Shown here: positions 1 to 51,841 of the stretch, one piece after another | How positions within the stretch are numbered: the first letter of the stretch is position 1 | Layout: each line of letters begins with the position of its first letter | From: Clostridia bacterium | GTDB lineage: Bacteria > Bacillota > Clostridia > Christensenellales > RUG350 | DNA length: 51,841 bases | Assembly (NCBI GenBank): GCA_017631635.1 | Contig: JAGBSX010000056.1 | Span: 1 to 51,841 of the forward strand | Direction of reading: 5' to 3' | Position numbers and translations under genes: made by a program | The notes under the pieces: model-generated | The model's input: the letters and a program-made list of their open reading frames with translations, nothing else | What the model was told of the DNA's origin: nothing | Databases searched by the model: none

Positions 1-789
1 ATGACGGGGGACGGTGTCAACGACGCCCCTGCGCTCAAAGCCGCCGATATAGGTTGCGCTATGGGTATCACGGGTACTGACGTGGCAAAGGGCGCATCAG
101 ATATGACTCTCACCGACGACAACTTCGCCACCATAGTAGACGCAGTTGAGGAAGGTAGAGGAATATATGCTAATATCAAGAAAGTCGTAGGATTTTTGCT
201 AGGTACTAATATAGGCGAGATAGTGACGGTATTTTTCGCTATGCTACTATGGCACGAGACTCCACTACTATCTATGCAACTACTATGGATCAATCTAGTC
301 ACGGATAGCCTACCTGCTATCGCGCTAGGTATGGAGCCTGTCGAAAAAGACGTGATGAAATATCCCCCCAAGCCCAAGGATGAGGGCATATTCGCAGGTG
401 GACTAGGAGTACGCATAGTACTACAAGGTCTGATGTTTGGTATATTAGCGCTAGTAGCCTTTTATATAGGTAAGGTCGCCACAGGCACGCTAGAGGGTGG
501 ACAGACCTTGGCATTTATGACGCTATCGGTATCACAGGTGCTACAAGCCTTCAATATGCGTAGTGACAAGTCTCTATTTAGCATAGGACCATTTGGCAAC
601 AAGAAACTAAACCTCGCTTGCTTGGTATCATTAGTACTCGTGTCGTTGGTGATGTTTACACCACTCAGAGGACTATTCCAACTAGCATCACTAGACGCGA
701 CGCTATATCTCATAGGTCTAGGTCTCGCGCTGATACCTACGGTAGTGATGGAGTTGTCCAAAGCCTTGGGACTAATCAAGCACAAATAA
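1..789 (+). CDS. Cation-translocating P-type ATPase, C-terminal part (5' end outside window)
   Basis: This is the end of an ATP-driven cation pump of the plasma membrane, most like the calcium-type P2 ATPases. The visible part opens with the hinge motif TGDGVNDAPALK of the phosphorylation domain, followed by ADIGCAMG and the segment leading back into the membrane. The rest holds about six hydrophobic helices, including LLWINLVTDSLPAIALGMEP, which matches the M6 ion-binding helix (N, D) of Ca2+-ATPases. The ATG at base 1 is internal: the family is about 850-900 residues, so roughly 600 residues, including the DKTGT phosphorylation site, lie upstream of the window. It converges on galE with a shared terminator between. 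Calcium is the best guess for the substrate; Mn2+ or another cation is possible. Confidence 0.93.
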   Translation: MTGDGVNDAPALKAADIGCAMGITGTDVAKGASDMTLTDDNFATIVDAVEEGRGIYANIKKVVGFLLGTNIGEIVTVFFAMLLWHETPLLSMQLLWINLVTDSLPAIALGMEPVEKDVMKYPPKPKDEGIFAGGLGVRIVLQGLMFGILALVAFYIGKVATGTLEGGQTLAFMTLSVSQVLQAFNMRSDKSLFSIGPFGNKKLNLACLVSLVLVSLVMFTPLRGLFQLASLDATLYLIGLGLALIPTVVMELSKALGLIKHK

Positions 790-794
790 TAAAA

Positions 795-819
795 AAAAGC
801 ACGCTTATTGCGTGCTTTT
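795..819. terminator. Bidirectional intrinsic terminator between the ATPase gene and galE
   Basis: A perfect 10-bp stem (AAAAGCACGC at 795-804 with GCGTGCTTTT at 810-819) encloses a 5-base loop. A/T runs on both sides let it work for both converging genes. Confidence 0.9.
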
Positions 820-827
820 AATTTGTG

Positions 828-1841
828 TCAGTCTGCGTATCCATCGGGGTTGTTGGACTGCCATCTCCAGGAGTCTATACACATACGCTCCACGTCGTAC
901 TTTGCCTCCCAGCCGAGTTCTTCTCTAGCCTTCTTGGGGTCTGCGTAGCACTCTGCTACGTCGCCTGCTCTACGAGGCGCTACTACGTAAGGGATATCTC
1001 TGCCACTAGCCTTCTTCATAGCGTTTAGCATATCTAGTACCGAATATCCGTGACCAGTACCTAGATTGTAGGTGACTAGACCAGGATTGGTGACTAGTTT
1101 GTCGATAGCCTTGAGGTGACCGTTTGCTAGGTCTTCTACGTGTATATAATCTCTCACACCAGTACCGTCTGGGGTAGGGTAATCGTCTCCAAATACGTTT
1201 AGTCTAGCGAGTTTGCCTATGGCTACTTGGGTGATATATGGTAGTAGGTTGTTGGGGATACCCTTGGGGTCTTCGCCTATGAGACCACTCTCGTGAGCGC
1301 CGACCGGATTGAAGTAGCGTAGCAAGGCTACGTTGAAGGTAGGGTCTGCCTTGCATATATCACGGAGCATATCCTCTATCATTAGTTTGGTCGCACCATA
1401 AGGGTTGGTGGTAGAGAGAGGAAAATCTTCGGTGATAGGCACACTCTTGGGTGTGCCATATACGGTAGCAGACGAACTAAATACCAAGTTGTTTAGACCA
1501 TTTGCTCTCATAGCGCCTACTAGGTTGAGGGTAGATATGAGGTTGTTGGAGTAGTACCATAGAGGTTTTTGGACGCTCTCGCCCACAGCCTTTAGACCTG
1601 CGAAATGGATAGTAGCATCAGCCATCACCTCTGCTATTACCTTGTCGGTAAATGCCTTGTCTACGAGGTCTCCTACTATGAGTGTAGGTCGCTTGCCGGT
1701 GATAGTCTCTATCCTGTCTATGACACCTGCTTTGCTATTTGAGAGATTGTCTACTATGACTACTTCGTCTCCACGGTTGAGTAGTTGTACTACGGTGTGG
1801 CTACCTATATAACCTGCGCCACCTGTGACTAATATTTTCAT
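828..1841 (-). CDS. galE: UDP-glucose 4-epimerase
   Basis: Cytosolic NAD-dependent enzyme of the Leloir pathway that interconverts UDP-galactose and UDP-glucose. At 337 residues it has the usual family length. The Rossmann motif TGGAGYIGS is at residues 6-14, the SSSATVYG block with the catalytic Ser/Thr at about 122-129, and the short-chain-dehydrogenase pair Y148-x3-K152 in YGATK. The start is set by AGGAG at 1849-1853 and a good sigma-A promoter just upstream. It is divergent from galT, and the 195-bp gap carries promoters for both. The two catalyse successive steps, so shared control is likely, although no galK lies nearby. Confidence 0.96.
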   Translation of the reverse strand: MKILVTGGAGYIGSHTVVQLLNRGDEVVIVDNLSNSKAGVIDRIETITGKRPTLIVGDLVDKAFTDKVIAEVMADATIHFAGLKAVGESVQKPLWYYSNNLISTLNLVGAMRANGLNNLVFSSSATVYGTPKSVPITEDFPLSTTNPYGATKLMIEDMLRDICKADPTFNVALLRYFNPVGAHESGLIGEDPKGIPNNLLPYITQVAIGKLARLNVFGDDYPTPDGTGVRDYIHVEDLANGHLKAIDKLVTNPGLVTYNLGTGHGYSVLDMLNAMKKASGRDIPYVVAPRRAGDVAECYADPKKAREELGWEAKYDVERMCIDSWRWQSNNPDGYAD

Positions 1842-1868
1842 TGTATTGCTCCTAGATGTATTTATATC

Positions 1869-1897
1869 ATTATAGCACCGAGAGAGCAGTTTGGCAA
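1869..1897 (-). promoter_or_regulatory. Sigma-A promoter for galE
   Basis: Read on the minus strand: TTGCCA (1892-1897), 17-bp spacer, TATAAT (1869-1874). It lies 28 bases upstream of the galE start. Confidence 0.75.
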
Positions 1898-1980
1898 CTA
1901 CAAAAAGTCAACATTTTTACAAAAAAAGAGAATTTGGAGCAAAAAGGCTTTTTTGATAGTAGACTTTTTGGTATAATTAG

Positions 1981-2009
1981 TTGCAAGGTGCTAGTTATTG
2001 TTGTATAAT
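1981..2009 (+). promoter_or_regulatory. Sigma-A promoter for the galT operon
   Basis: TTGCAA (1981-1986), 17-bp spacer, TATAAT (2004-2009). The predicted transcript starts near 2016, with an AGAGG ribosome site at 2026-2030 ahead of the ATG at 2037. Confidence 0.7.
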
Positions 2010-2036
2010 AATTATTGTTAGAAAAAGAGGTGACTT

Positions 2037-3557
2037 ATGAATATTTACCAAGCGATAGAAGACATCATTACCTACGCAGAGATACATCTGTATGCAGATT
2101 ATCTAGACCACGAATATTTTAGAAATGCAGTATTCAACTTGCTCAATCTACACGTAGACGGCGAATACTCTCACTCTGACGAAGATGCTATCGCATCTTT
2201 GGACGTGCCAGATAGCGTAGCCAATCCTATAGTAGATTACGCTATAGAGCAGGGTGTAGTGGAGGATATAGATAGAGAACTCTTCAAGACTGCCCTCATG
2301 GGTATATTTACCCCACGCCCCTCAGAGATAACGGCTACTTTTGACTGCCTACCTACCGAGGAGGCTACTAGGTATCTATACGATATGGGTATCAAGAGTG
2401 ATTATATCAAACTCACCTCTATCAAGAAGAACAAATATTGGGTATATCCTACCTCCAAGTGCGACCTAGAGATAACTATCAATCTCTCCAAGCCAGAGAA
2501 GGATAATAGGGAGATTGCTAGACTTCGCACAGCCCCCCAATCGGGATACCCCAAGTGTATGTTGTGCAAAGAGAATATCAATTATCAAGGTAGAGTAGGT
2601 TTTCCTGCTAGACAGACTTTGCGCTACGTACCTATTACTCTCAACGGAGAGAACTTCTATATGCAGTATAGTCCTTATCTATACTTTGACGAGCATTGTA
2701 TCATATTTAGCGAGGAGCATAGTCCTATGACTATGAATAGGGCTACTTTTGAGAGACTAGTAGATTTCACTAGGATATTCCCTAGTTATATAGCCGGCTC
2801 AAATGCTTGTATACCTATCGTAGGTGGCTCTATACTCTCACACGAGCATTACCAAGGTGGAGGACACCTCATGCCCGTGCATTATACACAGGCAGAGTGC
2901 GAGTACTCACACCCACTATATAGCGACGTCAAGGTGTACAAGCAAGATTGGTTCAATACAGATATTAGACTAGTGAGTGATGACCCTGCGAAGTTGGTAG
3001 ACCTAGCCGAATATATATTCAATGCTTGGCAAGGCTACTCTGATGAAAGTGTAGGAGTTATCGCCAAGACTAGCGATATTCACAATGCTATCACACCTAT
3101 CGCTAGGAGAATAGGGGATAGTTATACTCTCGACCTACTACTACGAAACAATCGTACTGACGAGAGATATCCAGATGGTATATTCCACGCGCATCCAGAG
3201 TATCATAATATCAAGAAGGAGGGTATAGGGCTCATAGAGGCTATGGGACTATTTATCCTACCAGGCAGACTAGACAAAGAATTAGCCCTAGTCAAGCAAT
3301 ATCTCAAGGGAGAGAGGGTGGACGTAGACTATACGCTAGAGGACAACGTTCTGTATAAGCACAAAGATATGGTAGACGAACTATTGTCTAGATACCCTCT
3401 ACCTCTATCGGAGGAGGAGGCTGACAAGGTAGTCAAGGACTACGTAGGAGAGGTCTGCAAGAATATACTAGACAACACAGCCGTATTCAAGGGAGACGAG
3501 GCTGGCAAGATTGCTTTTGACAAGTTTATGTCAAGTATGGGATTTAGCAAGGTATAG
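2037..3557 (+). CDS. galT: UTP-hexose-1-phosphate uridylyltransferase, class II
   Basis: Cytosolic Leloir-pathway enzyme that transfers UMP between UDP-glucose and galactose-1-phosphate. At 506 residues it matches the long class II GalT of Firmicutes rather than the roughly 350-residue class I enzyme. The active-site block SHEHYQGG is at residues 268-275, with H271 in the position of the uridylylated histidine. CMLCKENINYQGR near residue 179 and the HCIIFSEEHSPM segment are also typical of the class. It is first of three closely spaced genes (gaps of 42 and 28 bases) on the plus strand, opposite galE. In relatives galT is often next to galK and galE; galK is missing here. Confidence 0.93.
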   Translation: MNIYQAIEDIITYAEIHLYADYLDHEYFRNAVFNLLNLHVDGEYSHSDEDAIASLDVPDSVANPIVDYAIEQGVVEDIDRELFKTALMGIFTPRPSEITATFDCLPTEEATRYLYDMGIKSDYIKLTSIKKNKYWVYPTSKCDLEITINLSKPEKDNREIARLRTAPQSGYPKCMLCKENINYQGRVGFPARQTLRYVPITLNGENFYMQYSPYLYFDEHCIIFSEEHSPMTMNRATFERLVDFTRIFPSYIAGSNACIPIVGGSILSHEHYQGGGHLMPVHYTQAECEYSHPLYSDVKVYKQDWFNTDIRLVSDDPAKLVDLAEYIFNAWQGYSDESVGVIAKTSDIHNAITPIARRIGDSYTLDLLLRNNRTDERYPDGIFHAHPEYHNIKKEGIGLIEAMGLFILPGRLDKELALVKQYLKGERVDVDYTLEDNVLYKHKDMVDELLSRYPLPLSEEEADKVVKDYVGEVCKNILDNTAVFKGDEAGKIAFDKFMSSMGFSKV

Positions 3558-3599
3558 TGTCGAGTACATGCAATCATAGCGTACTAGGAGAGGTAATAT

Positions 3600-4721
3600 A
3601 TGTTAGTAGACAAGAGAATAGAAGAACTAGCCTACAATCTAGTCAATTATAGTTGTAGACTACAAAAGGGAGAGAAAGTGCTTATCGAGGCATTTGATAT
3701 AGACTACCAACTAGTAGCCTGCATAGTTAGAGAGGCTTTTAAGGTGGGAGCATACCCCTTTGTCGAGACTTTCAACAACCGTATCACTAGAGAATTACTC
3801 ATAGGTGGAGACAAGGATTTGTTTGGATATATGGCGAAGTACGCCTCGCTACGTATGGGCGAGATGGACGCATATATAGGTATCAGAGGTGGCTCAAATG
3901 CGCTAGAGCATAGCGACGTGCCTAGTGAGAATATGAGAGATTACGTCAAGTATTACTCTCACCCCGTTCACCACGACCTACGCGTCAAGGGTACGAAGTG
4001 GGTAGTGCTACGCTATCCTACTCTAGGTATGGCACAGCAGTCGGGTATGTCCACAGAGGCATTTGAGGATCTCTATTTCAACGTGTGCAATCTAGACTAT
4101 AGCAAGATGGACAAGGCTATGGACAGTCTCAAAGAGATACTAGACCACGCAGACAAAGTGCGTATCGTAGGACCTGGCAAGACCGACCTGTCTTTCTCTA
4201 TCAAGGGCATAGGCTCGGTCAAGTGTAGTGGACACCTCAATATCCCAGACGGAGAGATATACACAGCGCCTGTGAGAGATAGTGTCAACGGAGTGATACA
4301 GTACAATACCCCCTCTATCGAAGACGGATTTCAATTTGAAAACGTCTGCTTGACCTTCCGTGACGGCAAGATAATAGACGCTACTGCCAACGATACCAAG
4401 AAAGTCAACGAAATATTTGACACCGACGAGGGTGCTAGATACGTAGGCGAATTTGCATTTGGAGTCAATCCATACATCACCAAGCCTATGGGCAATATCC
4501 TCTTTGACGAGAAGATAAGTGGCTCTATTCACTTCACTCCAGGCAGTTGCTACGAGGACGCATACAACGGCAACGAGTCTTCTGTGCATTGGGACTTGGT
4601 ACTTATGCAGACAGAGGAGATGGGTGGAGGAGAGATATATATCGACGACGTGCTTATTCGCAAAAACGGTAGATTTGTCATAGACAGTCTACTATGTCTC
4701 AACCCAGAGAATTTGACCTAA
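3600..4721 (+). CDS. Aminopeptidase, M29 family
   Basis: Cytosolic metallo-aminopeptidase of the M29 (AmpS / aminopeptidase T) family, which removes N-terminal residues from peptides using a pair of metal ions. At 373 residues it is slightly shorter than the usual 400-410. Recognisable blocks are NIPDGEIYTAPVRDSVNG (from about residue 214, with the metal-binding Glu at 219), the segment GEFAFGVNP, and a late SSVHWDLV block holding the His and Asp metal ligands. The ribosome site AGGAGAGG is at 3586-3593. It lies between galT and the PHP gene and is probably co-transcribed with them. A link to sugar use is not evident. Confidence 0.9.
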   Translation: MLVDKRIEELAYNLVNYSCRLQKGEKVLIEAFDIDYQLVACIVREAFKVGAYPFVETFNNRITRELLIGGDKDLFGYMAKYASLRMGEMDAYIGIRGGSNALEHSDVPSENMRDYVKYYSHPVHHDLRVKGTKWVVLRYPTLGMAQQSGMSTEAFEDLYFNVCNLDYSKMDKAMDSLKEILDHADKVRIVGPGKTDLSFSIKGIGSVKCSGHLNIPDGEIYTAPVRDSVNGVIQYNTPSIEDGFQFENVCLTFRDGKIIDATANDTKKVNEIFDTDEGARYVGEFAFGVNPYITKPMGNILFDEKISGSIHFTPGSCYEDAYNGNESSVHWDLVLMQTEEMGGGEIYIDDVLIRKNGRFVIDSLLCLNPENLT

Positions 4722-4749
4722 TACACCCTGGGTGTATCGAGGAGGAGAT

Positions 4750-5496
4750 ATGATAGATTTACACGTGCATACTTGCTATTGCGACGGACACGATAGCCCC
4801 GAGCAAATGGTACTCTCTGCCATAGACAGAGGTGTCACAACTTTGGGCATAGTCGCTCACTCCTACGTGGAGTTTGACAAAGATTATAGCATAGCGCCCG
4901 AGAGAGAAGATGAATTTATCGACGAGATATCTAGGCTCAAGGATAAGTATAGGGACTCTCTCACGATATATTGTGGTAGCGAGAGAGACTACTATGCTAC
5001 TAGCCTCTCCACTAGATACGACTACTATCTAGCCTCCGTGCATTATATCTACGAAAATGGCAAGTATTATAGCGTGGACGCTAGTCCAGAGAGATTTGTG
5101 CGCATGGTGGAGGAGGCGTTTGGTGGAGATTATTACGCCTTGTGCGAGAGATACTACGATATGGTATCCTCCCTCGCCGATAGAGGTAGAGTGGACGTGA
5201 TAGGTCACCTAGACCTAGTGACCAAGTTCAACGACGGTTGCAAATACTTCGACACCACACACCCTAGATACGTCCGTGCTTGGCAAAGTGCCGTAGACAA
5301 ACTGCTCCCCCTAGGAGTACCGTTTGAGGTAAATATAGGTGGTATCTCTAGAGGGTACAAGGCTAGACCTTACCTAGAGCAGAGTATCCTAGATTATATC
5401 AAGGAGAGAGGTGGCAAATTGATATTGTCTAGCGACGCTCACCGAGTAGAGCATATAGCCTATGAGTACGACAAGTGGAGATATCTACTTGACTAA
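4750..5496 (+). CDS. PHP-domain phosphatase, histidinol-phosphatase (HisJ/K)-like
   Basis: Predicted metal-dependent phosphoesterase of the PHP superfamily. Metal ligands are H5 and H7 (HVH), H37 in GIVAHS, the Glu of CGSERD, the His of GHLDL and the D229-A-H231 pair near the C-terminus. This is the family of monofunctional histidinol-phosphatases, but no other his gene is nearby, so the substrate is uncertain. I place the start at the ATG of 4750 because the GAGGAGGAG ribosome site sits at 4740-4748; an upstream in-frame GTG at 4732 would swallow that site. A 15-base palindrome (4722-4736) lies just after the previous stop. The gene ends at a strong terminator. Confidence 0.85.
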   Translation: MIDLHVHTCYCDGHDSPEQMVLSAIDRGVTTLGIVAHSYVEFDKDYSIAPEREDEFIDEISRLKDKYRDSLTIYCGSERDYYATSLSTRYDYYLASVHYIYENGKYYSVDASPERFVRMVEEAFGGDYYALCERYYDMVSSLADRGRVDVIGHLDLVTKFNDGCKYFDTTHPRYVRAWQSAVDKLLPLGVPFEVNIGGISRGYKARPYLEQSILDYIKERGGKLILSSDAHRVEHIAYEYDKWRYLLD

Positions 5497-5513
5497 TCTC
5501 ACTAGATAAAAAC

Positions 5514-5540
5514 AAAAAGCGACTATCAGTCGCTTTTTTT
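5514..5540 (+). terminator. Intrinsic terminator of the galT operon
   Basis: Stem AAAAAGCGAC (5514-5523) pairs with GTCGCTTTTT (5529-5538) around loop TATCA, and is followed by a T run. Confidence 0.92.
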
Positions 5541-5677
5541 GATAAAAATTATAAAATTTGCAAGGAAAAGTGGTACGCCCGTGCGTGCTAGACACACTAG
5601 ATTATATACAAAGTATATATCAAAATGAGATAAGATATATATTTGTAAAAAAACTTAATAAAAGCATACTAAAATTG

Positions 5678-5706
5678 TTGTACATTTTGTAGAGATGTGC
5701 TAAAAT
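5678..5706 (+). promoter_or_regulatory. Sigma-A promoter for the large surface protein
   Basis: TTGTAC (5678-5683), 17-bp spacer, TAAAAT (5701-5706). The leader is about 55 nt before the ATG at 5771, with GGAGG at 5761-5765. Confidence 0.6.
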
Positions 5707-5770
5707 TATAAAAAATACGCGAGGCTTTGTCCAAATACACACGGCAAGGCTCGTAATAGTGGAGGAAATT

Positions 5771-8700
5771 ATGAAGAAAGTAAGCAAACTCATAGTGGCT
5801 ATACTGGCTCTATCCATGATAGGTGTCGCACCTATGGTGGCTGTGGCAGATACGCCCAAGGCAGAGTACGTGTCTTACAATCGTGACCTATCAGGAGACT
5901 GGGAGGGCAACTACGGTTCTCTAGGTTATATCCTATATGGTGACGACAATGACGAGGGTGAAGTTACTGATGCATACCACTTTATGTACACCAAGAATAT
6001 ATTCACAGGTGTCGCAGAAGGTACTAGAGTAGACTTCACTACTGCCAACGGTACAGTTCATGCGAAGGGACTATTTAGTTTTCCTAATAACGAGACTTAT
6101 TCTGGTGCATTGGTGTCATACCTACAAGACGGCGCTCCTACTTGGCGTACCTATGAACTAGTAGGGGATACAGCAGGCGCTAATATGCCCAAGTACCCAG
6201 CAGCCCTAGGCGAGACAGGTCGTATGCCTGGTCAAAAGACAGGTAATGGTGGACACGGTACAAATATATCGTTTACTCTTACCGAAGATGCTGTCAAGAA
6301 TGGTGGTATCTACATGACCTTCTATACGGCGTTTATATCAGGAGCATCCCAAGAGTCTGTCAACTATCACTCTGCTATATATGACGTAGCAGGCGAGGTA
6401 GACAAATATTGTTCGAACTATTATTACCAACCTAGCAATGCGAACAAGACAAAGGTAGCAGATAGCGTAGTCAGAGCATACAACAACAAGGGACTATACG
6501 TCACCTACAAGTTTAACGAGGCTGGCGATTACATTTTCGTTATGTGGAACGAATTGAAAGTGACAGGTATGGGTGTCAATGCTATATACTTTGATACTAC
6601 TGCTCCTACGAGCGTATCTCCAGTAGAGACTATCTCTCCAGAGAGTATGCCTAGCGCAGGCGAGGGTACTGCAGAGTACGTACAGACTGACAAATACACT
6701 GGCTCAAACTGGGAGGGTGTATACGGCAAGGATGGATATCTCATACCTAGCGCATCAGATGCTGACTCTTTTTATGGTAGCCATCTCACCAACCCTATCT
6801 ATACGGCAGGCTTATACAACGACGGTAATCCTGCTACCATCTACGGAGGTGTGCTCGATGTAACTGCAGGTGGTGGATTTACCTATGCAGAGTATCCATC
6901 GACGTATTCTGGCGCTCTAGCAGAGAGGCTAGGTATATCGGGTTCTTTATTCCGTAAAACCGATTCAAGCCAAACTGGCACTCAAGCCGTCAAGAATATC
7001 GTCAAGAATATGTCCTTGAGAATACCAGGTTCGGAGGAGCGTACCAACGTAGAGATGGGTTCTTCTCAAGGAACCGTAGGAATAGGTACTCCATACCTAT
7101 ACTCATTTGCGCTCACTACTGACGAAGAAGTCTACGTATCCGTGTACGTATATGCCAATACTTATAGACAACAAGACGCGAGTGTAGAGATGACTCTAGG
7201 AGTTATGAAGGGTAGATATATTAGTTTCCGCGAGACTGCCAAGATATTGACTGGTTATAACTCAGGTACTATCACTCCTCACCCAGATAGAGACAATATA
7301 GTCATATCCGACGAGGTGACCATCAACGATTATAACAAGCAAGGTAGATGGGTGACCTTCAAGATAGATGGAGGAGCAGGTTTCTATACTATATTTGGTG
7401 TAGAGGGGGAGACTGTACTCAAGAACTCAAATGGTATCGCAGGTATATTCTTTGACAAAGAGAAACCTATCTACAACGTGCCCAAGTACGTCATCAAGAA
7501 TTCTACTCTCACAGAGATAGAAGATGGCGAAGAGGTATCGGTAATAGACGAATTTTACGGCAAGGCAGGTAGCATAACCCCTGATGGCAAGGTAAACGCC
7601 ACTTTCGTAGAAAATTATACGCTAGACACCAACAAAGTATCTGTCAATATGATCGACGGCAAGGAGAGATTCGTGTCAATTTTGGTGAGTGGAGATACTT
7701 CTCTAGACTTTTATAGAGGAGTGATAGCAGACTTTGACGACATCACCGTCCAAAAGACTCTAACTTATCAAATCACTGCTAGTGGAGACGTCATGTATAC
7801 CTTTAAGATGACTGACGCTTTCTCTATCGTGTCATCATTATCCGATATCAAGGGTATATACTTTGACGAGACTATGCCTACCACCTATAGATTTACCGAG
7901 GTGGCTCTCAACAAGTCTGCTTCGCCTGACTGGGAGGATACCTATGGTAGCGAAGGATACGTCATACCTTATGGCAAGGATAATGGCGCAGGCGTGTTGG
8001 CTTTGGACTATTACGTCAAGGGAGAATCCTTTAGTTTTGATAGCAAGAGTAACGTCAAGATAGAGGATTTGGCTTGGGAGACTCCATATATATCCAACTC
8101 TATCTATGCGCCTAATACTACAGAGCATATCGGAGGTAGATTTACCAACGACGGTGCAGGTATATATGCATTTGAATTTGAGGACGAGGAGGAGAGATAC
8201 GTCACCCTCAACCTCTATCAATACTGGAAAGATGCTTGGGTATTTGATGCAGACGGTAGCGACAACCCTAAGTTTGATATTAGATACAAAGTAGAGATAT
8301 ACGCAGGTAGCAACATATTGGCTATCAGTAGTGCGACTCCTGTCACTACCTACGAGGTAGGTGGCAACGGTACTTACGGCGTATACTCCACCTTCAAGGC
8401 AAAAGGTTCGTTTGCAGTCAAGGTGACTATGGCGCTAGACTCCAACAACCAGCCTATAGGTAACCAATTCTGTCTAGGTGGTATATTCTTTGACAAAGTG
8501 TCCGACGGTGCGCTACCTATACCTACCGAACATAGTATCAAAATCGCTACTACCGACGGTGTCAGAGTAGTAGGTCGTACCTCCGTGGCAGATGGAGAGG
8601 ACGCCGTACTATATCTATATGATAGACCTCTCGTAGGCAAGACCGTGGATACCGTCACCGTAGACGGTGTGAGTATGTCCGTAGTAGACGGAGTGCTCAC

Positions 8701-9823
8701 TATACCAAACGTCACCTCCACCAAAAACGTCGTCATACAAGACAAGTACGTAGATGCTGTAGCCCCAGAGGTAGAATTAGCACTAGGACTATACGACAAC
8801 GGTATCAATACTACTGCTATGTTGGTCACCTATACTGCAGGTAATGTATCTACCACCACTACCGAATACGGTATAGTATACAATGGATATAGATTTAAGT
8901 TCACAGGTAATATCTCTGATGACAATCAATTCGTCATGTACTTCAAAGAAGGTATGCTAGAGGTCAATGATGAGATACTCGTCAAAGCATACGCTACCTA
9001 TATCGACAAGACTACCAACCAGACTACTACCATTTATTCTCAAGAGACGCCCTACGTAGTGAGAGACGTGGCGACCATACTACCAGAAGGTCTAGAGTAT
9101 TCTATGACCGAGATAGCCTCCTCTACCTCCGATACACTAGATATGGACCTCACCTTTGAGGCAAGTGTGGGTGATATATCCTACAATAGTTTCAAACTCA
9201 ACTTTGAGACCAACTTGCCAGGTGCAGTAGTCAAATATAGAGTAGGACCAGTAGGCGCGTTTGCCAATGCTACTAGTGGTATGACTATATCCAACAATAT
9301 CAAGCCTACCACCAACTACGTAGTATACGTGCAACTATACAAGGGTACTACCCTCATAGACACCAAGCAAATCAACGTGACTACTATCGCTACCAATTAC
9401 GATATTGACTTCACACTCACGGCTGGTGACATCACCTCTAGTGAGGCTAGAGTGGTTATTAGTGGTATCAGTGGTGCTAATGGCAACGTCAAATACTACT
9501 ATAGACTACAAGGCGAAGAATGGGTAGATTGGGGTGATACTACTTTCTCATTCGACGGACTAAATGCCTCTACCTCATACGTAGCAGAGGTCAAGGTAGT
9601 AGACGTATATGGTGTAGAGAAAGTCAAGACGTTATCTATCACTACTTTGGCAAATACTGCTGGTGGAGACACTCCAGACGTACCTGGTGGAGATACCCCA
9701 GATGCTCCTGGTGGCGACACTCCAGACGCTCCAGCAGAGTCCACAGGTTGTGGCGGTGCTATCGCTATGCTATCTGCATTTATGGGACTAATCGCCCTAG
9801 CAGTAGTAGGCAAGAAGTACTAA
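5771..9823 (+). CDS. Large modular secreted/surface-anchored protein with C-terminal sorting-like tail
   Basis: Predicted extracellular protein of 1350 residues; function not recognised. A signal peptide covers residues 1-26 (KK, hydrophobic core, AVA site). Three modules open with a W-E-x-x-YG-x-x-GY pattern (Trp at residues 44, 314 and 721), and a shorter fourth has EFYGKAG near 570. Modules close with G/A-I-Y/F-FD (about 273, 557, 695, 904). Residues about 960-1290 are beta-rich and resemble Ig/FN3 folds. The tail has three PGGDTPD-type repeats, then GCGGAIA, a hydrophobic segment and a final KKY, like a membrane-linked sorting signal. The GTG at 5759 is rejected because the GGAGG ribosome site follows it. 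It has its own promoter and terminator, so it is monocistronic. Confidence 0.85.
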   Translation: MKKVSKLIVAILALSMIGVAPMVAVADTPKAEYVSYNRDLSGDWEGNYGSLGYILYGDDNDEGEVTDAYHFMYTKNIFTGVAEGTRVDFTTANGTVHAKGLFSFPNNETYSGALVSYLQDGAPTWRTYELVGDTAGANMPKYPAALGETGRMPGQKTGNGGHGTNISFTLTEDAVKNGGIYMTFYTAFISGASQESVNYHSAIYDVAGEVDKYCSNYYYQPSNANKTKVADSVVRAYNNKGLYVTYKFNEAGDYIFVMWNELKVTGMGVNAIYFDTTAPTSVSPVETISPESMPSAGEGTAEYVQTDKYTGSNWEGVYGKDGYLIPSASDADSFYGSHLTNPIYTAGLYNDGNPATIYGGVLDVTAGGGFTYAEYPSTYSGALAERLGISGSLFRKTDSSQTGTQAVKNIVKNMSLRIPGSEERTNVEMGSSQGTVGIGTPYLYSFALTTDEEVYVSVYVYANTYRQQDASVEMTLGVMKGRYISFRETAKILTGYNSGTITPHPDRDNIVISDEVTINDYNKQGRWVTFKIDGGAGFYTIFGVEGETVLKNSNGIAGIFFDKEKPIYNVPKYVIKNSTLTEIEDGEEVSVIDEFYGKAGSITPDGKVNATFVENYTLDTNKVSVNMIDGKERFVSILVSGDTSLDFYRGVIADFDDITVQKTLTYQITASGDVMYTFKMTDAFSIVSSLSDIKGIYFDETMPTTYRFTEVALNKSASPDWEDTYGSEGYVIPYGKDNGAGVLALDYYVKGESFSFDSKSNVKIEDLAWETPYISNSIYAPNTTEHIGGRFTNDGAGIYAFEFEDEEERYVTLNLYQYWKDAWVFDADGSDNPKFDIRYKVEIYAGSNILAISSATPVTTYEVGGNGTYGVYSTFKAKGSFAVKVTMALDSNNQPIGNQFCLGGIFFDKVSDGALPIPTEHSIKIATTDGVRVVGRTSVADGEDAVLYLYDRPLVGKTVDTVTVDGVSMSVVDGVLTIPNVTSTKNVVIQDKYVDAVAPEVELALGLYDNGINTTAMLVTYTAGNVSTTTTEYGIVYNGYRFKFTGNISDDNQFVMYFKEGMLEVNDEILVKAYATYIDKTTNQTTTIYSQETPYVVRDVATILPEGLEYSMTEIASSTSDTLDMDLTFEASVGDISYNSFKLNFETNLPGAVVKYRVGPVGAFANATSGMTISNNIKPTTNYVVYVQLYKGTTLIDTKQINVTTIATNYDIDFTLTAGDITSSEARVVISGISGANGNVKYYYRLQGEEWVDWGDTTFSFDGLNASTSYVAEVKVVDVYGVEKVKTLSITTLANTAGGDTPDVPGGDTPDAPGGDTPDAPAESTGCGGAIAMLSAFMGLIALAVVGKKY

Positions 9824-9920
9824 GATTGATGTGGTCGATTGAGTAGTCAATCGGTGTCAATCTGCGATTTGAGCCGTAGCCTCATAGGTCTACGAATTAG
9901 GTCGCGACAATCAACAAATG

Positions 9921-9955
9921 AAAATCAACCGAAGGAGACTTCGGTTGATTTTATT
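9921..9955 (+). terminator. Intrinsic terminator of the surface-protein gene
   Basis: A perfect 14-bp stem (AAAATCAACCGAAG, 9921-9934, with 9939-9952) around loop GAGA is followed by T-rich sequence. It lies about 100 bases after the stop codon. A weaker hairpin (GATTGAGTAGTCAATC, 9836-9851) precedes it. Confidence 0.88.
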
Positions 9956-9967
9956 TTATCGCCAAAA

Positions 9968-10170
9968 ACTCGCCGTAGGCGAATATCACTTTGCATAGCA
10001 AAATACAACTGCAAAGCAATACCACTTGCCGACAGGCAAATATAACTGCGCCAGCAATATCACTTGTCGTTAGACAAATATAACTGCGTCACCAATATCA
10101 CTTGTCGTTAGACAAATATAACTGCGTCAGCAATATCACTTGTCGTTAGACAAATATAACTGCGTCAGCC
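9968..10170. repeat. Mini-hairpin array A with 38-bp tandem repeats
   Basis: The 355-bp gap after the surface-protein gene holds the terminator and then this array. Short perfect stems with 3-4 base loops (TCGCC-GTA-GGCGA, TTTGC-ATA-GCAAA, TTGCC-GACA-GGCAA, TTGTC-GTTA-GACAA) alternate with TGC-N4-GCA units, joined by spacers TATCACT and TATAACT. The right half is a tandem repeat of exact 38-bp period, with units starting at 10056, 10094 and 10132. Stem variants change on both arms together. Relatives of this array lie at 35353-35434 and 36058-36162. Confidence 0.9.
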
Positions 10171-10178
10171 TATCTATC

Positions 10179-10664
10179 TCATAGTGATAGGGTGACTAGC
10201 CCTGCCGTGAGGTAGGACATGAGTAGGGTGTGAGAGGGTGTAGGAGACAGGTCGTATAGTTCGCAAGATAACATATAACTACACATTTGTCCTTCTCTAC
10301 AGTCGACGTCCTCCAATTCTGGCAAAAATACTGTCTGTGGTGCTTGGTTTGCCTCTGAGGAGAGTAGTTGTTCTATGAGGGCTAAAGTGCGTTTTTTAAG
10401 GCAAATTAGTCGCCCTAGCATTGAGGTAGAGGGCATAGATGAGAGGTAGGAGTATATTTCGTATTCGATACTATATATACGATTGTATATATCTACCATA
10501 TTTTGGTTGATTTTGGCAGCAGAGAAGTCCTCCGTCTCTATCTCGGCAGATGCGTTTAGGCAAAAGGGTGGCACTCCCCCAAATGCTCTAGTGGGGATAT
10601 TTTGTCTATCGTATTCGGCTTGCATTTTGTCGTATATCTCGTCGTTGAGTATCATATCGTCCAT
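10179..10664 (-). CDS. Hypothetical protein downstream of ylbJ
   Basis: I do not recognise this 161-residue protein. It is soluble, with a mixed N-terminal half, a central helical stretch (residues about 60-110, rich in I, Y, L and E) and a C-terminal hydrophobic patch. The start at 10664 is chosen because GAGGTG stands directly upstream (10668-10676); a more upstream ATG at 10691 has no ribosome site and overlaps a TATAAT-like sequence. It follows ylbJ by 33 bases on the same strand, so co-transcription and a role in sporulation are possible but unproven. Its end abuts hairpin array A. Confidence 0.6.
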   Translation of the reverse strand: MDDMILNDEIYDKMQAEYDRQNIPTRAFGGVPPFCLNASAEIETEDFSAAKINQNMVDIYNRIYSIEYEIYSYLSSMPSTSMLGRLICLKKRTLALIEQLLSSEANQAPQTVFLPELEDVDCREGQMCSYMLSCELYDLSPTPSHTLLMSYLTAGLVTLSL

Positions 10665-10696
10665 ATAGTCACCTCGAGTTATTATATGCACCTATG

Positions 10697-11632
10697 CTAG
10701 ATAACGTACCCAAAAGTTATATAACTAAGCGCTAGAGTTATCAATGCGTGTGTGACTTTGGGTAGTATCAGGCTACTTGTCTTGACACCAGTATCTTTGA
10801 GTAGGGAGATACTCTGCATACCTATACACCCACCCCCTAGAGATATGAGAGCATTGGCGATAGGTATGGACCATACGCTATCTATTCTAGATATAGCCAA
10901 GCACCCTCTAGTCATCTCCACCACGCCTGTGAGTATAGCATACGATATATCGTGAGGTATAGGCAGTATAGAGGATAGGAGGTCTACCACACCTAGCGAC
11001 ACGAGTATATCTGCTAGTAGATAAAAAATAGTCACCATTACTCCTACCATTAGAGTACTTTTGAGAGTAGAGGAGGTGGCTACTGCGAGCCAATCGCATT
11101 TGGTAGATGATATGGTGTGGCGTGAGGGGATATATGATTTGCGATATATCACTCCATTTAGTAGCGCAGATAGGATATGCACTACGTACATAACTATTCC
11201 TGTTTTGAGAGAGGAGAACATACCTACCCCTACCGTACCTATGACGAATATAGGACCTGAGGTGGATGCAAAAGTAGAGATAATGCTGACATCACGAGTG
11301 GATATGGAGCGAGAGGAGTGTAGTTCTCGCAAAGTATCTGCGCCTACTGGATAGCCGGATATTATGCTCATTAGATATACGTAAGAGCCGATATCGGAGC
11401 AACCGTATATCTTGGAGAATACGCCCCCTATTCTCTTAGATAGCACGGCAGGTAGTCCGGAGTGAGACAGCACGCTAGTCAAGAAACAAAATGGTATAAG
11501 AGTAGGCACTAGTCTAGTGGCCCATAGCATCAACCCTTGGTAGCAGGATGCTACGTACTTGGCAGGGGAGGACAATACCACGAGCATTATAGATATAGAT
11601 AGTGTGGCTAATACTATATTTTTCTTGGACAT
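10697..11632 (-). CDS. ylbJ: Sporulation integral membrane protein YlbJ
   Basis: Polytopic membrane protein of 311 residues needed in Bacillus for normal spore cortex formation. Family marks visible are the WATRLVPTLIPFCFL helix, the SGYPVGA motif, and STSGPIFVIGTVGVG typical of the nucleoside-recognition (Gate) membrane domain, followed by several helices to the C-terminus. The start is not well supported: AGGTGG lies about 20 bases upstream, and a TATAAT (minus strand, 11638-11643) is nearly on top of the ATG. A sequence CATAAAAT on the minus strand (11658-11665) resembles a sigma-E -10 element, which would fit the Bacillus regulon, but its -35 partner is poor. Confidence 0.88.
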   Translation of the reverse strand: MSKKNIVLATLSISIMLVVLSSPAKYVASCYQGLMLWATRLVPTLIPFCFLTSVLSHSGLPAVLSKRIGGVFSKIYGCSDIGSYVYLMSIISGYPVGADTLRELHSSRSISTRDVSIISTFASTSGPIFVIGTVGVGMFSSLKTGIVMYVVHILSALLNGVIYRKSYIPSRHTISSTKCDWLAVATSSTLKSTLMVGVMVTIFYLLADILVSLGVVDLLSSILPIPHDISYAILTGVVEMTRGCLAISRIDSVWSIPIANALISLGGGCIGMQSISLLKDTGVKTSSLILPKVTHALITLALSYITFGYVI

Positions 11633-11670
11633 ATAGGATTATATTAGGTAGCCACCTATTTTATGCAAAT

Positions 11671-11702
11671 TAAAAAACACACTATACCGTCGTATAGTGT
11701 GT
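11671..11702 (-). terminator. Intrinsic terminator of the zinc-ribbon gene
   Basis: An 11-bp perfect stem (ACACACTATAC at 11677-11687 with 11692-11702) has loop CGTC. Read on the minus strand it ends in a run of six T, so it stops transcription from 12171 before ylbJ. Confidence 0.88.
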
Positions 11703-11709
11703 CGTTTTA

Positions 11710-12171
11710 TTAAAAATCTTCTTCCTCTTCGCTATCTTCGTCGTCCTCTATATCTTCGTCGTCGTCATAGTCGTCTAGTGAGAGTAGAGTCTCCTCGTCT
11801 TCGTCGTCTAGCATAGGAGAGATATCTTCATATTCATCCTCCATATCTTCGTCGTCTAATGTCAAAGTGTCGTCGTCGGTGAGGGTGTCTGACTCATCCA
11901 TATAGTCGTCTTGCCAAGAATCGTCGCTCTCAGGCTCGTATATATCGTAAGTACTTTGTTTCTCACGACAAGACTCGCACATTTCTTCGCCTTCGTGAAT
12001 ATGATTGAGTTTGCAGATAGGACATAGTTCCATATCTTCTTCCATACTCAACTCATCATCATCTAGTAGATGAATATCGCTCAACTTCAACTCTGCCTTG
12101 CAGACGTTGCACATATCTTCTCCATCAAGTATCCAGTTCAAATCACATCTAGGACATTTGATATAACCCAT
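11710..12171 (-). CDS. Small double zinc-ribbon protein with long acidic tail
   Basis: A 153-residue protein of unknown function. Residues about 1-70 hold two CxxC...CxxC zinc-ribbon-like units (CPRC/CNVC and CPIC/CESC), each with a similar GE(D/E)MC segment, so the second looks like a duplication of the first. Residues about 80-153 are almost wholly Asp/Glu with Ser/Thr, predicted disordered and strongly negative. Such a tail could mimic nucleic acid or bind basic proteins, but that is inference. The ATG at 12171 is preferred because GGAGG lies at 12178-12182; an upstream TTG would overlap it. It is divergent from cwlD across the DnaA-box region and has its own terminator. Confidence 0.8.
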   Translation of the reverse strand: MGYIKCPRCDLNWILDGEDMCNVCKAELKLSDIHLLDDDELSMEEDMELCPICKLNHIHEGEEMCESCREKQSTYDIYEPESDDSWQDDYMDESDTLTDDDTLTLDDEDMEDEYEDISPMLDDEDEETLLSLDDYDDDEDIEDDEDSEEEEDF

Positions 12172-12347
12172 AATAACCTCCAAGATTATAGATATTAATT
12201 ATACGCCAAAAAACGGTATATAATATCAGCATTTGTATATTTTACACAAATACTATAGTTTGTCAAGAGTTTTTCATAAAAATATCCAAAAAATACAAAT
12301 AATATTCGATATTATCGCCAAAAAGTGAATATTGACAAAACTTCAAC

Positions 12348-12391
12348 TTATCCACATTTGCATACTATACTGTGGATAAGTATGTGGATAA
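12348..12391. other. Cluster of three perfect DnaA boxes in an AT-rich intergenic region (possible oriC-like site)
   Basis: TTATCCACA occurs at 12348-12356 on the plus strand. Its complement TGTGGATAA occurs at 12371-12379 and 12383-12391, so there are three exact consensus boxes in 44 bases. They sit in the 12172-12663 spacer, which has no gene and is very AT-rich on both sides, especially 12400-12620 with runs of T and TTTTGACAA. The surrounding genes diverge. dnaA, dnaN, rpmH and parB are not in the window, so it may be an origin separated from dnaA or a DnaA-titrating/regulatory cluster. Confidence 0.6.
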
Positions 12392-12619
12392 CTCTTGCAA
12401 AATGACAATTTTTGACAATTTTTTAGCATAAAGATAGTGATATTTTAGGTTGATTTTGTATAGTAAACACTAGTATTTTTCGCAAAAATGCAGTGTTTTT
12501 TGGTGCGTTTACCAAAAATTTTTCTTCTCAATAATTGTATTGATAAGTATCATTTGTTGGCATTTTATACGGACTTTTTGCAAAAATATGAGATAAGTAA
12601 TTTTTGACAAAATTTTTGA

Positions 12620-12647
12620 GAATATAAGCCCCTGTGTCACATACCTT
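12620..12647 (+). promoter_or_regulatory. Possible sporulation (sigma-E-like) promoter for cwlD
   Basis: GAATATA (12620-12626), 13-bp spacer and CATACCTT (12640-12647) resemble the sigma-E consensus (KMATATT and CATACAAT). The fit is imperfect, with a short spacer, but cwlD is a mother-cell gene in Bacillus. No sigma-A pair with normal spacing was found here. Confidence 0.35.
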
Positions 12648-12663
12648 ATAGCGAGGTGTCGAG

Positions 12664-13344
12664 TTGAAGAGAGTAGTGTGGATATTGCTAATAGTGAGCG
12701 TGATAGGTGCTAGCACTTGGGGGTGTGATAGTGTGTCTAGTGGTGTGGAGATGGACAGATATAGCATAGTCGTAGACGCAGGACACGGTGGAGTGGATAG
12801 TGGTACTATCGGCGTAGTCACCTCAAACAAGGAGAGCGATCTCAATCTCCTCATAGCCAATGCGCTAGGAGAGTACCTACGCCAAGCAGGAGTGAAGGTC
12901 ACCTACACTAGGCAGACGAAAGAGGGGCTATATGGAGAATTGAGTAGTGGATTTAAGATGAGAGATATGCAGGCTAGGAGAGACATCATCACGAGTGCCA
13001 ATCCCGATATAGTAGTGAGCATACATCTCAACAAATTCGCCATACCCTCTAGACGAGGTGTGCAGGTGTATTATCAGACAGGTCGAGATAGAGGGGAGAC
13101 GCTCGCTAGCAGTATTCAGGATATATTTAATACGCACGTCAATCTCCCCCAGTCAGGTAGAGGATACGAGGCGCAGAGAGGGGACTTCTATATGTGTAGG
13201 TGCGTGAGCGTCCCTGCGTGCATAGTGGAATGTGGCTTTTTGTCCAATCCTGATGACGATAGGCTACTAGACACGGCAGAATATCGTGACAAAATAGCCT
13301 ACTATATCTACGCAGGAATAATGAATTACCTAATGAAACGCTAA
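12664..13344 (+). CDS. cwlD: N-acetylmuramoyl-L-alanine amidase CwlD (spore cortex)
   Basis: Amidase_3-type zinc amidase that, in spore formers, removes peptide side chains from cortex peptidoglycan as the first step of muramic-lactam formation. The 226-residue protein has a signal/anchor at residues 4-20. It then shows DAGHGGVDSG with zinc ligand H41, E57, H121 in VSIHLN, and catalytic E189 in IVECGFLSNPDDD. The start is a TTG at 12664, set by GAGGTG at 12653-12658. It stands alone between the DnaA-box region and tRNA-Ser. Confidence 0.9.
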   Translation: MKRVVWILLIVSVIGASTWGCDSVSSGVEMDRYSIVVDAGHGGVDSGTIGVVTSNKESDLNLLIANALGEYLRQAGVKVTYTRQTKEGLYGELSSGFKMRDMQARRDIITSANPDIVVSIHLNKFAIPSRRGVQVYYQTGRDRGETLASSIQDIFNTHVNLPQSGRGYEAQRGDFYMCRCVSVPACIVECGFLSNPDDDRLLDTAEYRDKIAYYIYAGIMNYLMKR

Positions 13345-13372
13345 AAAAAGTCGCTATATACCCCTCAAATAG

Positions 13373-13401
13373 TTGCCAAAACTAAAAAATTATAATATAA
13401 T
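13373..13401 (+). promoter_or_regulatory. Sigma-A promoter for the tRNA-Ser region
   Basis: TTGCCA (13373-13378), 17-bp spacer, TATAAT (13396-13401). It is upstream of both the broken and the intact tRNA copies; each copy also has a TATAAT 18 bases before the tRNA but no clear -35. Confidence 0.65.
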
Positions 13402-13445
13402 ACCTCTCGTAATGACACTCAAGGCTATAGCCGAGTGCCCCCACG

Positions 13446-13510
13446 CAACTAAATAACCGAGTGCGAATATATAATTATTCGTACATATATACGGAGGGAT
13501 ATCGAAGTGG
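13446..13510 (+). repeat. 65-bp direct repeat, copy 1 (tRNA-Ser leader plus 5' acceptor arm)
   Basis: This 65-base segment recurs at 13641-13705 with a single mismatch (A/G). It contains CAACTAAATAACCGAGTGCG, a TATAAT and the first 18 bases of the tRNA. The period is 195 bases. Confidence 0.95.
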
Positions 13511-13631
13511 GGACGTTGCCGAGTGCTGCCAGTGGCAGAAGAAAGGAGGCATAAGGAGTGTCAGAAGGTCGATATTTTACGAGCGAAAGCGAAGAAAAAT
13601 GAGGGCACCGCGACAGGACATAACGAGGCGG
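13493..13631 (+). pseudogene. Broken 5' half of tRNA-Ser with a 108-base insert in the D-loop
   Basis: 13493-13510 equals the first 18 bases of the intact tRNA-Ser. After 108 unrelated bases (13511-13618), the next tRNA stretch CATAACGAGGCGG resumes at 13619-13631 and then stops before the anticodon loop. The break falls inside the D-loop. No 3' half follows; the intact gene begins 57 bases later. It cannot make a standard tRNA. The 13345-13687 gap otherwise holds only the promoter and repeats. Confidence 0.75.
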
Positions 13632-13640
13632 AGCCGAGAA

Positions 13641-13705
13641 CAACTAAATAACCGAGTGCGAGTATATAATTATTCGTACATATATACGGAGGGATATCGA
13701 AGTGG
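13641..13705 (+). repeat. 65-bp direct repeat, copy 2 (leader of intact tRNA-Ser)
   Basis: Near-identical to 13446-13510. It runs into the intact tRNA at 13688 and carries TATAAT at 13665-13670. Confidence 0.95.
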
Positions 13706-13776
13706 TCATAACGAGGCGGTCTTGAAAACCGTTTGTCCGCGAGGGCGCAAGAGTTCGAATCTCTTTCCCTCCGCCA
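13688..13776 (+). tRNA. tRNA-Ser (anticodon UGA), CCA encoded
   Basis: Acceptor GGAGGGA (13688-13694) pairs with TCCCTCC (13766-13772). The anticodon stem CGGT-ACCG encloses loop CTTGAAA with anticodon TGA. The long variable arm and T-arm GAGTTCGAATCTC fit a class II serine tRNA. The encoded CCA is 13774-13776, and a terminator follows directly. Confidence 0.95.
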
Positions 13777-13822
13777 AAAATAACCTAATCTAGAACTAAT
13801 GTCTGGATTAGGTTATTTTCTT
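13777..13822 (+). terminator. Intrinsic terminator after tRNA-Ser
   Basis: AAAATAACCTAATC (13777-13790) pairs with GATTAGGTTATTTT (13806-13819) around a 15-base loop, followed by CTTTTG. Confidence 0.88.
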
Positions 13823-13901
13823 TTGTATCAAGACAAGCACACGCCATAGCGCCAAAATGTTAGTTTTTTATAATTTTTATTTTATTAATATAAAAAAGGA
13901 A

Positions 13902-13930
13902 TTGAAATTTTTTATTGAAAGTGCTAAAAT
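13902..13930 (+). promoter_or_regulatory. Sigma-A promoter for the structured leader RNA and LRR lipoprotein gene
   Basis: TTGAAA (13902-13907), 17-bp spacer, TAAAAT (13925-13930). The expected start, near 13937, coincides with the first base of the outer stem of the downstream RNA. Confidence 0.72.
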
Positions 13931-13936
13931 AAAAGT

Positions 13937-14080
13937 GCTACACAGTTTAATATTTATTTACTCGAGGTTTACGTTTGGTAAAAACGTGAGCTTTGCTTTT
14001 CATACTTCGAGTAAGATGACTGTGTAGCAACAGGGCAAACTGCGTTTTTCGGTGCGTGGGTTTACCTGCGCACCTTTTTT
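13937..14080 (+). ncRNA. Structured leader RNA ending in an intrinsic terminator (unidentified)
   Basis: An outer 10-bp stem joins GCTACACAGT (13937-13946) to ACTGTGTAGC (14019-14028). Inside it TTACTCGA (13958-13965) pairs with TCGAGTAA (14007-14014), and a small ACGTTT/AAACGT hairpin sits within. A single-stranded ACAGGGCAAACTGCG follows. Then comes a terminator stem of 10 bp (14051-14060 with 14065-14074, loop TTTA) and six T. The AGGAGG of the lipoprotein gene begins 6 bases after the T run, so the RNA is placed like an attenuator or riboswitch; it could also act as a free small RNA. It does not match any riboswitch class I know. ACAGGGCAAAC resembles the start of c-di-GMP-I riboswitches, but the rest does not fit. 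Confidence 0.65.
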
Positions 14081-14095
14081 ATTTCAGGAGGTTGT

Positions 14096-15433
14096 ATGAA
14101 AAAACTTTTAATTTCTATTTTGTTAATACTTACTTTTGCTTGTGTGTTTGTTGGATGCAATTCTCAAGGTAGCGACAATTCCAATATTGGGACTGAAGGT
14201 TTAGTATATTATCCATTGAATGATGGAACATACGCTGTTGGTGGCGGAGAAGCAAAATATTTAAGTAATATAATTATTCCTGCAACATATTCTAATAAAC
14301 CTGTAACAAAAATTGCTGACAATGCTTTTAGCAATTTTGAATTTTCAAGTATTACTCTTCCAAATTCCATTACTTCTATAGGGGATTCTGCTTTTTTTAA
14401 TTGTGATAATATAGATAATATTACTTTGCCAAATAACATTGTAGAAATAGGAGACAGCGCATTTGCTAGTTGTAACCAGTTAACGAATATTAATATTCCA
14501 ACAGGAGTAAAAAATATAGCAAATTATATTTTTTTTGATTGTTCTAAACTCGCAAATATAAGTATTCTTGGCAATATAGAAAATATCGGAGAGTTTGCTT
14601 TCTCTGAGTGTACTAGTTTAGTTAATTTAAATATTCCTGATTGTGTGAAAGATATAGGAAATTCTGCTTTTTACAATTGCAATAAGTTGGAGACATTTGA
14701 ATTGCCAAATCAGTTGCTAAATATTGGTAATTCCTCTTTTTATAATTGTATCAAAATTTCAACGTTAACTATACCGAGTTCTGTAACTCAGATAGGAGCT
14801 TTTGCGTTTTATAATTGTCTAAATTTAAGTCAAATTAACTATAATGCTGTCGAATGCTTAGACTCGACTGAAGATAGTGCAATCTTTTTTGGCGTGGGAC
14901 GAGCAAGTGGAGGGGTTGTTTTAACTGTTTCCGAAAATGTAAAAAAAATTCCTGCTTATTTGTTTTATTCGGGAAAGAGAGATGAAGCCCCTATTATAAA
15001 GAATATAATCTTCAAAGAAGATGGTATTTGTACAAGCATAGGGACTCGTGCTTTTTCATTAGTTAGAGGCTTCGATAAAATAAAAATCCCTGATAGTGTT
15101 ATACAAATAGGAAACTATGCATTTACTTTTTGTCCTAATCTTAATAACGTTGAAATTGGCAATGGAACAAAAAGCATAGGGGTGCAAGCCTTCTCAGGAT
15201 GTTCTAATTTAACTGAAATTGTTCTTGGACAAAGTGTTGAATCTATAAGTTATCAGGCGTTTTCAGGTTGTTCAAATTTAGCTAAAGCTATATTTAAAAA
15301 TACTAACGGATGGACAGTTGCACCAGTACTATCTTCGGGACACGCAATTTCTTCAGAACAGTTGTCGGATACGTCTAAGGCTGCTGCTTATTTAAGAACC
15401 ACATATGAAACATATAATTGGAAGCGTATATAA
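14096..15433 (+). CDS. BspA-like leucine-rich-repeat lipoprotein
   Basis: Predicted surface lipoprotein of 445 residues. A signal peptide with lipobox VFVGC places the lipidated Cys at 21. From about residue 50 onward there are many 22-24 residue repeats of the LRR_5 (BspA / Treponema TpLRR) type, with patterns such as LPNSITSIGDSAFFNC and IPTGVKNIANYIFFDC. These folds usually bind host proteins, glycans or other cells. The coding sequence is clearly more AT-rich than flanking genes and has almost no CTAG, suggesting acquisition. It follows the structured leader RNA, with AGGAGG at 14086-14091. The 45-base gap to the next gene suggests co-transcription. Confidence 0.88.
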   Translation: MKKLLISILLILTFACVFVGCNSQGSDNSNIGTEGLVYYPLNDGTYAVGGGEAKYLSNIIIPATYSNKPVTKIADNAFSNFEFSSITLPNSITSIGDSAFFNCDNIDNITLPNNIVEIGDSAFASCNQLTNINIPTGVKNIANYIFFDCSKLANISILGNIENIGEFAFSECTSLVNLNIPDCVKDIGNSAFYNCNKLETFELPNQLLNIGNSSFYNCIKISTLTIPSSVTQIGAFAFYNCLNLSQINYNAVECLDSTEDSAIFFGVGRASGGVVLTVSENVKKIPAYLFYSGKRDEAPIIKNIIFKEDGICTSIGTRAFSLVRGFDKIKIPDSVIQIGNYAFTFCPNLNNVEIGNGTKSIGVQAFSGCSNLTEIVLGQSVESISYQAFSGCSNLAKAIFKNTNGWTVAPVLSSGHAISSEQLSDTSKAAAYLRTTYETYNWKRI

Positions 15434-15477
15434 TATGTTTATATGATTAAAAAAATTAAGGTTTTAACTTTATAACT

Positions 15478-16251
15478 ATGAACTTATTTAATGTGTTTTT
15501 ATCTACCGACAATTTCGATGTAAAAGAAACGAAAAATTTTTTACTTTCCTTTTGTGAGTTTGTATCTTCAAGAGAATTAAAAAACAATAAAAATCCGTAT
15601 GAATTGTTGACGGATAATTTTTTAAATTTCCCCAATACTGTTTCAAAAATAACAAAAAATACAAATTTTGGTTGGGTGCCTAATTTACCCAATTTTTGTA
15701 TACAAGATATTTTTGAGACACTCACTCAAATGAATTCTCAAAGCGTTGCTGATAAAATTATGTTAAAGAAATTAAATACTTTTGCACAAAAAAAGTTATT
15801 TAAAATATTACAAATACAAAATAAAAAGTATGGGCATGTTAAACAAACAATTATTGATGCGATAAACTCTTTTCATAATAAATGTTATACGGCATGTGCA
15901 TTATGCTTGTTTGCTTTAATTGATTCTTGCTTTATAAAGGGACAGCCTTTTAAGGAAAAAGGATTGCGTAACTTAGCTGGTGTTGCTATTGATAAAATTG
16001 GAGATAATAATTTAAAAAAATATTCTATCATTGCTAGTCTCAGTTGTGCGATAATTAAATCCTTATTTGAGTACTCTAACGATTTTATTGAGACAAACGA
16101 AAGAGGAATAAAAAGGAACTTTATATCACATGGGATGAATAAAAATTTACCAAATAAAGTTGATTGCCTAAAATTATTTGTATTGTTATACAACATTTAT
16201 TATTTGTTTGATTCAGAATTATTTAAGTGGGAAACAATTAATTTAAAATAG
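15478..16251 (+). CDS. HEPN-like protein, candidate defence RNase
   Basis: A 257-residue soluble, largely helical protein not assigned to a named family. Near the C-terminus R213-N-F-I-S-H218 followed by G fits the R-x4-6-H motif of HEPN ribonucleases, in the common form RNxxxHG. Helices upstream (about 118-155 and 180-205) would supply the rest of a HEPN bundle. Such domains occur in abortive-infection and toxin systems, but also in non-enzymatic proteins, so activity is inferred. The DNA is very AT-rich like the preceding LRR gene. The ribosome site is weak (AAGG about 17 bases upstream), so translation may be low or coupled. Confidence 0.6.
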   Translation: MNLFNVFLSTDNFDVKETKNFLLSFCEFVSSRELKNNKNPYELLTDNFLNFPNTVSKITKNTNFGWVPNLPNFCIQDIFETLTQMNSQSVADKIMLKKLNTFAQKKLFKILQIQNKKYGHVKQTIIDAINSFHNKCYTACALCLFALIDSCFIKGQPFKEKGLRNLAGVAIDKIGDNNLKKYSIIASLSCAIIKSLFEYSNDFIETNERGIKRNFISHGMNKNLPNKVDCLKLFVLLYNIYYLFDSELFKWETINLK

Positions 16252-16375
16252 ATAAAAGCTTAAAGTTGGGCGGGTATCATAACTAATAATAAACTTAATA
16301 TATAGGGTGGCATATTTTCTCGTCCTTTTTTCTTTCCTAAAAGAGTAGTTTTACGTTTCACACGCTCCGCCAAGG

Positions 16376-16403
16376 AAACGACAGGTTAAGCCTGTCGTTT
16401 TTT
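16376..16403 (+). terminator. Intrinsic terminator at the right edge of the island
   Basis: AAACGACAGG (16376-16385) pairs with CCTGTCGTTT (16391-16400) around TTAAG, followed by T residues. Confidence 0.92.
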
Positions 16404-16512
16404 ATTCTGGTGGGGGGGGATGAGCAATGTGCTAAAGAGGGACTTTATCCCTTTGGTGTGGCTACAAAGTGTTTGTGATATCCCTCGCAGATAGAGTTTG
16501 TTTGAAAATAAT

Positions 16513-16541
16513 TTGACAATGTATAGGATATGTGATACTAT
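16513..16541 (+). promoter_or_regulatory. Sigma-A promoter for the membrane protein at 16572
   Basis: TTGACA (16513-16518), 17-bp spacer, TACTAT (16536-16541). Confidence 0.75.
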
Positions 16542-16571
16542 CAATGTAATGACTATAGAGGAGGGAGGCAG

Positions 16572-17354
16572 ATGGAGAGATTACCACGCTTTATTAGGAT
16601 ACCTATACTGATAGTGATAGCGTTGTATTTTAGTACGAAGATTTCGATTTTCGCAGATGATGCTGGCGCTTATTTTTTGCTATTTGTCCCTTTGCTAGTC
16701 ATCAACATAATAGGATTCACTCCAGGTGGTATGTCGACGGAGATATGCGTATTTTTTATGTGTGTCACACCTCTTTATACAGGGGAGAGTTATCCATCTG
16801 AGATGGGTAGTGCACTTATCGTGGCAGAGGCACTAATTGCTATGTTGACTATGGTATACAATGCATTTTATCTTACCTTGTGTGATGAGGATGGACCATT
16901 TCTATTTTGGTACGATATGCTATGCTATGCCATCTTGGCTATATGCGGTATAGTAGGCGTGGTGGGTGGACCACTAGGTTATATAGTTTACGCACTCTAC
17001 GGTCTAATACCTTGTATAGTACTCTACATACTCAAGACTAGAGTAATAGACAGATGGGGTGGAGGAGAATATTCTTCTGATGCATATAGTAGTGAAGGAG
17101 GAGGAGGCTCTAGCGCAGGCTCTAGAGGATATGCTCCACAATACATAGTAGACGAGGCGATTAGTGATGCCCAGAGGTCGCATAGTTTGGTGACTGTCAT
17201 CAGGACCGAATATCATCCTACCCACGTAGTAGTGCATATATCAATACCTGCAGGATATTATCAGATGCCCAGCGAGTTTGCGAATACTATACATAGCAGG
17301 ATTTCGAGCAAGGGATATACATTTGGCGTAGAGATTAAGTCCAAATACGATTAA
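16572..17354 (+). CDS. Unknown multi-pass membrane protein with C-terminal soluble domain
   Basis: Function not recognised. This 260-residue protein has about five hydrophobic segments in residues 8-160. A Gly/Ser-rich linker follows (about 165-190, including GEGGGGSS-like sequence). A compact C-terminal domain (about 193-260) has alternating strands and a helix (LVTVIRTEYHP, VVVHISIPAGYY, SEFANTIHSRISS). The linker and small domain suggest a membrane-tethered binding module, probably cytosolic. GGAGG lies at 16563-16567, and promoter and terminator make it monocistronic. Confidence 0.75.
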   Translation: MERLPRFIRIPILIVIALYFSTKISIFADDAGAYFLLFVPLLVINIIGFTPGGMSTEICVFFMCVTPLYTGESYPSEMGSALIVAEALIAMLTMVYNAFYLTLCDEDGPFLFWYDMLCYAILAICGIVGVVGGPLGYIVYALYGLIPCIVLYILKTRVIDRWGGGEYSSDAYSSEGGGGSSAGSRGYAPQYIVDEAISDAQRSHSLVTVIRTEYHPTHVVVHISIPAGYYQMPSEFANTIHSRISSKGYTFGVEIKSKYD

Positions 17355-17365
17355 ATATGACGATA

Positions 17366-17395
17366 AAAATTGCGTTTTAGAGAACGCAATTTTTT
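17366..17395 (+). terminator. Intrinsic terminator of the 16572 gene
   Basis: AAAATTGCGTT (17366-17376) pairs with AACGCAATTTT (17383-17393), followed by more T. Confidence 0.88.
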
Positions 17396-17453
17396 ATTGC
17401 ACAAAAAGGGAGAAAATATTCGTCGTTGACACGACAGATAAATATGCAAAATT

Positions 17454-17481
17454 AAAGAGTAGCAAGGTCTTGCTACTCTTT
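17454..17481. terminator. Terminator between convergent genes, mainly for glgB
   Basis: AAAGAGTAGCAAG and CTTGCTACTCTTT form a near-perfect stem with a very short loop. T-rich tracts lie on both sides. Confidence 0.8.
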
Positions 17482-17522
17482 AGTTTTATTAAAATCAAGT
17501 ATAAATACGGCTATTAGTATGG

Positions 17523-19487
17523 TTATCTAGTGCGAGTGAGAGCCATAGCGCTACGGGCAGGTAGGTACACGGATATAGTACCGTCCTTACCTCTGCGATA
17601 GATAGTGTCTAGTGATATCCTATCCCAACCACCGTATCGACTATCATCTGTGGAGAGTGATACTCTATAGGGGTAGTTGTGAGGTATAGATATCTTGTAG
17701 TTTTCGTAACTATTAGTTGGGTGGAGATTGATAGCGAATATCACGCCACCTCTCTCGTACACTAGCACCGTTTTCTCATCATCTATGGAGATACAATGAG
17801 TGCTGTGAGAGAGCAGGTCTCTACCCTTCACGAATTTGACCATAGCCTCGTCATAATCGTTGAGTAGATGATAGCGAAGAGTAGTGTCCTCTACTAGATG
17901 CCATTGTCTACGAGAGTATTTATAACTCCAGCCATTACCCTCTCTAGGGAAGTCTATCCACTCTGGGTGACCAAATTCGTTGCCCATGAAGTTGAGGTAG
18001 CCCTCGCCACCTGCCGTGAGTGAGAGTAGGCGCATTAGTTTGACTAGCGCTATACCTCTGTCGATAATTAGACTAGGGGTAAACTTGGACATATGAGTAT
18101 ACATCTCGCTATCGCATAGCCTAAATATCAAGGTCTTGTCTCCTACTAGCGCTTGGTCGTGGGATTCGGTATAAGATATATACTTTTCTAGAGGTCTACG
18201 AGAGGTGAGTTCGTGATAGATACTCCACATATTCCAGTCCTCGTCTCTGGTCTTGGTGAGATTTGTCCACATATCTGGTAGTCCCATGGCGAGGCGATAG
18301 TCAAAACCTATACCACCTACCTCTATAGGTAGGCACATACCAGGCATAGCAGACATATCCTCTGCGATAGTCATAGCGTCTGGCTTGACTTGTCTAATGA
18401 GCGCATTGGCTAGTTGGAGATAGGTGATAGACTCCGTGTCGGTATTTGGAGAGAAGTACGTAGAATAATTGCCAAATACTCCTCCTAGTCCGTGGTCGTG
18501 GTATATCATAGAGGTCACACCGTCAAATCTAAATCCGTCAAAATGATACTCCTCTAGCCAATATTTGAGGTTGGATAGCAAGAAATGTATCACTTCGGGC
18601 TTGGCGTAATTAAATAATTTCGTACCCCACTCTCTATGTTCTCCTCTAGAGCCTAGATGAAAGAACTGATATTCGCTACCGTCAAAGCAGTTGATACCCT
18701 CACGAGTATTCTTGACAGCGTGCGAATGCACCACGTCTAGTAGGACGGCTATACCTAGTCGGTGAGCCTTGTCTACTAGATACTTGAGGTCTAGGGCGTC
18801 GCCGTATTTGCTACTAGGTGCGAAAAATGATGACACTTGATATCCAAACGAGGCGTAGTAAGGGTGCTCCATTATAGCCATTATTTGTATGGTATTGTAG
18901 CCTAAGTTCTCTATGCGAGGGAGTATGAGGTCGGCAAATTCTCTATAAGTGCCTATACCCTCCTTCTCCTGCGCCATACCTATATGACACTCGTATACAA
19001 ATGGTGTCTTGGGCATAGTGAAGTTGCTGTCAGTCCACTCGTACTCAGGCTTGTCTACTATGACTGCGCACCAAGTCCCCTCGCTATCTTGTACTACTCT
19101 AGTAGCGTATAGAGGTATTCGCTCGAGTAGTTGTCCCTCGTACTCGACTATAGTCTTGACGTGGCAACCGTCGTATAGATAATCTCTATCTAGGCGTATC
19201 TCCCACACTCCACCCTCTAGGCGAGTGAGAGGTAGAGAGGTCTGCTCCCAACCGTTCATATCTCCCGTGAGATACACTTGGCTAGATGCTGGAGCCCACT
19301 CTCTATAGTACCAACAGTCCTCTGCTTTGTGAAAGCCAAAGTATAGGTGAGCATTGGCAAAGTCGCTCAAACGCTCCCCGTCTTTGAGTAAGGTGGACAA
19401 TGCGTGATGGTAATTGTCCATACGCAATATGATATCCCTCTCATAGTCAGCGAGCATAGGGTCTATATGTAGAATATCGTAGGACAT
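17523..19487 (-). CDS. glgB: 1,4-alpha-glucan branching enzyme
   Basis: GH13 branching enzyme that introduces alpha-1,6 branches into glycogen-like alpha-glucans in the cytosol. The 654-residue protein has an N-terminal CBM48-type domain (about 35-130), then the catalytic barrel. The nucleophile Asp lies in DGFRFDGVTSMIYHDHG, the acid/base Glu in TIAEDMSAMPG, and the third Asp in YTESHDQAL. MEHPYYASFGYQVSSFFAP and the overall pattern match the eukaryote-like GH13_8 subfamily rather than the E. coli GH13_9 type. The start at 19487 is chosen because AGGAGG abuts an upstream GTG and sits 5 bases before this ATG. No other glycogen gene is in the window. Confidence 0.94.
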   Translation of the reverse strand: MSYDILHIDPMLADYERDIILRMDNYHHALSTLLKDGERLSDFANAHLYFGFHKAEDCWYYREWAPASSQVYLTGDMNGWEQTSLPLTRLEGGVWEIRLDRDYLYDGCHVKTIVEYEGQLLERIPLYATRVVQDSEGTWCAVIVDKPEYEWTDSNFTMPKTPFVYECHIGMAQEKEGIGTYREFADLILPRIENLGYNTIQIMAIMEHPYYASFGYQVSSFFAPSSKYGDALDLKYLVDKAHRLGIAVLLDVVHSHAVKNTREGINCFDGSEYQFFHLGSRGEHREWGTKLFNYAKPEVIHFLLSNLKYWLEEYHFDGFRFDGVTSMIYHDHGLGGVFGNYSTYFSPNTDTESITYLQLANALIRQVKPDAMTIAEDMSAMPGMCLPIEVGGIGFDYRLAMGLPDMWTNLTKTRDEDWNMWSIYHELTSRRPLEKYISYTESHDQALVGDKTLIFRLCDSEMYTHMSKFTPSLIIDRGIALVKLMRLLSLTAGGEGYLNFMGNEFGHPEWIDFPREGNGWSYKYSRRQWHLVEDTTLRYHLLNDYDEAMVKFVKGRDLLSHSTHCISIDDEKTVLVYERGGVIFAINLHPTNSYENYKISIPHNYPYRVSLSTDDSRYGGWDRISLDTIYRRGKDGTISVYLPARSAMALTRTR

Positions 19488-19504
19488 AAGCACCTCCTCT
19501 GTAG

Positions 19505-19534
19505 ATTATACTACAATCATTTTGCATTAGTCAA
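19505..19534 (-). promoter_or_regulatory. Sigma-A promoter for glgB
   Basis: Minus strand: TTGACT (19529-19534), 18-bp spacer, TATAAT (19505-19510). A short hairpin (TTTGATA/TATCAAA, about 19535-19553) precedes it and may end the upstream operon. Confidence 0.7.
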
Positions 19535-19570
19535 TTTGATAAAAAATATCAAAGTTTGTCTATTATCTCT

Positions 19571-20737
19571 CTACTCCACTCTCATCTTTCGCTTGGAGGA
19601 GAGGTTGAGATAGGTAATGATAGGTATCGCTAGTAGTGATAGCAGTATAGATACCCACACGTCCCCACCTGCTAGTGTCTTTGAAGAAAATATCGTCAGT
19701 AGTATAGGTACTATCTGTTCGTTTAATGACCTACCTAGTATGAAGGAGGTGTCTCTATCTACCTTGACGCTACTATTTAGGTCGTATACACCTAGTTCGC
19801 TACGAATATGCGCTGGTACGCCTATCGAGAGGTCGATAGAGGTAGGCTTGTTTGTCTTGAAAAATTCATCTTTGTCGTCGAGAGATAGTACTCTGCACTT
19901 TTTGGATTTGTTTTTGTAGCGAAGTACTACTTGGTCCATTTCTTCTACGCCTAGTAGTTTCATATTTGCGCTAGATAGTCTGACTATATCTGAGCCTTCG
20001 TCGTTTTCGTACGGTCTAGTACAACGCAATGATATGGTGGATTTGCCTACGTAAAAGTCTACTATATGAGACCACACGCTCTTTTTCTTGGTATAAAATA
20101 TCGAATCACTCACAGGTATTATCTTGAGAGTGGCAGTCGTACCCTCTATGCCCAAGGTAATACGTTGCTTGCGAGTGAGGGAGATATCTCCATCCTTCTT
20201 TTTGTCATCTACGAGGATATGTTCTCTCTTGATGATGATATTGTCTCCAGTAGCCTCGTTGTATAGTTGAAATAGTTTAACTTTGCCATTAGCCAGAGAC
20301 TTTAGAGTATTTGCAACCGTGCTAGAGAGTACTATCACGTTCTTCTTGATGAGTTCGACAGTCTGGGTGGATATGCTCTCTAGAGTACACTCTACGTACC
20401 TAGATAGCACTATCTCGGCATTATCCTCTAGGTGTAGTACGGTACGCACTCTCTTGGAGAGGATAGCCTTGCCTAGAGGAGTGTCCACGTCTGGATATAT
20501 TCGCACTTGCATACCTAGTCCACTACTAGAGTCGTGCAGCAGTACCTTGGTGCGACTCAACTTCTCATAATCGGCAGGGTTGAGTAATGCAAAATTTAGC
20601 ACGTCACCCTTCTTGGGGAGAGTGGGTAGTACCTCTAGAGATATACTTTTGTCAAATAGCCCCCCGTATTTCGCCTTGGAGTGGCACACCAATACCTCTC
20701 CGTCTACTAGGGTGTATAGAGTATTTTTATTTTTCAT
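19571..20737 (-). CDS. Membrane-anchored protein with repeated barrel-like (Cdc48-N / double-psi-like) segments
   Basis: Unrecognised 388-residue protein. Five segments share a pattern of LS followed by a short helix, L-x-V and a beta strand: residues 93-114, 137-158, 186-209, 254-275 and 303-328. VRLSSANMKLLGVEEMDQVV is the clearest. This resembles the N-domain of Cdc48/VCP and other double-psi barrels, which bind proteins or nucleotides; the likeness is by eye only. Two hydrophobic segments near the C-terminus (about 341-353 and 359-378) and a KRKMR end suggest tail anchoring with the barrels in the cytosol. It overlaps the upstream gene by 4 bases (ATGA), so it is translationally coupled as the last gene of a three-gene operon. 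Confidence 0.7.
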   Translation of the reverse strand: MKNKNTLYTLVDGEVLVCHSKAKYGGLFDKSISLEVLPTLPKKGDVLNFALLNPADYEKLSRTKVLLHDSSSGLGMQVRIYPDVDTPLGKAILSKRVRTVLHLEDNAEIVLSRYVECTLESISTQTVELIKKNVIVLSSTVANTLKSLANGKVKLFQLYNEATGDNIIIKREHILVDDKKKDGDISLTRKQRITLGIEGTTATLKIIPVSDSIFYTKKKSVWSHIVDFYVGKSTISLRCTRPYENDEGSDIVRLSSANMKLLGVEEMDQVVLRYKNKSKKCRVLSLDDKDEFFKTNKPTSIDLSIGVPAHIRSELGVYDLNSSVKVDRDTSFILGRSLNEQIVPILLTIFSSKTLAGGDVWVSILLSLLAIPIITYLNLSSKRKMRVE

Positions 20738-21366
20738 AAGCCTTCCTCTTGGTTTATCGTGATGACGGTATTTTTGATAGCCTGATATACCGACTCATAG
20801 GTGTCGGGAGGAGTATCTCCCCACACTAGGCGCGAATTTATCTCTAGTTGTATGGTGGTGATACCTAGGTGATTGTACACGTGCCCCGACACGGTGTAGG
20901 GCTTGCTCGCCGAAAAGGGTTCGTCTAGTACGTAGTCTAGGGAGTGCATAGTGAGGTTGTCTAGCAAGGTGTCTAGATATCTTTTATCGACTATATGTTT
21001 GCCTTTGCCTGTGCCTACGTCCATATCCATAGGACGAGATTGAGATAGTTGGTGCAGGTCTAGTACCAGTTTGATAGCATTGTCCTCACAGTATCTAGTG
21101 AGATCGTCTCTATAGGTAGAGGTATCGTCGTGGTTGGCGTCGTCCTCTCTATATGCAGTCTTGTATATGACTGGACAACCTATCTCCTCGTGTAGAAGTC
21201 TCGCGATTACGCCGGTCTGAGGTTCGGCTTGCTTTATCCTACCGTGTCGTAGTTGCTCTACGCTATGAGGAGCGCTCACCACGACTACACCCTCTCCCTC
21301 TAGTAGTTCGTGAGAGTGGGGGTGTGGGGTATGAAAATATTTTTCTAATTCTACGAAATCGTGCAT
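20734..21366 (-). CDS. N-formylglutamate amidohydrolase-like metallohydrolase
   Basis: A 210-residue protein resembling the N-formylglutamate amidohydrolase / FGase family of zinc hydrolases. Supporting segments are VVVSAPHSVEQLRHGRIKQ with EPQTG nearby, DDANHDDTSTYRD, and the metal-type motif LDLHQLSQSRP, followed later by TIQLEINSRLVW. No histidine-utilisation genes are near, so the real substrate may be another N-acyl or amide compound. It lies 3 bases after the acyltransferase-like gene and overlaps the next by 4, so the three are almost certainly one transcript. Confidence 0.65.
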   Translation of the reverse strand: MHDFVELEKYFHTPHPHSHELLEGEGVVVVSAPHSVEQLRHGRIKQAEPQTGVIARLLHEEIGCPVIYKTAYREDDANHDDTSTYRDDLTRYCEDNAIKLVLDLHQLSQSRPMDMDVGTGKGKHIVDKRYLDTLLDNLTMHSLDYVLDEPFSASKPYTVSGHVYNHLGITTIQLEINSRLVWGDTPPDTYESVYQAIKNTVITINQEEGL

Positions 21367-21369
21367 AAT

Positions 21370-22617
21370 TTAGTGCCTAGATTTGATAATTTTATAGTTT
21401 TCTTCGGTAGCGAGCCTTATCTTGGCTACGGGTACTGATGGTTGGAGTAGTGCGTAGTGTTGAGTATAGATATCTCCTATGGACACCACGTCTCCTAGTT
21501 CGTACCAGTATAGGTCTGCATTGACGGTATATTGAGCACCTGCTGGCAGAGTACAATTGATATCGTCGTCTTCGCCCTTGAGGTGTATGCCCTCTATATC
21601 GTGAGTGAGAGTACCCTCTCCCACGTCATATATCGCGTGATAATCTCGCATAATGAGTATACGACAAGGAGTAGATAGATGGTAAGTGCCTGATAGCAAT
21701 TCTTCTCTTACGCATTGTCTTTGCCACCTATACCAGTCAGGGACGTGGTCGTAGATAGCCTCACCCTTTTCTCTCACTAGTTTACCGTTGGGTGCGAGTG
21801 TATAACTCTCTCCACACTCATTACAATATATCGTATCTCCACTAGAAGTCATAGATTCGCCTAGACAATGTGGACATTTGTAGAGTATACGGTGTAGTCC
21901 CTCTGCTCTAGTGGGAGAAGTGATAGATATATCGTGGTCTATCTGCCAACGGAAGTTGTCAAAATCAAAAAGTTTGTCGATAATATCCGTGAGTTCTTCT
22001 ATAGACTTTGAGTTTATCTGCTCCTTGGTCAATACCACTTCGATACTAGCCGACAGAGGTACGTCTCGGAGTTTGAGATTGTTGTATAGAGGGTCGTAGA
22101 GGTATGCTCCCTCACTCTTGATAAATGCTAAAGATACTCCTAGCACCTTGAGCAATCGACCTAGGCGAGAGGGTAGAGTGGTGGCTGTGCCGTCAAAGGA
22201 GTATCCAGCCTCAGGGAACATGAGCACGTCTCGACCACGAGATAGCGCATATCTCATATCGGTTATGAGAGATACGTCTGCGACGTATTTTTTGGTAGGG
22301 GTGCAACCGAGCAATCTCATTAGCCACTCTTTGCCGAGCATAGCGTCGTGGGTAGAGACTATATTGAAGGGGTGTCTGAGCATGGCAAAAGCCATCTTGA
22401 GATCTACAAAACTAGAGTGATTCATGAGTATCAAATACGGGCCGTTGTCTCTAGGGAGAGACCCTGTGTAGACAAAGGATTGTTTGGCGAGTTCTCCACC
22501 TGTGAGTAGTCTAACTAGCCCTCTCATGATACCTAGTTGGTGAGATGGTAGTTTTCTCTTGGGTAGAGGCATATCCATCACTTGACGATAAGGTTTTTTG
22601 ATAATCTTGACTTTCAT
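21370..22617 (-). CDS. PlsC-like acyltransferase with C-terminal zinc ribbon
   Basis: A 415-residue protein whose N-terminal half is a lysophosphatidate-type acyltransferase: the HX4D motif is H67-SSFV-D72 in MNHSSFVD and the FPEAG block is at 134-138. These enzymes move acyl chains onto glycerolipids at the membrane face. Unusually, a zinc ribbon follows (CPHC at 248-251, CNEC at 265-268), then about 140 residues of beta-rich sequence with no match I recognise. Ordinary PlsC is about 200-250 residues, so the tail is an added module. It is first in the operon, with promoter at 22638-22666 and GAGGAG as ribosome site. Confidence 0.85.
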   Translation of the reverse strand: MKVKIIKKPYRQVMDMPLPKRKLPSHQLGIMRGLVRLLTGGELAKQSFVYTGSLPRDNGPYLILMNHSSFVDLKMAFAMLRHPFNIVSTHDAMLGKEWLMRLLGCTPTKKYVADVSLITDMRYALSRGRDVLMFPEAGYSFDGTATTLPSRLGRLLKVLGVSLAFIKSEGAYLYDPLYNNLKLRDVPLSASIEVVLTKEQINSKSIEELTDIIDKLFDFDNFRWQIDHDISITSPTRAEGLHRILYKCPHCLGESMTSSGDTIYCNECGESYTLAPNGKLVREKGEAIYDHVPDWYRWQRQCVREELLSGTYHLSTPCRILIMRDYHAIYDVGEGTLTHDIEGIHLKGEDDDINCTLPAGAQYTVNADLYWYELGDVVSIGDIYTQHYALLQPSVPVAKIRLATEENYKIIKSRH

Positions 22618-22637
22618 AACTCAGTCTCCTCTCATAT

Positions 22638-22666
22638 ATTATACACGATATCCACTCGCTAAGCAA
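22638..22666 (-). promoter_or_regulatory. Sigma-A promoter for the acyltransferase operon
   Basis: Minus strand: TTGCTT (22661-22666), 17-bp spacer, TATAAT (22638-22643). Confidence 0.65.
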
Positions 22667-22769
22667 TAAACTATGTATAATTGCTCAAAAAAAAGCCTCT
22701 TCATCTCTCGCATTGACGATTATTGCCCCAAAAAACCTCTTAAAAAATCTCAAAACACTTCTATTATGC

Positions 22770-22798
22770 TTGCCTAAAACTTGTATAATATGTATAAT
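22770..22798 (+). promoter_or_regulatory. Sigma-A promoter for the SulP permease
   Basis: TTGCCT (22770-22775), 17-bp spacer, TATAAT (22793-22798). The leader would be only about 12 bases, just enough for GAGGT at 22808-22812. A second TATAAT at 22784-22789 lacks a spaced -35. Confidence 0.65.
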
Positions 22799-22816
22799 TT
22801 GACCATCGAGGTAATT

Positions 22817-24070
22817 ATGAAGACATTTGAGCCAAAACTATTAACTTCACTCAAAGGATATACAGCCAAGGACGTATTAAACGATATCGTGGCTGGTATT
22901 ATCGTGGCTATCATAGCGTTGCCACTATCTATCGCTCTAGCGATAGCCTCTGGCGCTAGCCCTGTGACGGGATTGTATACTGCTATCATAGCAGGATTTG
23001 TCGCATCTATGCTAGGTGGTAGCAAGGTAAATATATCAGGACCTACTGCCGCATTTGCGACCATAGTGGCAGGCATCATAGCCACAGAGGGTATGGAAGG
23101 TCTCCTCATAGCGACGATTATGGCAGGCGCGATACTAGTGCTACTGGGACTATTTAGGCTAGGCAATCTCATCAAGTATATACCTCATACTATCACGGTA
23201 GGGTTTACTAGTGGTATAGCCGTCACGTTATTTGTAGGACAGATGAAAGATTTTTTGGGACTGACTTATCCTAGTGGAACTCACGCCATAGAGACGCTAG
23301 AGAAGTTGTCTTTGGTATTTGAGCATATATCCACTATCAACGTGTACGCCGTGCTAATAGGAGTAGTTAGCCTAGCGATACTCATATTTGTACCCAAGAT
23401 TTTGAAAAAACTCCCCCCTTCACTCATAGCAGTCATAGTGGGAGCATTGATAGTAGCGCTATTGCCTATCGACGTGGCTACCGTAGGTAGTCTATACACT
23501 ATCGAGGCAGGATTGCCTACTATTAGCGTACCTGAGTTTAGCGTAGACAAGGTGATAGCGTTGATACCTAGCGCCGTGACTATAGCGCTACTAGCATCTA
23601 TAGAGAGCCTACTTAGTTGCGTAGTGAGTGACAAGATGGTAGGAGACACTCACAATCCAAATACCGAACTAATAGCGCTAGGACTAGGCAACGTATTCGT
23701 AGGATTTTGTGGAGGTATACCTGCCACAGGCGCTATAGCGCGTACTGCAGCCAACGTCAAAAACGGCGCAAAATCTCCTCTGTCTGGTATGACACACGCA
23801 CTCGTACTGCTACTAGTACTAGTAGTATTGATGCCACTAGCATCTATGATACCTATGCCTGTGATAGCGTCGATACTATTTGTAGTGGCGTACAATATGA
23901 GTGAGTATAGAGAATTTTTCGCTATCATCAAGAGTAGGCAAGTGACTGACATAATAGTCTTGGTACTTACTTTTGTATTGACGGTAGTATTTGACCTAGT
24001 AGTAGCCATAGTGGTTGGTATAGTGCTACATTATCTAATCAAACTAATCAAAAGCAAAGTGGCGAAATAA
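22817..24070 (+). CDS. SulP-family anion permease without STAS domain
   Basis: Inner-membrane anion transporter of the SLC26/SulP family; substrates in bacteria include sulfate, bicarbonate and C4-dicarboxylates. Family marks are the DVLNDIVAGIIVAIIALPLS helix near the start, SGASPVTGLYTAIIAGF, the NISGPTAAF pore segment (Q/P-type helix break), and GGIPATGAIARTAANVKNGA late in the protein. At 417 residues it stops right after the last helix, so the cytosolic STAS domain found in most 550-residue members is absent. The start at 22817 is set by GAGGT; upstream in-frame starts overlap the promoter. It is monocistronic with its own terminator. Confidence 0.92.
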   Translation: MKTFEPKLLTSLKGYTAKDVLNDIVAGIIVAIIALPLSIALAIASGASPVTGLYTAIIAGFVASMLGGSKVNISGPTAAFATIVAGIIATEGMEGLLIATIMAGAILVLLGLFRLGNLIKYIPHTITVGFTSGIAVTLFVGQMKDFLGLTYPSGTHAIETLEKLSLVFEHISTINVYAVLIGVVSLAILIFVPKILKKLPPSLIAVIVGALIVALLPIDVATVGSLYTIEAGLPTISVPEFSVDKVIALIPSAVTIALLASIESLLSCVVSDKMVGDTHNPNTELIALGLGNVFVGFCGGIPATGAIARTAANVKNGAKSPLSGMTHALVLLLVLVVLMPLASMIPMPVIASILFVVAYNMSEYREFFAIIKSRQVTDIIVLVLTFVLTVVFDLVVAIVVGIVLHYLIKLIKSKVAK

Positions 24071-24076
24071 AAAAAG

Positions 24077-24102
24077 AACCTACTATCTAGTAGGTTTTTT
24101 TG
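24077..24102 (+). terminator. Intrinsic terminator of the SulP gene
   Basis: AACCTACTA (24077-24085) pairs with TAGTAGGTT (24088-24096), followed by a T run. Confidence 0.88.
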
Positions 24103-24150
24103 GACAAAAAGATGTGTATGATGATATTATGAAGAGAGGAGGTGTGATAA

Positions 24151-25887
24151 TTGAATAAAAAAATCAAACCTACTTCAAATACCATGTGGAGTTATATCTC
24201 CCCCAAGAAATGGGAGATTTCTCTAGGATTGATAGTCAAACTAATAGGTACGGTAGTCGAACTGCTACTACCTTGGATGCTATCGGTGATACTAGACGAA
24301 TTCGTACCTAGGGGAGATTTGCCAAATATTTGGCTATGGGGTGGACTGATGGTGTTGACCTCTTTGGTCGCACTAGTTGCCAACGTATTTGCCAATCGTT
24401 ATGCCACACGCATATCTAGGGATATCACCATACGAGTCAGAGGAGATTTGTTTAGAAAAGTCACCTCTCTACCTCAGAGTGCCGTAGACCGATTTACAGT
24501 ACCGTCTCTCATCTCTAGACTGACTAGCGACACCTACAATTTTCACTCTATGGTCGACCGTATGCAACGACTAGGAGTGCGCGCTCCTATATTACTCACA
24601 GGAGGACTAGTAGTCACGACGTTGATGGAGCCTACTCTCACGCTAATATTTGTAGGTATCATACCTATACTAGCGCTAGTGATATGGCTAGTGTCTTCAA
24701 ATGGCGTGAGGCTATTTGGAGTATCCCAACAAAAACTTGACCACACTCTCAAGCGTTCGCAGGAGAGTATGAACGGTATCAGGGTAATCAGGGCATTGTC
24801 TCGTGGAGAGTATGAAAAAGAGCGATTTGATATAGCCAACCGTGACTATATCGCTAGCGAGAAGAAGGCTACCTTGGTGATGAATATATCCTCGCCTGTG
24901 ATGAATTTGTTGCTAAATATCGGTCTGGCATTGGTCATACTGATAGGTGCGTACAGAGTCAACGAGGGATTGACTAGCGTAGGTACTATGATAGCATTTT
25001 TGAGTTATTTCACTATTATACTCAATTCGCTGATGATGGTATCGCGTATATTTATGATGCTCTCCAAGGGTACTGCTAGCGCAAATAGAATACAAGAAGT
25101 GCTAGATAGTGAGGACGACCTCCCACTACTAGATATACCTACCGTGGAGGAGGAGGGTTATATTACCTTTGACAAAGTGACTTTCTCCTACAACAAGGGT
25201 GTCAACAATCTAGAGGATATATCCTTTAGTCTCCCTAAGGGACAGACTCTAGGTATCATAGGAGGCACAGGCTCGGGCAAGAGTACTATCGTCAAATTGT
25301 TGATGAGATATTATGACGTGGACGAGGGTAGCATACGCATAGGTGGTCGCGACGTGAGGAGCATAGACCCCCACGCGCTATACTCTACCTTTGGCGTGGC
25401 TATGCAAAACGACTTTTTGTTTAGTGGTAGCGTCGGTGAAAACGTGGACTTTTTGAGAGATATACCCTCGGAGGATATCGCTAGGGCTGTAGAGACTTCT
25501 CAATCTAGTAGTATCATAGAGGGAGAGGGTTATGACAGACCTGTAGCAGGCAGAGGTCAAAATCTCAGCGGTGGTCAAAAGCAAAGACTATATATCGCTA
25601 GAGCCTTGGCAAATACCCCTGACATACTCATACTAGACGATAGTTCGTCGGCGCTTGATTATGCGACCGACCTAAAGTTGCGCACTCATATCAACAAAAA
25701 TTATGCCGATTGCACCAAGATAATAGTCTCCCAACGCATAGCGTCGGTACAAAATAGCGACCTTATCATAGTGCTACGAGATGGCAAGATAAGTGGAATA
25801 GGCACGCACGAGCAGTTGCTAAATAGTTGCGAAGATTATACGCAGATTGCTCAGGTGCAACTAGAGGGAGGTGAGATATATGGCTGA
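24151..25887 (+). CDS. ABC exporter half-transporter, subunit 1
   Basis: Fused permease-ATPase of the type IV (MsbA/LmrA-like) exporter class, 578 residues. Six helices in residues about 20-310 are followed by the nucleotide-binding domain with Walker A GGTGSGKST, signature LSGGQKQR, Walker B DILILDDSSSALD and the H-loop replaced: VSQRIASV has Gln where exporters usually have His. The D in place of the catalytic Glu after Walker B (LILDDSS) also points to a degenerate ATP site, as in asymmetric heterodimers such as BmrCD or TM287/288. The start is a TTG at 24151 after AGGAGGTG. It overlaps its partner by 8 bases. Confidence 0.92.
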   Translation: MNKKIKPTSNTMWSYISPKKWEISLGLIVKLIGTVVELLLPWMLSVILDEFVPRGDLPNIWLWGGLMVLTSLVALVANVFANRYATRISRDITIRVRGDLFRKVTSLPQSAVDRFTVPSLISRLTSDTYNFHSMVDRMQRLGVRAPILLTGGLVVTTLMEPTLTLIFVGIIPILALVIWLVSSNGVRLFGVSQQKLDHTLKRSQESMNGIRVIRALSRGEYEKERFDIANRDYIASEKKATLVMNISSPVMNLLLNIGLALVILIGAYRVNEGLTSVGTMIAFLSYFTIILNSLMMVSRIFMMLSKGTASANRIQEVLDSEDDLPLLDIPTVEEEGYITFDKVTFSYNKGVNNLEDISFSLPKGQTLGIIGGTGSGKSTIVKLLMRYYDVDEGSIRIGGRDVRSIDPHALYSTFGVAMQNDFLFSGSVGENVDFLRDIPSEDIARAVETSQSSSIIEGEGYDRPVAGRGQNLSGGQKQRLYIARALANTPDILILDDSSSALDYATDLKLRTHINKNYADCTKIIVSQRIASVQNSDLIIVLRDGKISGIGTHEQLLNSCEDYTQIAQVQLEGGEIYG

Positions 25888-27721
25888 CAAACCTTCTATA
25901 TCTAGTACTATCCCCCAAAACGTACCCAAAGCCCACGGAGGCCCAGGTGGTAGAGGTGGCTTTGAGAGACCAAAAGCCCCTACTAGGCAGATACTAGGCA
26001 GATTGATTAAGTACCTAGGAGGTCAAAAGTGGCTACTCATACTAGCGATATCTATATCTCTAGTGGCAAACCTACTCTCTCTCATAGGACCAAAACTCAG
26101 CGGTCTAGCCATAGATGCGCTCAAACTAGGCGAAGGTATGGTAGATTTTGAGACGGTGATATATTACGTCGTGATTATGATAGTAGGCTACGTACTGTCG
26201 GCGATACTCTCATATCTGCTTACTTTCATAATGGTCAATATAGGTAGAAATACCGTCTACCGTATGCGAAAGGACGTATTTGAACACTTGCTAAAACTCC
26301 CCGTATCCTTCTATGACCAACATCTAGTAGGAGACGTATTGAGTGTGATGAATTATGATATCGACAATATCTCTATGGCACTCAGCAACGACCTAGTGCA
26401 TATATTCACTTCGCTAGTCACCGTGATATTCTCATTTGTGATGATGCTCACCATATCTCCTGTGATGATACTTGTATTTTTGGTGACTATACCTATATCC
26501 GTGATATTCACTAGATACCGTACCAAGAAGGTGAGACCTATGTTTCGCAATAGGTCTATCAAACTAGGCGCTCTCAACTCCTACGCAGAGGAGATGACTG
26601 GTGGACTATCCACCATCAAGGCGTATGGTAGAGAAGAGGTATTTAATGCTAGATTTGACGAGTACAACGAGAGTGCTTGCGAGGCGAACTACGAGGCTGA
26701 CAAATTCGCTAGTACCACAGGACCGGCAGTTATGTTTATCAACAATTTGTCTCTAGCACTAGTGAGTATATTTGGCGCGCTTATGTATATGAGTGGCGTG
26801 ATTACCGTAGGAAACGTATCTTCTTTCGTGCTATACTCACGCAAATTCTCTGGACCTATCAACGAATTCGCCTCCATATTTAGCGAACTTCAGTCTGCTC
26901 TAGCATCTGCAGAGAGAGTATTTAGGCTACTAGACGAGTCTACCGAGACTCCCGACAAGGAGGGTGCAGTAGTACTCACAAATACTAGAGGAGAGGTGGA
27001 TATAGAGGACGTGCATTTTTCGTACGTGGAGGGTAGAGAGGTGCTACGAGGTGTCTCTCTCAAGGTAGAGAGTGGTCAAACCGTAGCGATAGTAGGTCAT
27101 ACAGGCTCGGGCAAGACTACGATTATCAATCTCCTCATGAGATTTTATGACGTGAACGCAGGATCTATCGCTATAGACGGCATAGACGTGAGAGATATGA
27201 CTAGAGATAGTCTACGACAATCTTTCTCTATGGTACTGCAAGACACTTGGCTATTTAGCGATACCATCATGAACAATCTTCGCTACGGTAGAGATGCCGT
27301 GAGTGATGAGGAGATAATCAGAGCCACCAAGGACGCAGGGGTGCACAAATTTATAGAGTCTCTGCCACAGGGCTACGATACGGTGCTCGCAGACGGTGGA
27401 GCATCTATCTCCAAAGGTCAAAAACAACTACTCACCATAGCCCGTGCTATGCTCAGCGACGCGCCTATGCTCATACTAGACGAGGCTACCTCAAACGTAG
27501 ATAGTCAGACGGAGATGGCTATACAGTCTGCTATGCTACGACTACGAGAGCACAAGACGTGTTTTGTCATAGCGCATAGACTATCTACTATCAAAAATGC
27601 CGACCTAATAGTAGTCATGAGAGATGGACTGATAGTAGAGAGTGGCACTCACGAAGAACTTATGGACAAGAGAGGGTATTATTACGAGTTGCACAATTCG
27701 CAATTTGAGACAGATTTGTAA
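25880..27721 (+). CDS. ABC exporter half-transporter, subunit 2
   Basis: Partner half-transporter, 613 residues, with a Gly/Pro-rich N-terminal cytosolic extension (about 1-40), six helices, then a nucleotide-binding domain with Walker A GHTGSGKTT, Walker B MLILDEATSNVD (catalytic Glu present) and H-loop IAHRLSTI. Its signature is ISKGQKQL rather than LSGGQ, so the two subunits together would form one canonical and one degenerate ATP site. The start at 25880 follows GGAGGTG and overlaps the subunit 1 stop, giving coupled translation. The substrate (drug, peptide or lipid) cannot be told from sequence. Confidence 0.93.
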   Translation: MADKPSISSTIPQNVPKAHGGPGGRGGFERPKAPTRQILGRLIKYLGGQKWLLILAISISLVANLLSLIGPKLSGLAIDALKLGEGMVDFETVIYYVVIMIVGYVLSAILSYLLTFIMVNIGRNTVYRMRKDVFEHLLKLPVSFYDQHLVGDVLSVMNYDIDNISMALSNDLVHIFTSLVTVIFSFVMMLTISPVMILVFLVTIPISVIFTRYRTKKVRPMFRNRSIKLGALNSYAEEMTGGLSTIKAYGREEVFNARFDEYNESACEANYEADKFASTTGPAVMFINNLSLALVSIFGALMYMSGVITVGNVSSFVLYSRKFSGPINEFASIFSELQSALASAERVFRLLDESTETPDKEGAVVLTNTRGEVDIEDVHFSYVEGREVLRGVSLKVESGQTVAIVGHTGSGKTTIINLLMRFYDVNAGSIAIDGIDVRDMTRDSLRQSFSMVLQDTWLFSDTIMNNLRYGRDAVSDEEIIRATKDAGVHKFIESLPQGYDTVLADGGASISKGQKQLLTIARAMLSDAPMLILDEATSNVDSQTEMAIQSAMLRLREHKTCFVIAHRLSTIKNADLIVVMRDGLIVESGTHEELMDKRGYYYELHNSQFETDL

Positions 27722-27801
27722 TAGGATAGTATTAAGTCTGCAAATGACAAAAAGTAGAGATGTTAGATAAATCTAACGAGGAATAAATTTTTTTCAAAAA
27801 C

Positions 27802-27830
27802 TTGACACGCATATAGGTATGTAGTATAAT
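27802..27830 (+). promoter_or_regulatory. Full-consensus sigma-A promoter for the small membrane protein
   Basis: TTGACA (27802-27807), exactly 17 bp, TATAAT (27825-27830). AGGAG at 27838-27842 means a leader of about 11 bases. It is one of two perfect consensus promoters with optimal spacing noted in the window. Confidence 0.88.
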
Positions 27831-27847
27831 TCTACATAGGAGCGAGT

Positions 27848-28315
27848 ATGAGAGATAGCGTTAAAAACACACTAAATATATCCTTGATATTCAAAGCAAC
27901 TATCGCATTTGCGTTGATGGTGGTTGCTTTTAGCATACTCTCATACGCTAGTATTTACTTTTATTATATCAGGAATTTCTTGGCTCAACTAGGCAACGTC
28001 AACGTAGAGATAGGAGTATTCTCTACTCAGACTACTAGCATATTTGCGAGATTCTCACACCTAGAGTACATACTATATTCATTTGCTCAAAACATATCTG
28101 CTATCAGCCAGATGATAGCCCTAGATATGAAGTTTGTGATATGCTACTATATGGATATGCTCACTCGTGTCAAAAATGTATTTTTCGTAGCGATTGATAC
28201 CCTCAAGACACAGATATATATCATCATTTCTATTTGCAAGAAGGCTATCAGTCTATCTACCGTAGAGGAGAAGACTACTAGTTTTTGCTTGCCATACACT
28301 AGACTAACTATATAA
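27848..28315 (+). CDS. Small unknown membrane protein behind a consensus promoter
   Basis: Function not recognised. The 155-residue protein has a strong hydrophobic segment at about 12-38 (LIFKATIAFALMVVAFSILS), then a long helical stretch rich in I, F, Y and M, and a second hydrophobic segment near 120-140 (VFFVAIDTLKTQIYIIISI). It has no catalytic motif and no Walker boxes. It is transcribed alone: a perfect promoter upstream, a UUCG hairpin overlapping the stop and a long terminator downstream. Codon use resembles the core genes, so it does not look recently acquired. Confidence 0.7.
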   Translation: MRDSVKNTLNISLIFKATIAFALMVVAFSILSYASIYFYYIRNFLAQLGNVNVEIGVFSTQTTSIFARFSHLEYILYSFAQNISAISQMIALDMKFVICYYMDMLTRVKNVFFVAIDTLKTQIYIIISICKKAISLSTVEEKTTSFCLPYTRLTI

Positions 28316-28340
28316 TCAGGCGTACTTCGGTGCGCCTGAT
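28315..28340 (+). other. Extra-stable hairpin with UUCG tetraloop at the 3' end of the small membrane-protein gene
   Basis: An 11-bp stem (ATCAGGCGTAC with GTGCGCCTGAT, one G-U pair) closes the loop c(UUCG)g. It starts on the last base of the stop codon. No T run follows, so it is more likely an mRNA 3'-end stabiliser than a terminator. Confidence 0.75.
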
Positions 28341-28373
28341 CGTCGTGCTATATATTGACACGCATTGATTAGG

Positions 28374-28415
28374 CGATTGTACCTACCACACGTGGTAGGG
28401 GTGCAGTCGTTTTTT
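28374..28415 (+). terminator. Intrinsic terminator with long stem
   Basis: CGATTGTACC and CCTACCAC pair with the sequence up to 28409 (a two-G bulge and some G-U pairs), followed by six T at 28410-28415. Confidence 0.8.
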
Positions 28416-28473
28416 ATATTTAAAAAATAGAGACGTTCGATTTGGGACATACTACTTGGGAGGAAGAGATTAA

Positions 28474-30702
28474 ATGACGTTTTTGTATTACGCATTTGCA
28501 ATAATATCGGGAGTGGCTACCTTCTTGCTTTTGTCAAAGTTTGCCAAAGGTGAGAACAAGGGGCGACTACTCAAATATATAGCCATAGGACTAGCATTGA
28601 TATTTGCCGTGAGATATTTGGGCAACAAGGTGGAGTTGACGTGGACTTATGCGCTAAATATCAATTCGCCATTTGGCAAGAGTGGAGGATTTGAGACACT
28701 TGTGTCCACCTTGGCTATATGGTTTTCGCTCACTAGCACCATCATACTAGTGACCTATCCATTTTTCTACGACAAGGTCAAGACTTATAGGATACTGCTT
28801 AGATATTTTGCGACGCCAGTCTTTGCGATTACTCTAGCCATGCTCCCACTAATCACGGTGGCTATGGACGGAGTGGCACTAGCCAATTCGTTGTACTTTA
28901 GAGACGTGATACTCTCTATAGAGGTAGGTATATCACTAGCATTTTCGCTACACCTCGCCCTCTCTAACAAAGAGAAGTTTGACTGGAAGTCGGTGAGGAC
29001 TGCTATACTACTGCTACTAGGTATGTTGGCTATCTCTATGCCTAGTTATACTCTCCAAGTCATCTTTGGCGAAGGTCCTACACACCTAGTCATAGACGAC
29101 TTTGAGCCAGCACACAGAGCATTACTCTACGGAGCAGTCGTGCTACCTGTCATCATACATTTGATATTTAGCAGATGTGATTACGAACTCAAGAGATGCG
29201 CTCTCATATTCATATCCGTAGCAGGTATGATTAGTTATTCGCATATAGTAGACTTCGGCGACTTGTCCCAGTTGAGATACTGGCCACTACACCTATGTAA
29301 TACTGCTATGTATATAGTACCTCTATGCTTGATATTCAAGATGAACAAACTATACTATTTCACTCTGTTTATCAACGTCTTTGGTGCGTTCCTCGCTATG
29401 ATTATGCCAAACAAGGACGGCGCTATACTCACAGCCGAGCAAGTCAACTTTTGGGTAAATCACTATATCGCATTTTTCATGCCGATACTATGTATATCCT
29501 TGAGGATATTCGAGAGGCCCAAACTCAAACAGTTTATCTACTCCCTCATAGCCTTTGCGTGCTACTACGTATTCGTACTCATAGTCAACGCCTACTACGG
29601 AGATACCGACTTCTTCTTCATCAATTCAAATTTCGTAGCAGAGAAGTTGGGTACTTGGGCAGAGAAACTATTGCAAGGCAACAACGTACTTACCTTCACT
29701 CTATTTGATAGGGCTATCACGTTGTACCCTATATACCAGACGTTGTTCTTCTTGGCGTACGTATTACTATCGTTTGCTATGTGGTTCGTGTACGAGCAGG
29801 CGTTTGCGTTTGCAGACCTATACGCAGATATGGGAGAGAGAAAGAGAAAAATCAAGGCTGATGCGATAGCATTGGAGATACAAATGAATGGAAGGAGTAT
29901 CACAGAACCTATGAATCTAGACGGTCAAAACAAATTGATATTGAGAAATTTTTCAAAGAAGTATGCTACCTCAAACGTATACGCAGTCAAAGACGCTAAT
30001 CTCGAGGTAGTGGGTGGAGAGATATTTGGATTTTTAGGTCCAAATGGTGCAGGTAAGTCTACTATCATCAAGAGTATAGTAGGTATACAGACTATCACCT
30101 CCGGCTCTATCGAGGTGTGTGGCTACGACGTGGAGAAACAACCCGTCGGCGCTAAGATGCAACTAGGATTTGTCCCAGACCACTACGCTCTATACGAAAA
30201 TCTCACGGGTAGAGAATACGTCAACTATATAGCCGACCTATATGGAGTATCTGTAGAGGACAGGACTGCTCGTATAGACGAGTACGTAGAGAGATTCAAT
30301 CTAACTCTCGCATTTGACAACAAAATCAAGACGTATTCGCACGGTATGAAACAAAAGATAACTATTATGTCAGCCCTAGTGCATGAGCCAAAGGTATGGA
30401 TACTAGACGAGCCTCTCACAGGTCTAGACCCTGAGAGTATATGGCAGGTCAAGGAGTGTATGAAGGCGCACGCCAAGAAAGGCAACATAGTATTTTTCTC
30501 ATCTCACATCATAGACGTAGTAGAGAGAATATGCGATAGAATCGCTATCATCAAAAAAGGTAATATACTATGCACTCGTACTATCAAGGAGATAGAGGAG
30601 AGTGGCGAAAAACTAGAGAACTATTATATGGATATGATAGGCGAGCAACGCAGAGACGACTCCGAATATGACAAGACCAATCTAGAGGGAGCAGAGGGAT
30701 AG
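28474..30702 (+). CDS. YwaF/TMEM164-like integral membrane domain fused to an ABC transporter ATPase
   Basis: A 742-residue fusion. Residues about 1-460 are a polytopic membrane domain with roughly twelve helices. Its segment YWPLHLCNTAMYI (about 269-281) is the hallmark His-x-Cys-Asn block of the YwaF / TP0381 / TMEM164 family. Residues about 485-715 are an ABC ATPase: Walker A GPNGAGKS (about 522-529), signature YSHGMKQK, Walker B VWILDEPLTGLDPES, H-loop FFSSHI. The junction (460-485) is charged and cytosolic. YwaF proteins are normally about 230-250 residues and stand alone, so the membrane part may be enlarged as well as fused. It starts the transcript with the permease gene one base downstream. 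GGGAGGA at 28458-28464 sets the start. Confidence 0.82.
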   Translation: MTFLYYAFAIISGVATFLLLSKFAKGENKGRLLKYIAIGLALIFAVRYLGNKVELTWTYALNINSPFGKSGGFETLVSTLAIWFSLTSTIILVTYPFFYDKVKTYRILLRYFATPVFAITLAMLPLITVAMDGVALANSLYFRDVILSIEVGISLAFSLHLALSNKEKFDWKSVRTAILLLLGMLAISMPSYTLQVIFGEGPTHLVIDDFEPAHRALLYGAVVLPVIIHLIFSRCDYELKRCALIFISVAGMISYSHIVDFGDLSQLRYWPLHLCNTAMYIVPLCLIFKMNKLYYFTLFINVFGAFLAMIMPNKDGAILTAEQVNFWVNHYIAFFMPILCISLRIFERPKLKQFIYSLIAFACYYVFVLIVNAYYGDTDFFFINSNFVAEKLGTWAEKLLQGNNVLTFTLFDRAITLYPIYQTLFFLAYVLLSFAMWFVYEQAFAFADLYADMGERKRKIKADAIALEIQMNGRSITEPMNLDGQNKLILRNFSKKYATSNVYAVKDANLEVVGGEIFGFLGPNGAGKSTIIKSIVGIQTITSGSIEVCGYDVEKQPVGAKMQLGFVPDHYALYENLTGREYVNYIADLYGVSVEDRTARIDEYVERFNLTLAFDNKIKTYSHGMKQKITIMSALVHEPKVWILDEPLTGLDPESIWQVKECMKAHAKKGNIVFFSSHIIDVVERICDRIAIIKKGNILCTRTIKEIEESGEKLENYYMDMIGEQRRDDSEYDKTNLEGAEG

Positions 30703-30703
30703 T

Positions 30704-32401
30704 ATGCAAAATACATCTACACAAGACAAGAAGAGAACCTTTTTGGATAATTTTGCCACTATCAAGACTCTGTCACTTATGCAACTCAAAGAAAAGATGG
30801 ACTTGAGTTTTTTGGGCAATTTCAAGAAGACTCTCTTTAAGACGATATGGACGATAGTAGAATTTGCCGTGGTGGCGGTGGTATGCTACTTTGTATTTTA
30901 TTTCGCAGGTATACTGGGCGTATTTTCGCTAATAGGCGACGTACCTACTAGTGTAATGACGATAGTATTTACCCTGATGATGGCGCTAAGTTTAGTGTCT
31001 ACTACTGCAGGTCTAGTCAAATCGCTATATTTTTCCAAAGACAATAGCGTGTTGCTAACCTTGCCTGTCACACCATCATTAGTATTTTTGTCCAAACTGG
31101 TCGTATACTACGTATATGAATTGCGCAAAAACTTTATGTTTATAGTACCTATGTTTTTGGCATACGGATTTTTTAAGGGTATGGTGATATGGTACTATCC
31201 TTGGATACTATTCATATTTGTATTTGTATCCGTGCTACCAGTACTACTATCGGCGCTACTCAGTATACCTTGTATGTACGTATACCAACTCATACGCAAG
31301 GTGCAAGTGATACAATATATACTTTACGTTGTGTTAGCAGGTGGACTGATAGCGCTAGGTTGGTATTTGATAGGACTAATCCCAGCAAATATCAATTTCG
31401 TAGAGACCTGGGGTACTACGTTTTGGGAGATACAAGCATTTTTGGAAGGATTTACTAAGACTTTCACTTTGATGCACGCATTTACCACTTTGATAGTAGG
31501 CAAGACACAAGGTTTGAGACTAGTATTATTTGACATCTCTAGTCTATGGGGAGCATTGATACTCATAGCGACCACAGCATTGTTGTTGGTATTGTGTTTC
31601 GTCCTAGCCAAGCCACTATTTTATCGTATGGCTAGCAAGCCTTTTGAGTTTAGCAAAGACGAGAGTATCACCGGCAAGAAAAACGTCAAGACAGGTGGAT
31701 TTTTGTCAGCATTACTCAAGGAGATAAAGATAGGTATACGTGGCAATTCTTTCATCAAGCTCGGTGCTATCGTGGTGGTAGTATTGCCTATGGCGATAGC
31801 CCTACTCAACAAGATGTATAGCGCTATGAATACTAGATTTTTGGGTACGCAGATGACTGTGGCGTTCAATCTAATGGTAGTGCTACTCATATTGCTACTC
31901 ACCAATATCGATATGGCGTCTGCATATAGTAGAGACGGCTCTACTGCTTATCTCAACAAGGTGCAACCCACCTCCTACGCCAAGATACTCTTTGCCAAAC
32001 TAGTGATGAATCTACTCATCACTCTAGTAGGAGTGATATTGACCACGGTAGTATTCTCTACTTATTCATCAATGTCACCTATCAACAACGTGCTATTTGG
32101 AGTAGTGTCGTATCTAGTGTATGCGTGTCATCTATTTTGGAGCGCAGAGACGGATCTGATGAATCCACAGTACGCGCAGTACGCCACCTTTAACGAACAG
32201 GCCAATAATCCAAATGAGAATACCTCCGTGCTACTACTATTTATACTATCATTGATATTCTTCGTGCTAGCACTATTCTTTGGACTAGAGGATGCTACTA
32301 GCGTGTTTGTCAAGTTGACTTTCGTAGCGGCAGCCCTCACGGTGTTCAAGGTGTACACCTATTTCACAAAGATCAAGTTGTATTATAAGGAGAAACAATA
32401 A
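30704..32401 (+). CDS. ABC transporter permease, large two-bundle type
   Basis: A 565-residue membrane protein with about twelve helices in two halves, separated by a charged segment (KPFEFSKDESITGKKNVKTGG, about 325-345, shown as a landmark). It resembles the large permeases of ABC-2 exporters encoded beside stand-alone ATPases. Its ATPase partner is almost certainly the fusion protein encoded immediately upstream, 1 base away. It overlaps the next gene by one base (TAATG). No periplasmic loop or known substrate motif stands out, so direction and cargo are unknown; the neighbouring lipoprotein suggests a cell-surface task. Confidence 0.85.
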   Translation: MQNTSTQDKKRTFLDNFATIKTLSLMQLKEKMDLSFLGNFKKTLFKTIWTIVEFAVVAVVCYFVFYFAGILGVFSLIGDVPTSVMTIVFTLMMALSLVSTTAGLVKSLYFSKDNSVLLTLPVTPSLVFLSKLVVYYVYELRKNFMFIVPMFLAYGFFKGMVIWYYPWILFIFVFVSVLPVLLSALLSIPCMYVYQLIRKVQVIQYILYVVLAGGLIALGWYLIGLIPANINFVETWGTTFWEIQAFLEGFTKTFTLMHAFTTLIVGKTQGLRLVLFDISSLWGALILIATTALLLVLCFVLAKPLFYRMASKPFEFSKDESITGKKNVKTGGFLSALLKEIKIGIRGNSFIKLGAIVVVVLPMAIALLNKMYSAMNTRFLGTQMTVAFNLMVVLLILLLTNIDMASAYSRDGSTAYLNKVQPTSYAKILFAKLVMNLLITLVGVILTTVVFSTYSSMSPINNVLFGVVSYLVYACHLFWSAETDLMNPQYAQYATFNEQANNPNENTSVLLLFILSLIFFVLALFFGLEDATSVFVKLTFVAAALTVFKVYTYFTKIKLYYKEKQ

Positions 32402-32886
32402 TGAAAAAGACAGTAATTATAGTTATATTCCTTATATATATAGCATCCATAGCGATAGTTAATTTCTTTGGATTACAGATATCGATATTCGAAGGTACTA
32501 CCTACGTGACGCATATAGACGTGACGATACGTGATAGAGAAGGCGAGATATTGCCTGTGTCCAAAGTACTAGACGACGGTACTATCGTATACAAGATAAC
32601 CTTTGACGGTGGAGAGGGTGGTGTCACCAAGTATGATGATTACGATTTGCTCAACCCAAATCTATTTGTCATCACACCACACGCTTATCCTGACAATGCG
32701 GGCAATACTCAGGTCAAAGTAGTATATGACGAGCAGAGTCTAGCAGGTAGAGCGCAGATAGACGACGACGGACTACAACCCCAACTATGGATACTAGTCA
32801 ACAAGGGACAATTTACCCTAGAGATACACTCTACGGACGGCTCAAACGTATCTACCAAAGTGCAGATACAAGTATGGCCTAGATAA
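32401..32886 (+). CDS. Small membrane-anchored extracytoplasmic protein
   Basis: A 161-residue protein with an N-terminal anchor or uncleaved signal (residues 4-25, KKTVIIVIFLIYIASIAI), then a beta-rich domain outside the membrane. The domain has repeated VT-type strands, an acidic middle (GGEGGVTKYDDYD) and an Ig-like end (KGQFTLEIHSTDGSN). I do not recognise the family. Its start overlaps the permease stop (TAATG), which implies coupled translation and a shared complex. A weak AT-rich hairpin plus seven T (about 32915-32936) separates it from the lipoprotein gene. Confidence 0.75.
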   Translation: MKKTVIIVIFLIYIASIAIVNFFGLQISIFEGTTYVTHIDVTIRDREGEILPVSKVLDDGTIVYKITFDGGEGGVTKYDDYDLLNPNLFVITPHAYPDNAGNTQVKVVYDEQSLAGRAQIDDDGLQPQLWILVNKGQFTLEIHSTDGSNVSTKVQIQVWPR

Positions 32887-32953
32887 CTAAATATATCCTT
32901 AGACTACGGTCTATGATATAAATATATCTTTTTTTCAAAAGGAGAAGAGAAAA

Positions 32954-35305
32954 ATGAAGAAACTAAAGACTTTTTTGGTAGTCATCTTGTCCATAGCCAT
33001 GGTGCTATCGGCAGGTTGTACGACACCCGGAGGACTTACTCTCACCTCCTTGGTGCTAGATGCTACTTCGGTAGATACCCAGTACGTGCTAGGTGATACC
33101 TACGATTTTAGCGGCATCAAATTAACAGCCAAGTACAACGACGCGTCTGAGAACAAGACGGTAGGATACGACGACGTAAAGATGACCTACGATACGGAGT
33201 TCAATACAAAACTAGGTACTCATACCATCACCGTCAAGTATACCGATAGTGACATAGGTCAGTCTCAAGAAACCACCTTTGAAGTGAGTGTAGTATCTTC
33301 TTCTGGAGGTACGACACCTGCAGAGACTATGGATGTAGCAGAATTCATCAAGCCAGCGGCTGTCACCAAATGCCTAGAACTAGCCAATGAAGATAGAAAA
33401 GCCTATGGTCAAGCAGGATACGAGGCTCAACTAGCCAAGAAGAATCCTGATTACAAAGTAGGAGATGACAATGCATTTAAGTTCGTCACCAAACTATGGG
33501 TATACGATTACGACCTCCAAGACACCGTAGAGGAGACCGGATTCGCTATCGAGGCTAAGATATACCAAGACGATATACTATTGGTAGCAGGAGAGGTAAG
33601 CGCTGACAACAAGGTAGAGTACACTCGTCCTAGCGAGACTGACGTGCTAGTGACTGTAGACGTAGTGAGACAAGAGTATCAATTTGCCTCCAACTTGGTA
33701 GGACAAAAGTTTAAGATCCAAGTCACTCCTGATACCGACGTGTATCTAATGGACACCCCTATCGTCCAAGAGATAACCGTCAACGTAGTAGATGGATACA
33801 ACGTATACGATCCTATACAACTAGCAGTCATAGACAATACCGACGTACTATACACTACTCACAAAAATGCTACTGCTTGGGCTAGTATCAAGTCTGCCAA
33901 CGGTCTGACAGGCGTCAATCCCAAGGCTATAATATTACAAAACGACCTACAAATCAAGGCAGAGCATATGCCAGAGTCTTTCTTGGGTACGCTACAAGAG
34001 GATTTTTACTACTACGATACCGTTATCGCAGAGGACACTACCACTTATACCAGACTAGAGGCTACACCAGCAGGCACTAAGTACATTAGAGACGGTGAAT
34101 TCTTGTATTACAGAGTAATAGCAGAAACAGATACTTTCACTGTAGAAGGTAACAGTTTCTCTATGGACTTTAGCCAAGCACCTCTGGCACCATCTAGCGA
34201 GGTTGCTCCCAAGGTTAGAGACAATGATGGCAACGTAATGGATGATTTTGGTAGCGATTTTTCCAACGTTTCAATATTCTACGTGGACGCGCCTAGAGAA
34301 AACGATCAAGTAGGTGGTAATTTCAATGTCAAGAACCTCGACTTGACTGGTAACGCTGAGCGTAGCCAAGTAGTAGACAAAGAGGGTGGAGACCTTAGGG
34401 GCTCTGGTGGTACTGTACTGCTCAAGACAAGAGAAACCACAGCCAACTACTACAACGTGACCATGCGCAAAGTATTCATAGGTGTTATAACTGAGGAGAG
34501 AGTAGGTTGTGCTAATATGGATTACGTCAAAGGATTTGACTTCTTCCAAAACGCACTATATGCGTGGGGTGGACAAATCAACGTTTCTAACTCTACGTTT
34601 GAGCGTTGTGGTGGACCTGTGGCTATAATTCAACACACTCACTACGGCACTGACGACTGGATACCTACTCTAAATATCGTTAATTCTACCCTCAAGAGCG
34701 AACTATCAGGACAAGAGTTCTGGTTCTCCACATTAGGTGCTAATCAAATGGCAGGTCAGATAGCATTGCTATCACAGATACTCACCCTCAATGGTATGGG
34801 ATCATACACCAACTCTGCTAGCAAGATGAACCTAGTCGCTTTGATTATGGAAGGTGAAGCAGATATCAGCGTTGTGGCCAACTACGGAGTAGAGGGTAAG
34901 GTAACTATTGCTGATAGCGAAGATGATACTACACCTTTCGTACTATCTCGTATGTACAGTGATGCTACCGACGTGATCGCACAGTACACCAAGGCTATTC
35001 AAGGGGGTTTGGAAGGAGGTCTGATAGTGCCACTATTTAGCGTCAACGAGAAGTTTGCATTCTTGCACGACCAAAATAACGCAGGATTGACTATGGTGGT
35101 CACAGGTAACGATCAATTACCTAACGATCAATTACCTGAGATTAAATACGATCAATTACCTAAGATTAAATTCAACCCAAGCTCCGAACTTACAGGTTCT
35201 TCGGCTGAGGACGTAAAAGAACTCAAGGACGCATTTAAAGCGACTGATTACTACGGACTCAACTACGGTGGATTTGGTATAGTCCTAGGTGGATACAACG
35301 CATAG
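32954..35305 (+). CDS. Large lipoprotein with Ig-like and beta-helix-like regions
   Basis: A 783-residue secreted lipoprotein: signal peptide with lipobox LSAGC (Cys 22). Residues about 30-112 form a bacterial Ig-like (Big-type) domain (YVLGDTYDFSGIKLTAKYND ... TITVKYTD). The region about 440-640 looks like a right-handed parallel beta-helix, with rungs such as FNVKNLDLTGN, INVSNSTFERC and LNIVNSTLKS. A short DQLP repeat lies near residue 720. It ends the four-gene unit that begins with the YwaF-ABC fusion. Its separate RBS (GGAGAAG) and the leaky hairpin upstream may set a different level. Function unknown; ligand binding or envelope assembly at the outer membrane face is inferred. Confidence 0.82.
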   Translation: MKKLKTFLVVILSIAMVLSAGCTTPGGLTLTSLVLDATSVDTQYVLGDTYDFSGIKLTAKYNDASENKTVGYDDVKMTYDTEFNTKLGTHTITVKYTDSDIGQSQETTFEVSVVSSSGGTTPAETMDVAEFIKPAAVTKCLELANEDRKAYGQAGYEAQLAKKNPDYKVGDDNAFKFVTKLWVYDYDLQDTVEETGFAIEAKIYQDDILLVAGEVSADNKVEYTRPSETDVLVTVDVVRQEYQFASNLVGQKFKIQVTPDTDVYLMDTPIVQEITVNVVDGYNVYDPIQLAVIDNTDVLYTTHKNATAWASIKSANGLTGVNPKAIILQNDLQIKAEHMPESFLGTLQEDFYYYDTVIAEDTTTYTRLEATPAGTKYIRDGEFLYYRVIAETDTFTVEGNSFSMDFSQAPLAPSSEVAPKVRDNDGNVMDDFGSDFSNVSIFYVDAPRENDQVGGNFNVKNLDLTGNAERSQVVDKEGGDLRGSGGTVLLKTRETTANYYNVTMRKVFIGVITEERVGCANMDYVKGFDFFQNALYAWGGQINVSNSTFERCGGPVAIIQHTHYGTDDWIPTLNIVNSTLKSELSGQEFWFSTLGANQMAGQIALLSQILTLNGMGSYTNSASKMNLVALIMEGEADISVVANYGVEGKVTIADSEDDTTPFVLSRMYSDATDVIAQYTKAIQGGLEGGLIVPLFSVNEKFAFLHDQNNAGLTMVVTGNDQLPNDQLPEIKYDQLPKIKFNPSSELTGSSAEDVKELKDAFKATDYYGLNYGGFGIVLGGYNA
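35108..35170 (+). repeat. In-frame microrepeat (DQLP units) in the lipoprotein gene
   Basis: CGATCAATTACCT occurs three times (starting near 35110, 35125 and 35149), with AGATTAAAT between and after. It encodes NDQLP, NDQLP and YDQLP. Its codon use (CAA TTA CCT, ATT AAA) is more AT-rich than the rest of the gene. Confidence 0.85.
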
Positions 35306-35313
35306 TAAGGTAT

Positions 35314-35352
35314 GGTGCGTCAGAAATGTTGCATTGCTGACGCACCGTTTTA
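35314..35352 (+). terminator. Intrinsic terminator of the lipoprotein operon
   Basis: GGTGCGTCAG (35314-35323) pairs with CTGACGCACC (35337-35346), followed by GTTTTATTT. Confidence 0.88.
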
Positions 35353-35434
35353 TTTGCCTAATGGCAAGTGATATTGCTAGTGCAGTTATATTTTGCTACG
35401 CAAAGTTATATTTTTGCTATCGCAAAAGTTGAGG
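35353..35434 (-). repeat. Mini-hairpin array B (inverted relative to array C)
   Basis: Read on the minus strand, the array runs CCTCAACTTTTGC-GATA-GCAAAA, TATAACT, TTTGC-GTA-GCAAA, TATAACT, TGC-ACTA-GCA, TATCACT, TTGCC-ATTA-GGCAA. It matches array C almost base for base; differences fall in loops or as paired stem changes. The 35306-35601 gap holds the operon terminator, this array and another terminator. Confidence 0.9.
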
Positions 35435-35533
35435 ATAAAGATAATATAATTATTGAAAAAATGCAAAAAACGCTCTTAATATCATTTTGCATCATAGTCA
35501 AATCAACTCTAATAAATTAATTTCTACAATAAA

Positions 35534-35580
35534 AGCCCACTATACTTCGTAAAATCGAAATGTAGTGGGCTGATTTTTTT
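35534..35580. terminator. Long terminator stem, usable on both strands
   Basis: AGCCCACTATACTTCG (35534-35549) pairs with 35556-35571 over about 14 pairs. It is followed by GATTTTTTT on the plus strand and, read on the minus strand, by CTTTTATTG. It would end transcription of the four-helix-bundle gene. Confidence 0.8.
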
Positions 35581-35601
35581 AGAATATAAAGTCTCGCAAC
35601 T

Positions 35602-35958
35602 TTATCTATTATTCTCTTTTATTGTTTTACACGAAGAAATTAACATTTTGCGTATAAGACCACAATCGGTATTAAGTTTTTTATATAGTTCTTCTTCTAG
35701 ATATTTGGTTTCAAAAAGCAGTTCTAACCAGTACTCACTCTCATAACACTCTTTTAATGCTATCTCAAGTTTTGAGATAAAGTCAGCAGTTCCTTGTGCG
35801 TATTGAGCCTCGTGAATATTTGCGCCAATGCTAGTTCCAGAACGCAGAAGTTGATTAGTTAAAACATATTCTTTTTTATTTACTTTGATTGCATTTGTCA
35901 TAAAGACAATGTTTTTTGCAAACTCTTTTGCTTTTTCTCTTAAAACACTCTTGCTCAT
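35602..35958 (-). CDS. Four-helix-bundle protein, S23 / 23S rRNA intervening-sequence family
   Basis: A 118-residue helical protein matching the family first known from proteins encoded in 23S rRNA intervening sequences, related in fold to the Avd accessory protein of diversity-generating retroelements. Typical segments are KEYVLTNQLLRSGTSIGANI (GTSIGANIHEA core) and KLEIALKECYESEYWLELL. The length is normal for the family. Here it is neither inside an rRNA nor next to a reverse transcriptase. It is AT-rich relative to neighbours and sits between two inverted hairpin arrays (35353-35434 and 36058-36162). GAGGT at 35965-35969 supports the start. Molecular role unknown; members form pentameric, basic bundles that may bind nucleic acid. 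Confidence 0.9.
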   Translation of the reverse strand: MSKSVLREKAKEFAKNIVFMTNAIKVNKKEYVLTNQLLRSGTSIGANIHEAQYAQGTADFISKLEIALKECYESEYWLELLFETKYLEEELYKKLNTDCGLIRKMLISSCKTIKENNR

Positions 35959-36057
35959 AATTATACCTCAAAGTTATTTCAAATAATCTTATATCGTATG
36001 CCTTGCTAACCGAAATATTTATTTGTACCAGTTCTAATGAATAAATTATATTTTTTA

Positions 36058-36162
36058 CCTCAACTTTTACTTTAGTAAAAATATAACTTTGCGATAGCAA
36101 AATATAACTGCGTTAGCAATATCACTTGCCGTTAGGCAAATATAACAAATCCGTAAGGATTT
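36058..36162 (+). repeat. Mini-hairpin array C (inverted partner of array B)
   Basis: The order is CCTCAAC, TTTTAC-TTTA-GTAAAA, TATAACT, TTTGC-GATA-GCAAA, TATAACT, TGC-GTTA-GCA, TATCACT, TTGCC-GTTA-GGCAA, then an extra AAATCC-GTAA-GGATTT hairpin. The first stem differs from array B by a compensating G-C to A-T pair. It ends 3 bases before the SGNH hydrolase stop codon. Confidence 0.9.
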
Positions 36163-36165
36163 ATA

Positions 36166-37134
36166 TTACCATTTGATATCTTTGATTACTCTAGCGAGGT
36201 TGTCTGCGTATAGAGTCGCACCATAGGTGCTAGGGTGTAGTCCGTCTATAAAACACACGTCTATAGGTGGTACGAGCGCATAGCCGTCTATCACGGTGAT
36301 ATTGTCGTATAGACTGCACTCTTCTCTGATGATATCCACACACTCATTGAGCCTATCTATATCCGTATCCTCTCTAGTCCTCAGGATAGGAGTGATATTT
36401 AGTATCGGAGTGTCGGGGTAGAGGTTATCTAGTTTTTCATAAAACTTCTTGACCTCACTCTCGTAGTCGTACTTGCCGTATCCCTCTATCTCTATATCTC
36501 TCTCATAATAGTTAGTACCTAGTGCGACTATTATCCTCTCCACACCTTCTACCTTCTCCACGAAGTCAGCGAGGTATGGCATACCACCTATCGCTTGACT
36601 GATGATATCTAGGTCGGTCTTGCGAGAGAGAGCATTGACGTAGCAGGCACTAGATATATCTACACCGTGTCCTTGGGTGATGCTATCTCCTATGGCTAGG
36701 GTATTGGTAGTTCGTTTGCGTAGCGCCGTATACGAACCGTCTAGTTCAAAGTTCTTGATACCTAGGTCAGAGTGAGTAGGCAAGTATATAGTCACTTGCT
36801 TGTCTCCCTCGGGGAGCGAAAATTCAACCCTACCTTTGCCTATCCCGGAGATACGGTGTATAGAGTGTGCAAAATGGTTGATATATAGGTCTATGGTCAT
36901 ATCCATATCGCGCGCCGTGACACAGTAGTCAAAACTAATCTCAGTAGCGCTAGTCATCATATCTATACGAATAGATGATGTGAATAGACCTCTATCTCTC
37001 CAAGTATCTCTGATACGCCCCAAGTACTCTAGTTGGGTAGGGGATAGATGTCTAGGATAAATGTAGCCTTTGTCCGTCTCAAACCAAAGTGCGTTTTTTA
37101 TTAACTTTTTTAGAGAACTGTTGGCTAATTTCAT
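36166..37134 (-). CDS. SGNH/GDSL-family hydrolase
   Basis: Predicted esterase or lipase-like hydrolase of 322 residues. Residues about 1-125 form a beta-rich N-terminal domain. The SGNH domain follows with block I AIGDSITQG (nucleophile Ser), a Gly in IGGMPYLAD, the Asn of ALGTNYYERD and the C-terminal Asp-x-x-His in FIDGLHPS. This layout resembles carbohydrate-esterase-like two-domain SGNH proteins that deacetylate glycans. No signal peptide is seen, so it acts in the cytosol. Its start overlaps the mutarotase-like stop by 4 bases (ATGA), implying coupled translation, and supports a sugar-related substrate. Confidence 0.87.
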   Translation of the reverse strand: MKLANSSLKKLIKNALWFETDKGYIYPRHLSPTQLEYLGRIRDTWRDRGLFTSSIRIDMMTSATEISFDYCVTARDMDMTIDLYINHFAHSIHRISGIGKGRVEFSLPEGDKQVTIYLPTHSDLGIKNFELDGSYTALRKRTTNTLAIGDSITQGHGVDISSACYVNALSRKTDLDIISQAIGGMPYLADFVEKVEGVERIIVALGTNYYERDIEIEGYGKYDYESEVKKFYEKLDNLYPDTPILNITPILRTREDTDIDRLNECVDIIREECSLYDNITVIDGYALVPPIDVCFIDGLHPSTYGATLYADNLARVIKDIKW

Positions 37135-37997
37135 ATATTTATCGAGATATCGTATCTAAAGTCTTGAGATGTATTTGGAGGTAGCATTATCATATCTACC
37201 TTGTCCTCGAAGTCGTCTACTTTGCCCTCTTGAGATGGTAGTCCAGCCCAAGGCTCTATGCATATATAAGGTGCATCTGCTCCTACCTTGTGCCATAGTC
37301 CTAGGTGCGTCATATCGCTACACTTGAGACTAAGCACCTCCATCTCTCCTCTACGCAAGGACACCTTGTCAAAAGTATTTTTGAAAAATAGCGCGTCGTT
37401 GTCAAACAAGTCGTGAGATAGGGCTATGCTACCGTCTACTAGAGGATAATCCTCGTATTTGTTGAGAATAAAGCAGGTAGGCGATAGTATAGTCTGAGGG
37501 ATAGATTCTCCACCGAAGTATATATTGTAATCTTCAAATACTCCTCCCACCACAGGCACGTTGAATCCTGGGTGACCACCTATGCTATATGGTAGAGTAT
37601 CTACGGTAGATAGGTTGGTGACGGTATGAGAACATATCAGATTAGCCCCCTCTAGAGAGTAGGTGATAGATAGTACGAAGTCAAATGGATAAGTATCCTG
37701 AGTTTTATCGTCGCTAGTGAGTATCATAGTGATAGAGTCGGAGTTTATCATCTTGACTTCAAATTCGCTACCTCTAGCGAATCCGTGTATGTTCATTTGA
37801 TAATCAACCCCACGGTAAGTGTATTTGCCTCCGTATAGTCTACCACATATAGGGAATAGCACGGGAGCACGGTCCTTCCAGTAGGTAGGGTCACCTTGCC
37901 ATAGGTATTCGGTAGAGCCACTACGTATGCTCATTAGTTGCGCTCCATATGAGTCGATAGATACGCTGAGATGTTGATTTTGAATAGTATGTATCAT
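37131..37997 (-). CDS. Aldose 1-epimerase family protein (LacX-like)
   Basis: A 288-residue galactose-mutarotase-fold protein of the LacX/YihR-like branch, probably acting on the anomeric carbon of a sugar or sugar phosphate. Landmarks are SYGAQLMSI, YLWQGDPTYW, PVLFPICGRL, the His of MNIHGFAR, GGHPGFNVP and CIEPWAGLP. It is first in a two-gene operon with the SGNH hydrolase. AGGAGG stands at 38004-38009, and a TATAAT on the minus strand at 38021-38026. It fits the galactose theme of galE and galT at the other end of the window, but it is not linked to them. Confidence 0.88.
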   Translation of the reverse strand: MIHTIQNQHLSVSIDSYGAQLMSIRSGSTEYLWQGDPTYWKDRAPVLFPICGRLYGGKYTYRGVDYQMNIHGFARGSEFEVKMINSDSITMILTSDDKTQDTYPFDFVLSITYSLEGANLICSHTVTNLSTVDTLPYSIGGHPGFNVPVVGGVFEDYNIYFGGESIPQTILSPTCFILNKYEDYPLVDGSIALSHDLFDNDALFFKNTFDKVSLRRGEMEVLSLKCSDMTHLGLWHKVGADAPYICIEPWAGLPSQEGKVDDFEDKVDMIMLPPNTSQDFRYDISINI

Positions 37998-38020
37998 ATA
38001 TTGCCTCCTTGTACAATTAC

Positions 38021-38050
38021 ATTATAATACAAGCGAGAGTGGCTACGCAA
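38021..38050 (-). promoter_or_regulatory. Probable promoter for the mutarotase-like / SGNH operon
   Basis: Minus strand: TTGCGT (38045-38050), 18-bp spacer, TATAAT (38021-38026). Confidence 0.5.
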
Positions 38051-38102
38051 TTATTTTTCGCTAAAAAAATTTGTGCGAGATTATTATAATTCACTTCTTT
38101 GG

Positions 38103-38132
38103 TTGACAAGTAGATAGATGTTGTGGTATAAA
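38103..38132 (+). promoter_or_regulatory. Sigma-A promoter for the glycine-riboswitch transcript
   Basis: TTGACA (38103-38108), 18-bp spacer, TATAAA (38127-38132). Confidence 0.65.
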
Positions 38133-38196
38133 TATATAAAATTAATATTTTTCTAACGAAGTCTTCTGGAGTTAGCGACAGGAGATGGAAGAAATA

Positions 38197-38268
38197 TCTG
38201 GAGAATCTCACTAATGAGTGCCGAAGGTGCAAGATATGATTATCGAATCTCTCAGGCAAAAGGACAGA
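38197..38268 (+). promoter_or_regulatory. Glycine riboswitch (single recognisable aptamer)
   Basis: The conserved core is present: TCTGGAGA at the 5' side, GTGCCGAAGGTGCAAG in the middle, and ATCTCTCAGGCAAAAGGACA at the 3' side. Only one clear aptamer is visible. The preceding 38155-38196 stretch forms a small CTAAC/GTTAG hairpin rather than a second full aptamer. A terminator lies 30 bases downstream and the amino-acid symporter gene follows. The 344-bp gap 37998-38341 contains this, two promoters and the terminator. Confidence 0.93.
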
Positions 38269-38298
38269 TAAATGATACTACTATCACGTAGGCATTTG

Positions 38299-38330
38299 GC
38301 GGGTTTTCTCTAGAATACCCGCTTTTTTTT
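38299..38330 (+). terminator. Riboswitch expression-platform terminator
   Basis: GCGGGT (38299-38304) pairs with ACCCGC (38317-38322), followed by eight T. GGAGG of the symporter gene follows at once. Confidence 0.85.
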
Positions 38331-38341
38331 GGAGGTAGAGT

Positions 38342-39745
38342 ATGTTGTGTGCATTTGACCTAAAGGCGATAGTAGATACTATCAATAGCGTGCTTAGTGA
38401 CTACGTATTGTTGATACTATTAGTCGGTACTGGTATTTATTTCACCATACGCACTAGATTCGTGCAGTTTAGAGGTCTCAAGGACGGATTTAAGAGTATA
38501 TTTAGCCGTCGTGAACAATGTCAAAAGGGTGGCATTAGTTCATTTCAGGCATTGGCTACCGCTATAGCCGCCCAAGTCGGTACTGGCAATATCGTCGGTG
38601 CTTGTGGCGCTATACTTATCGGTGGACCAGGCGCTATATTTTGGATGTGGGTGATAGCCTTCTTTGGTATGGCTACCATATACGCAGAGGCAGTACTTGC
38701 CCAAGAGACTAGAGAAAAAGACCCCGACGGTAGTGTCAGAGGTGGCCCTGTGTACTACATCAAGAGAGTATTTAAGGGCAAGTTGGGCAAATTTTTGGCA
38801 GGATTCTTCGCAGTAGCAGCAGTTATCGCACTAGGCATAGTGGGTGGTATGGTGCAGAGTAATTCTATCAGCGCCAACTTCAATACTGCTTTTGGCGTAC
38901 CAGAGTGGGTGACTGGACTAGTCGTAGGTGCTTTGGTGGCAGTCATAGTGTTAGGTGGTGCTACTCGTATAGCCAAAGTCGCAGAGAAGATAGTACCTAT
39001 CATGGCGATACTCTATCTACTAGGAGGTATCGTAGTGCTAGCAGTAAACGTCACTACTCTCCCTGAGACTTTCGCTATGATATTTAGAGAGGCATTTACC
39101 CCTCACGCAGTAGTAGGTGCAGGATTTGGCGCAGTCATCAAGTCTGCTACCCAAGGTGCTAAGAGAGGACTATTTTCTAACGAGGCAGGTATGGGTTCTA
39201 CTCCTCACGCTCACGCACTAGCCGAGGTCAAGTCTCCTCACGAGCAAGGCTCTGTGGCTATGGTAGGTGTGTTTATAGATACCTTCGTAGTGTTGACTAT
39301 CACGGCGCTAGTAGTTATCAACGTGCTTTACGTCAACGGCGAGGTGAGACCTGACGCTACCTTCAATAGCGCTAATATGGCGCAGATGGCGTTTGGCTCG
39401 GTATTTGGCACGGAGATAGGCAATATCTTCGTAGCAATATGCTTGTTGTTCTTTGCTTTTACTACTATACTTGGCTGGAATTTGTTTGGTAAGATTAACT
39501 TCGAACATCTATTTGGCAAGAAATCTCTAGTTATCTACTCTATCATCTCTATAATAGGCGTAGTAGTCGGTTCTTTCCTAGGCAACGATACCGTGTGGGC
39601 GTTTAGCGATTTGTTCAATCAACTAATGGTCATACCCAACGTAATGGCGCTAATAGCCCTATCTTCGCTAGTAGTCAACGCTTGCAAGAAGAAACCCGTA
39701 GACAAAGAGCCTACCCCTCCTACTTCTCAAGAAATTGAGAAATAA
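38342..39745 (+). CDS. Sodium:alanine/glycine symporter, AGCS family
   Basis: Inner-membrane sodium-coupled amino-acid symporter of 467 residues with about eleven helices. Family signatures include FQALATAIAAQVGTGNIVGA, GGPGAIFWMW and the SNEAGMGSTPHAHALA block. The glycine riboswitch in its leader says that glycine is a ligand signal, and probably a substrate. Because glycine riboswitches can switch either way, whether it imports or exports under excess glycine is not settled by sequence alone. GGAGG is at 38331-38335. It is monocistronic with a terminator at 39765. Confidence 0.94.
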   Translation: MLCAFDLKAIVDTINSVLSDYVLLILLVGTGIYFTIRTRFVQFRGLKDGFKSIFSRREQCQKGGISSFQALATAIAAQVGTGNIVGACGAILIGGPGAIFWMWVIAFFGMATIYAEAVLAQETREKDPDGSVRGGPVYYIKRVFKGKLGKFLAGFFAVAAVIALGIVGGMVQSNSISANFNTAFGVPEWVTGLVVGALVAVIVLGGATRIAKVAEKIVPIMAILYLLGGIVVLAVNVTTLPETFAMIFREAFTPHAVVGAGFGAVIKSATQGAKRGLFSNEAGMGSTPHAHALAEVKSPHEQGSVAMVGVFIDTFVVLTITALVVINVLYVNGEVRPDATFNSANMAQMAFGSVFGTEIGNIFVAICLLFFAFTTILGWNLFGKINFEHLFGKKSLVIYSIISIIGVVVGSFLGNDTVWAFSDLFNQLMVIPNVMALIALSSLVVNACKKKPVDKEPTPPTSQEIEK

Positions 39746-39764
39746 CAAAAACCATAAACAAACT

Positions 39765-39794
39765 AAAATCGCACATACTAAGTGCGATTTTTTT
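39765..39794 (+). terminator. Intrinsic terminator of the symporter gene
   Basis: AAAATCGCAC (39765-39774) pairs with GTGCGATTTT (39782-39791), followed by T. Confidence 0.9.
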
Positions 39795-39942
39795 GTCGAA
39801 AGTCCTGCTGATATATAACAAACGTGTTAAAAAAGTCAAAAATAGGTGTATGATAGGTATGATTTTACCAAACCTTTTGGTTTGAAATCAAATATTGAGA
39901 CATTTTTTGTACAATATATACAGCAAATAATGGGGTGTTAAT

Positions 39943-41769
39943 ATGTTTTTATCCAATAGACCTCTAAAATTGTCATTAACTATCCTGGTAGACCTCCTGT
40001 GCGTATTTGTCGCAGTATTTTTATCTGCGATAGTCACGAGTGGTACTTTTGAGGTGTTTTATCTCAACTACTTGATTATATACATAGCCAACGCGGTGTT
40101 GACGGTAGTGGCTTTTGGAGTGCTAGGGTTATACACTTGTGCTTTTAGATACATAGGTATCAAGGAGGCAGTCAAGACTGCTATAGTGTGCGCTAGTATA
40201 TGGCTACTAAATTTTTTGGCATCTTGCATCACGGTGAACGTAGGCATGAGTTGGTCGTTTGTCTACGGACTAGTGTACACTATACTGGCGTATCTGCCTA
40301 GGTACTCATATAGAGTATTTTATCAAATCAAGCACAGGTTGCATCAGTCTAGTGAGAGGGTACTGATAGTAGGTGCAGGTGAGGCTGGACTAGCGATAGC
40401 GCTAGAGATGATGCAGTCTACCAAACTAAATATGATACCAGTAGGTTTTGCCGACGACGATATGGTCAAGATAGGTACGACTTTTGGTGGAGTCAAGGTA
40501 TTAGGCAATATCGAGAGTATTCCAGAGTTAGTCTCCAAGCATAGAATAGGTCAGATATTCGTAGCCATACCTTCGGCATCACGCAAGCGTATCAAGGAGA
40601 TATTATCCGTATGTCAACTCACCTCTTGCAAAGTACGTATATTGCCATCACTTTACCAAGTGATAAGTGGCGAGGTACTACTATCCAAGATGAGAGAGGT
40701 AGACGTCCAAGATCTATTGGGTAGAGAGCAGATATCCGTCAACCTCGACGAGATAGCAGGATACGTCCTTGGCAAGGTAGTGCTAGTCACGGGTGGAGGC
40801 GGCTCGATAGGTAGCGAACTATGTCGCCAGATAGCCAAGTACCAACCCAAGAGATTGATTATATTTGATATCTACGAGAACAACGCCTACGACATACAGC
40901 AAGAGTTAGTTCGCCACTATCCCGACCTAGACCTAGTAGCGCTCATAGGTAGTGTGAGGGACAAAGGCAAGATAGAGTGGCTATTTGACACCTATAAGCC
41001 TGAGATAGTATTCCACGCGGCAGCCCACAAGCACGTGCCACTCATGGAGACTTCGCCAAACGAGGCAGTCAAGAACAACGTAATGGGTACGTACAACGTG
41101 GCTACTAGCGCCGACAAATACGGAGCGAAGAGATTCGTACTCATCTCCACCGACAAGGCAGTCAACCCTACCAACGTAATGGGTGCTACCAAGCGTATAT
41201 GTGAGATGATAGTGCAATCTATGGCTAGACATAGCAAGACAGAGTTCGTGGCAGTACGATTTGGCAACGTGCTAGGCTCAAATGGTAGCGTCATACCACT
41301 ATTTCGCAAGCAAATCAGCGAGGGTGGTCCTGTGACTGTGACTGATGAAAATATCATCAGATACTTTATGACGATACCAGAGGCTGTGTCACTGGTGTTG
41401 CAAGCAGGCGCTTACGCCAAAGGTGGAGAGATATTCGTGCTAGATATGGGCGAGCCTGTGCGTATATATGACCTAGCGTACAATCTCATCAAATTGTCTG
41501 GCTACAAGCCAAATGAGGATATAGAGATCAAGATAACTGGACTACGCCCAGGAGAGAAGTTGTACGAGGAGAGACTGATGGCAGAGGAGGGTATGCAATC
41601 CACTCCCAACCAACTCATCTCTATAGGCAAGCCACTAGACTTTGACGAAGACAATCTACACAGGATGATAGATAGACTATACGTAGAGGCGTACAATGAG
41701 ACTGATAGTATCAAGAAGTTGGTCTCCGAACTAGTGACCACCTACAAGATAGATACTATTCATCAATAG
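39943..41769 (+). CDS. Polysaccharide-biosynthesis nucleotide-sugar 4,6-dehydratase (CapD/WbpM type)
   Basis: Membrane-bound NAD-dependent dehydratase/epimerase for UDP-GlcNAc-type sugars used in surface glycans. The 608-residue, full-length protein has four N-terminal helices (about 10-115), a first Rossmann-like domain (IVGAGEAGLAIALEM, about 142-156), then the catalytic domain with VTGGGGSIGSE at 282-292. The catalytic STDKAVNPTNVMGATK starts at 402, with the Met-x-x-x-Lys form usual for this family in place of Tyr-x3-Lys. No glycan cluster is adjacent. A CAAACC/GGTTTG hairpin precedes the gene at about 39869-39884. GGGGTG is the likely ribosome site. No clear promoter spacing was found. 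Confidence 0.93.
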   Translation: MFLSNRPLKLSLTILVDLLCVFVAVFLSAIVTSGTFEVFYLNYLIIYIANAVLTVVAFGVLGLYTCAFRYIGIKEAVKTAIVCASIWLLNFLASCITVNVGMSWSFVYGLVYTILAYLPRYSYRVFYQIKHRLHQSSERVLIVGAGEAGLAIALEMMQSTKLNMIPVGFADDDMVKIGTTFGGVKVLGNIESIPELVSKHRIGQIFVAIPSASRKRIKEILSVCQLTSCKVRILPSLYQVISGEVLLSKMREVDVQDLLGREQISVNLDEIAGYVLGKVVLVTGGGGSIGSELCRQIAKYQPKRLIIFDIYENNAYDIQQELVRHYPDLDLVALIGSVRDKGKIEWLFDTYKPEIVFHAAAHKHVPLMETSPNEAVKNNVMGTYNVATSADKYGAKRFVLISTDKAVNPTNVMGATKRICEMIVQSMARHSKTEFVAVRFGNVLGSNGSVIPLFRKQISEGGPVTVTDENIIRYFMTIPEAVSLVLQAGAYAKGGEIFVLDMGEPVRIYDLAYNLIKLSGYKPNEDIEIKITGLRPGEKLYEERLMAEEGMQSTPNQLISIGKPLDFDEDNLHRMIDRLYVEAYNETDSIKKLVSELVTTYKIDTIHQ

Positions 41770-41787
41770 TTTTCAAAACAAAAACAA

Positions 41788-41816
41788 AAGCAAACTCACA
41801 CGAGTTTGCTTTTTTA
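41788..41816. terminator. Bidirectional terminator between convergent genes
   Basis: AAGCAAACTC (41788-41797) pairs with GAGTTTGCTT (41802-41811) around ACAC, with T on one side and A on the other. Confidence 0.92.
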
Positions 41817-41821
41817 CTTTA

Positions 41822-42697
41822 TCAATCGTACATAGTCAGTAGACCTTGCATAGCGCTGATAGAGGTATTTGAGGTGAAGTATAGTTGGATACCTTTATCC
41901 TTTAGGTACTTATCTAGTCGCTTGCCGAAGTGTATATAACTCTTACCGATATTGCCACCCATTACCATTATATCTGCCTTATAATCCTCTAGTACGGGGA
42001 CTATTCCGTTGTAGACGTCCTCTCCGTATAGGTCAAATACTCTCTTGGCGTCCTCGTTGCCCTCTGAGACCATATCGTATAGAGCCTTGCCACTATACTC
42101 CTCGCCCATAGTGTCTAGTGCGATTTTGGTTAGACCTCTCACAGATAGGTACTGGTCGAGGATACCGTCTTTGTATGGATAGTCGTATATCTCACCATTA
42201 CGATACTTGCCATCACAGGGCGAATATTCTATCTCTCCTCTGTTGCTAAACGCAGAGCCACAACCCGTGCCTAGGCATAGGTAAAATACTCTAGCCTCAC
42301 GCATCTCGGGGTGCATACTCATCTCACCCTCGGCAAATGCTTTGATATCGTTGAGAAAGCCGTATCTAGGGTTGATAGATAGCGCGTCGTTGAGATAGGA
42401 GGGTAGGTTGACACCGTATATAGCGTCGTACTTGTTGTTGCCCTTGATATAAGGTGTACCTGTGTCATAATCAAATGGATTTGGAAAAGCCATTCTCAAG
42501 TCACTCACTTGACTAGAGGGTGCTAGAGATATGGCGTGAGATACTATATCTGCAAAGTTGTTGAGAATAGTCTGCTTGTCCTCACGAGACATACTAGGTC
42601 TCTCGAACATATCTCCTATCATTTGACGAGTATCGCTGTCAAATACTCCAGTCTTGATACCCGTACCACCTACGTCCATAGCAATGGTAATATTCAT
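41822..42697 (-). CDS. ROK-family sugar kinase or regulator-like protein
   Basis: A 291-residue protein of the ROK family (bacterial glucokinase / N-acyl-hexosamine kinases). The phosphate-binding motif MDVGGTGIKTG is at residues 7-17. Later motifs are LCLGTGCGSAF and IMVMGGNIGKSY. There is no N-terminal helix-turn-helix, so it is an enzyme rather than a repressor. The zinc motif CxCGxxGC typical of many ROK proteins is missing, and the segment where it would lie reads YSPCDGKYRNGEIYDYPYKD. Substrate uncertain; with no galK nearby a hexose kinase role is attractive but unproven. It is divergent from trmL and convergent with the dehydratase. Confidence 0.88.
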   Translation of the reverse strand: MNITIAMDVGGTGIKTGVFDSDTRQMIGDMFERPSMSREDKQTILNNFADIVSHAISLAPSSQVSDLRMAFPNPFDYDTGTPYIKGNNKYDAIYGVNLPSYLNDALSINPRYGFLNDIKAFAEGEMSMHPEMREARVFYLCLGTGCGSAFSNRGEIEYSPCDGKYRNGEIYDYPYKDGILDQYLSVRGLTKIALDTMGEEYSGKALYDMVSEGNEDAKRVFDLYGEDVYNGIVPVLEDYKADIMVMGGNIGKSYIHFGKRLDKYLKDKGIQLYFTSNTSISAMQGLLTMYD

Positions 42698-42767
42698 AAT
42701 CTACCTCCATATAGTAGACATTATACCATTTTCGGTAGTATTATAGCAACCGTTTGAGTGTTATCGA

Positions 42768-42796
42768 TTGCCAAGAAGGGATAGATAGTGTATAAT
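42768..42796 (+). promoter_or_regulatory. Sigma-A promoter for trmL
   Basis: TTGCCA (42768-42773), 17-bp spacer, TATAAT (42791-42796). Confidence 0.78.
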
Positions 42797-42820
42797 GAAT
42801 AGGTCTATTAGGAGGCGTAT

Positions 42821-43312
42821 ATGATACATATAGTAATGGTAGAGCCTGAGATTCCTCAAAATGCAGGCAACGTAGTCAGACTAACTGCAGCGGCAGGAGT
42901 GAAATTGCACCTAGTCAAGCCACTAGGATTTGTGATGGAGGACAAGTACCTCAAGAGAGCAGGACTAGACTACTGGGATATGGCTGACATTACGATACAC
43001 GAGAGCCTAGACGAATTTTTGAGTGAGCACGAGGGAGAGGTGATGTATCTCGCCTCTACCAAATCAAAGTATCGCTACGACGAGGTGGACTATACTGAGC
43101 ACGAGGATATATACCTACTCTTCGGCAAGGAGACTAGAGGTCTACCAGAGAGCCTACTCAACGATAGGTACGACCACACGGTCCGTATCCCTATGATAGA
43201 GGGGTGTAGGTCGCTCAATCTGTCCAATAGCATAGCCATTATCCTCTACGAGGCACTTCGCCAAGGTGGATATAGAGGTCTGGAGAGCCAAGGGCATCTT
43301 AGTGAATATTGA
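42821..43312 (+). CDS. trmL: tRNA (cytidine/uridine-34-2'-O)-methyltransferase
   Basis: SPOUT-class methyltransferase that 2'-O-methylates the wobble base of tRNA-Leu isoacceptors with S-adenosylmethionine. At 163 residues it is the minimal TrmL form without an extra RNA-binding domain. It shows the N-terminal EPEIPQNAGNVVRL block, LLFGKETRGLP, and the trefoil-knot end RIPMIEGCRSLNLSNSIA. GGAGG is at 42811-42815. It is 73 bases before birA, which has its own operator and promoter. Confidence 0.95.
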   Translation: MIHIVMVEPEIPQNAGNVVRLTAAAGVKLHLVKPLGFVMEDKYLKRAGLDYWDMADITIHESLDEFLSEHEGEVMYLASTKSKYRYDEVDYTEHEDIYLLFGKETRGLPESLLNDRYDHTVRIPMIEGCRSLNLSNSIAIILYEALRQGGYRGLESQGHLSEY

Positions 43313-43315
43313 GAT

Positions 43316-43349
43316 TATGTCAACCGATTTTGCGTATCAGGTTGACATA
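43316..43349 (+). promoter_or_regulatory. BirA operator (biotin box)
   Basis: A perfect inverted repeat, TATGTCAACC (43316-43325) and GGTTGACATA (43340-43349), is separated by 14 bases. This is the known BirA operator architecture (TGTnAACC-N14-GGTTnACA). It overlaps the -35 of the birA promoter, giving repression by biotinyl-AMP-bound BirA. Confidence 0.92.
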
Positions 43350-43370
43350 TTTTTTTGTATTTTGTATAAT
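43343..43370 (+). promoter_or_regulatory. Sigma-A promoter for birA-bioY
   Basis: TTGACA (43343-43348) lies inside the right arm of the operator; after a 16-bp spacer comes TATAAT (43365-43370). Confidence 0.82.
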
Positions 43371-43385
43371 TTGGTTGAGGTGCTT

Positions 43386-44342
43386 ATGACAGTTAGACAG
43401 AGGGTACTAGATATATTAGAATCAAATAGAGGAGATTGTCTCACAGGTAGTCGCCTAGCCGAGATGCTAGGTGTCACTAGGTCTGCTATAAATAAGGCTA
43501 TTAGTCACCTCATAGACATAGGTTATGAGATAAAGGTCTCTAGGAGAGGCTATATCTTAGAGGAGAGTATATCCGTGCTCACCGATAGTGGTATCGCTAG
43601 ATATTTGCATACTCCTATACCATACACCCTACACGAAGAGGTCACCTCTACCAACGACCTAGCCAAGAGAGCAGGTATATTTGGCGAGGGGGAGCAAGTA
43701 GTCATAGCCTCTAGCCAGACTGCAGGCAGAGGTAGGAGAGGTAGAGAATTTTTTAGTAGCAAAGGTAGTGGTATATACCTATCTATATTGCTACGACCTC
43801 ATATGTCTGCCCAAGACACTCTAGGATTGACTACTATGACTGCCGTGAGTGTCGTAGATGCGATACGTAGCGAGACAGGTATAGAGAGTGGTATCAAGTG
43901 GGTGAACGACGTATACGTAGACGGTCTCAAAGTGAGTGGTATACTCACCGAGGCAGGCTACGGCATAGAGACTGGTAGCGTAGATTACGTAGTGATAGGA
44001 GTAGGCATCAATATCTCTACGCCTAGAGGAGATTATCCTGCTAGCATAAGAGGTATAGCAGGAGCGCTATTTGATATCCCTCCTAGAGAGGTAGCCAATA
44101 GATTGACTGCTAGAGTGATAGACAATATCCTAGAGGGCTATAGACGTATGAGTGAGGGAGACTATTCTCACGTAGAGAGATATAGACAGTCATCTATCCT
44201 CATAGGTAGGCGAGTCAGTCTACCAGACGGCGAAGAGGTAGTGGTACAGGATATAGACGACAAATGCGCATTGGTCGTACAGCATCTAGACGGTAGTATC
44301 ACTCGCTTGTCATCTGGCGAAGTGTCGGTGAGGCTCATATGA
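43386..44342 (+). CDS. birA: Bifunctional biotin-protein ligase / biotin operon repressor
   Basis: A 318-residue group II BirA. The N-terminal winged helix (about 3-56, with RLAEMLGVTRSAINKAISHL as the recognition region) binds the operator upstream. The ligase domain activates biotin as biotinyl-AMP and transfers it to carboxylase subunits. The adenylate loop is GRGRRGR at 114-120, KWVND at 171-175, and the catalytic Lys is in LKVSGIL at about 182. The C-terminal SH3-like domain is intact. The start at 43386 follows GAGG at 43377-43380; an upstream frame start inside trmL is rejected because it would run through the operator. The 3' end overlaps bioY by 4 bases. Confidence 0.95.
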   Translation: MTVRQRVLDILESNRGDCLTGSRLAEMLGVTRSAINKAISHLIDIGYEIKVSRRGYILEESISVLTDSGIARYLHTPIPYTLHEEVTSTNDLAKRAGIFGEGEQVVIASSQTAGRGRRGREFFSSKGSGIYLSILLRPHMSAQDTLGLTTMTAVSVVDAIRSETGIESGIKWVNDVYVDGLKVSGILTEAGYGIETGSVDYVVIGVGINISTPRGDYPASIRGIAGALFDIPPREVANRLTARVIDNILEGYRRMSEGDYSHVERYRQSSILIGRRVSLPDGEEVVVQDIDDKCALVVQHLDGSITRLSSGEVSVRLI

Positions 44343-44845
44343 AGGGGACTAACGGTTTAGTCAAGATAGCCCTGATGCTCACGGTGCTCATAGTATCTTC
44401 GCTAATATCTATCTACGTAGGTGGCGTACCTATCACGCTACAAGTATTCGCAGTAGCGCTAGCAGGATATCTGCTAGGCTATAGAGGTCTAGTAGTGGTG
44501 GGAGCGTATCTAATCATAGGTATGATAGGAGTGCCGATATTTAGTGGATTTGGAGCAGGTGTGGCTAGCCTAGTCGGTCCTAGTGGTGGATATCTCGTAG
44601 GATTTGTAGTGCTAGTCTCGGGCTGTGCTATATGCAAGGATAGACCTGTGTGGCTAGTGGTAGTGAGTAGTGTGGTAGCGCTAGTGGTATTTTACGCATT
44701 TGGTATCGCAGGATACACACTATCGACAGGAGTTGACCTGGGGTTAGGGATATTAGCAAATATATGGTATTTGCCCAAGGACGTAGTGCTGATGATATTA
44801 GCATACGTACTAGCCAAGAGAATTGAGAATATAATCAAGGAGTAA
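44339..44845 (+). CDS. bioY: Biotin transporter S component
   Basis: Substrate-binding membrane subunit of the energy-coupling-factor biotin importer, 168 residues and about six helices. Typical segments are VGGVPITLQVFAVALAGYLL and GPSGGYLVGFVV. It is translationally coupled to birA (ATGA overlap), so it shares the BirA operator and is repressed when biotin is plentiful. The EcfA/EcfT energising subunits are not in this window and are presumably shared with other S components. Confidence 0.95.
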   Translation: MKGTNGLVKIALMLTVLIVSSLISIYVGGVPITLQVFAVALAGYLLGYRGLVVVGAYLIIGMIGVPIFSGFGAGVASLVGPSGGYLVGFVVLVSGCAICKDRPVWLVVVSSVVALVVFYAFGIAGYTLSTGVDLGLGILANIWYLPKDVVLMILAYVLAKRIENIIKE

Positions 44846-44847
44846 TT

Positions 44848-46404
44848 ATGCGATTTGCAGATTTTAATTTGCCTAGTTATATAATGCTAGGACTAGAAAA
44901 ACAAGGTATATACGAGCCTACCGAGATACAAGAGTTGACTATACCACTCATCAGAGAGGGCCGTGACGTCATAGGAAAATCGCAGACAGGTAGTGGCAAG
45001 ACTTACGCATTTGCTATACCTCTTATCGAAAATATCGACGTGGACGATAGGTCTACCCAAGTGCTAATCGTGTGCCCCACTAGAGAACTAGCAGGGCAAG
45101 TGACGGACGAGATTAGGAAACTCACCTCTATGAGAGAGAGTTGCAAAGTCGTGCCTATATTTGGAGGTAGCGATATGGAGCGCCAAATCAAAGCCCTCAA
45201 GAGTGGCGCACGCATAGTAGTAGGTACACCCGGTAGAATAATAGACCACCTCAATCGTCGCACTCTCAAACTCAAGAACGTCAGGACGGTAGTGCTAGAC
45301 GAGGCTGACGAGATGCTAAATATGGGATTTAAGGAGGACGTGGAGAATATCCTCAAAGCGTCAAATCCATATAGACAGACGGTGATGTTTTCGGCGACTA
45401 TGCCTAGGGCTATACTAGAGATTACCTCTCTATATATGACGGACTCCGTACTAGTAGAGACTGCCGAGACTGACAAAAATGCTAGCATAGACCAGTACTA
45501 TCTCAACGTAGGGCTTAGAGACAAGACTCCTGCGCTCATAGACCTCATCAAGGACAACAATACATCTATCGCCATAGTTTTTTGTAATACGCGCAAGATG
45601 GTAGAGAGTCTCACTACCCAACTAGTAGAGGCAGGTATAGATGCTAGAGGTCTACACGGAGAGATGCGACAGAGCGAGAGGCGAAAGGTAATGGCTAGTA
45701 TCAAGAGTGGAGATACGAGGGTGCTAGTGGCTACCGACGTCGCTGCTAGAGGTATAGACATACACGGAGTAGACGTAGTGTACAACTACGATATCCCCCA
45801 AAAGACAGAGTATTATACCCACCGTATAGGACGTACGGCTAGAGCAGGTAGGACAGGAGTGGCGTACACCCTCATCAATACCAAGTACCAACTAGACCAA
45901 CTGCAAGCGATACATAGAGACACCGACAACGTGATAGGCGAATACGTGTGCAAATATTCTGTCAAGAGAGAGGCTAGCCTCCGTGCTACGAGAGGTGGAG
46001 GCAGCCACACTAGACCTAATGAGAGAGGTGGAGACAAGCACTCTAGCGTACGCAGGGACAAATCTCCTCACAAGCCTACTCGTATGGATAGATACAAGCA
46101 AGAGGGTAGGTACAAGAGTCAGCCTACCTATATGCAATATGACTATGAGGATAGACCTAGTCGTAGAGGTGCTCGTAGGGATGATGTCAGAGAGGATAGA
46201 AAGGGTAGTAGTTATAATGGTAGCGATACCTTTAGACGTAGTACCAAGAGGTATGGCGAATACTCACCCAAGACTAGAGCACAGTCAAAGGGCAAGAGTT
46301 CTAGTAGAGATAAAATCAAGACTACGAGCAAGCCAACTAACAAGAAGGCAAAACCTACCTCTTATCATATCCCTACCAAATCTGGTGGTAAGAGAAGAAA
46401 ATAA
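44848..46404 (+). CDS. DEAD-box ATP-dependent RNA helicase
   Basis: A 518-residue helicase of the CshA/DeaD group, unwinding structured RNA in ribosome assembly, mRNA turnover or cold growth. All motifs are intact in order: Q motif (EPTEIQ), SQTGSGKT, PTREL, TPGR, DEAD, SAT, and in the second domain HGEMRQSERR, ATDVAARGIDI, HRIGRTARAG. Residues about 375-518 are a long disordered tail rich in Arg, Lys, Ser and Gly, longer than in CshA, probably for RNA binding. It follows bioY by 2 bases, so it may be transcribed with the biotin genes; AAGGAG precedes the ATG. Confidence 0.95.
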   Translation: MRFADFNLPSYIMLGLEKQGIYEPTEIQELTIPLIREGRDVIGKSQTGSGKTYAFAIPLIENIDVDDRSTQVLIVCPTRELAGQVTDEIRKLTSMRESCKVVPIFGGSDMERQIKALKSGARIVVGTPGRIIDHLNRRTLKLKNVRTVVLDEADEMLNMGFKEDVENILKASNPYRQTVMFSATMPRAILEITSLYMTDSVLVETAETDKNASIDQYYLNVGLRDKTPALIDLIKDNNTSIAIVFCNTRKMVESLTTQLVEAGIDARGLHGEMRQSERRKVMASIKSGDTRVLVATDVAARGIDIHGVDVVYNYDIPQKTEYYTHRIGRTARAGRTGVAYTLINTKYQLDQLQAIHRDTDNVIGEYVCKYSVKREASLRATRGGGSHTRPNERGGDKHSSVRRDKSPHKPTRMDRYKQEGRYKSQPTYMQYDYEDRPSRRGARRDDVREDRKGSSYNGSDTFRRSTKRYGEYSPKTRAQSKGKSSSRDKIKTTSKPTNKKAKPTSYHIPTKSGGKRRK

Positions 46405-46430
46405 GCATAATATAGCATAAGGGAGAAAGT

Positions 46431-47582
46431 ATGAGATATATAGAATTCCTAGGAGAGAGAGTATCCGTGCTAGGGTACGGCTGTATGAGATTCCCCACCG
46501 TAGAGGTAGAGGGCAAAGTGGTTATCGACGAGGAGAAGTCCATACCCCTCATAGATAGGGCTATGGAGGCTGGAGTGAATTACTATGACACGGCGTATTT
46601 TTATCACAATCACCTATCCGAAGTGTTTATGGGCAAGGCTCTAGGTAGATACCCCAGAGATAGTTATTATCTAGCGACCAAGATGCCTTGTAGTATGATC
46701 AAGTCGCTAGACCAAGCCAAAGAGATATTTGAAGAGCAATTTGTTAAGTGTGGCGTGGAGTATTTTGACTTTTATCTAATGCACGCGCTAGACAAAGAGT
46801 CCTTTGATCGCAATTATTCGCTAGGAGTGTACGACTACCTAGTGGAGCAACAAAAACTAGGTCGTATTAGACACTTTGGCTTTTCATTTCACGACACCCC
46901 CACCGTGCTAGAGTATATACTCGACACAGCCAAGTTTGAATTTTGTCAACTGCAGTACAACTATCTAGACTATTCGGTGCAGAGAGCCGACCTCCAATGG
47001 CAAATAGCCACCTCTAGGGGACTAAAGGTGATAGTTATGGAGCCACTACGAGGAGGCACACTAGTCAATTTGCCCAAGGAGGCTAGAGAGGAGATGAACT
47101 CTCACACGCCGTCCTACACACCTGCTCAATGGGGTATGAGATATTGTATGACTACCGAGGGAGTGCTCACCGTACTCAGCGGTATGACCACTATGGAGCA
47201 ATTAGAGGACAATATCCGTACTGCCTCCAACCTATCTCCACTATCCACTAGTGATTACGATATGCTAGAGAGAGTGGTCGAGAGATTTACCTCTGTACCA
47301 CTAGTACCTTGTACTGGGTGTGGATATTGTATGAAGAAATGTGTAAGGGGTGTGTATATCCCCGACATATTTAGAGATTACAACGAATACGTGCTAGGGG
47401 GAGATAAGGAGTCGTATCTATCCAAGATAAGCGCTCTCCGTCAAGACCTACACTACGCCAATAGGTGCGTGTATTGTCACTCCTGCGAGGCTATATGTCC
47501 ACAGCACATAGAGATATCTGCGCTACTGCGCCGTATCCAAGCAGGAGCATATCGCCTCACCGAAGAGGATAGGTATATATAA
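46431..47582 (+). CDS. Aldo/keto reductase with C-terminal 4Fe-4S ferredoxin domain
   Basis: A 383-residue cytosolic oxidoreductase of the clostridial aldo/keto reductase type. The barrel domain holds YYDTAYFYHN with the catalytic Asp/Tyr, LATKMP with Lys, and GFSFHD. The C-terminal part (about 285-365) binds iron-sulfur clusters: CTGCGYCMKKC and later CVYCHSCEAICPQHI. Such fusions are common in anaerobes and probably couple NAD(P)H or flavin chemistry to low-potential carriers; the substrate is unknown. It is 26 bases after the helicase and ends at a strong terminator, so it probably closes the biotin-helicase transcription unit. Confidence 0.9.
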   Translation: MRYIEFLGERVSVLGYGCMRFPTVEVEGKVVIDEEKSIPLIDRAMEAGVNYYDTAYFYHNHLSEVFMGKALGRYPRDSYYLATKMPCSMIKSLDQAKEIFEEQFVKCGVEYFDFYLMHALDKESFDRNYSLGVYDYLVEQQKLGRIRHFGFSFHDTPTVLEYILDTAKFEFCQLQYNYLDYSVQRADLQWQIATSRGLKVIVMEPLRGGTLVNLPKEAREEMNSHTPSYTPAQWGMRYCMTTEGVLTVLSGMTTMEQLEDNIRTASNLSPLSTSDYDMLERVVERFTSVPLVPCTGCGYCMKKCVRGVYIPDIFRDYNEYVLGGDKESYLSKISALRQDLHYANRCVYCHSCEAICPQHIEISALLRRIQAGAYRLTEEDRYI

Positions 47583-47595
47583 AATATCGATAACA

Positions 47596-47638
47596 AAAAA
47601 AGCGAAAGTGTGTCATCTCATCAACACTTTCGCTTTTT
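47596..47638 (+). terminator. Intrinsic terminator, long stem
   Basis: AAAAAGCGAAAGTGT pairs with ACACTTTCGCTTTTT across a 12-base loop, ending at 47638. The adjoining 47639-47732 stretch has no gene. Confidence 0.92.
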
Positions 47639-47732
47639 GCTTGAGTTAATTTATTTGTAGCCGTGTGATTGTCTTTAGAGCAAAGACGATACTTGTATAT
47701 GTCAAGCGTGTGTCTAACTGCCATTTGGATAA

Positions 47733-48515
47733 TTATTTATCACTTACCATGTTTTTGTTAAATGCAAAAATTGCTAAAAATATGCTAGCAATCATAAACA
47801 AACTTATAGTAATCAAACCAAAACTAGCGATATTATCAAATGAATAAGCAATTCCTAATGCATTTGTTGAATTAGTAATTATTCTACCGATATAAACTGA
47901 TGGATAAAAGGGCAAAAATCTGCAAAATGTTTCAAAACTACCCATTGTTTCTATAGGCATCCAACAACCACCAAGTATTCCTGCCAAACTTATAAATACA
48001 GAACAAATACCCGGCGCTGATTTATCGCTAAAAATAGTGCCAAACAATATTCCCAAAAAGATATTTGTGATAAGCATAGGGAATTGAGCAATAATTAAAA
48101 GCAAAATATTTGAAATAGATACAAAATCAACGCTAGATATCAGAGAAATTATAAGCCCAGTAATAATACAAATCAACGTTTGCAATACTCCAATAAACAA
48201 TCCAACAAGGGAATATCCCAATATAAAATCATAAGATTTCATTGGCGAAGAATATAATCTTTTCAAGAAAAATGTTTGTTTATCTTTTGATACCATAATG
48301 GAGAGAGTCAACATAACAAAAGAATAAGAAAACACAATAATTCCAGGGAGTAAAGATAATACTTCAAAAGTAGGGGTATTCCCGTTTGAAAACTTATTGA
48401 TTATATAAAACAAAAAAAACATAGCGATAGGAAACCCTAAACAAAAAATGTATATGAGTGGGTCTCTTAAAACTTCTTTTAAGTTTCTTTTATAAAAATT
48501 TACGACTTTATTCAT
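47733..48515 (-). CDS. ABC-2 type transporter permease
   Basis: A 260-residue, six-helix ABC-2 permease. The N-terminal KRNLKEVLRDPLIYIFCLGFP is the usual entry helix, and a later GGCWMPIETM segment before the last helices is typical. It overlaps the ATPase gene by 8 bases. The DNA is AT-rich and nearly lacks CTAG, unlike the neighbours. Cargo unknown; comparable cassettes export peptides, lipids or drugs. Confidence 0.92.
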   Translation of the reverse strand: MNKVVNFYKRNLKEVLRDPLIYIFCLGFPIAMFFLFYIINKFSNGNTPTFEVLSLLPGIIVFSYSFVMLTLSIMVSKDKQTFFLKRLYSSPMKSYDFILGYSLVGLFIGVLQTLICIITGLIISLISSVDFVSISNILLLIIAQFPMLITNIFLGILFGTIFSDKSAPGICSVFISLAGILGGCWMPIETMGSFETFCRFLPFYPSVYIGRIITNSTNALGIAYSFDNIASFGLITISLFMIASIFLAIFAFNKNMVSDK

Positions 48516-49227
48516 TGTTTGCCTCCACCAACTTTATAAAAGAATCTTCAAAGTTTTGGGTGTTATTTAGTTGCTTTATTTCTTCGATAGTTCCTATTTT
48601 TAGTAATTTACCATTTGACAATATCGCGACTCTATCACACAGATTTTCTATCTCTTCTAGGTAGTGTGAAGTTAATATAATAGTAATATTTTTTTGTAAT
48701 TTCTTTATAATATTCCATAGTTCACGCCTAGCAAAAACATCTAAACCAAGAGTTGGCTCGTCGAGAAATAAAATTTTTGGTTTTGAGATTAAAGCGATGG
48801 CAATCGACAATCTCCTTTTATAACCACCAGATAGAGTTTTGGCTCTTTGATTTAATACCTCGTTTAGATTAAAAACATCTACTATTTCATTTATCGTATT
48901 AGCATCATTGTTGTTGTATATATTTGCAAAAAATTCCAAATTTTCTTTTACGGTTAAGTTGTTTGCTACCGAAGTTTCTTGTGGGGATATATCTATTATT
49001 TCTTTGATTTTGTCAATCTCTTTATCTACATCAAAATTATTTATCCTTATTGTTCCACTTGTTTTTCTTGTCAAACCACAAAGGATTTTGATGAGAGTAG
49101 TTTTGCCAGCACCATTCACACCCAATAGCCCAAACAATTCCCCTTGCTTTATTGATAAAGAAACGTTGTCCAATGCTTTCTTTGATTTATAATTTTTGCA
49201 AACATTATCGATTGTTATAATATTCAT
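48508..49227 (-). CDS. ABC transporter ATP-binding protein
   Basis: A 239-residue ATPase with Walker A GVNGAGKTT, Q-loop in DISPQET, signature LSGGYKRR, Walker B ILFLDEPTLGLD and H-loop LTSHY. It powers the overlapping ABC-2 permease. It is transcribed after the AbrB-like gene, 10 bases away. It is AT-rich like the whole cassette. Confidence 0.95.
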   Translation of the reverse strand: MNIITIDNVCKNYKSKKALDNVSLSIKQGELFGLLGVNGAGKTTLIKILCGLTRKTSGTIRINNFDVDKEIDKIKEIIDISPQETSVANNLTVKENLEFFANIYNNNDANTINEIVDVFNLNEVLNQRAKTLSGGYKRRLSIAIALISKPKILFLDEPTLGLDVFARRELWNIIKKLQKNITIILTSHYLEEIENLCDRVAILSNGKLLKIGTIEEIKQLNNTQNFEDSFIKLVEANNE

Positions 49228-49237
49228 ATAACACTCC

Positions 49238-49447
49238 TTATTGTTTCAACACCTTGTCTGTCAAACTATCGATAATATCTGCCTTTAATAGAGCGATACC
49301 TTTTTCTTTATCGCAAAGCACAATGACAGAATCTCCTGGATTTATATCAAACATAGTTCTTATTTCTTTTGGTATAACGATTTGTCCTTTTTCGCCTACT
49401 TTGCAAATACCAGCAAATTTGTTTTTTTCAGTTTTATTTTTGTTCAT
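49238..49447 (-). CDS. AbrB/SpoVT-type DNA-binding regulator of the ABC cassette
   Basis: A 69-residue swapped-hairpin DNA-binding protein. ICKVGEKGQIVIPKEIRTMF followed by INPGDSVIVL is the AbrB/MazE signature. It is first in the three-gene AT-rich cassette and directly behind a full-consensus promoter with a palindrome downstream, so autoregulation is likely. A MazE-like antitoxin role was considered, but no toxin gene is adjacent. Confidence 0.92.
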   Translation of the reverse strand: MNKNKTEKNKFAGICKVGEKGQIVIPKEIRTMFDINPGDSVIVLCDKEKGIALLKADIIDSLTDKVLKQ

Positions 49448-49462
49448 ATCAAACTCCTTTTT

Positions 49463-49478
49463 GTATAATTAGTTATAC
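49463..49478 (-). promoter_or_regulatory. Candidate operator for the AbrB-like regulator
   Basis: GTATAA and TTATAC arms are separated by 4 bases, just downstream of the -10. AAGTATAA is also repeated on the minus strand at the -10 and at this site. Confidence 0.4.
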
Positions 49479-49489
49479 TTTTCACACTT

Positions 49490-49518
49490 ATTATACTTTT
49501 GCAACAAGTATTTGTCAA
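49490..49518 (-). promoter_or_regulatory. Full-consensus sigma-A promoter for the AbrB-ABC cassette
   Basis: Minus strand: TTGACA (49513-49518), exactly 17 bp, TATAAT (49490-49495). Confidence 0.88.
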
Positions 49519-49529
49519 CCAAATAACAA

Positions 49530-49731
49530 AAAAACACCTTATCTATTAGCGTGATACTCTTAACGGAGTATTCACGCTAAAACTAAGTTTGCCCTTTGGG
49601 CAAGTGAAGTTTCGCCTATGGCGAAGTGGGCAAGCTTAACTTCACTTGTGCGTAGCACAAACTTCACTGCATAGCAACTTCACTTTTGCGTCAGCGAAAA
49701 CTTCACTAACATAAAAACACCTTATCTATTA
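49530..49731. repeat. Mini-hairpin array D flanked by a 19-bp direct repeat
   Basis: AAAAACACCTTATCTATTA occurs at 49530-49548 and 49713-49731. Between them lie a long hairpin (TTAGCGTGA/TTCACGCTAA arms, about 49546-49580) and a hairpin array: TTGCCC-TTT-GGGCAA, TCGCC-TAT-GGCGA, TTGTGC-GTA-GCACAA, TGC-ATA-GCA, TTTTGC-GTCA-GCGAAAA. The hairpins are joined by ACTTCACT or its complement. The build is like arrays A-C but with a different joining sequence. The 348-bp gap 49448-49795 holds this, the cassette promoter and a terminator. Confidence 0.88.
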
Positions 49732-49745
49732 TGATAAAGTGTTTT
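49714..49745 (-). terminator. Terminator of the pyrophosphatase gene
   Basis: AAAACAC(c)TTATC pairs with GATAA(a)GTGTTTT around TATTAT; read on the minus strand it ends in a T run. The left arm is part of the 19-bp direct repeat. Confidence 0.75.
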
Positions 49746-49795
49746 GATAATTATTACTATATCTAGGGGAATATCCCTTGCGTTTTTTATTTTGA

Positions 49796-50350
49796 TTAGT
49801 AATGTGATACGTCGTTTTTGTGTTCTTGGATATATATCTCAAAGTCTTTGATAGCATTGGAGATAGATTCCATAGCCTCTATACAACCACCCATCTCTAG
49901 TATCTCTACCTTCTTGTTCTCTAGTTGTTTGTATACGGTGAGGAAGTGCTTGAGTTCGTCAAATATATGAGTAGGCAGAGCCGACACGTCTCTATATACG
50001 TTGTATTGAGGATCGCCAAATGGTATAGCGATTATCTTCTCATCCATCTCATCACGGTCTCTCATCTTGACTACGCCGATAGGGTAGCATCTCACGAGAG
50101 ACAACTTCTCTATAGGTTGAGAACACAGCACGAATACGTCTAGAGGGTCTTTGTCGTCAGAGTAGGTGCGTGGTATAAATCCGTAGTTCATAGGATAGTG
50201 AGTAGAGGTATACAGTACTCTGTCTAGTATGATGAATCCTGTCTCTTTGTCTAGTTCGTATTTATTTTTGCTACCTTGCTCTATCTCTATACAAGCGACG
50301 AAATCGCTAGGAGTGATACGAGCAGGGCTGATATCTGTCCAAATATTCAT
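49796..50350 (-). CDS. ppa: Inorganic pyrophosphatase, family I
   Basis: A 184-residue soluble enzyme that hydrolyses pyrophosphate released by biosynthetic reactions, pulling them forward. Metal and substrate residues of family I are visible: E and K in IEIEQGSKNKYELDK, YPMNYGFIP, and the triad block DDKDPLDVFVL. Members usually have DGDPLDVLV; here K replaces G. Length is normal. GAGGTGC is the ribosome site. A complementary GCACCTC lies further upstream in the leader. Confidence 0.95.
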   Translation of the reverse strand: MNIWTDISPARITPSDFVACIEIEQGSKNKYELDKETGFIILDRVLYTSTHYPMNYGFIPRTYSDDKDPLDVFVLCSQPIEKLSLVRCYPIGVVKMRDRDEMDEKIIAIPFGDPQYNVYRDVSALPTHIFDELKHFLTVYKQLENKKVEILEMGGCIEAMESISNAIKDFEIYIQEHKNDVSHY

Positions 50351-50353
50351 AAA

Positions 50354-50394
50354 GCACCTCGCATTTTTATATATATTAGCACTTTTTGAGGTGC
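50354..50394 (-). promoter_or_regulatory. Inverted repeat that could mask the ppa ribosome site
   Basis: GCACCTC (50354-50360) carries the complement of the ppa ribosome site. Its partner GAGGTGC is at 50388-50394, 27 bases away. In a transcript starting upstream of 50394 the two arms would pair and cover the ribosome site. The 50351-50518 gap contains nothing else but the spoIIE control region. Confidence 0.4.
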
Positions 50395-50456
50395 GTGTCT
50401 ATAATATTCTTATAATTTTATATGAAATTTAGGGATATTCGCCTCATTTTGCTACT

Positions 50457-50502
50457 TTTTGACAACTTTATTCAATTTTGAAAATCGCTATATATGTATA
50501 AT
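50457..50502 (+). promoter_or_regulatory. Possible Spo0A-type control region of spoIIE
   Basis: TATAAT at 50497-50502 has no -35 at 16-18 bp. TTTTGACAA (50457-50465) is, on the other strand, TTGTCAAAA, one base from the 0A-box core TTGTCGAA. Bacillus spoIIE also has abnormal spacing and 0A boxes. Confidence 0.35.
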
Positions 50503-50518
50503 TGGCTAGGAGGCAGAT

Positions 50519-51841
50519 ATGGTTATTTCGTACAAGCAAATATTTAAGTATATATCCTTTTTCGCACTTTTGTTGATACTCTCTCTAGCCGACCGTGTGG
50601 TACTAGGTGTATTTGCATTAGGGATGTTTTCGGCTCTAGTGTATAGCAAGTTCAATTTGATTGCTCTCGCTCCAGCCTACCTCTTGGCTATCTATCTCAC
50701 TACGTTTTCACTAGGAGACGTGCTACTAGGGATAGTGCCTATAGTGGTGTATTTGGTGGCGTATTGGGTGCACTCATTGGTGCATAGACCTGTGAGGGCT
50801 AGGCATATGACTATATACGCTATACTATCTATTCTCCCTAGGGTGGTGCTAGAGGTACTGGCAGGTGGCGAGTGGTATATAGCCCCTCTCAAGGTATTGG
50901 TATGTAGCGTATACGTATATGCGTGCATATTGAGTGTGTATGCGCTACTGGTGAGGGGTATTAGATATAGATTTTCTAGAGACGAGGCTACCTCTATGCT
51001 GGTGGTCTTGGCTAGTATAATAGCAGGGGTGTACGGTATAGATATATATGGATATAGACCTATCTTTAGCGTGATTAGTATCATCACGCTACTAGGTGCG
51101 CACGTGCTAGGTGTAGGTATAGCCAACGTATTAGGAGTGGCTATAGGCTTGGGAGTAGTGATAGGAGGAGGTCCTGCATCTATGGTGGCAGTCACTTCGC
51201 TAATGGCTTTAGCGACCTCTCTAGTTATCAAAAAATCACCACTACTAGCAGTACTTGCATTGATAGCAGTGGACCTCGTAGGCGCTTATTTGTTTGAGGT
51301 TTACGATATAGGATATATGCACTTGATATCTAGTGGCGTAGGGTGTATAGTTTATCTAGCCCTAGGCAAGCGAAAGAGGGCTAGTCTATCTATGGACTTT
51401 GAGGCTGTGAGAGACAAATACGGCACACGCATTATGGTCAATCGCAATCGCCACGACATATCCTCTAGACTATATGAGGTAGGCAGGATATTTTACGAAA
51501 TGGAGAATCTCATCAAATCGGAAATCAAGGGTATGCCTACCGAAAAGGAGGCTGCCGACGTGCTCACGGCTAGAGTGGTGGGAGAGTATTGCAAGGGATG
51601 TGGCGAGATGGCTAGGTGTGGGCGTATGCTAAGTGGTGGAGCAGATAGCGTACTGAGAGACGTCGTACTGGCAGGGGTGCGAAATGGTAGAGTAGGGCTA
51701 CTAGATTTGCCAGCTTATATCACAGGTAGTTGCCAGAGGGCAAATTCGTTGATAAGCGTAGTCAACAATGCTATTAGAAATTTTGGTGAAAAGTTGGACG
51801 ACAAGAGAAAGTTTGACCTCTCCAAGATAATGCTCGCCGAC
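50519..51841 (+). CDS. spoIIE: Stage II sporulation protein E, N-terminal part (3' end outside window)
   Basis: The frame is open from the ATG at 50519 to the window end: 441 residues without a stop. About ten hydrophobic helices fill residues 10-290, followed by a cytosolic region with VNRNRHDISSRLYEVGRIFY and a Cys pair, CKGC, then MARCGRM. This is the SpoIIE layout: membrane domain, then a central FtsZ-interacting/regulatory region. The PP2C phosphatase domain that dephosphorylates SpoIIAA and activates sigma-F should lie beyond 51841. AGGAGG at 50508-50513 sets the start. It is divergent from ppa. Confidence 0.87.
   Translation, partial: MVISYKQIFKYISFFALLLILSLADRVVLGVFALGMFSALVYSKFNLIALAPAYLLAIYLTTFSLGDVLLGIVPIVVYLVAYWVHSLVHRPVRARHMTIYAILSILPRVVLEVLAGGEWYIAPLKVLVCSVYVYACILSVYALLVRGIRYRFSRDEATSMLVVLASIIAGVYGIDIYGYRPIFSVISIITLLGAHVLGVGIANVLGVAIGLGVVIGGGPASMVAVTSLMALATSLVIKKSPLLAVLALIAVDLVGAYLFEVYDIGYMHLISSGVGCIVYLALGKRKRASLSMDFEAVRDKYGTRIMVNRNRHDISSRLYEVGRIFYEMENLIKSEIKGMPTEKEAADVLTARVVGEYCKGCGEMARCGRMLSGGADSVLRDVVLAGVRNGRVGLLDLPAYITGSCQRANSLISVVNNAIRNFGEKLDDKRKFDLSKIMLAD

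Follow-up and report, generated by a model that had tools for sequence, protein, structure and literature searches.

A single uninterrupted frame of 742 codons in the stretch of clostridial DNA analyzed here (51,841 nucleotides; the window) joins a membrane domain of the TMEM164/YwaF family to a complete ABC ATPase, and heads a compact four-gene unit that is conserved in relatives. The parts are of known kinds, and the combination is new to us. Tentatively, and at somewhat less than even confidence, we favor a reading in which the unit encodes an ABC machine of the envelope that has an acyl-transfer enzyme built into it; this enzyme would face outward and act on a lipid or a lipid-linked substrate.

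Human TMEM164 is a lipid-remodeling enzyme tied to ferroptosis. TMEM164/YwaF proteins are widespread in bacteria, to our knowledge without a known function, and we know of no activity of a bacterial family member. According to two papers that cite the primary work, the human protein is reported to move acyl chains from one phospholipid to another, dependent on a cysteine and independent of CoA (PMC13276253; PMC10474074). An earlier reading of the window, made from the letters alone (the sequence-only reading), knew of no described system with this composition, and likewise neither a TMEM164-ABC fusion nor a function of bacterial YwaF was found in the literature covered, which is incomplete; domain databases may list the architecture uncommented.

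Organization of the four-gene unit

The four genes, here called A to D, all lie on the forward (+) strand of the window, at the positions first assigned to them. A (28474..30702) encodes the 742-aa fusion protein, with six N-terminal transmembrane (TM) helices, the TMEM164/YwaF domain and the ABC ATPase. One base past its stop codon starts B (30704..32401), which encodes a 565-aa permease, possibly of a distant ABC-2 type, with approximately 12 predicted TM helices. B overlaps C (32401..32886) in a TAATG junction; the 161-aa product of C consists of one N-terminal TM anchor and, as an addition to the earlier reading, a Big_2-like Ig domain outside. After a gap of 67 bases follows D (32954..35305), encoding a surface lipoprotein with an LSAGC lipobox, in which a Big_3 Ig domain is combined with a predicted right-handed beta-helix. 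The operon-like spacing and the 783-residue lipoprotein downstream are therefore as originally described.

As judged from the sequence, the unit appears to be closed by a terminator-like hairpin 3' of D (35314..35355, + strand), with a 10-bp stem at 35314-35346 followed by the T-rich GTTTTATTT. The leader of the unit (28317..28416, + strand) contains two stable hairpins (z -3.2), the second with a T6 tail. These are terminator- or attenuator-like, and might be the terminator of an upstream unit or an attenuator. A riboswitch in the leader of A was considered and rejected, as comparison of the leader with Rfam gave no match. Upstream of the leader hairpins and gene A, a sigma-70-like promoter is found (TTGCCA-16-TATAAT); promoter and hairpins together occupy 28289-28416 of the window.

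The TMEM164/YwaF domain of the fusion protein

By profile score, A is a member of the TMEM164/YwaF family. Pfam places PF14808 (TMEM164) on residues 211-428, where the score of 71.8 bits (E 7.3e-20) far exceeds the cut-off of 25, and PF00005 (ABC_tran) on residues 506-648 (E 6.8e-26), corroborating the claim of a TMEM164/YwaF-type domain joined in one frame to an ATPase. The domain stretch alone (residues 200-460; 29071..29853, + strand) gives an E of 3.8e-20, and PF14808 matches 24 of 24 homologues of A. Of the two family models named in the sequence-only reading, the Pfam model thus scores well above its threshold, whereas TIGR02206, the NCBI model for the TP0381-type membrane protein, gives A 62.4 bits and stays under its cut-off of 75. 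That the N-terminal half is an ordinary ABC permease can be dismissed, since no ABC permease family is among its Pfam matches.

Like its family, A has a polytopic domain of approximately 220 residues with the same invariant Cys and His. In contrast to A, most other members found here are separate proteins of approximately 240-400 residues, in keeping with the earlier remark that YwaF/TMEM164 proteins are normally separate and short; A adds six N-terminal helices and a C-terminal ABC ATPase. The extra helices (residues 1-200; 28474..29073, + strand) lie outside the Pfam domain, form a block with a pLDDT mostly of 85-97 in the AlphaFold model, and are present, according to sequence matches, in unfused long forms of the protein too. 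An origin of residues 1-200 as an internal duplicate of the TMEM164 domain was discarded on a profile comparison (probability 1%). The complete model of A (mean pLDDT 86) predicts 13 membrane helices ahead of the ATPase. When the complete protein A was compared by fold, all matches were to the ATPase, with none for the membrane part, and a search by sequence gave no solved relative.

Analysis of the conservation points to a candidate catalytic cysteine, Cys275 in the HLC block (His273-Leu-Cys275; 29290..29298, + strand), and a candidate catalytic histidine, His330 (29461..29463, + strand), each present in 42/42 fusions. Within these 42 fused proteins His273, Asn301, Gly304 and Pro312 never vary either, and both Cys275 and His330 are kept in 6/6 stand-alone relatives and 6/6 unfused long forms. 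When 24 fusions are aligned with 6 stand-alone members, which share 13-20% identity with the domain of the window's A, the sole invariant columns are Cys275, Pro312 and His330.

As the ATPase must be cytoplasmic, the sides of the loops are set, and the resulting alternation agrees with the positive-inside rule for a 13-helix topology (K+R per residue of 0.231 in inner loops vs. 0.063 in outer loops). In this predicted topology Cys275, His273 and His214 are located at outer helix ends and His330 in an outer half, placing the Cys275/His330 pair toward the outer side of the membrane. Family membership and the invariant residues suggest that the bacterial domain may perform chemistry similar to that of human TMEM164, though the pair could be structural rather than catalytic.

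The ATPase and the permease

The nucleotide-binding domain of A (residues 487-725; 29932..30648, + strand) has intact Walker A, Walker B, signature and H-switch motifs, and the ATPase is complete as first read. Residues G522, N524, G525, G527, K528, S529 and T530 are conserved in 42/42 fusions, as are S622, G624, Q627, D645, E646 (Walker B with the catalytic Glu) and H678. The nearest solved ATPases in a family-profile search are those of the phospholipid transporters ABCA3/4/1/7 (E down to 4e-75), followed by NosF and LptB; for NosF, the sequence match has an E of 1.6e-36 and the fold match a Z of 27.6 (rmsd 2.0, 233 aligned). Despite this likeness, ABCA ATPases are fused to their own ABC permease, whereas the permease of the unit belongs to another family and has its own gene, and the part fused to the ATPase is TMEM164-like.

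For B, a threshold of E <= 0.01 is passed by PF16949 matches in 18 of 24 homologues, the best of which reaches 5e-11; the window's own B, at E 0.028, is below the cut-off. This weak relation and the approximately 12 predicted helices suggest that B is probably a whole permease pair in one chain.

Among NCBI ATPase models, the DrrA- and GldA-type exporter profiles come first for A, all below their cut-offs. The unit could accordingly be viewed as an exporter of a drug, peptide or bacteriocin, with a non-enzymatic fused membrane domain. Large conserved outer proteins are, however, generally uncommon for such pumps, and at 49 loci no gene family recurs beside the unit, except for neighbors common to close relatives. 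We therefore consider a plain exporter, the alternative with the least support from context, quite improbable.

Outer proteins

The lipobox cysteine predicted at the end of the signal peptide of D is Cys22, and a signal with a lipobox-type Cys is found in 44/44 separate D proteins, of which 40 fit a strict pattern and 4 were recognized by eye; the Big_3 domain is present in 17 of 22 D homologues. D is modeled as a right-handed beta-helix (mean pLDDT 78, pTM 0.74), with polygalacturonase 1bhe as its best fold match (Z 15.4, rmsd 3.3, 235 aligned). Within the beta-helix region N283, L290, P340, G399, N400, N467 and G554 never vary, and the homologue alignment contains no invariant acidic residue there. 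An active GH28-type glycosidase was rejected for this lack of invariant catalytic acids, and as the invariant residues are Asn, Gly, Leu and Pro, binding or scaffolding is a likelier role for the predicted beta-helix than cleavage.

NosDFY is made up of an ABC ATPase, an ABC-2-like permease and an outer beta-helix protein, a set that A, B (possibly ABC-2-like) and D (a predicted beta-helix) would match, and NosF is among the closest solved ATPases. The unit might work by a similar mechanotransmission, in which ATP hydrolysis by A moves B, and hence D and C, so that an envelope partner or glycan is changed, with the TMEM164 domain as a non-catalytic anchor or tuner. This would fit with the resemblance of D to carbohydrate-active beta-helix proteins, yet without an invariant acid, and with the retention of ATPase, permease and anchored Ig protein in sister systems that lack the domain. 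On the other hand, the ABCA ATPases outscore NosF, B holds approximately 12 helices in one chain, and the strict conservation of Cys275 and His330 is left unexplained. We regard this explanation as rather unlikely, at roughly one chance in four. NosDFY is without a TMEM164 domain; the unit described here further differs by its additional anchored Ig protein, by the 12 helices of its permease and by a lipoprotein that carries Big_3. The listed fold matches of D do not include NosD, which may lie beyond the listing. No copper or nos genes recur beside the unit at the 49 loci.

Distribution and origin of the fusion

In a GTDB genome scan, 24 relatives were identified, mostly uncultured gut or rumen Clostridia; the first 23 relatives share 36-61% identity with the window's A. 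Within a sample of the host order the domain is encoded in 40 of 297 genomes, and is fused to the ATPase in 36 of those 40. These 36 genomes and the separate scan are the source of the 42 distinct fused proteins that were aligned. One relative (L020) is titled Bacilli; samples of the phylum (398 genomes) and the class (291 genomes) contained no fusion outside the order.

The source genome (1.32 Mb) is in 59 contigs, and one locus (L069) has both parts of A as separate adjacent genes, which might suggest that two neighboring genes were joined through an artefact of assembly or annotation. This can be put at next to nothing: 42 distinct fusions are found across many assemblies, and the permeases of the fused systems group with 100/99 support. 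The conserved fusions in relatives refute an assembly join, and also exclude that the fusion is missing in close relatives, an outcome that the sequence-only reading had named as damaging.

The search for the same fusion and gene order in other genomes, which that reading had proposed, gave a positive result: the order A-B-C-D is kept in relatives as far as the contigs reach, and the host-order loci agree. In one locus (L022) C and D are merged in a single protein of 1022 aa, and in another (L015) D is interrupted by a stretch of undetermined bases. As the flanks are common to close relatives only, the four genes form a self-contained unit. A tree of the permeases gathers the fused systems in one group, apart from the domain-less systems; L069, where the parts are split, and L071, a divergent fusion, are placed between the two. 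The fused systems may thus stem from one origin.

Six loci in the host order encode an unfused long TMEM164 form of 484-517 aa. At L069 this separate gene lies beside genes for an ATPase, a permease, an anchored Ig protein and a 1355-aa lipoprotein; the other five are without ABC genes alongside. In two of these five (L123:4667-7118 and L124:4286-6881) the long TMEM164-type gene overlaps or nearly abuts an acyltransferase-3 gene (PF01757, E 5.5e-18 and 1.1e-17); the two genomes belong to different families. Acyltransferase-3 proteins are unrelated in sequence to the TMEM164 family, and none is encoded inside the four-gene unit. The family is known to modify bacterial surface molecules (PMC9558356), and acyltransferase-3 systems are described as employing acyl-CoA in the acylation of glycans (PMC9558356; PMC12423673). 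The shared operons provide modest independent support for an acyl-transfer role of the TMEM164 domain, but they are limited to two loci, which counts against it. One locus (L120:1731-7893) has adjacent genes for two TMEM164-family proteins, one short and one long, in the vicinity of a pair of genes that by eye are phosphonate-pathway-like (PEP mutase and phosphonopyruvate decarboxylase).

B-type permeases occur in 194 of 297 host-order genomes. The second-tier permease matches that were fetched lie beside a plain ATPase, and TM-anchored Big_2 proteins (one or two, 800-1700 aa long) are often encoded there too. Such systems (L072-L085) form a widespread ABC class that appears undescribed so far; the copies at L077, L078 and L081 are near a lepA-like gene. 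They share with the unit a homologous ATPase and permease, as well as outer Ig proteins that are anchored and of which one matches a beta-helix weakly, and differ in lacking the TMEM164 domain and in having TM-anchored outer proteins, often two in tandem, instead of C and a lipoprotein D. Because these ABC relatives work without it, the TMEM164 domain is best seen as an accessory, added to an existing ABC class. Once it is present, the outer part is usually split in an anchored C and a lipoprotein D. The unit is thereby a pointer to a wider group of ABC systems in gut bacteria, so far undescribed, whose outer proteins are of the Ig and beta-helix kinds.

Proposed mechanism

We propose that A to D work as one envelope machine, a reading for which we count the gene order kept amid unrelated flanks and the occurrence of C and D as one protein in L022. 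Permease B would be driven by two copies of the ATPase of A, each copy adding a 13-helix membrane unit with a Cys275/His330 site that opens outward. At this site a phospholipid would give up an acyl chain, which would be held as a thioester of the cysteine and then transferred to an outer-leaflet acceptor, either a lipid or lipid-linked molecule moved by B, or the lipid anchor of D. The Ig domain of C may dock on the outer face, and the beta-helix lipoprotein D may receive or position the product outside. The acyl-transfer part of the proposal is suggested by the invariant, outward-facing Cys and His, the ABCA-like ATPase, and the acyltransferase-3 neighbors of two unfused forms. Of the lipid-modifying transport machine suggested in the sequence-only reading, the composition, the conserved unit and the family membership now stand as observations, whereas modification of the cargo is the option we favor by inference.

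Alternatively, the site could be dedicated to lipoproteins, adding or removing an acyl chain on the N-terminal Cys of D or of lipoproteins generally, with the ABC part extracting or positioning the lipoprotein. D is a lipoprotein wherever its gene is separate, as opposed to the TM-anchored outer proteins of domain-less systems, the site is predicted at the outer leaflet, and the host genome encodes Lgt and gives no match to the Lnt model. However, L022 and L071 carry the domain and yet have a TM-anchored outer protein, so that the lipid anchor of D cannot be the acceptor in every system. Moreover, a possible single origin of the fused systems means that the association does not represent independent events, and the fusion is encoded in only 36 of 297 order genomes, whereas lipoproteins are general. 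We hold such a dedicated role to be improbable.

Returning to the favored machine, its fixed four-gene unit ties the TMEM164/YwaF family to one definite process, by which lipidic material would be moved or presented on the outside of the membrane. With perhaps one chance in four, it may carry out an ATP-coupled envelope acylation, in which a CoA-independent outward transacylase fused to a motor acylates a lipid, a glycolipid or a lipoprotein anchor at the outer leaflet while this is moved or presented. If true, this would be a process not described before and the first function for bacterial TMEM164/YwaF proteins. The unit also offers a compact system in which the chemistry of the family can be tested with the single mutants C275A and H330A.

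Adjoining features of the window

Just upstream of the unit (24151-27721) the window encodes two overlapping half-size ABC exporters (ABC_membrane + ABC_tran), which probably form a heterodimer; other genomes do not keep this pair next to the unit. A promoter with 12/12 identity to the sigma-70 consensus precedes a hydrophobic ORF of 155 aa at 27848-28315 (window 27802-28315), which gave no match in Pfam; a small membrane protein and a non-coding RNA are both conceivable here. Adjoining the unit at its other end, on the reverse strand (35602-35958), is a member of the 23S rRNA-intervening-sequence protein family (PF05635). Further downstream, a glycine riboswitch aptamer (RF00504; 38188-38277) lies directly 5' of a gene (38342-39745) whose 467-aa product, a membrane protein, resembles a sodium-amino acid symporter.

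Follow-up and report, generated by a model that had tools for sequence, protein, structure and literature searches.

S23/IVP four-helix-bundle genes as the probable core of a class of minimal mobile elements with cognate mini-hairpin arrays

A small four-helix-bundle gene lies between two inverted arrays of short hairpins in the DNA analysed here, which raises the question of whether gene and arrays travel together and, if so, as what kind of element. The window, i.e. the whole stretch of 51,841 nucleotides, is contig C3 of a Clostridia genome of 1.32 Mb in 59 contigs. A reading made from the sequence alone had proposed that the two arrays (B and C) bound a mobile unit of about 0.8 kb. Comparison with other genomes leads to a broader view, namely that minimal mobile elements with cognate arrays probably form a class built around S23/IVP genes, of which the pair in the window would be an old copy.

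An unbiased repeat search recovers the inverted arms at 35347-35443 and 36049-36146 as two ungapped pieces, complementary at 92% and 84%. Their 87-nt cores, array B (35347-35433, minus strand, four mini-hairpins) and array C (36060-36146, plus strand, 5' of the gene), are 89.7% identical in opposite orientation, so that the near-identical inverted arrays of the sequence-only reading are borne out. Both were defined by repeat search, folding and copy comparison (and B also by genome matches), and both consist of short hairpins split by 7-nt spacers that read GTTATAT/GTGATAT on one strand and ATATAAC/ATATCAC on the other. Folding exceeds that of shuffled sequence for array C (z of -3.4 as RNA and -4.3 as DNA) and for array B with its end hairpin (z of -4.6). 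The same reading held that all differences between the arrays are in loops or compensated; the compensated stem is correct (TTTTGC/GCAAAA in B, TTTTAC/GTAAAA in C), and the rule fails at one spacer, where B has ATAAAAC at the ATATAAC of C, a change that is neither in a loop nor compensated. The locus lies between two protein genes and outside 23S rRNA, and an Rfam search gives no family match for the arrays and neither an rRNA nor a group II intron match in the window.

The gene between the arrays (35602-35958, minus strand, 118 aa) is, as proposed, an S23/IVP four-helix-bundle gene, with matches to PF05635 (E 3e-28, 98.5 bits against a cut-off of 33.8) and TIGR02436 (E 3e-32). A structure model (pLDDT 95.5) is closest to the S23 structures 2rld (TM up to 0.97 by target) and 2gsc, followed by the diversity-generating retroelement (DGR) protein Avd (4dwl; TM about 0.86 by target length, at 13% sequence identity) and then by Avd in DGR ribonucleoproteins (8ube/8ub7). 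The invariant residues of S23 (Q36, N47, E50, E70, E73, Y76 and W77) form a polar set. Genes of this family, annotated as 'four helix bundle protein', are present in several phyla; to our knowledge they have no known function, and we know of no catalytic activity described for them. That S23 proteins lack a known function has also been stated in print (PMC4990558).

Searching the host genome with the locus, as had been suggested for the array with and without the gene, yields 140 matches, which include about 25 gene-less elements. When read individually, the gene-less elements are 280-400 bp long and have one fixed layout: a left end TAGGGATTTTTA..AACAAAAGTG, a terminator hairpin, a mini-hairpin array laid out as a palindrome, and a hairpin right end that is often centred on AAATCCCTA. 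Short inverted ends, TAGGGATTT..AAATCCCTA, are visible in the elements. A second S23 element of the window's clade, at C52:40050-40706, has an in-frame stop in its gene, and C22:14200-14460 has the same layout with most of the S23 gene deleted. Arrays beside unrelated genes had been named as an observation that would count against a mobile S23 unit, and gene-less copies do outnumber the gene-bearing ones; such an excess is also expected of an element with internal-deletion derivatives. There are six S23 matches in the host genome, one truncated where its contig stops, and those of other clades have spacers of their own (GCGATAT at C34, ATATCATC at C7, AACACAG/AACGAAG at C46, and ACATAAC at C52:387). 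Contig ends hold many array copies, as is usual for repeats, and in this genome the arrays account for contig breaks and for many of the repeats between genes. Two loci of other clades (G000 C52:387 and C46:395; L083 and L084) have the same tRNA context upstream, with the first 152 bp 98% identical, followed by different arrays and bodies and a nearly common 3' end and terminator, which reads as modular exchange. Within the window, repeat and genome searches also recover a solo array of the same family (9970-10165, plus strand), which has a 38-nt tandem unit and neither a gene nor a left end.

Set beside these copies, the structure at the window locus is wider than the interval between B and C. 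On the left it extends to an outer hairpin of the right-end type, the inverted repeat GGTGCGTCAG..CTGACGCACC at 35314-35346 (minus orientation); hairpins of this type (GTGCGTCAG..CTGACGCAC) end other copies (C52:80387 and C33:5191), and this one could double as the terminator of the preceding gene. Array B is followed by a degenerate centre or second half-array (35434-35533, minus), assigned by alignment to the body of gene-less elements (35351-35578 against C1:54300-54640, 71.5%). The terminator that had been placed between the arrays is present as the unstranded inverted repeat GCCCACTATACTTCG..CGAAATGTAGTGGGC at 35534-35571; it lies also 3' of the S23 gene, is the internal terminator of the element family, and recurs beside more than 10 arrays in the host genome. 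Overlapping its edge is a left-end-like sequence, GATTTTTTTAGAATATAAA (35570-35592, plus), which by inspection resembles GGGATTTTTTAGACATTATAAAAG in the related element L101. Upstream of the gene, the interval to array C (35959-36059, minus) is taken, by analogy with other S23 loci, to hold a 5' leader, a presumed promoter region and a degenerate half-array. Beyond array C a right end begins (36147-36165, plus; the AAATCCGTAAGGATTT hairpin, with AACAAATCCGTAAGGATTTATTTAG also found in right ends of type b) and is cut at 36165 by the stop codon of the GDSL gene. No outer host stem is left at this locus.

From this arrangement, two old copies joined head-to-head are the most likely origin of the locus. 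The simplest reading of its left half is a minus-orientation copy with no gene (end hairpin at 35314-35346, then array B and the terminator at 35534-35571), and of its right half an S23 copy in plus orientation (the left-end-like sequence from 35570, the gene, array C and the right end cut at the GDSL stop). The other way to read this one locus, which is compatible with the general class, takes B and C as the two ends of a single 0.8-kb element. They are inverted and marginally each other's best match, with the narrow margin of 89.7% against 88.6% and 87.2% for other copies. Inverted repeats also occur on both sides of the gene at other S23 loci (e.g. L159, L112, L168 and L306 of Nostoc), such that among the loci with the same repeat at least twice downstream 16 of 18 have it inverted and 2 direct. 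Complete relatives in the window's protein clade are built differently, however: L101, L156, L158 and C52:40050 have no downstream array and a distinct left end, and in the first three the whole array is upstream of the gene and the left end is that of the TAGGGATTTTTA side. Array B, moreover, has the family's internal terminator after it and an end hairpin of its own before it, just as gene-less elements do. A single element with B and C as its ends is the less likely of the two readings.

The association of gene and upstream array extends far beyond this locus. In a set of 126 S23 loci, comprising those from genomes of the order and 80 named GTDB loci, a single 7-mer occurs at least 4 times within 350 bp upstream at 96 of them, compared to 31 of 780 control windows (odds ratio 77, Fisher p 2e-74), where the controls are drawn from the same loci with coding sequence included, and the S23 loci are phylogenetically non-independent, a few being duplicated between two collections (e.g. 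L103 = L204). By this 7-mer measure about a quarter of S23 loci are without an array. An S23 gene above the cut-off is present in 26 of the 121 genomes of the order. Of the segments between consecutive spacers, 41% contain a stem of 5 bp or more, compared to 3.4% of shuffled ones (95 loci), and in the window's clade, using spacer-only extraction, stems of at least 4 bp are found in 75% against 15%; since the stem sequences differ, it is the pairing itself that is kept. The last spacer is a median of 58 nt from the S23 domain, and promoter-like sites within 90 nt of the S23 start are seen at 55 of 130 loci and in 18 of 130 shuffles.

Spacer type follows the protein. Protein identity and array composition are correlated (Mantel r 0.52; 0 of 5000 permutations reach this value, the largest being 0.08), and the spacers that group by S23 identity include GTTATAT/GTGATAT in the window's clade, as well as GTTATGA, AGCTAAA, AATGATG, GTGATGC, AGTGATG, ATGAAGC, ACTTCAC, TGAATTG, GTGAAAT/GATTTCA and ATATCGC. 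This match shows co-inheritance at the least, and suggests that S23 may bind its cognate array; it also yields protein-nucleic acid pairs that are directly testable. A search of the open-access literature, with subscription journals and preprints thinly covered, found the heptamers of the Coxiella intervening sequence but no account of S23 genes with genome-wide arrays; within this coverage the general S23/array system is undescribed.

A clade-specific match of this sort suits any binding relation, and the array stands directly upstream of the promoter region, an operator-like position. S23 could be a repressor or an RNA-binding regulator, with the array as its operator or target and the module co-inherited rather than mobile. 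The many gene-less arrays far from S23 genes argue against this, as do the conserved hairpins between spacers, which a double-stranded DNA operator would not need, and the occurrence of 99.3% identical copies at different sites and in terminator loops, described below. We consider a purely regulatory module very unlikely.

The preferred reading, that of a mobile element, draws on the DNA surrounding the copies. The host DNA to the left of an element is the reverse complement of that to its right, with an A-run and a T-run, and differs from copy to copy; as the flanks are complementary and copy-specific, the elements lie inside the loops of host intrinsic terminators. For 16 elements of the host genome the left flanks pair with their own right flanks better than in any re-pairing (0 of 20000), the pairing being uneven among single copies, of which L020, L032 and L046 have no clear stem. 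Four complete elements of the window's type carry the gene, in four genomes, and every one is in a terminator loop with a stem of about 12-16 bp; in all four the stem arm pairs best with its own partner: AAAAAATCGAACG/CGTTCGATTTTTT for L101, AAAAAAGTCCGG/CCGGACTTTTTT for L156, AAAAAAACGCCCCCGG/CCCGGGGGCTTTTGTTTTTTT for L157 with L291 (the two sides of the L157 element are on separate contigs with an overlap of about 77 bases), and AAAACGCCGTCGC/GCGACGGCGTTTT for L158, where the terminator is that of a thioredoxin gene.

Two of these elements, L156 in Candidatus Ornithoclostridium faecavium and L157 in another Clostridia metagenome-assembled genome, are 99.3% identical over 1225 bp that span the array, the S23 gene and a methyltransferase-like cargo gene. 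Identity starts exactly at the right-end hairpin; the flanks are unrelated and, in a whole-genome search, almost without counterpart in the other genome, and each copy is in a terminator loop, that of a different gene in each case. If contigs were mis-binned, the organism assigned to each copy could be in doubt, but not the presence of one element at two sites. What generally marks a mobile element is observed here: near-identical copies, different sites and a precise boundary. The idea of a mobile S23 unit is upheld to this extent, in that a gene/array unit recurs, the array tracks the protein clade, gene-less copies are many, and near-identical copies occupy different sites. Its proposed form, a standard unit of about 0.8 kb running from B through the gene to C, gives way to one with a one-sided array, distinct ends and a terminator-loop position, as in the complete relatives.

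Among the relatives compared there is no orthologous empty site, these being too distant or having another array type at the same gene; in the genus of L101 the regions downstream of argS are not alignable and offer none. The argS terminator of a sister species (G118:C25, L276) is followed by an array of the TGAATTG type, and in the congeneric G084 a GTTATAT-type S23 element is in the argS terminator loop, a pattern that points to sites of this kind having been used more than once. The terminator 3' arm was also considered as a target-site duplication, and none was found, scores at loci of several clades being at the level of shuffled sequence.

In other clades a complete terminator-like hairpin is found at the array edge, at 37 of 88 loci and 14 of 401 controls, using a detector written after an earlier one proved faulty (it extended stems across the T-run and overlooked obvious terminators; 11/70 vs 26/246, no enrichment). 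Because this hairpin is at the edge of the array and not around the element, loop insertion is demonstrated for the GTTATAT type only. One such hairpin, CAAAAAACGCACTTTTGTCTAC..GACAAAGGTGCGTTTTTTG, is at the 5' edge of arrays L192, L185, L194, L191, L198 and others, and an apex TTTGTCTACC is common to several clades. As it occurs beside different tRNA genes in different genomes it may belong to the element, and is probably an element-borne end hairpin.

Hairpins arrayed between conserved spacers, present in many copies of which some lack the gene, also resemble REP/BIME sequences, raising the prospect that the arrays are moved by an unrelated enzyme (a RAYT/Y1 protein, another transposase, or a reverse transcriptase acting in trans) with S23 as a passenger. 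Reverse transcriptase genes are indeed somewhat commoner in the S23-bearing genomes of the order (10/28 vs 12/93, Fisher p 0.011). A profile search of the host genome, however, gives no RVT_1 and no Y1_Tnp match despite the many array copies, and spread driven by either enzyme was rejected on these grounds; Y1 is not associated with S23 in the order (11/28 vs 35/93, p 1.0), and a passenger would have no need of a spacer that tracks its clade. That S23 is merely carried along is thus unlikely. The cognate S23 elements proposed here share with REP/RAYT (TnpA_REP) systems the arrayed short hairpins, the high copy number and a cognate protein, and differ in that S23 is a four-helix bundle with no HUH/Y1 domain, that the spacers are 7 nt, and that insertion is into terminator loops. 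Other comparisons are similarly partial. DGR Avd has the same four-helix-bundle fold, whereas the host genome has no reverse transcriptase match and no template/variable repeat pair is seen. Group IIC introns are tied to intrinsic terminator stem-loops as well, but S23 elements are inside the loop rather than after the stem, in a host genome with no reverse transcriptase and a window with no intron match. As for the traits of MITEs, short inverted ends are seen, the duplication test (several clades, terminator 3' arm) is negative, and the transposase search covered Y1. We know of no mobile-element class that has S23 as its only shared gene, the nearest relative being the intervening sequences (IVSs) of rRNA.

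IVSs with an S23 ORF are present in the 23S rRNA of Coxiella and Leptospira, and we know of no explanation for how rRNA intervening sequences reach their sites. That of Coxiella is a 428-nt selfish element which replaces a tetraloop of 23S helix 45, and its S23 ORF is directly preceded by heptamers in tandem, GACAGAT (PMC4990558). Protein family, hairpin-loop position and 5' heptamers are common to both systems, and replacement of a hairpin loop is seen in close relatives within the window's clade; the elements described here differ in that they lie between genes, in the loops of terminators, and occur in many copies, that their mini-hairpin arrays are long, and that they include derivatives with no gene and sometimes carry cargo. 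The combination of S23 gene, 5' heptamers and hairpin loop is the best argument that IVSs with S23 ORFs would be one case of the same class, by an analogy drawn with one published IVS.

An element of this class would consist of a 7-nt spacer/mini-hairpin array 5' of the gene, an S23 gene with its own promoter, optional cargo, a terminator and short ends, with each S23 clade having its own spacer. Avd partners a reverse transcriptase and RNA, and because S23 has an Avd-like fold the most likely arrangement is an S23 oligomer on its own array in single-stranded form, as RNA or ssDNA. It may be the resulting nucleoprotein that enters hairpin loops, a cognate S23 acting in trans would move the copies that lack the gene, and S23-bearing IVSs would be members of the class that have landed in hairpin loops of rRNA helices. 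Candidates for the strand-joining activity are S23 itself, a host enzyme, or an enzyme encoded elsewhere in the genome. The stronger proposal, in which S23/IVP is the defining and possibly catalytic part of an unrecognised element class that recognises its array as ssDNA or RNA and inserts into hairpin loops, with terminators and rRNA helices as targets of the same machinery, is put forward tentatively. If true, the orphan 'ribosomal S23' proteins would be tied to a new mode of selfish DNA spread. Terminator loops would be an unusual target, and insertion there would spare flanking genes and could alter transcriptional read-through.

Genes found after S23 in or near the elements encode a SAM-methyltransferase-like protein (L156, 3350-3946), a protein of unknown function (L292, 1212-1601, minus strand) and a membrane protein (L162, from about 3364), and are possible cargo. 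Viral origin was considered and set aside, as few viral contigs carry S23 (8 loci among 2.9 million contigs; 2 phage records). A simpler form is found on plasmids of cyanobacteria, Bacteroidota, Chloroflexota, Clostridia and spirochaetes, where short repeats in tandem, for the most part heptamers and with no hairpins, are found on the two sides of the S23 gene; these are often inverted across the gene, e.g. TTCGTAA and TTACGAA on the two sides in Nostoc. Four plasmid genes of the simple type (L304, L307, L309 and L310) are inside restriction-modification or DISARM-like operons, at positions such as hsdS-hsdR and drmD-mmeI, in line with IVP genes noted in cas loci (PMC3936711). In the window itself, a glycine riboswitch (RF00504, 64.7 bits) is present at 38188-38277, upstream of a transporter-like ORF at 38342.
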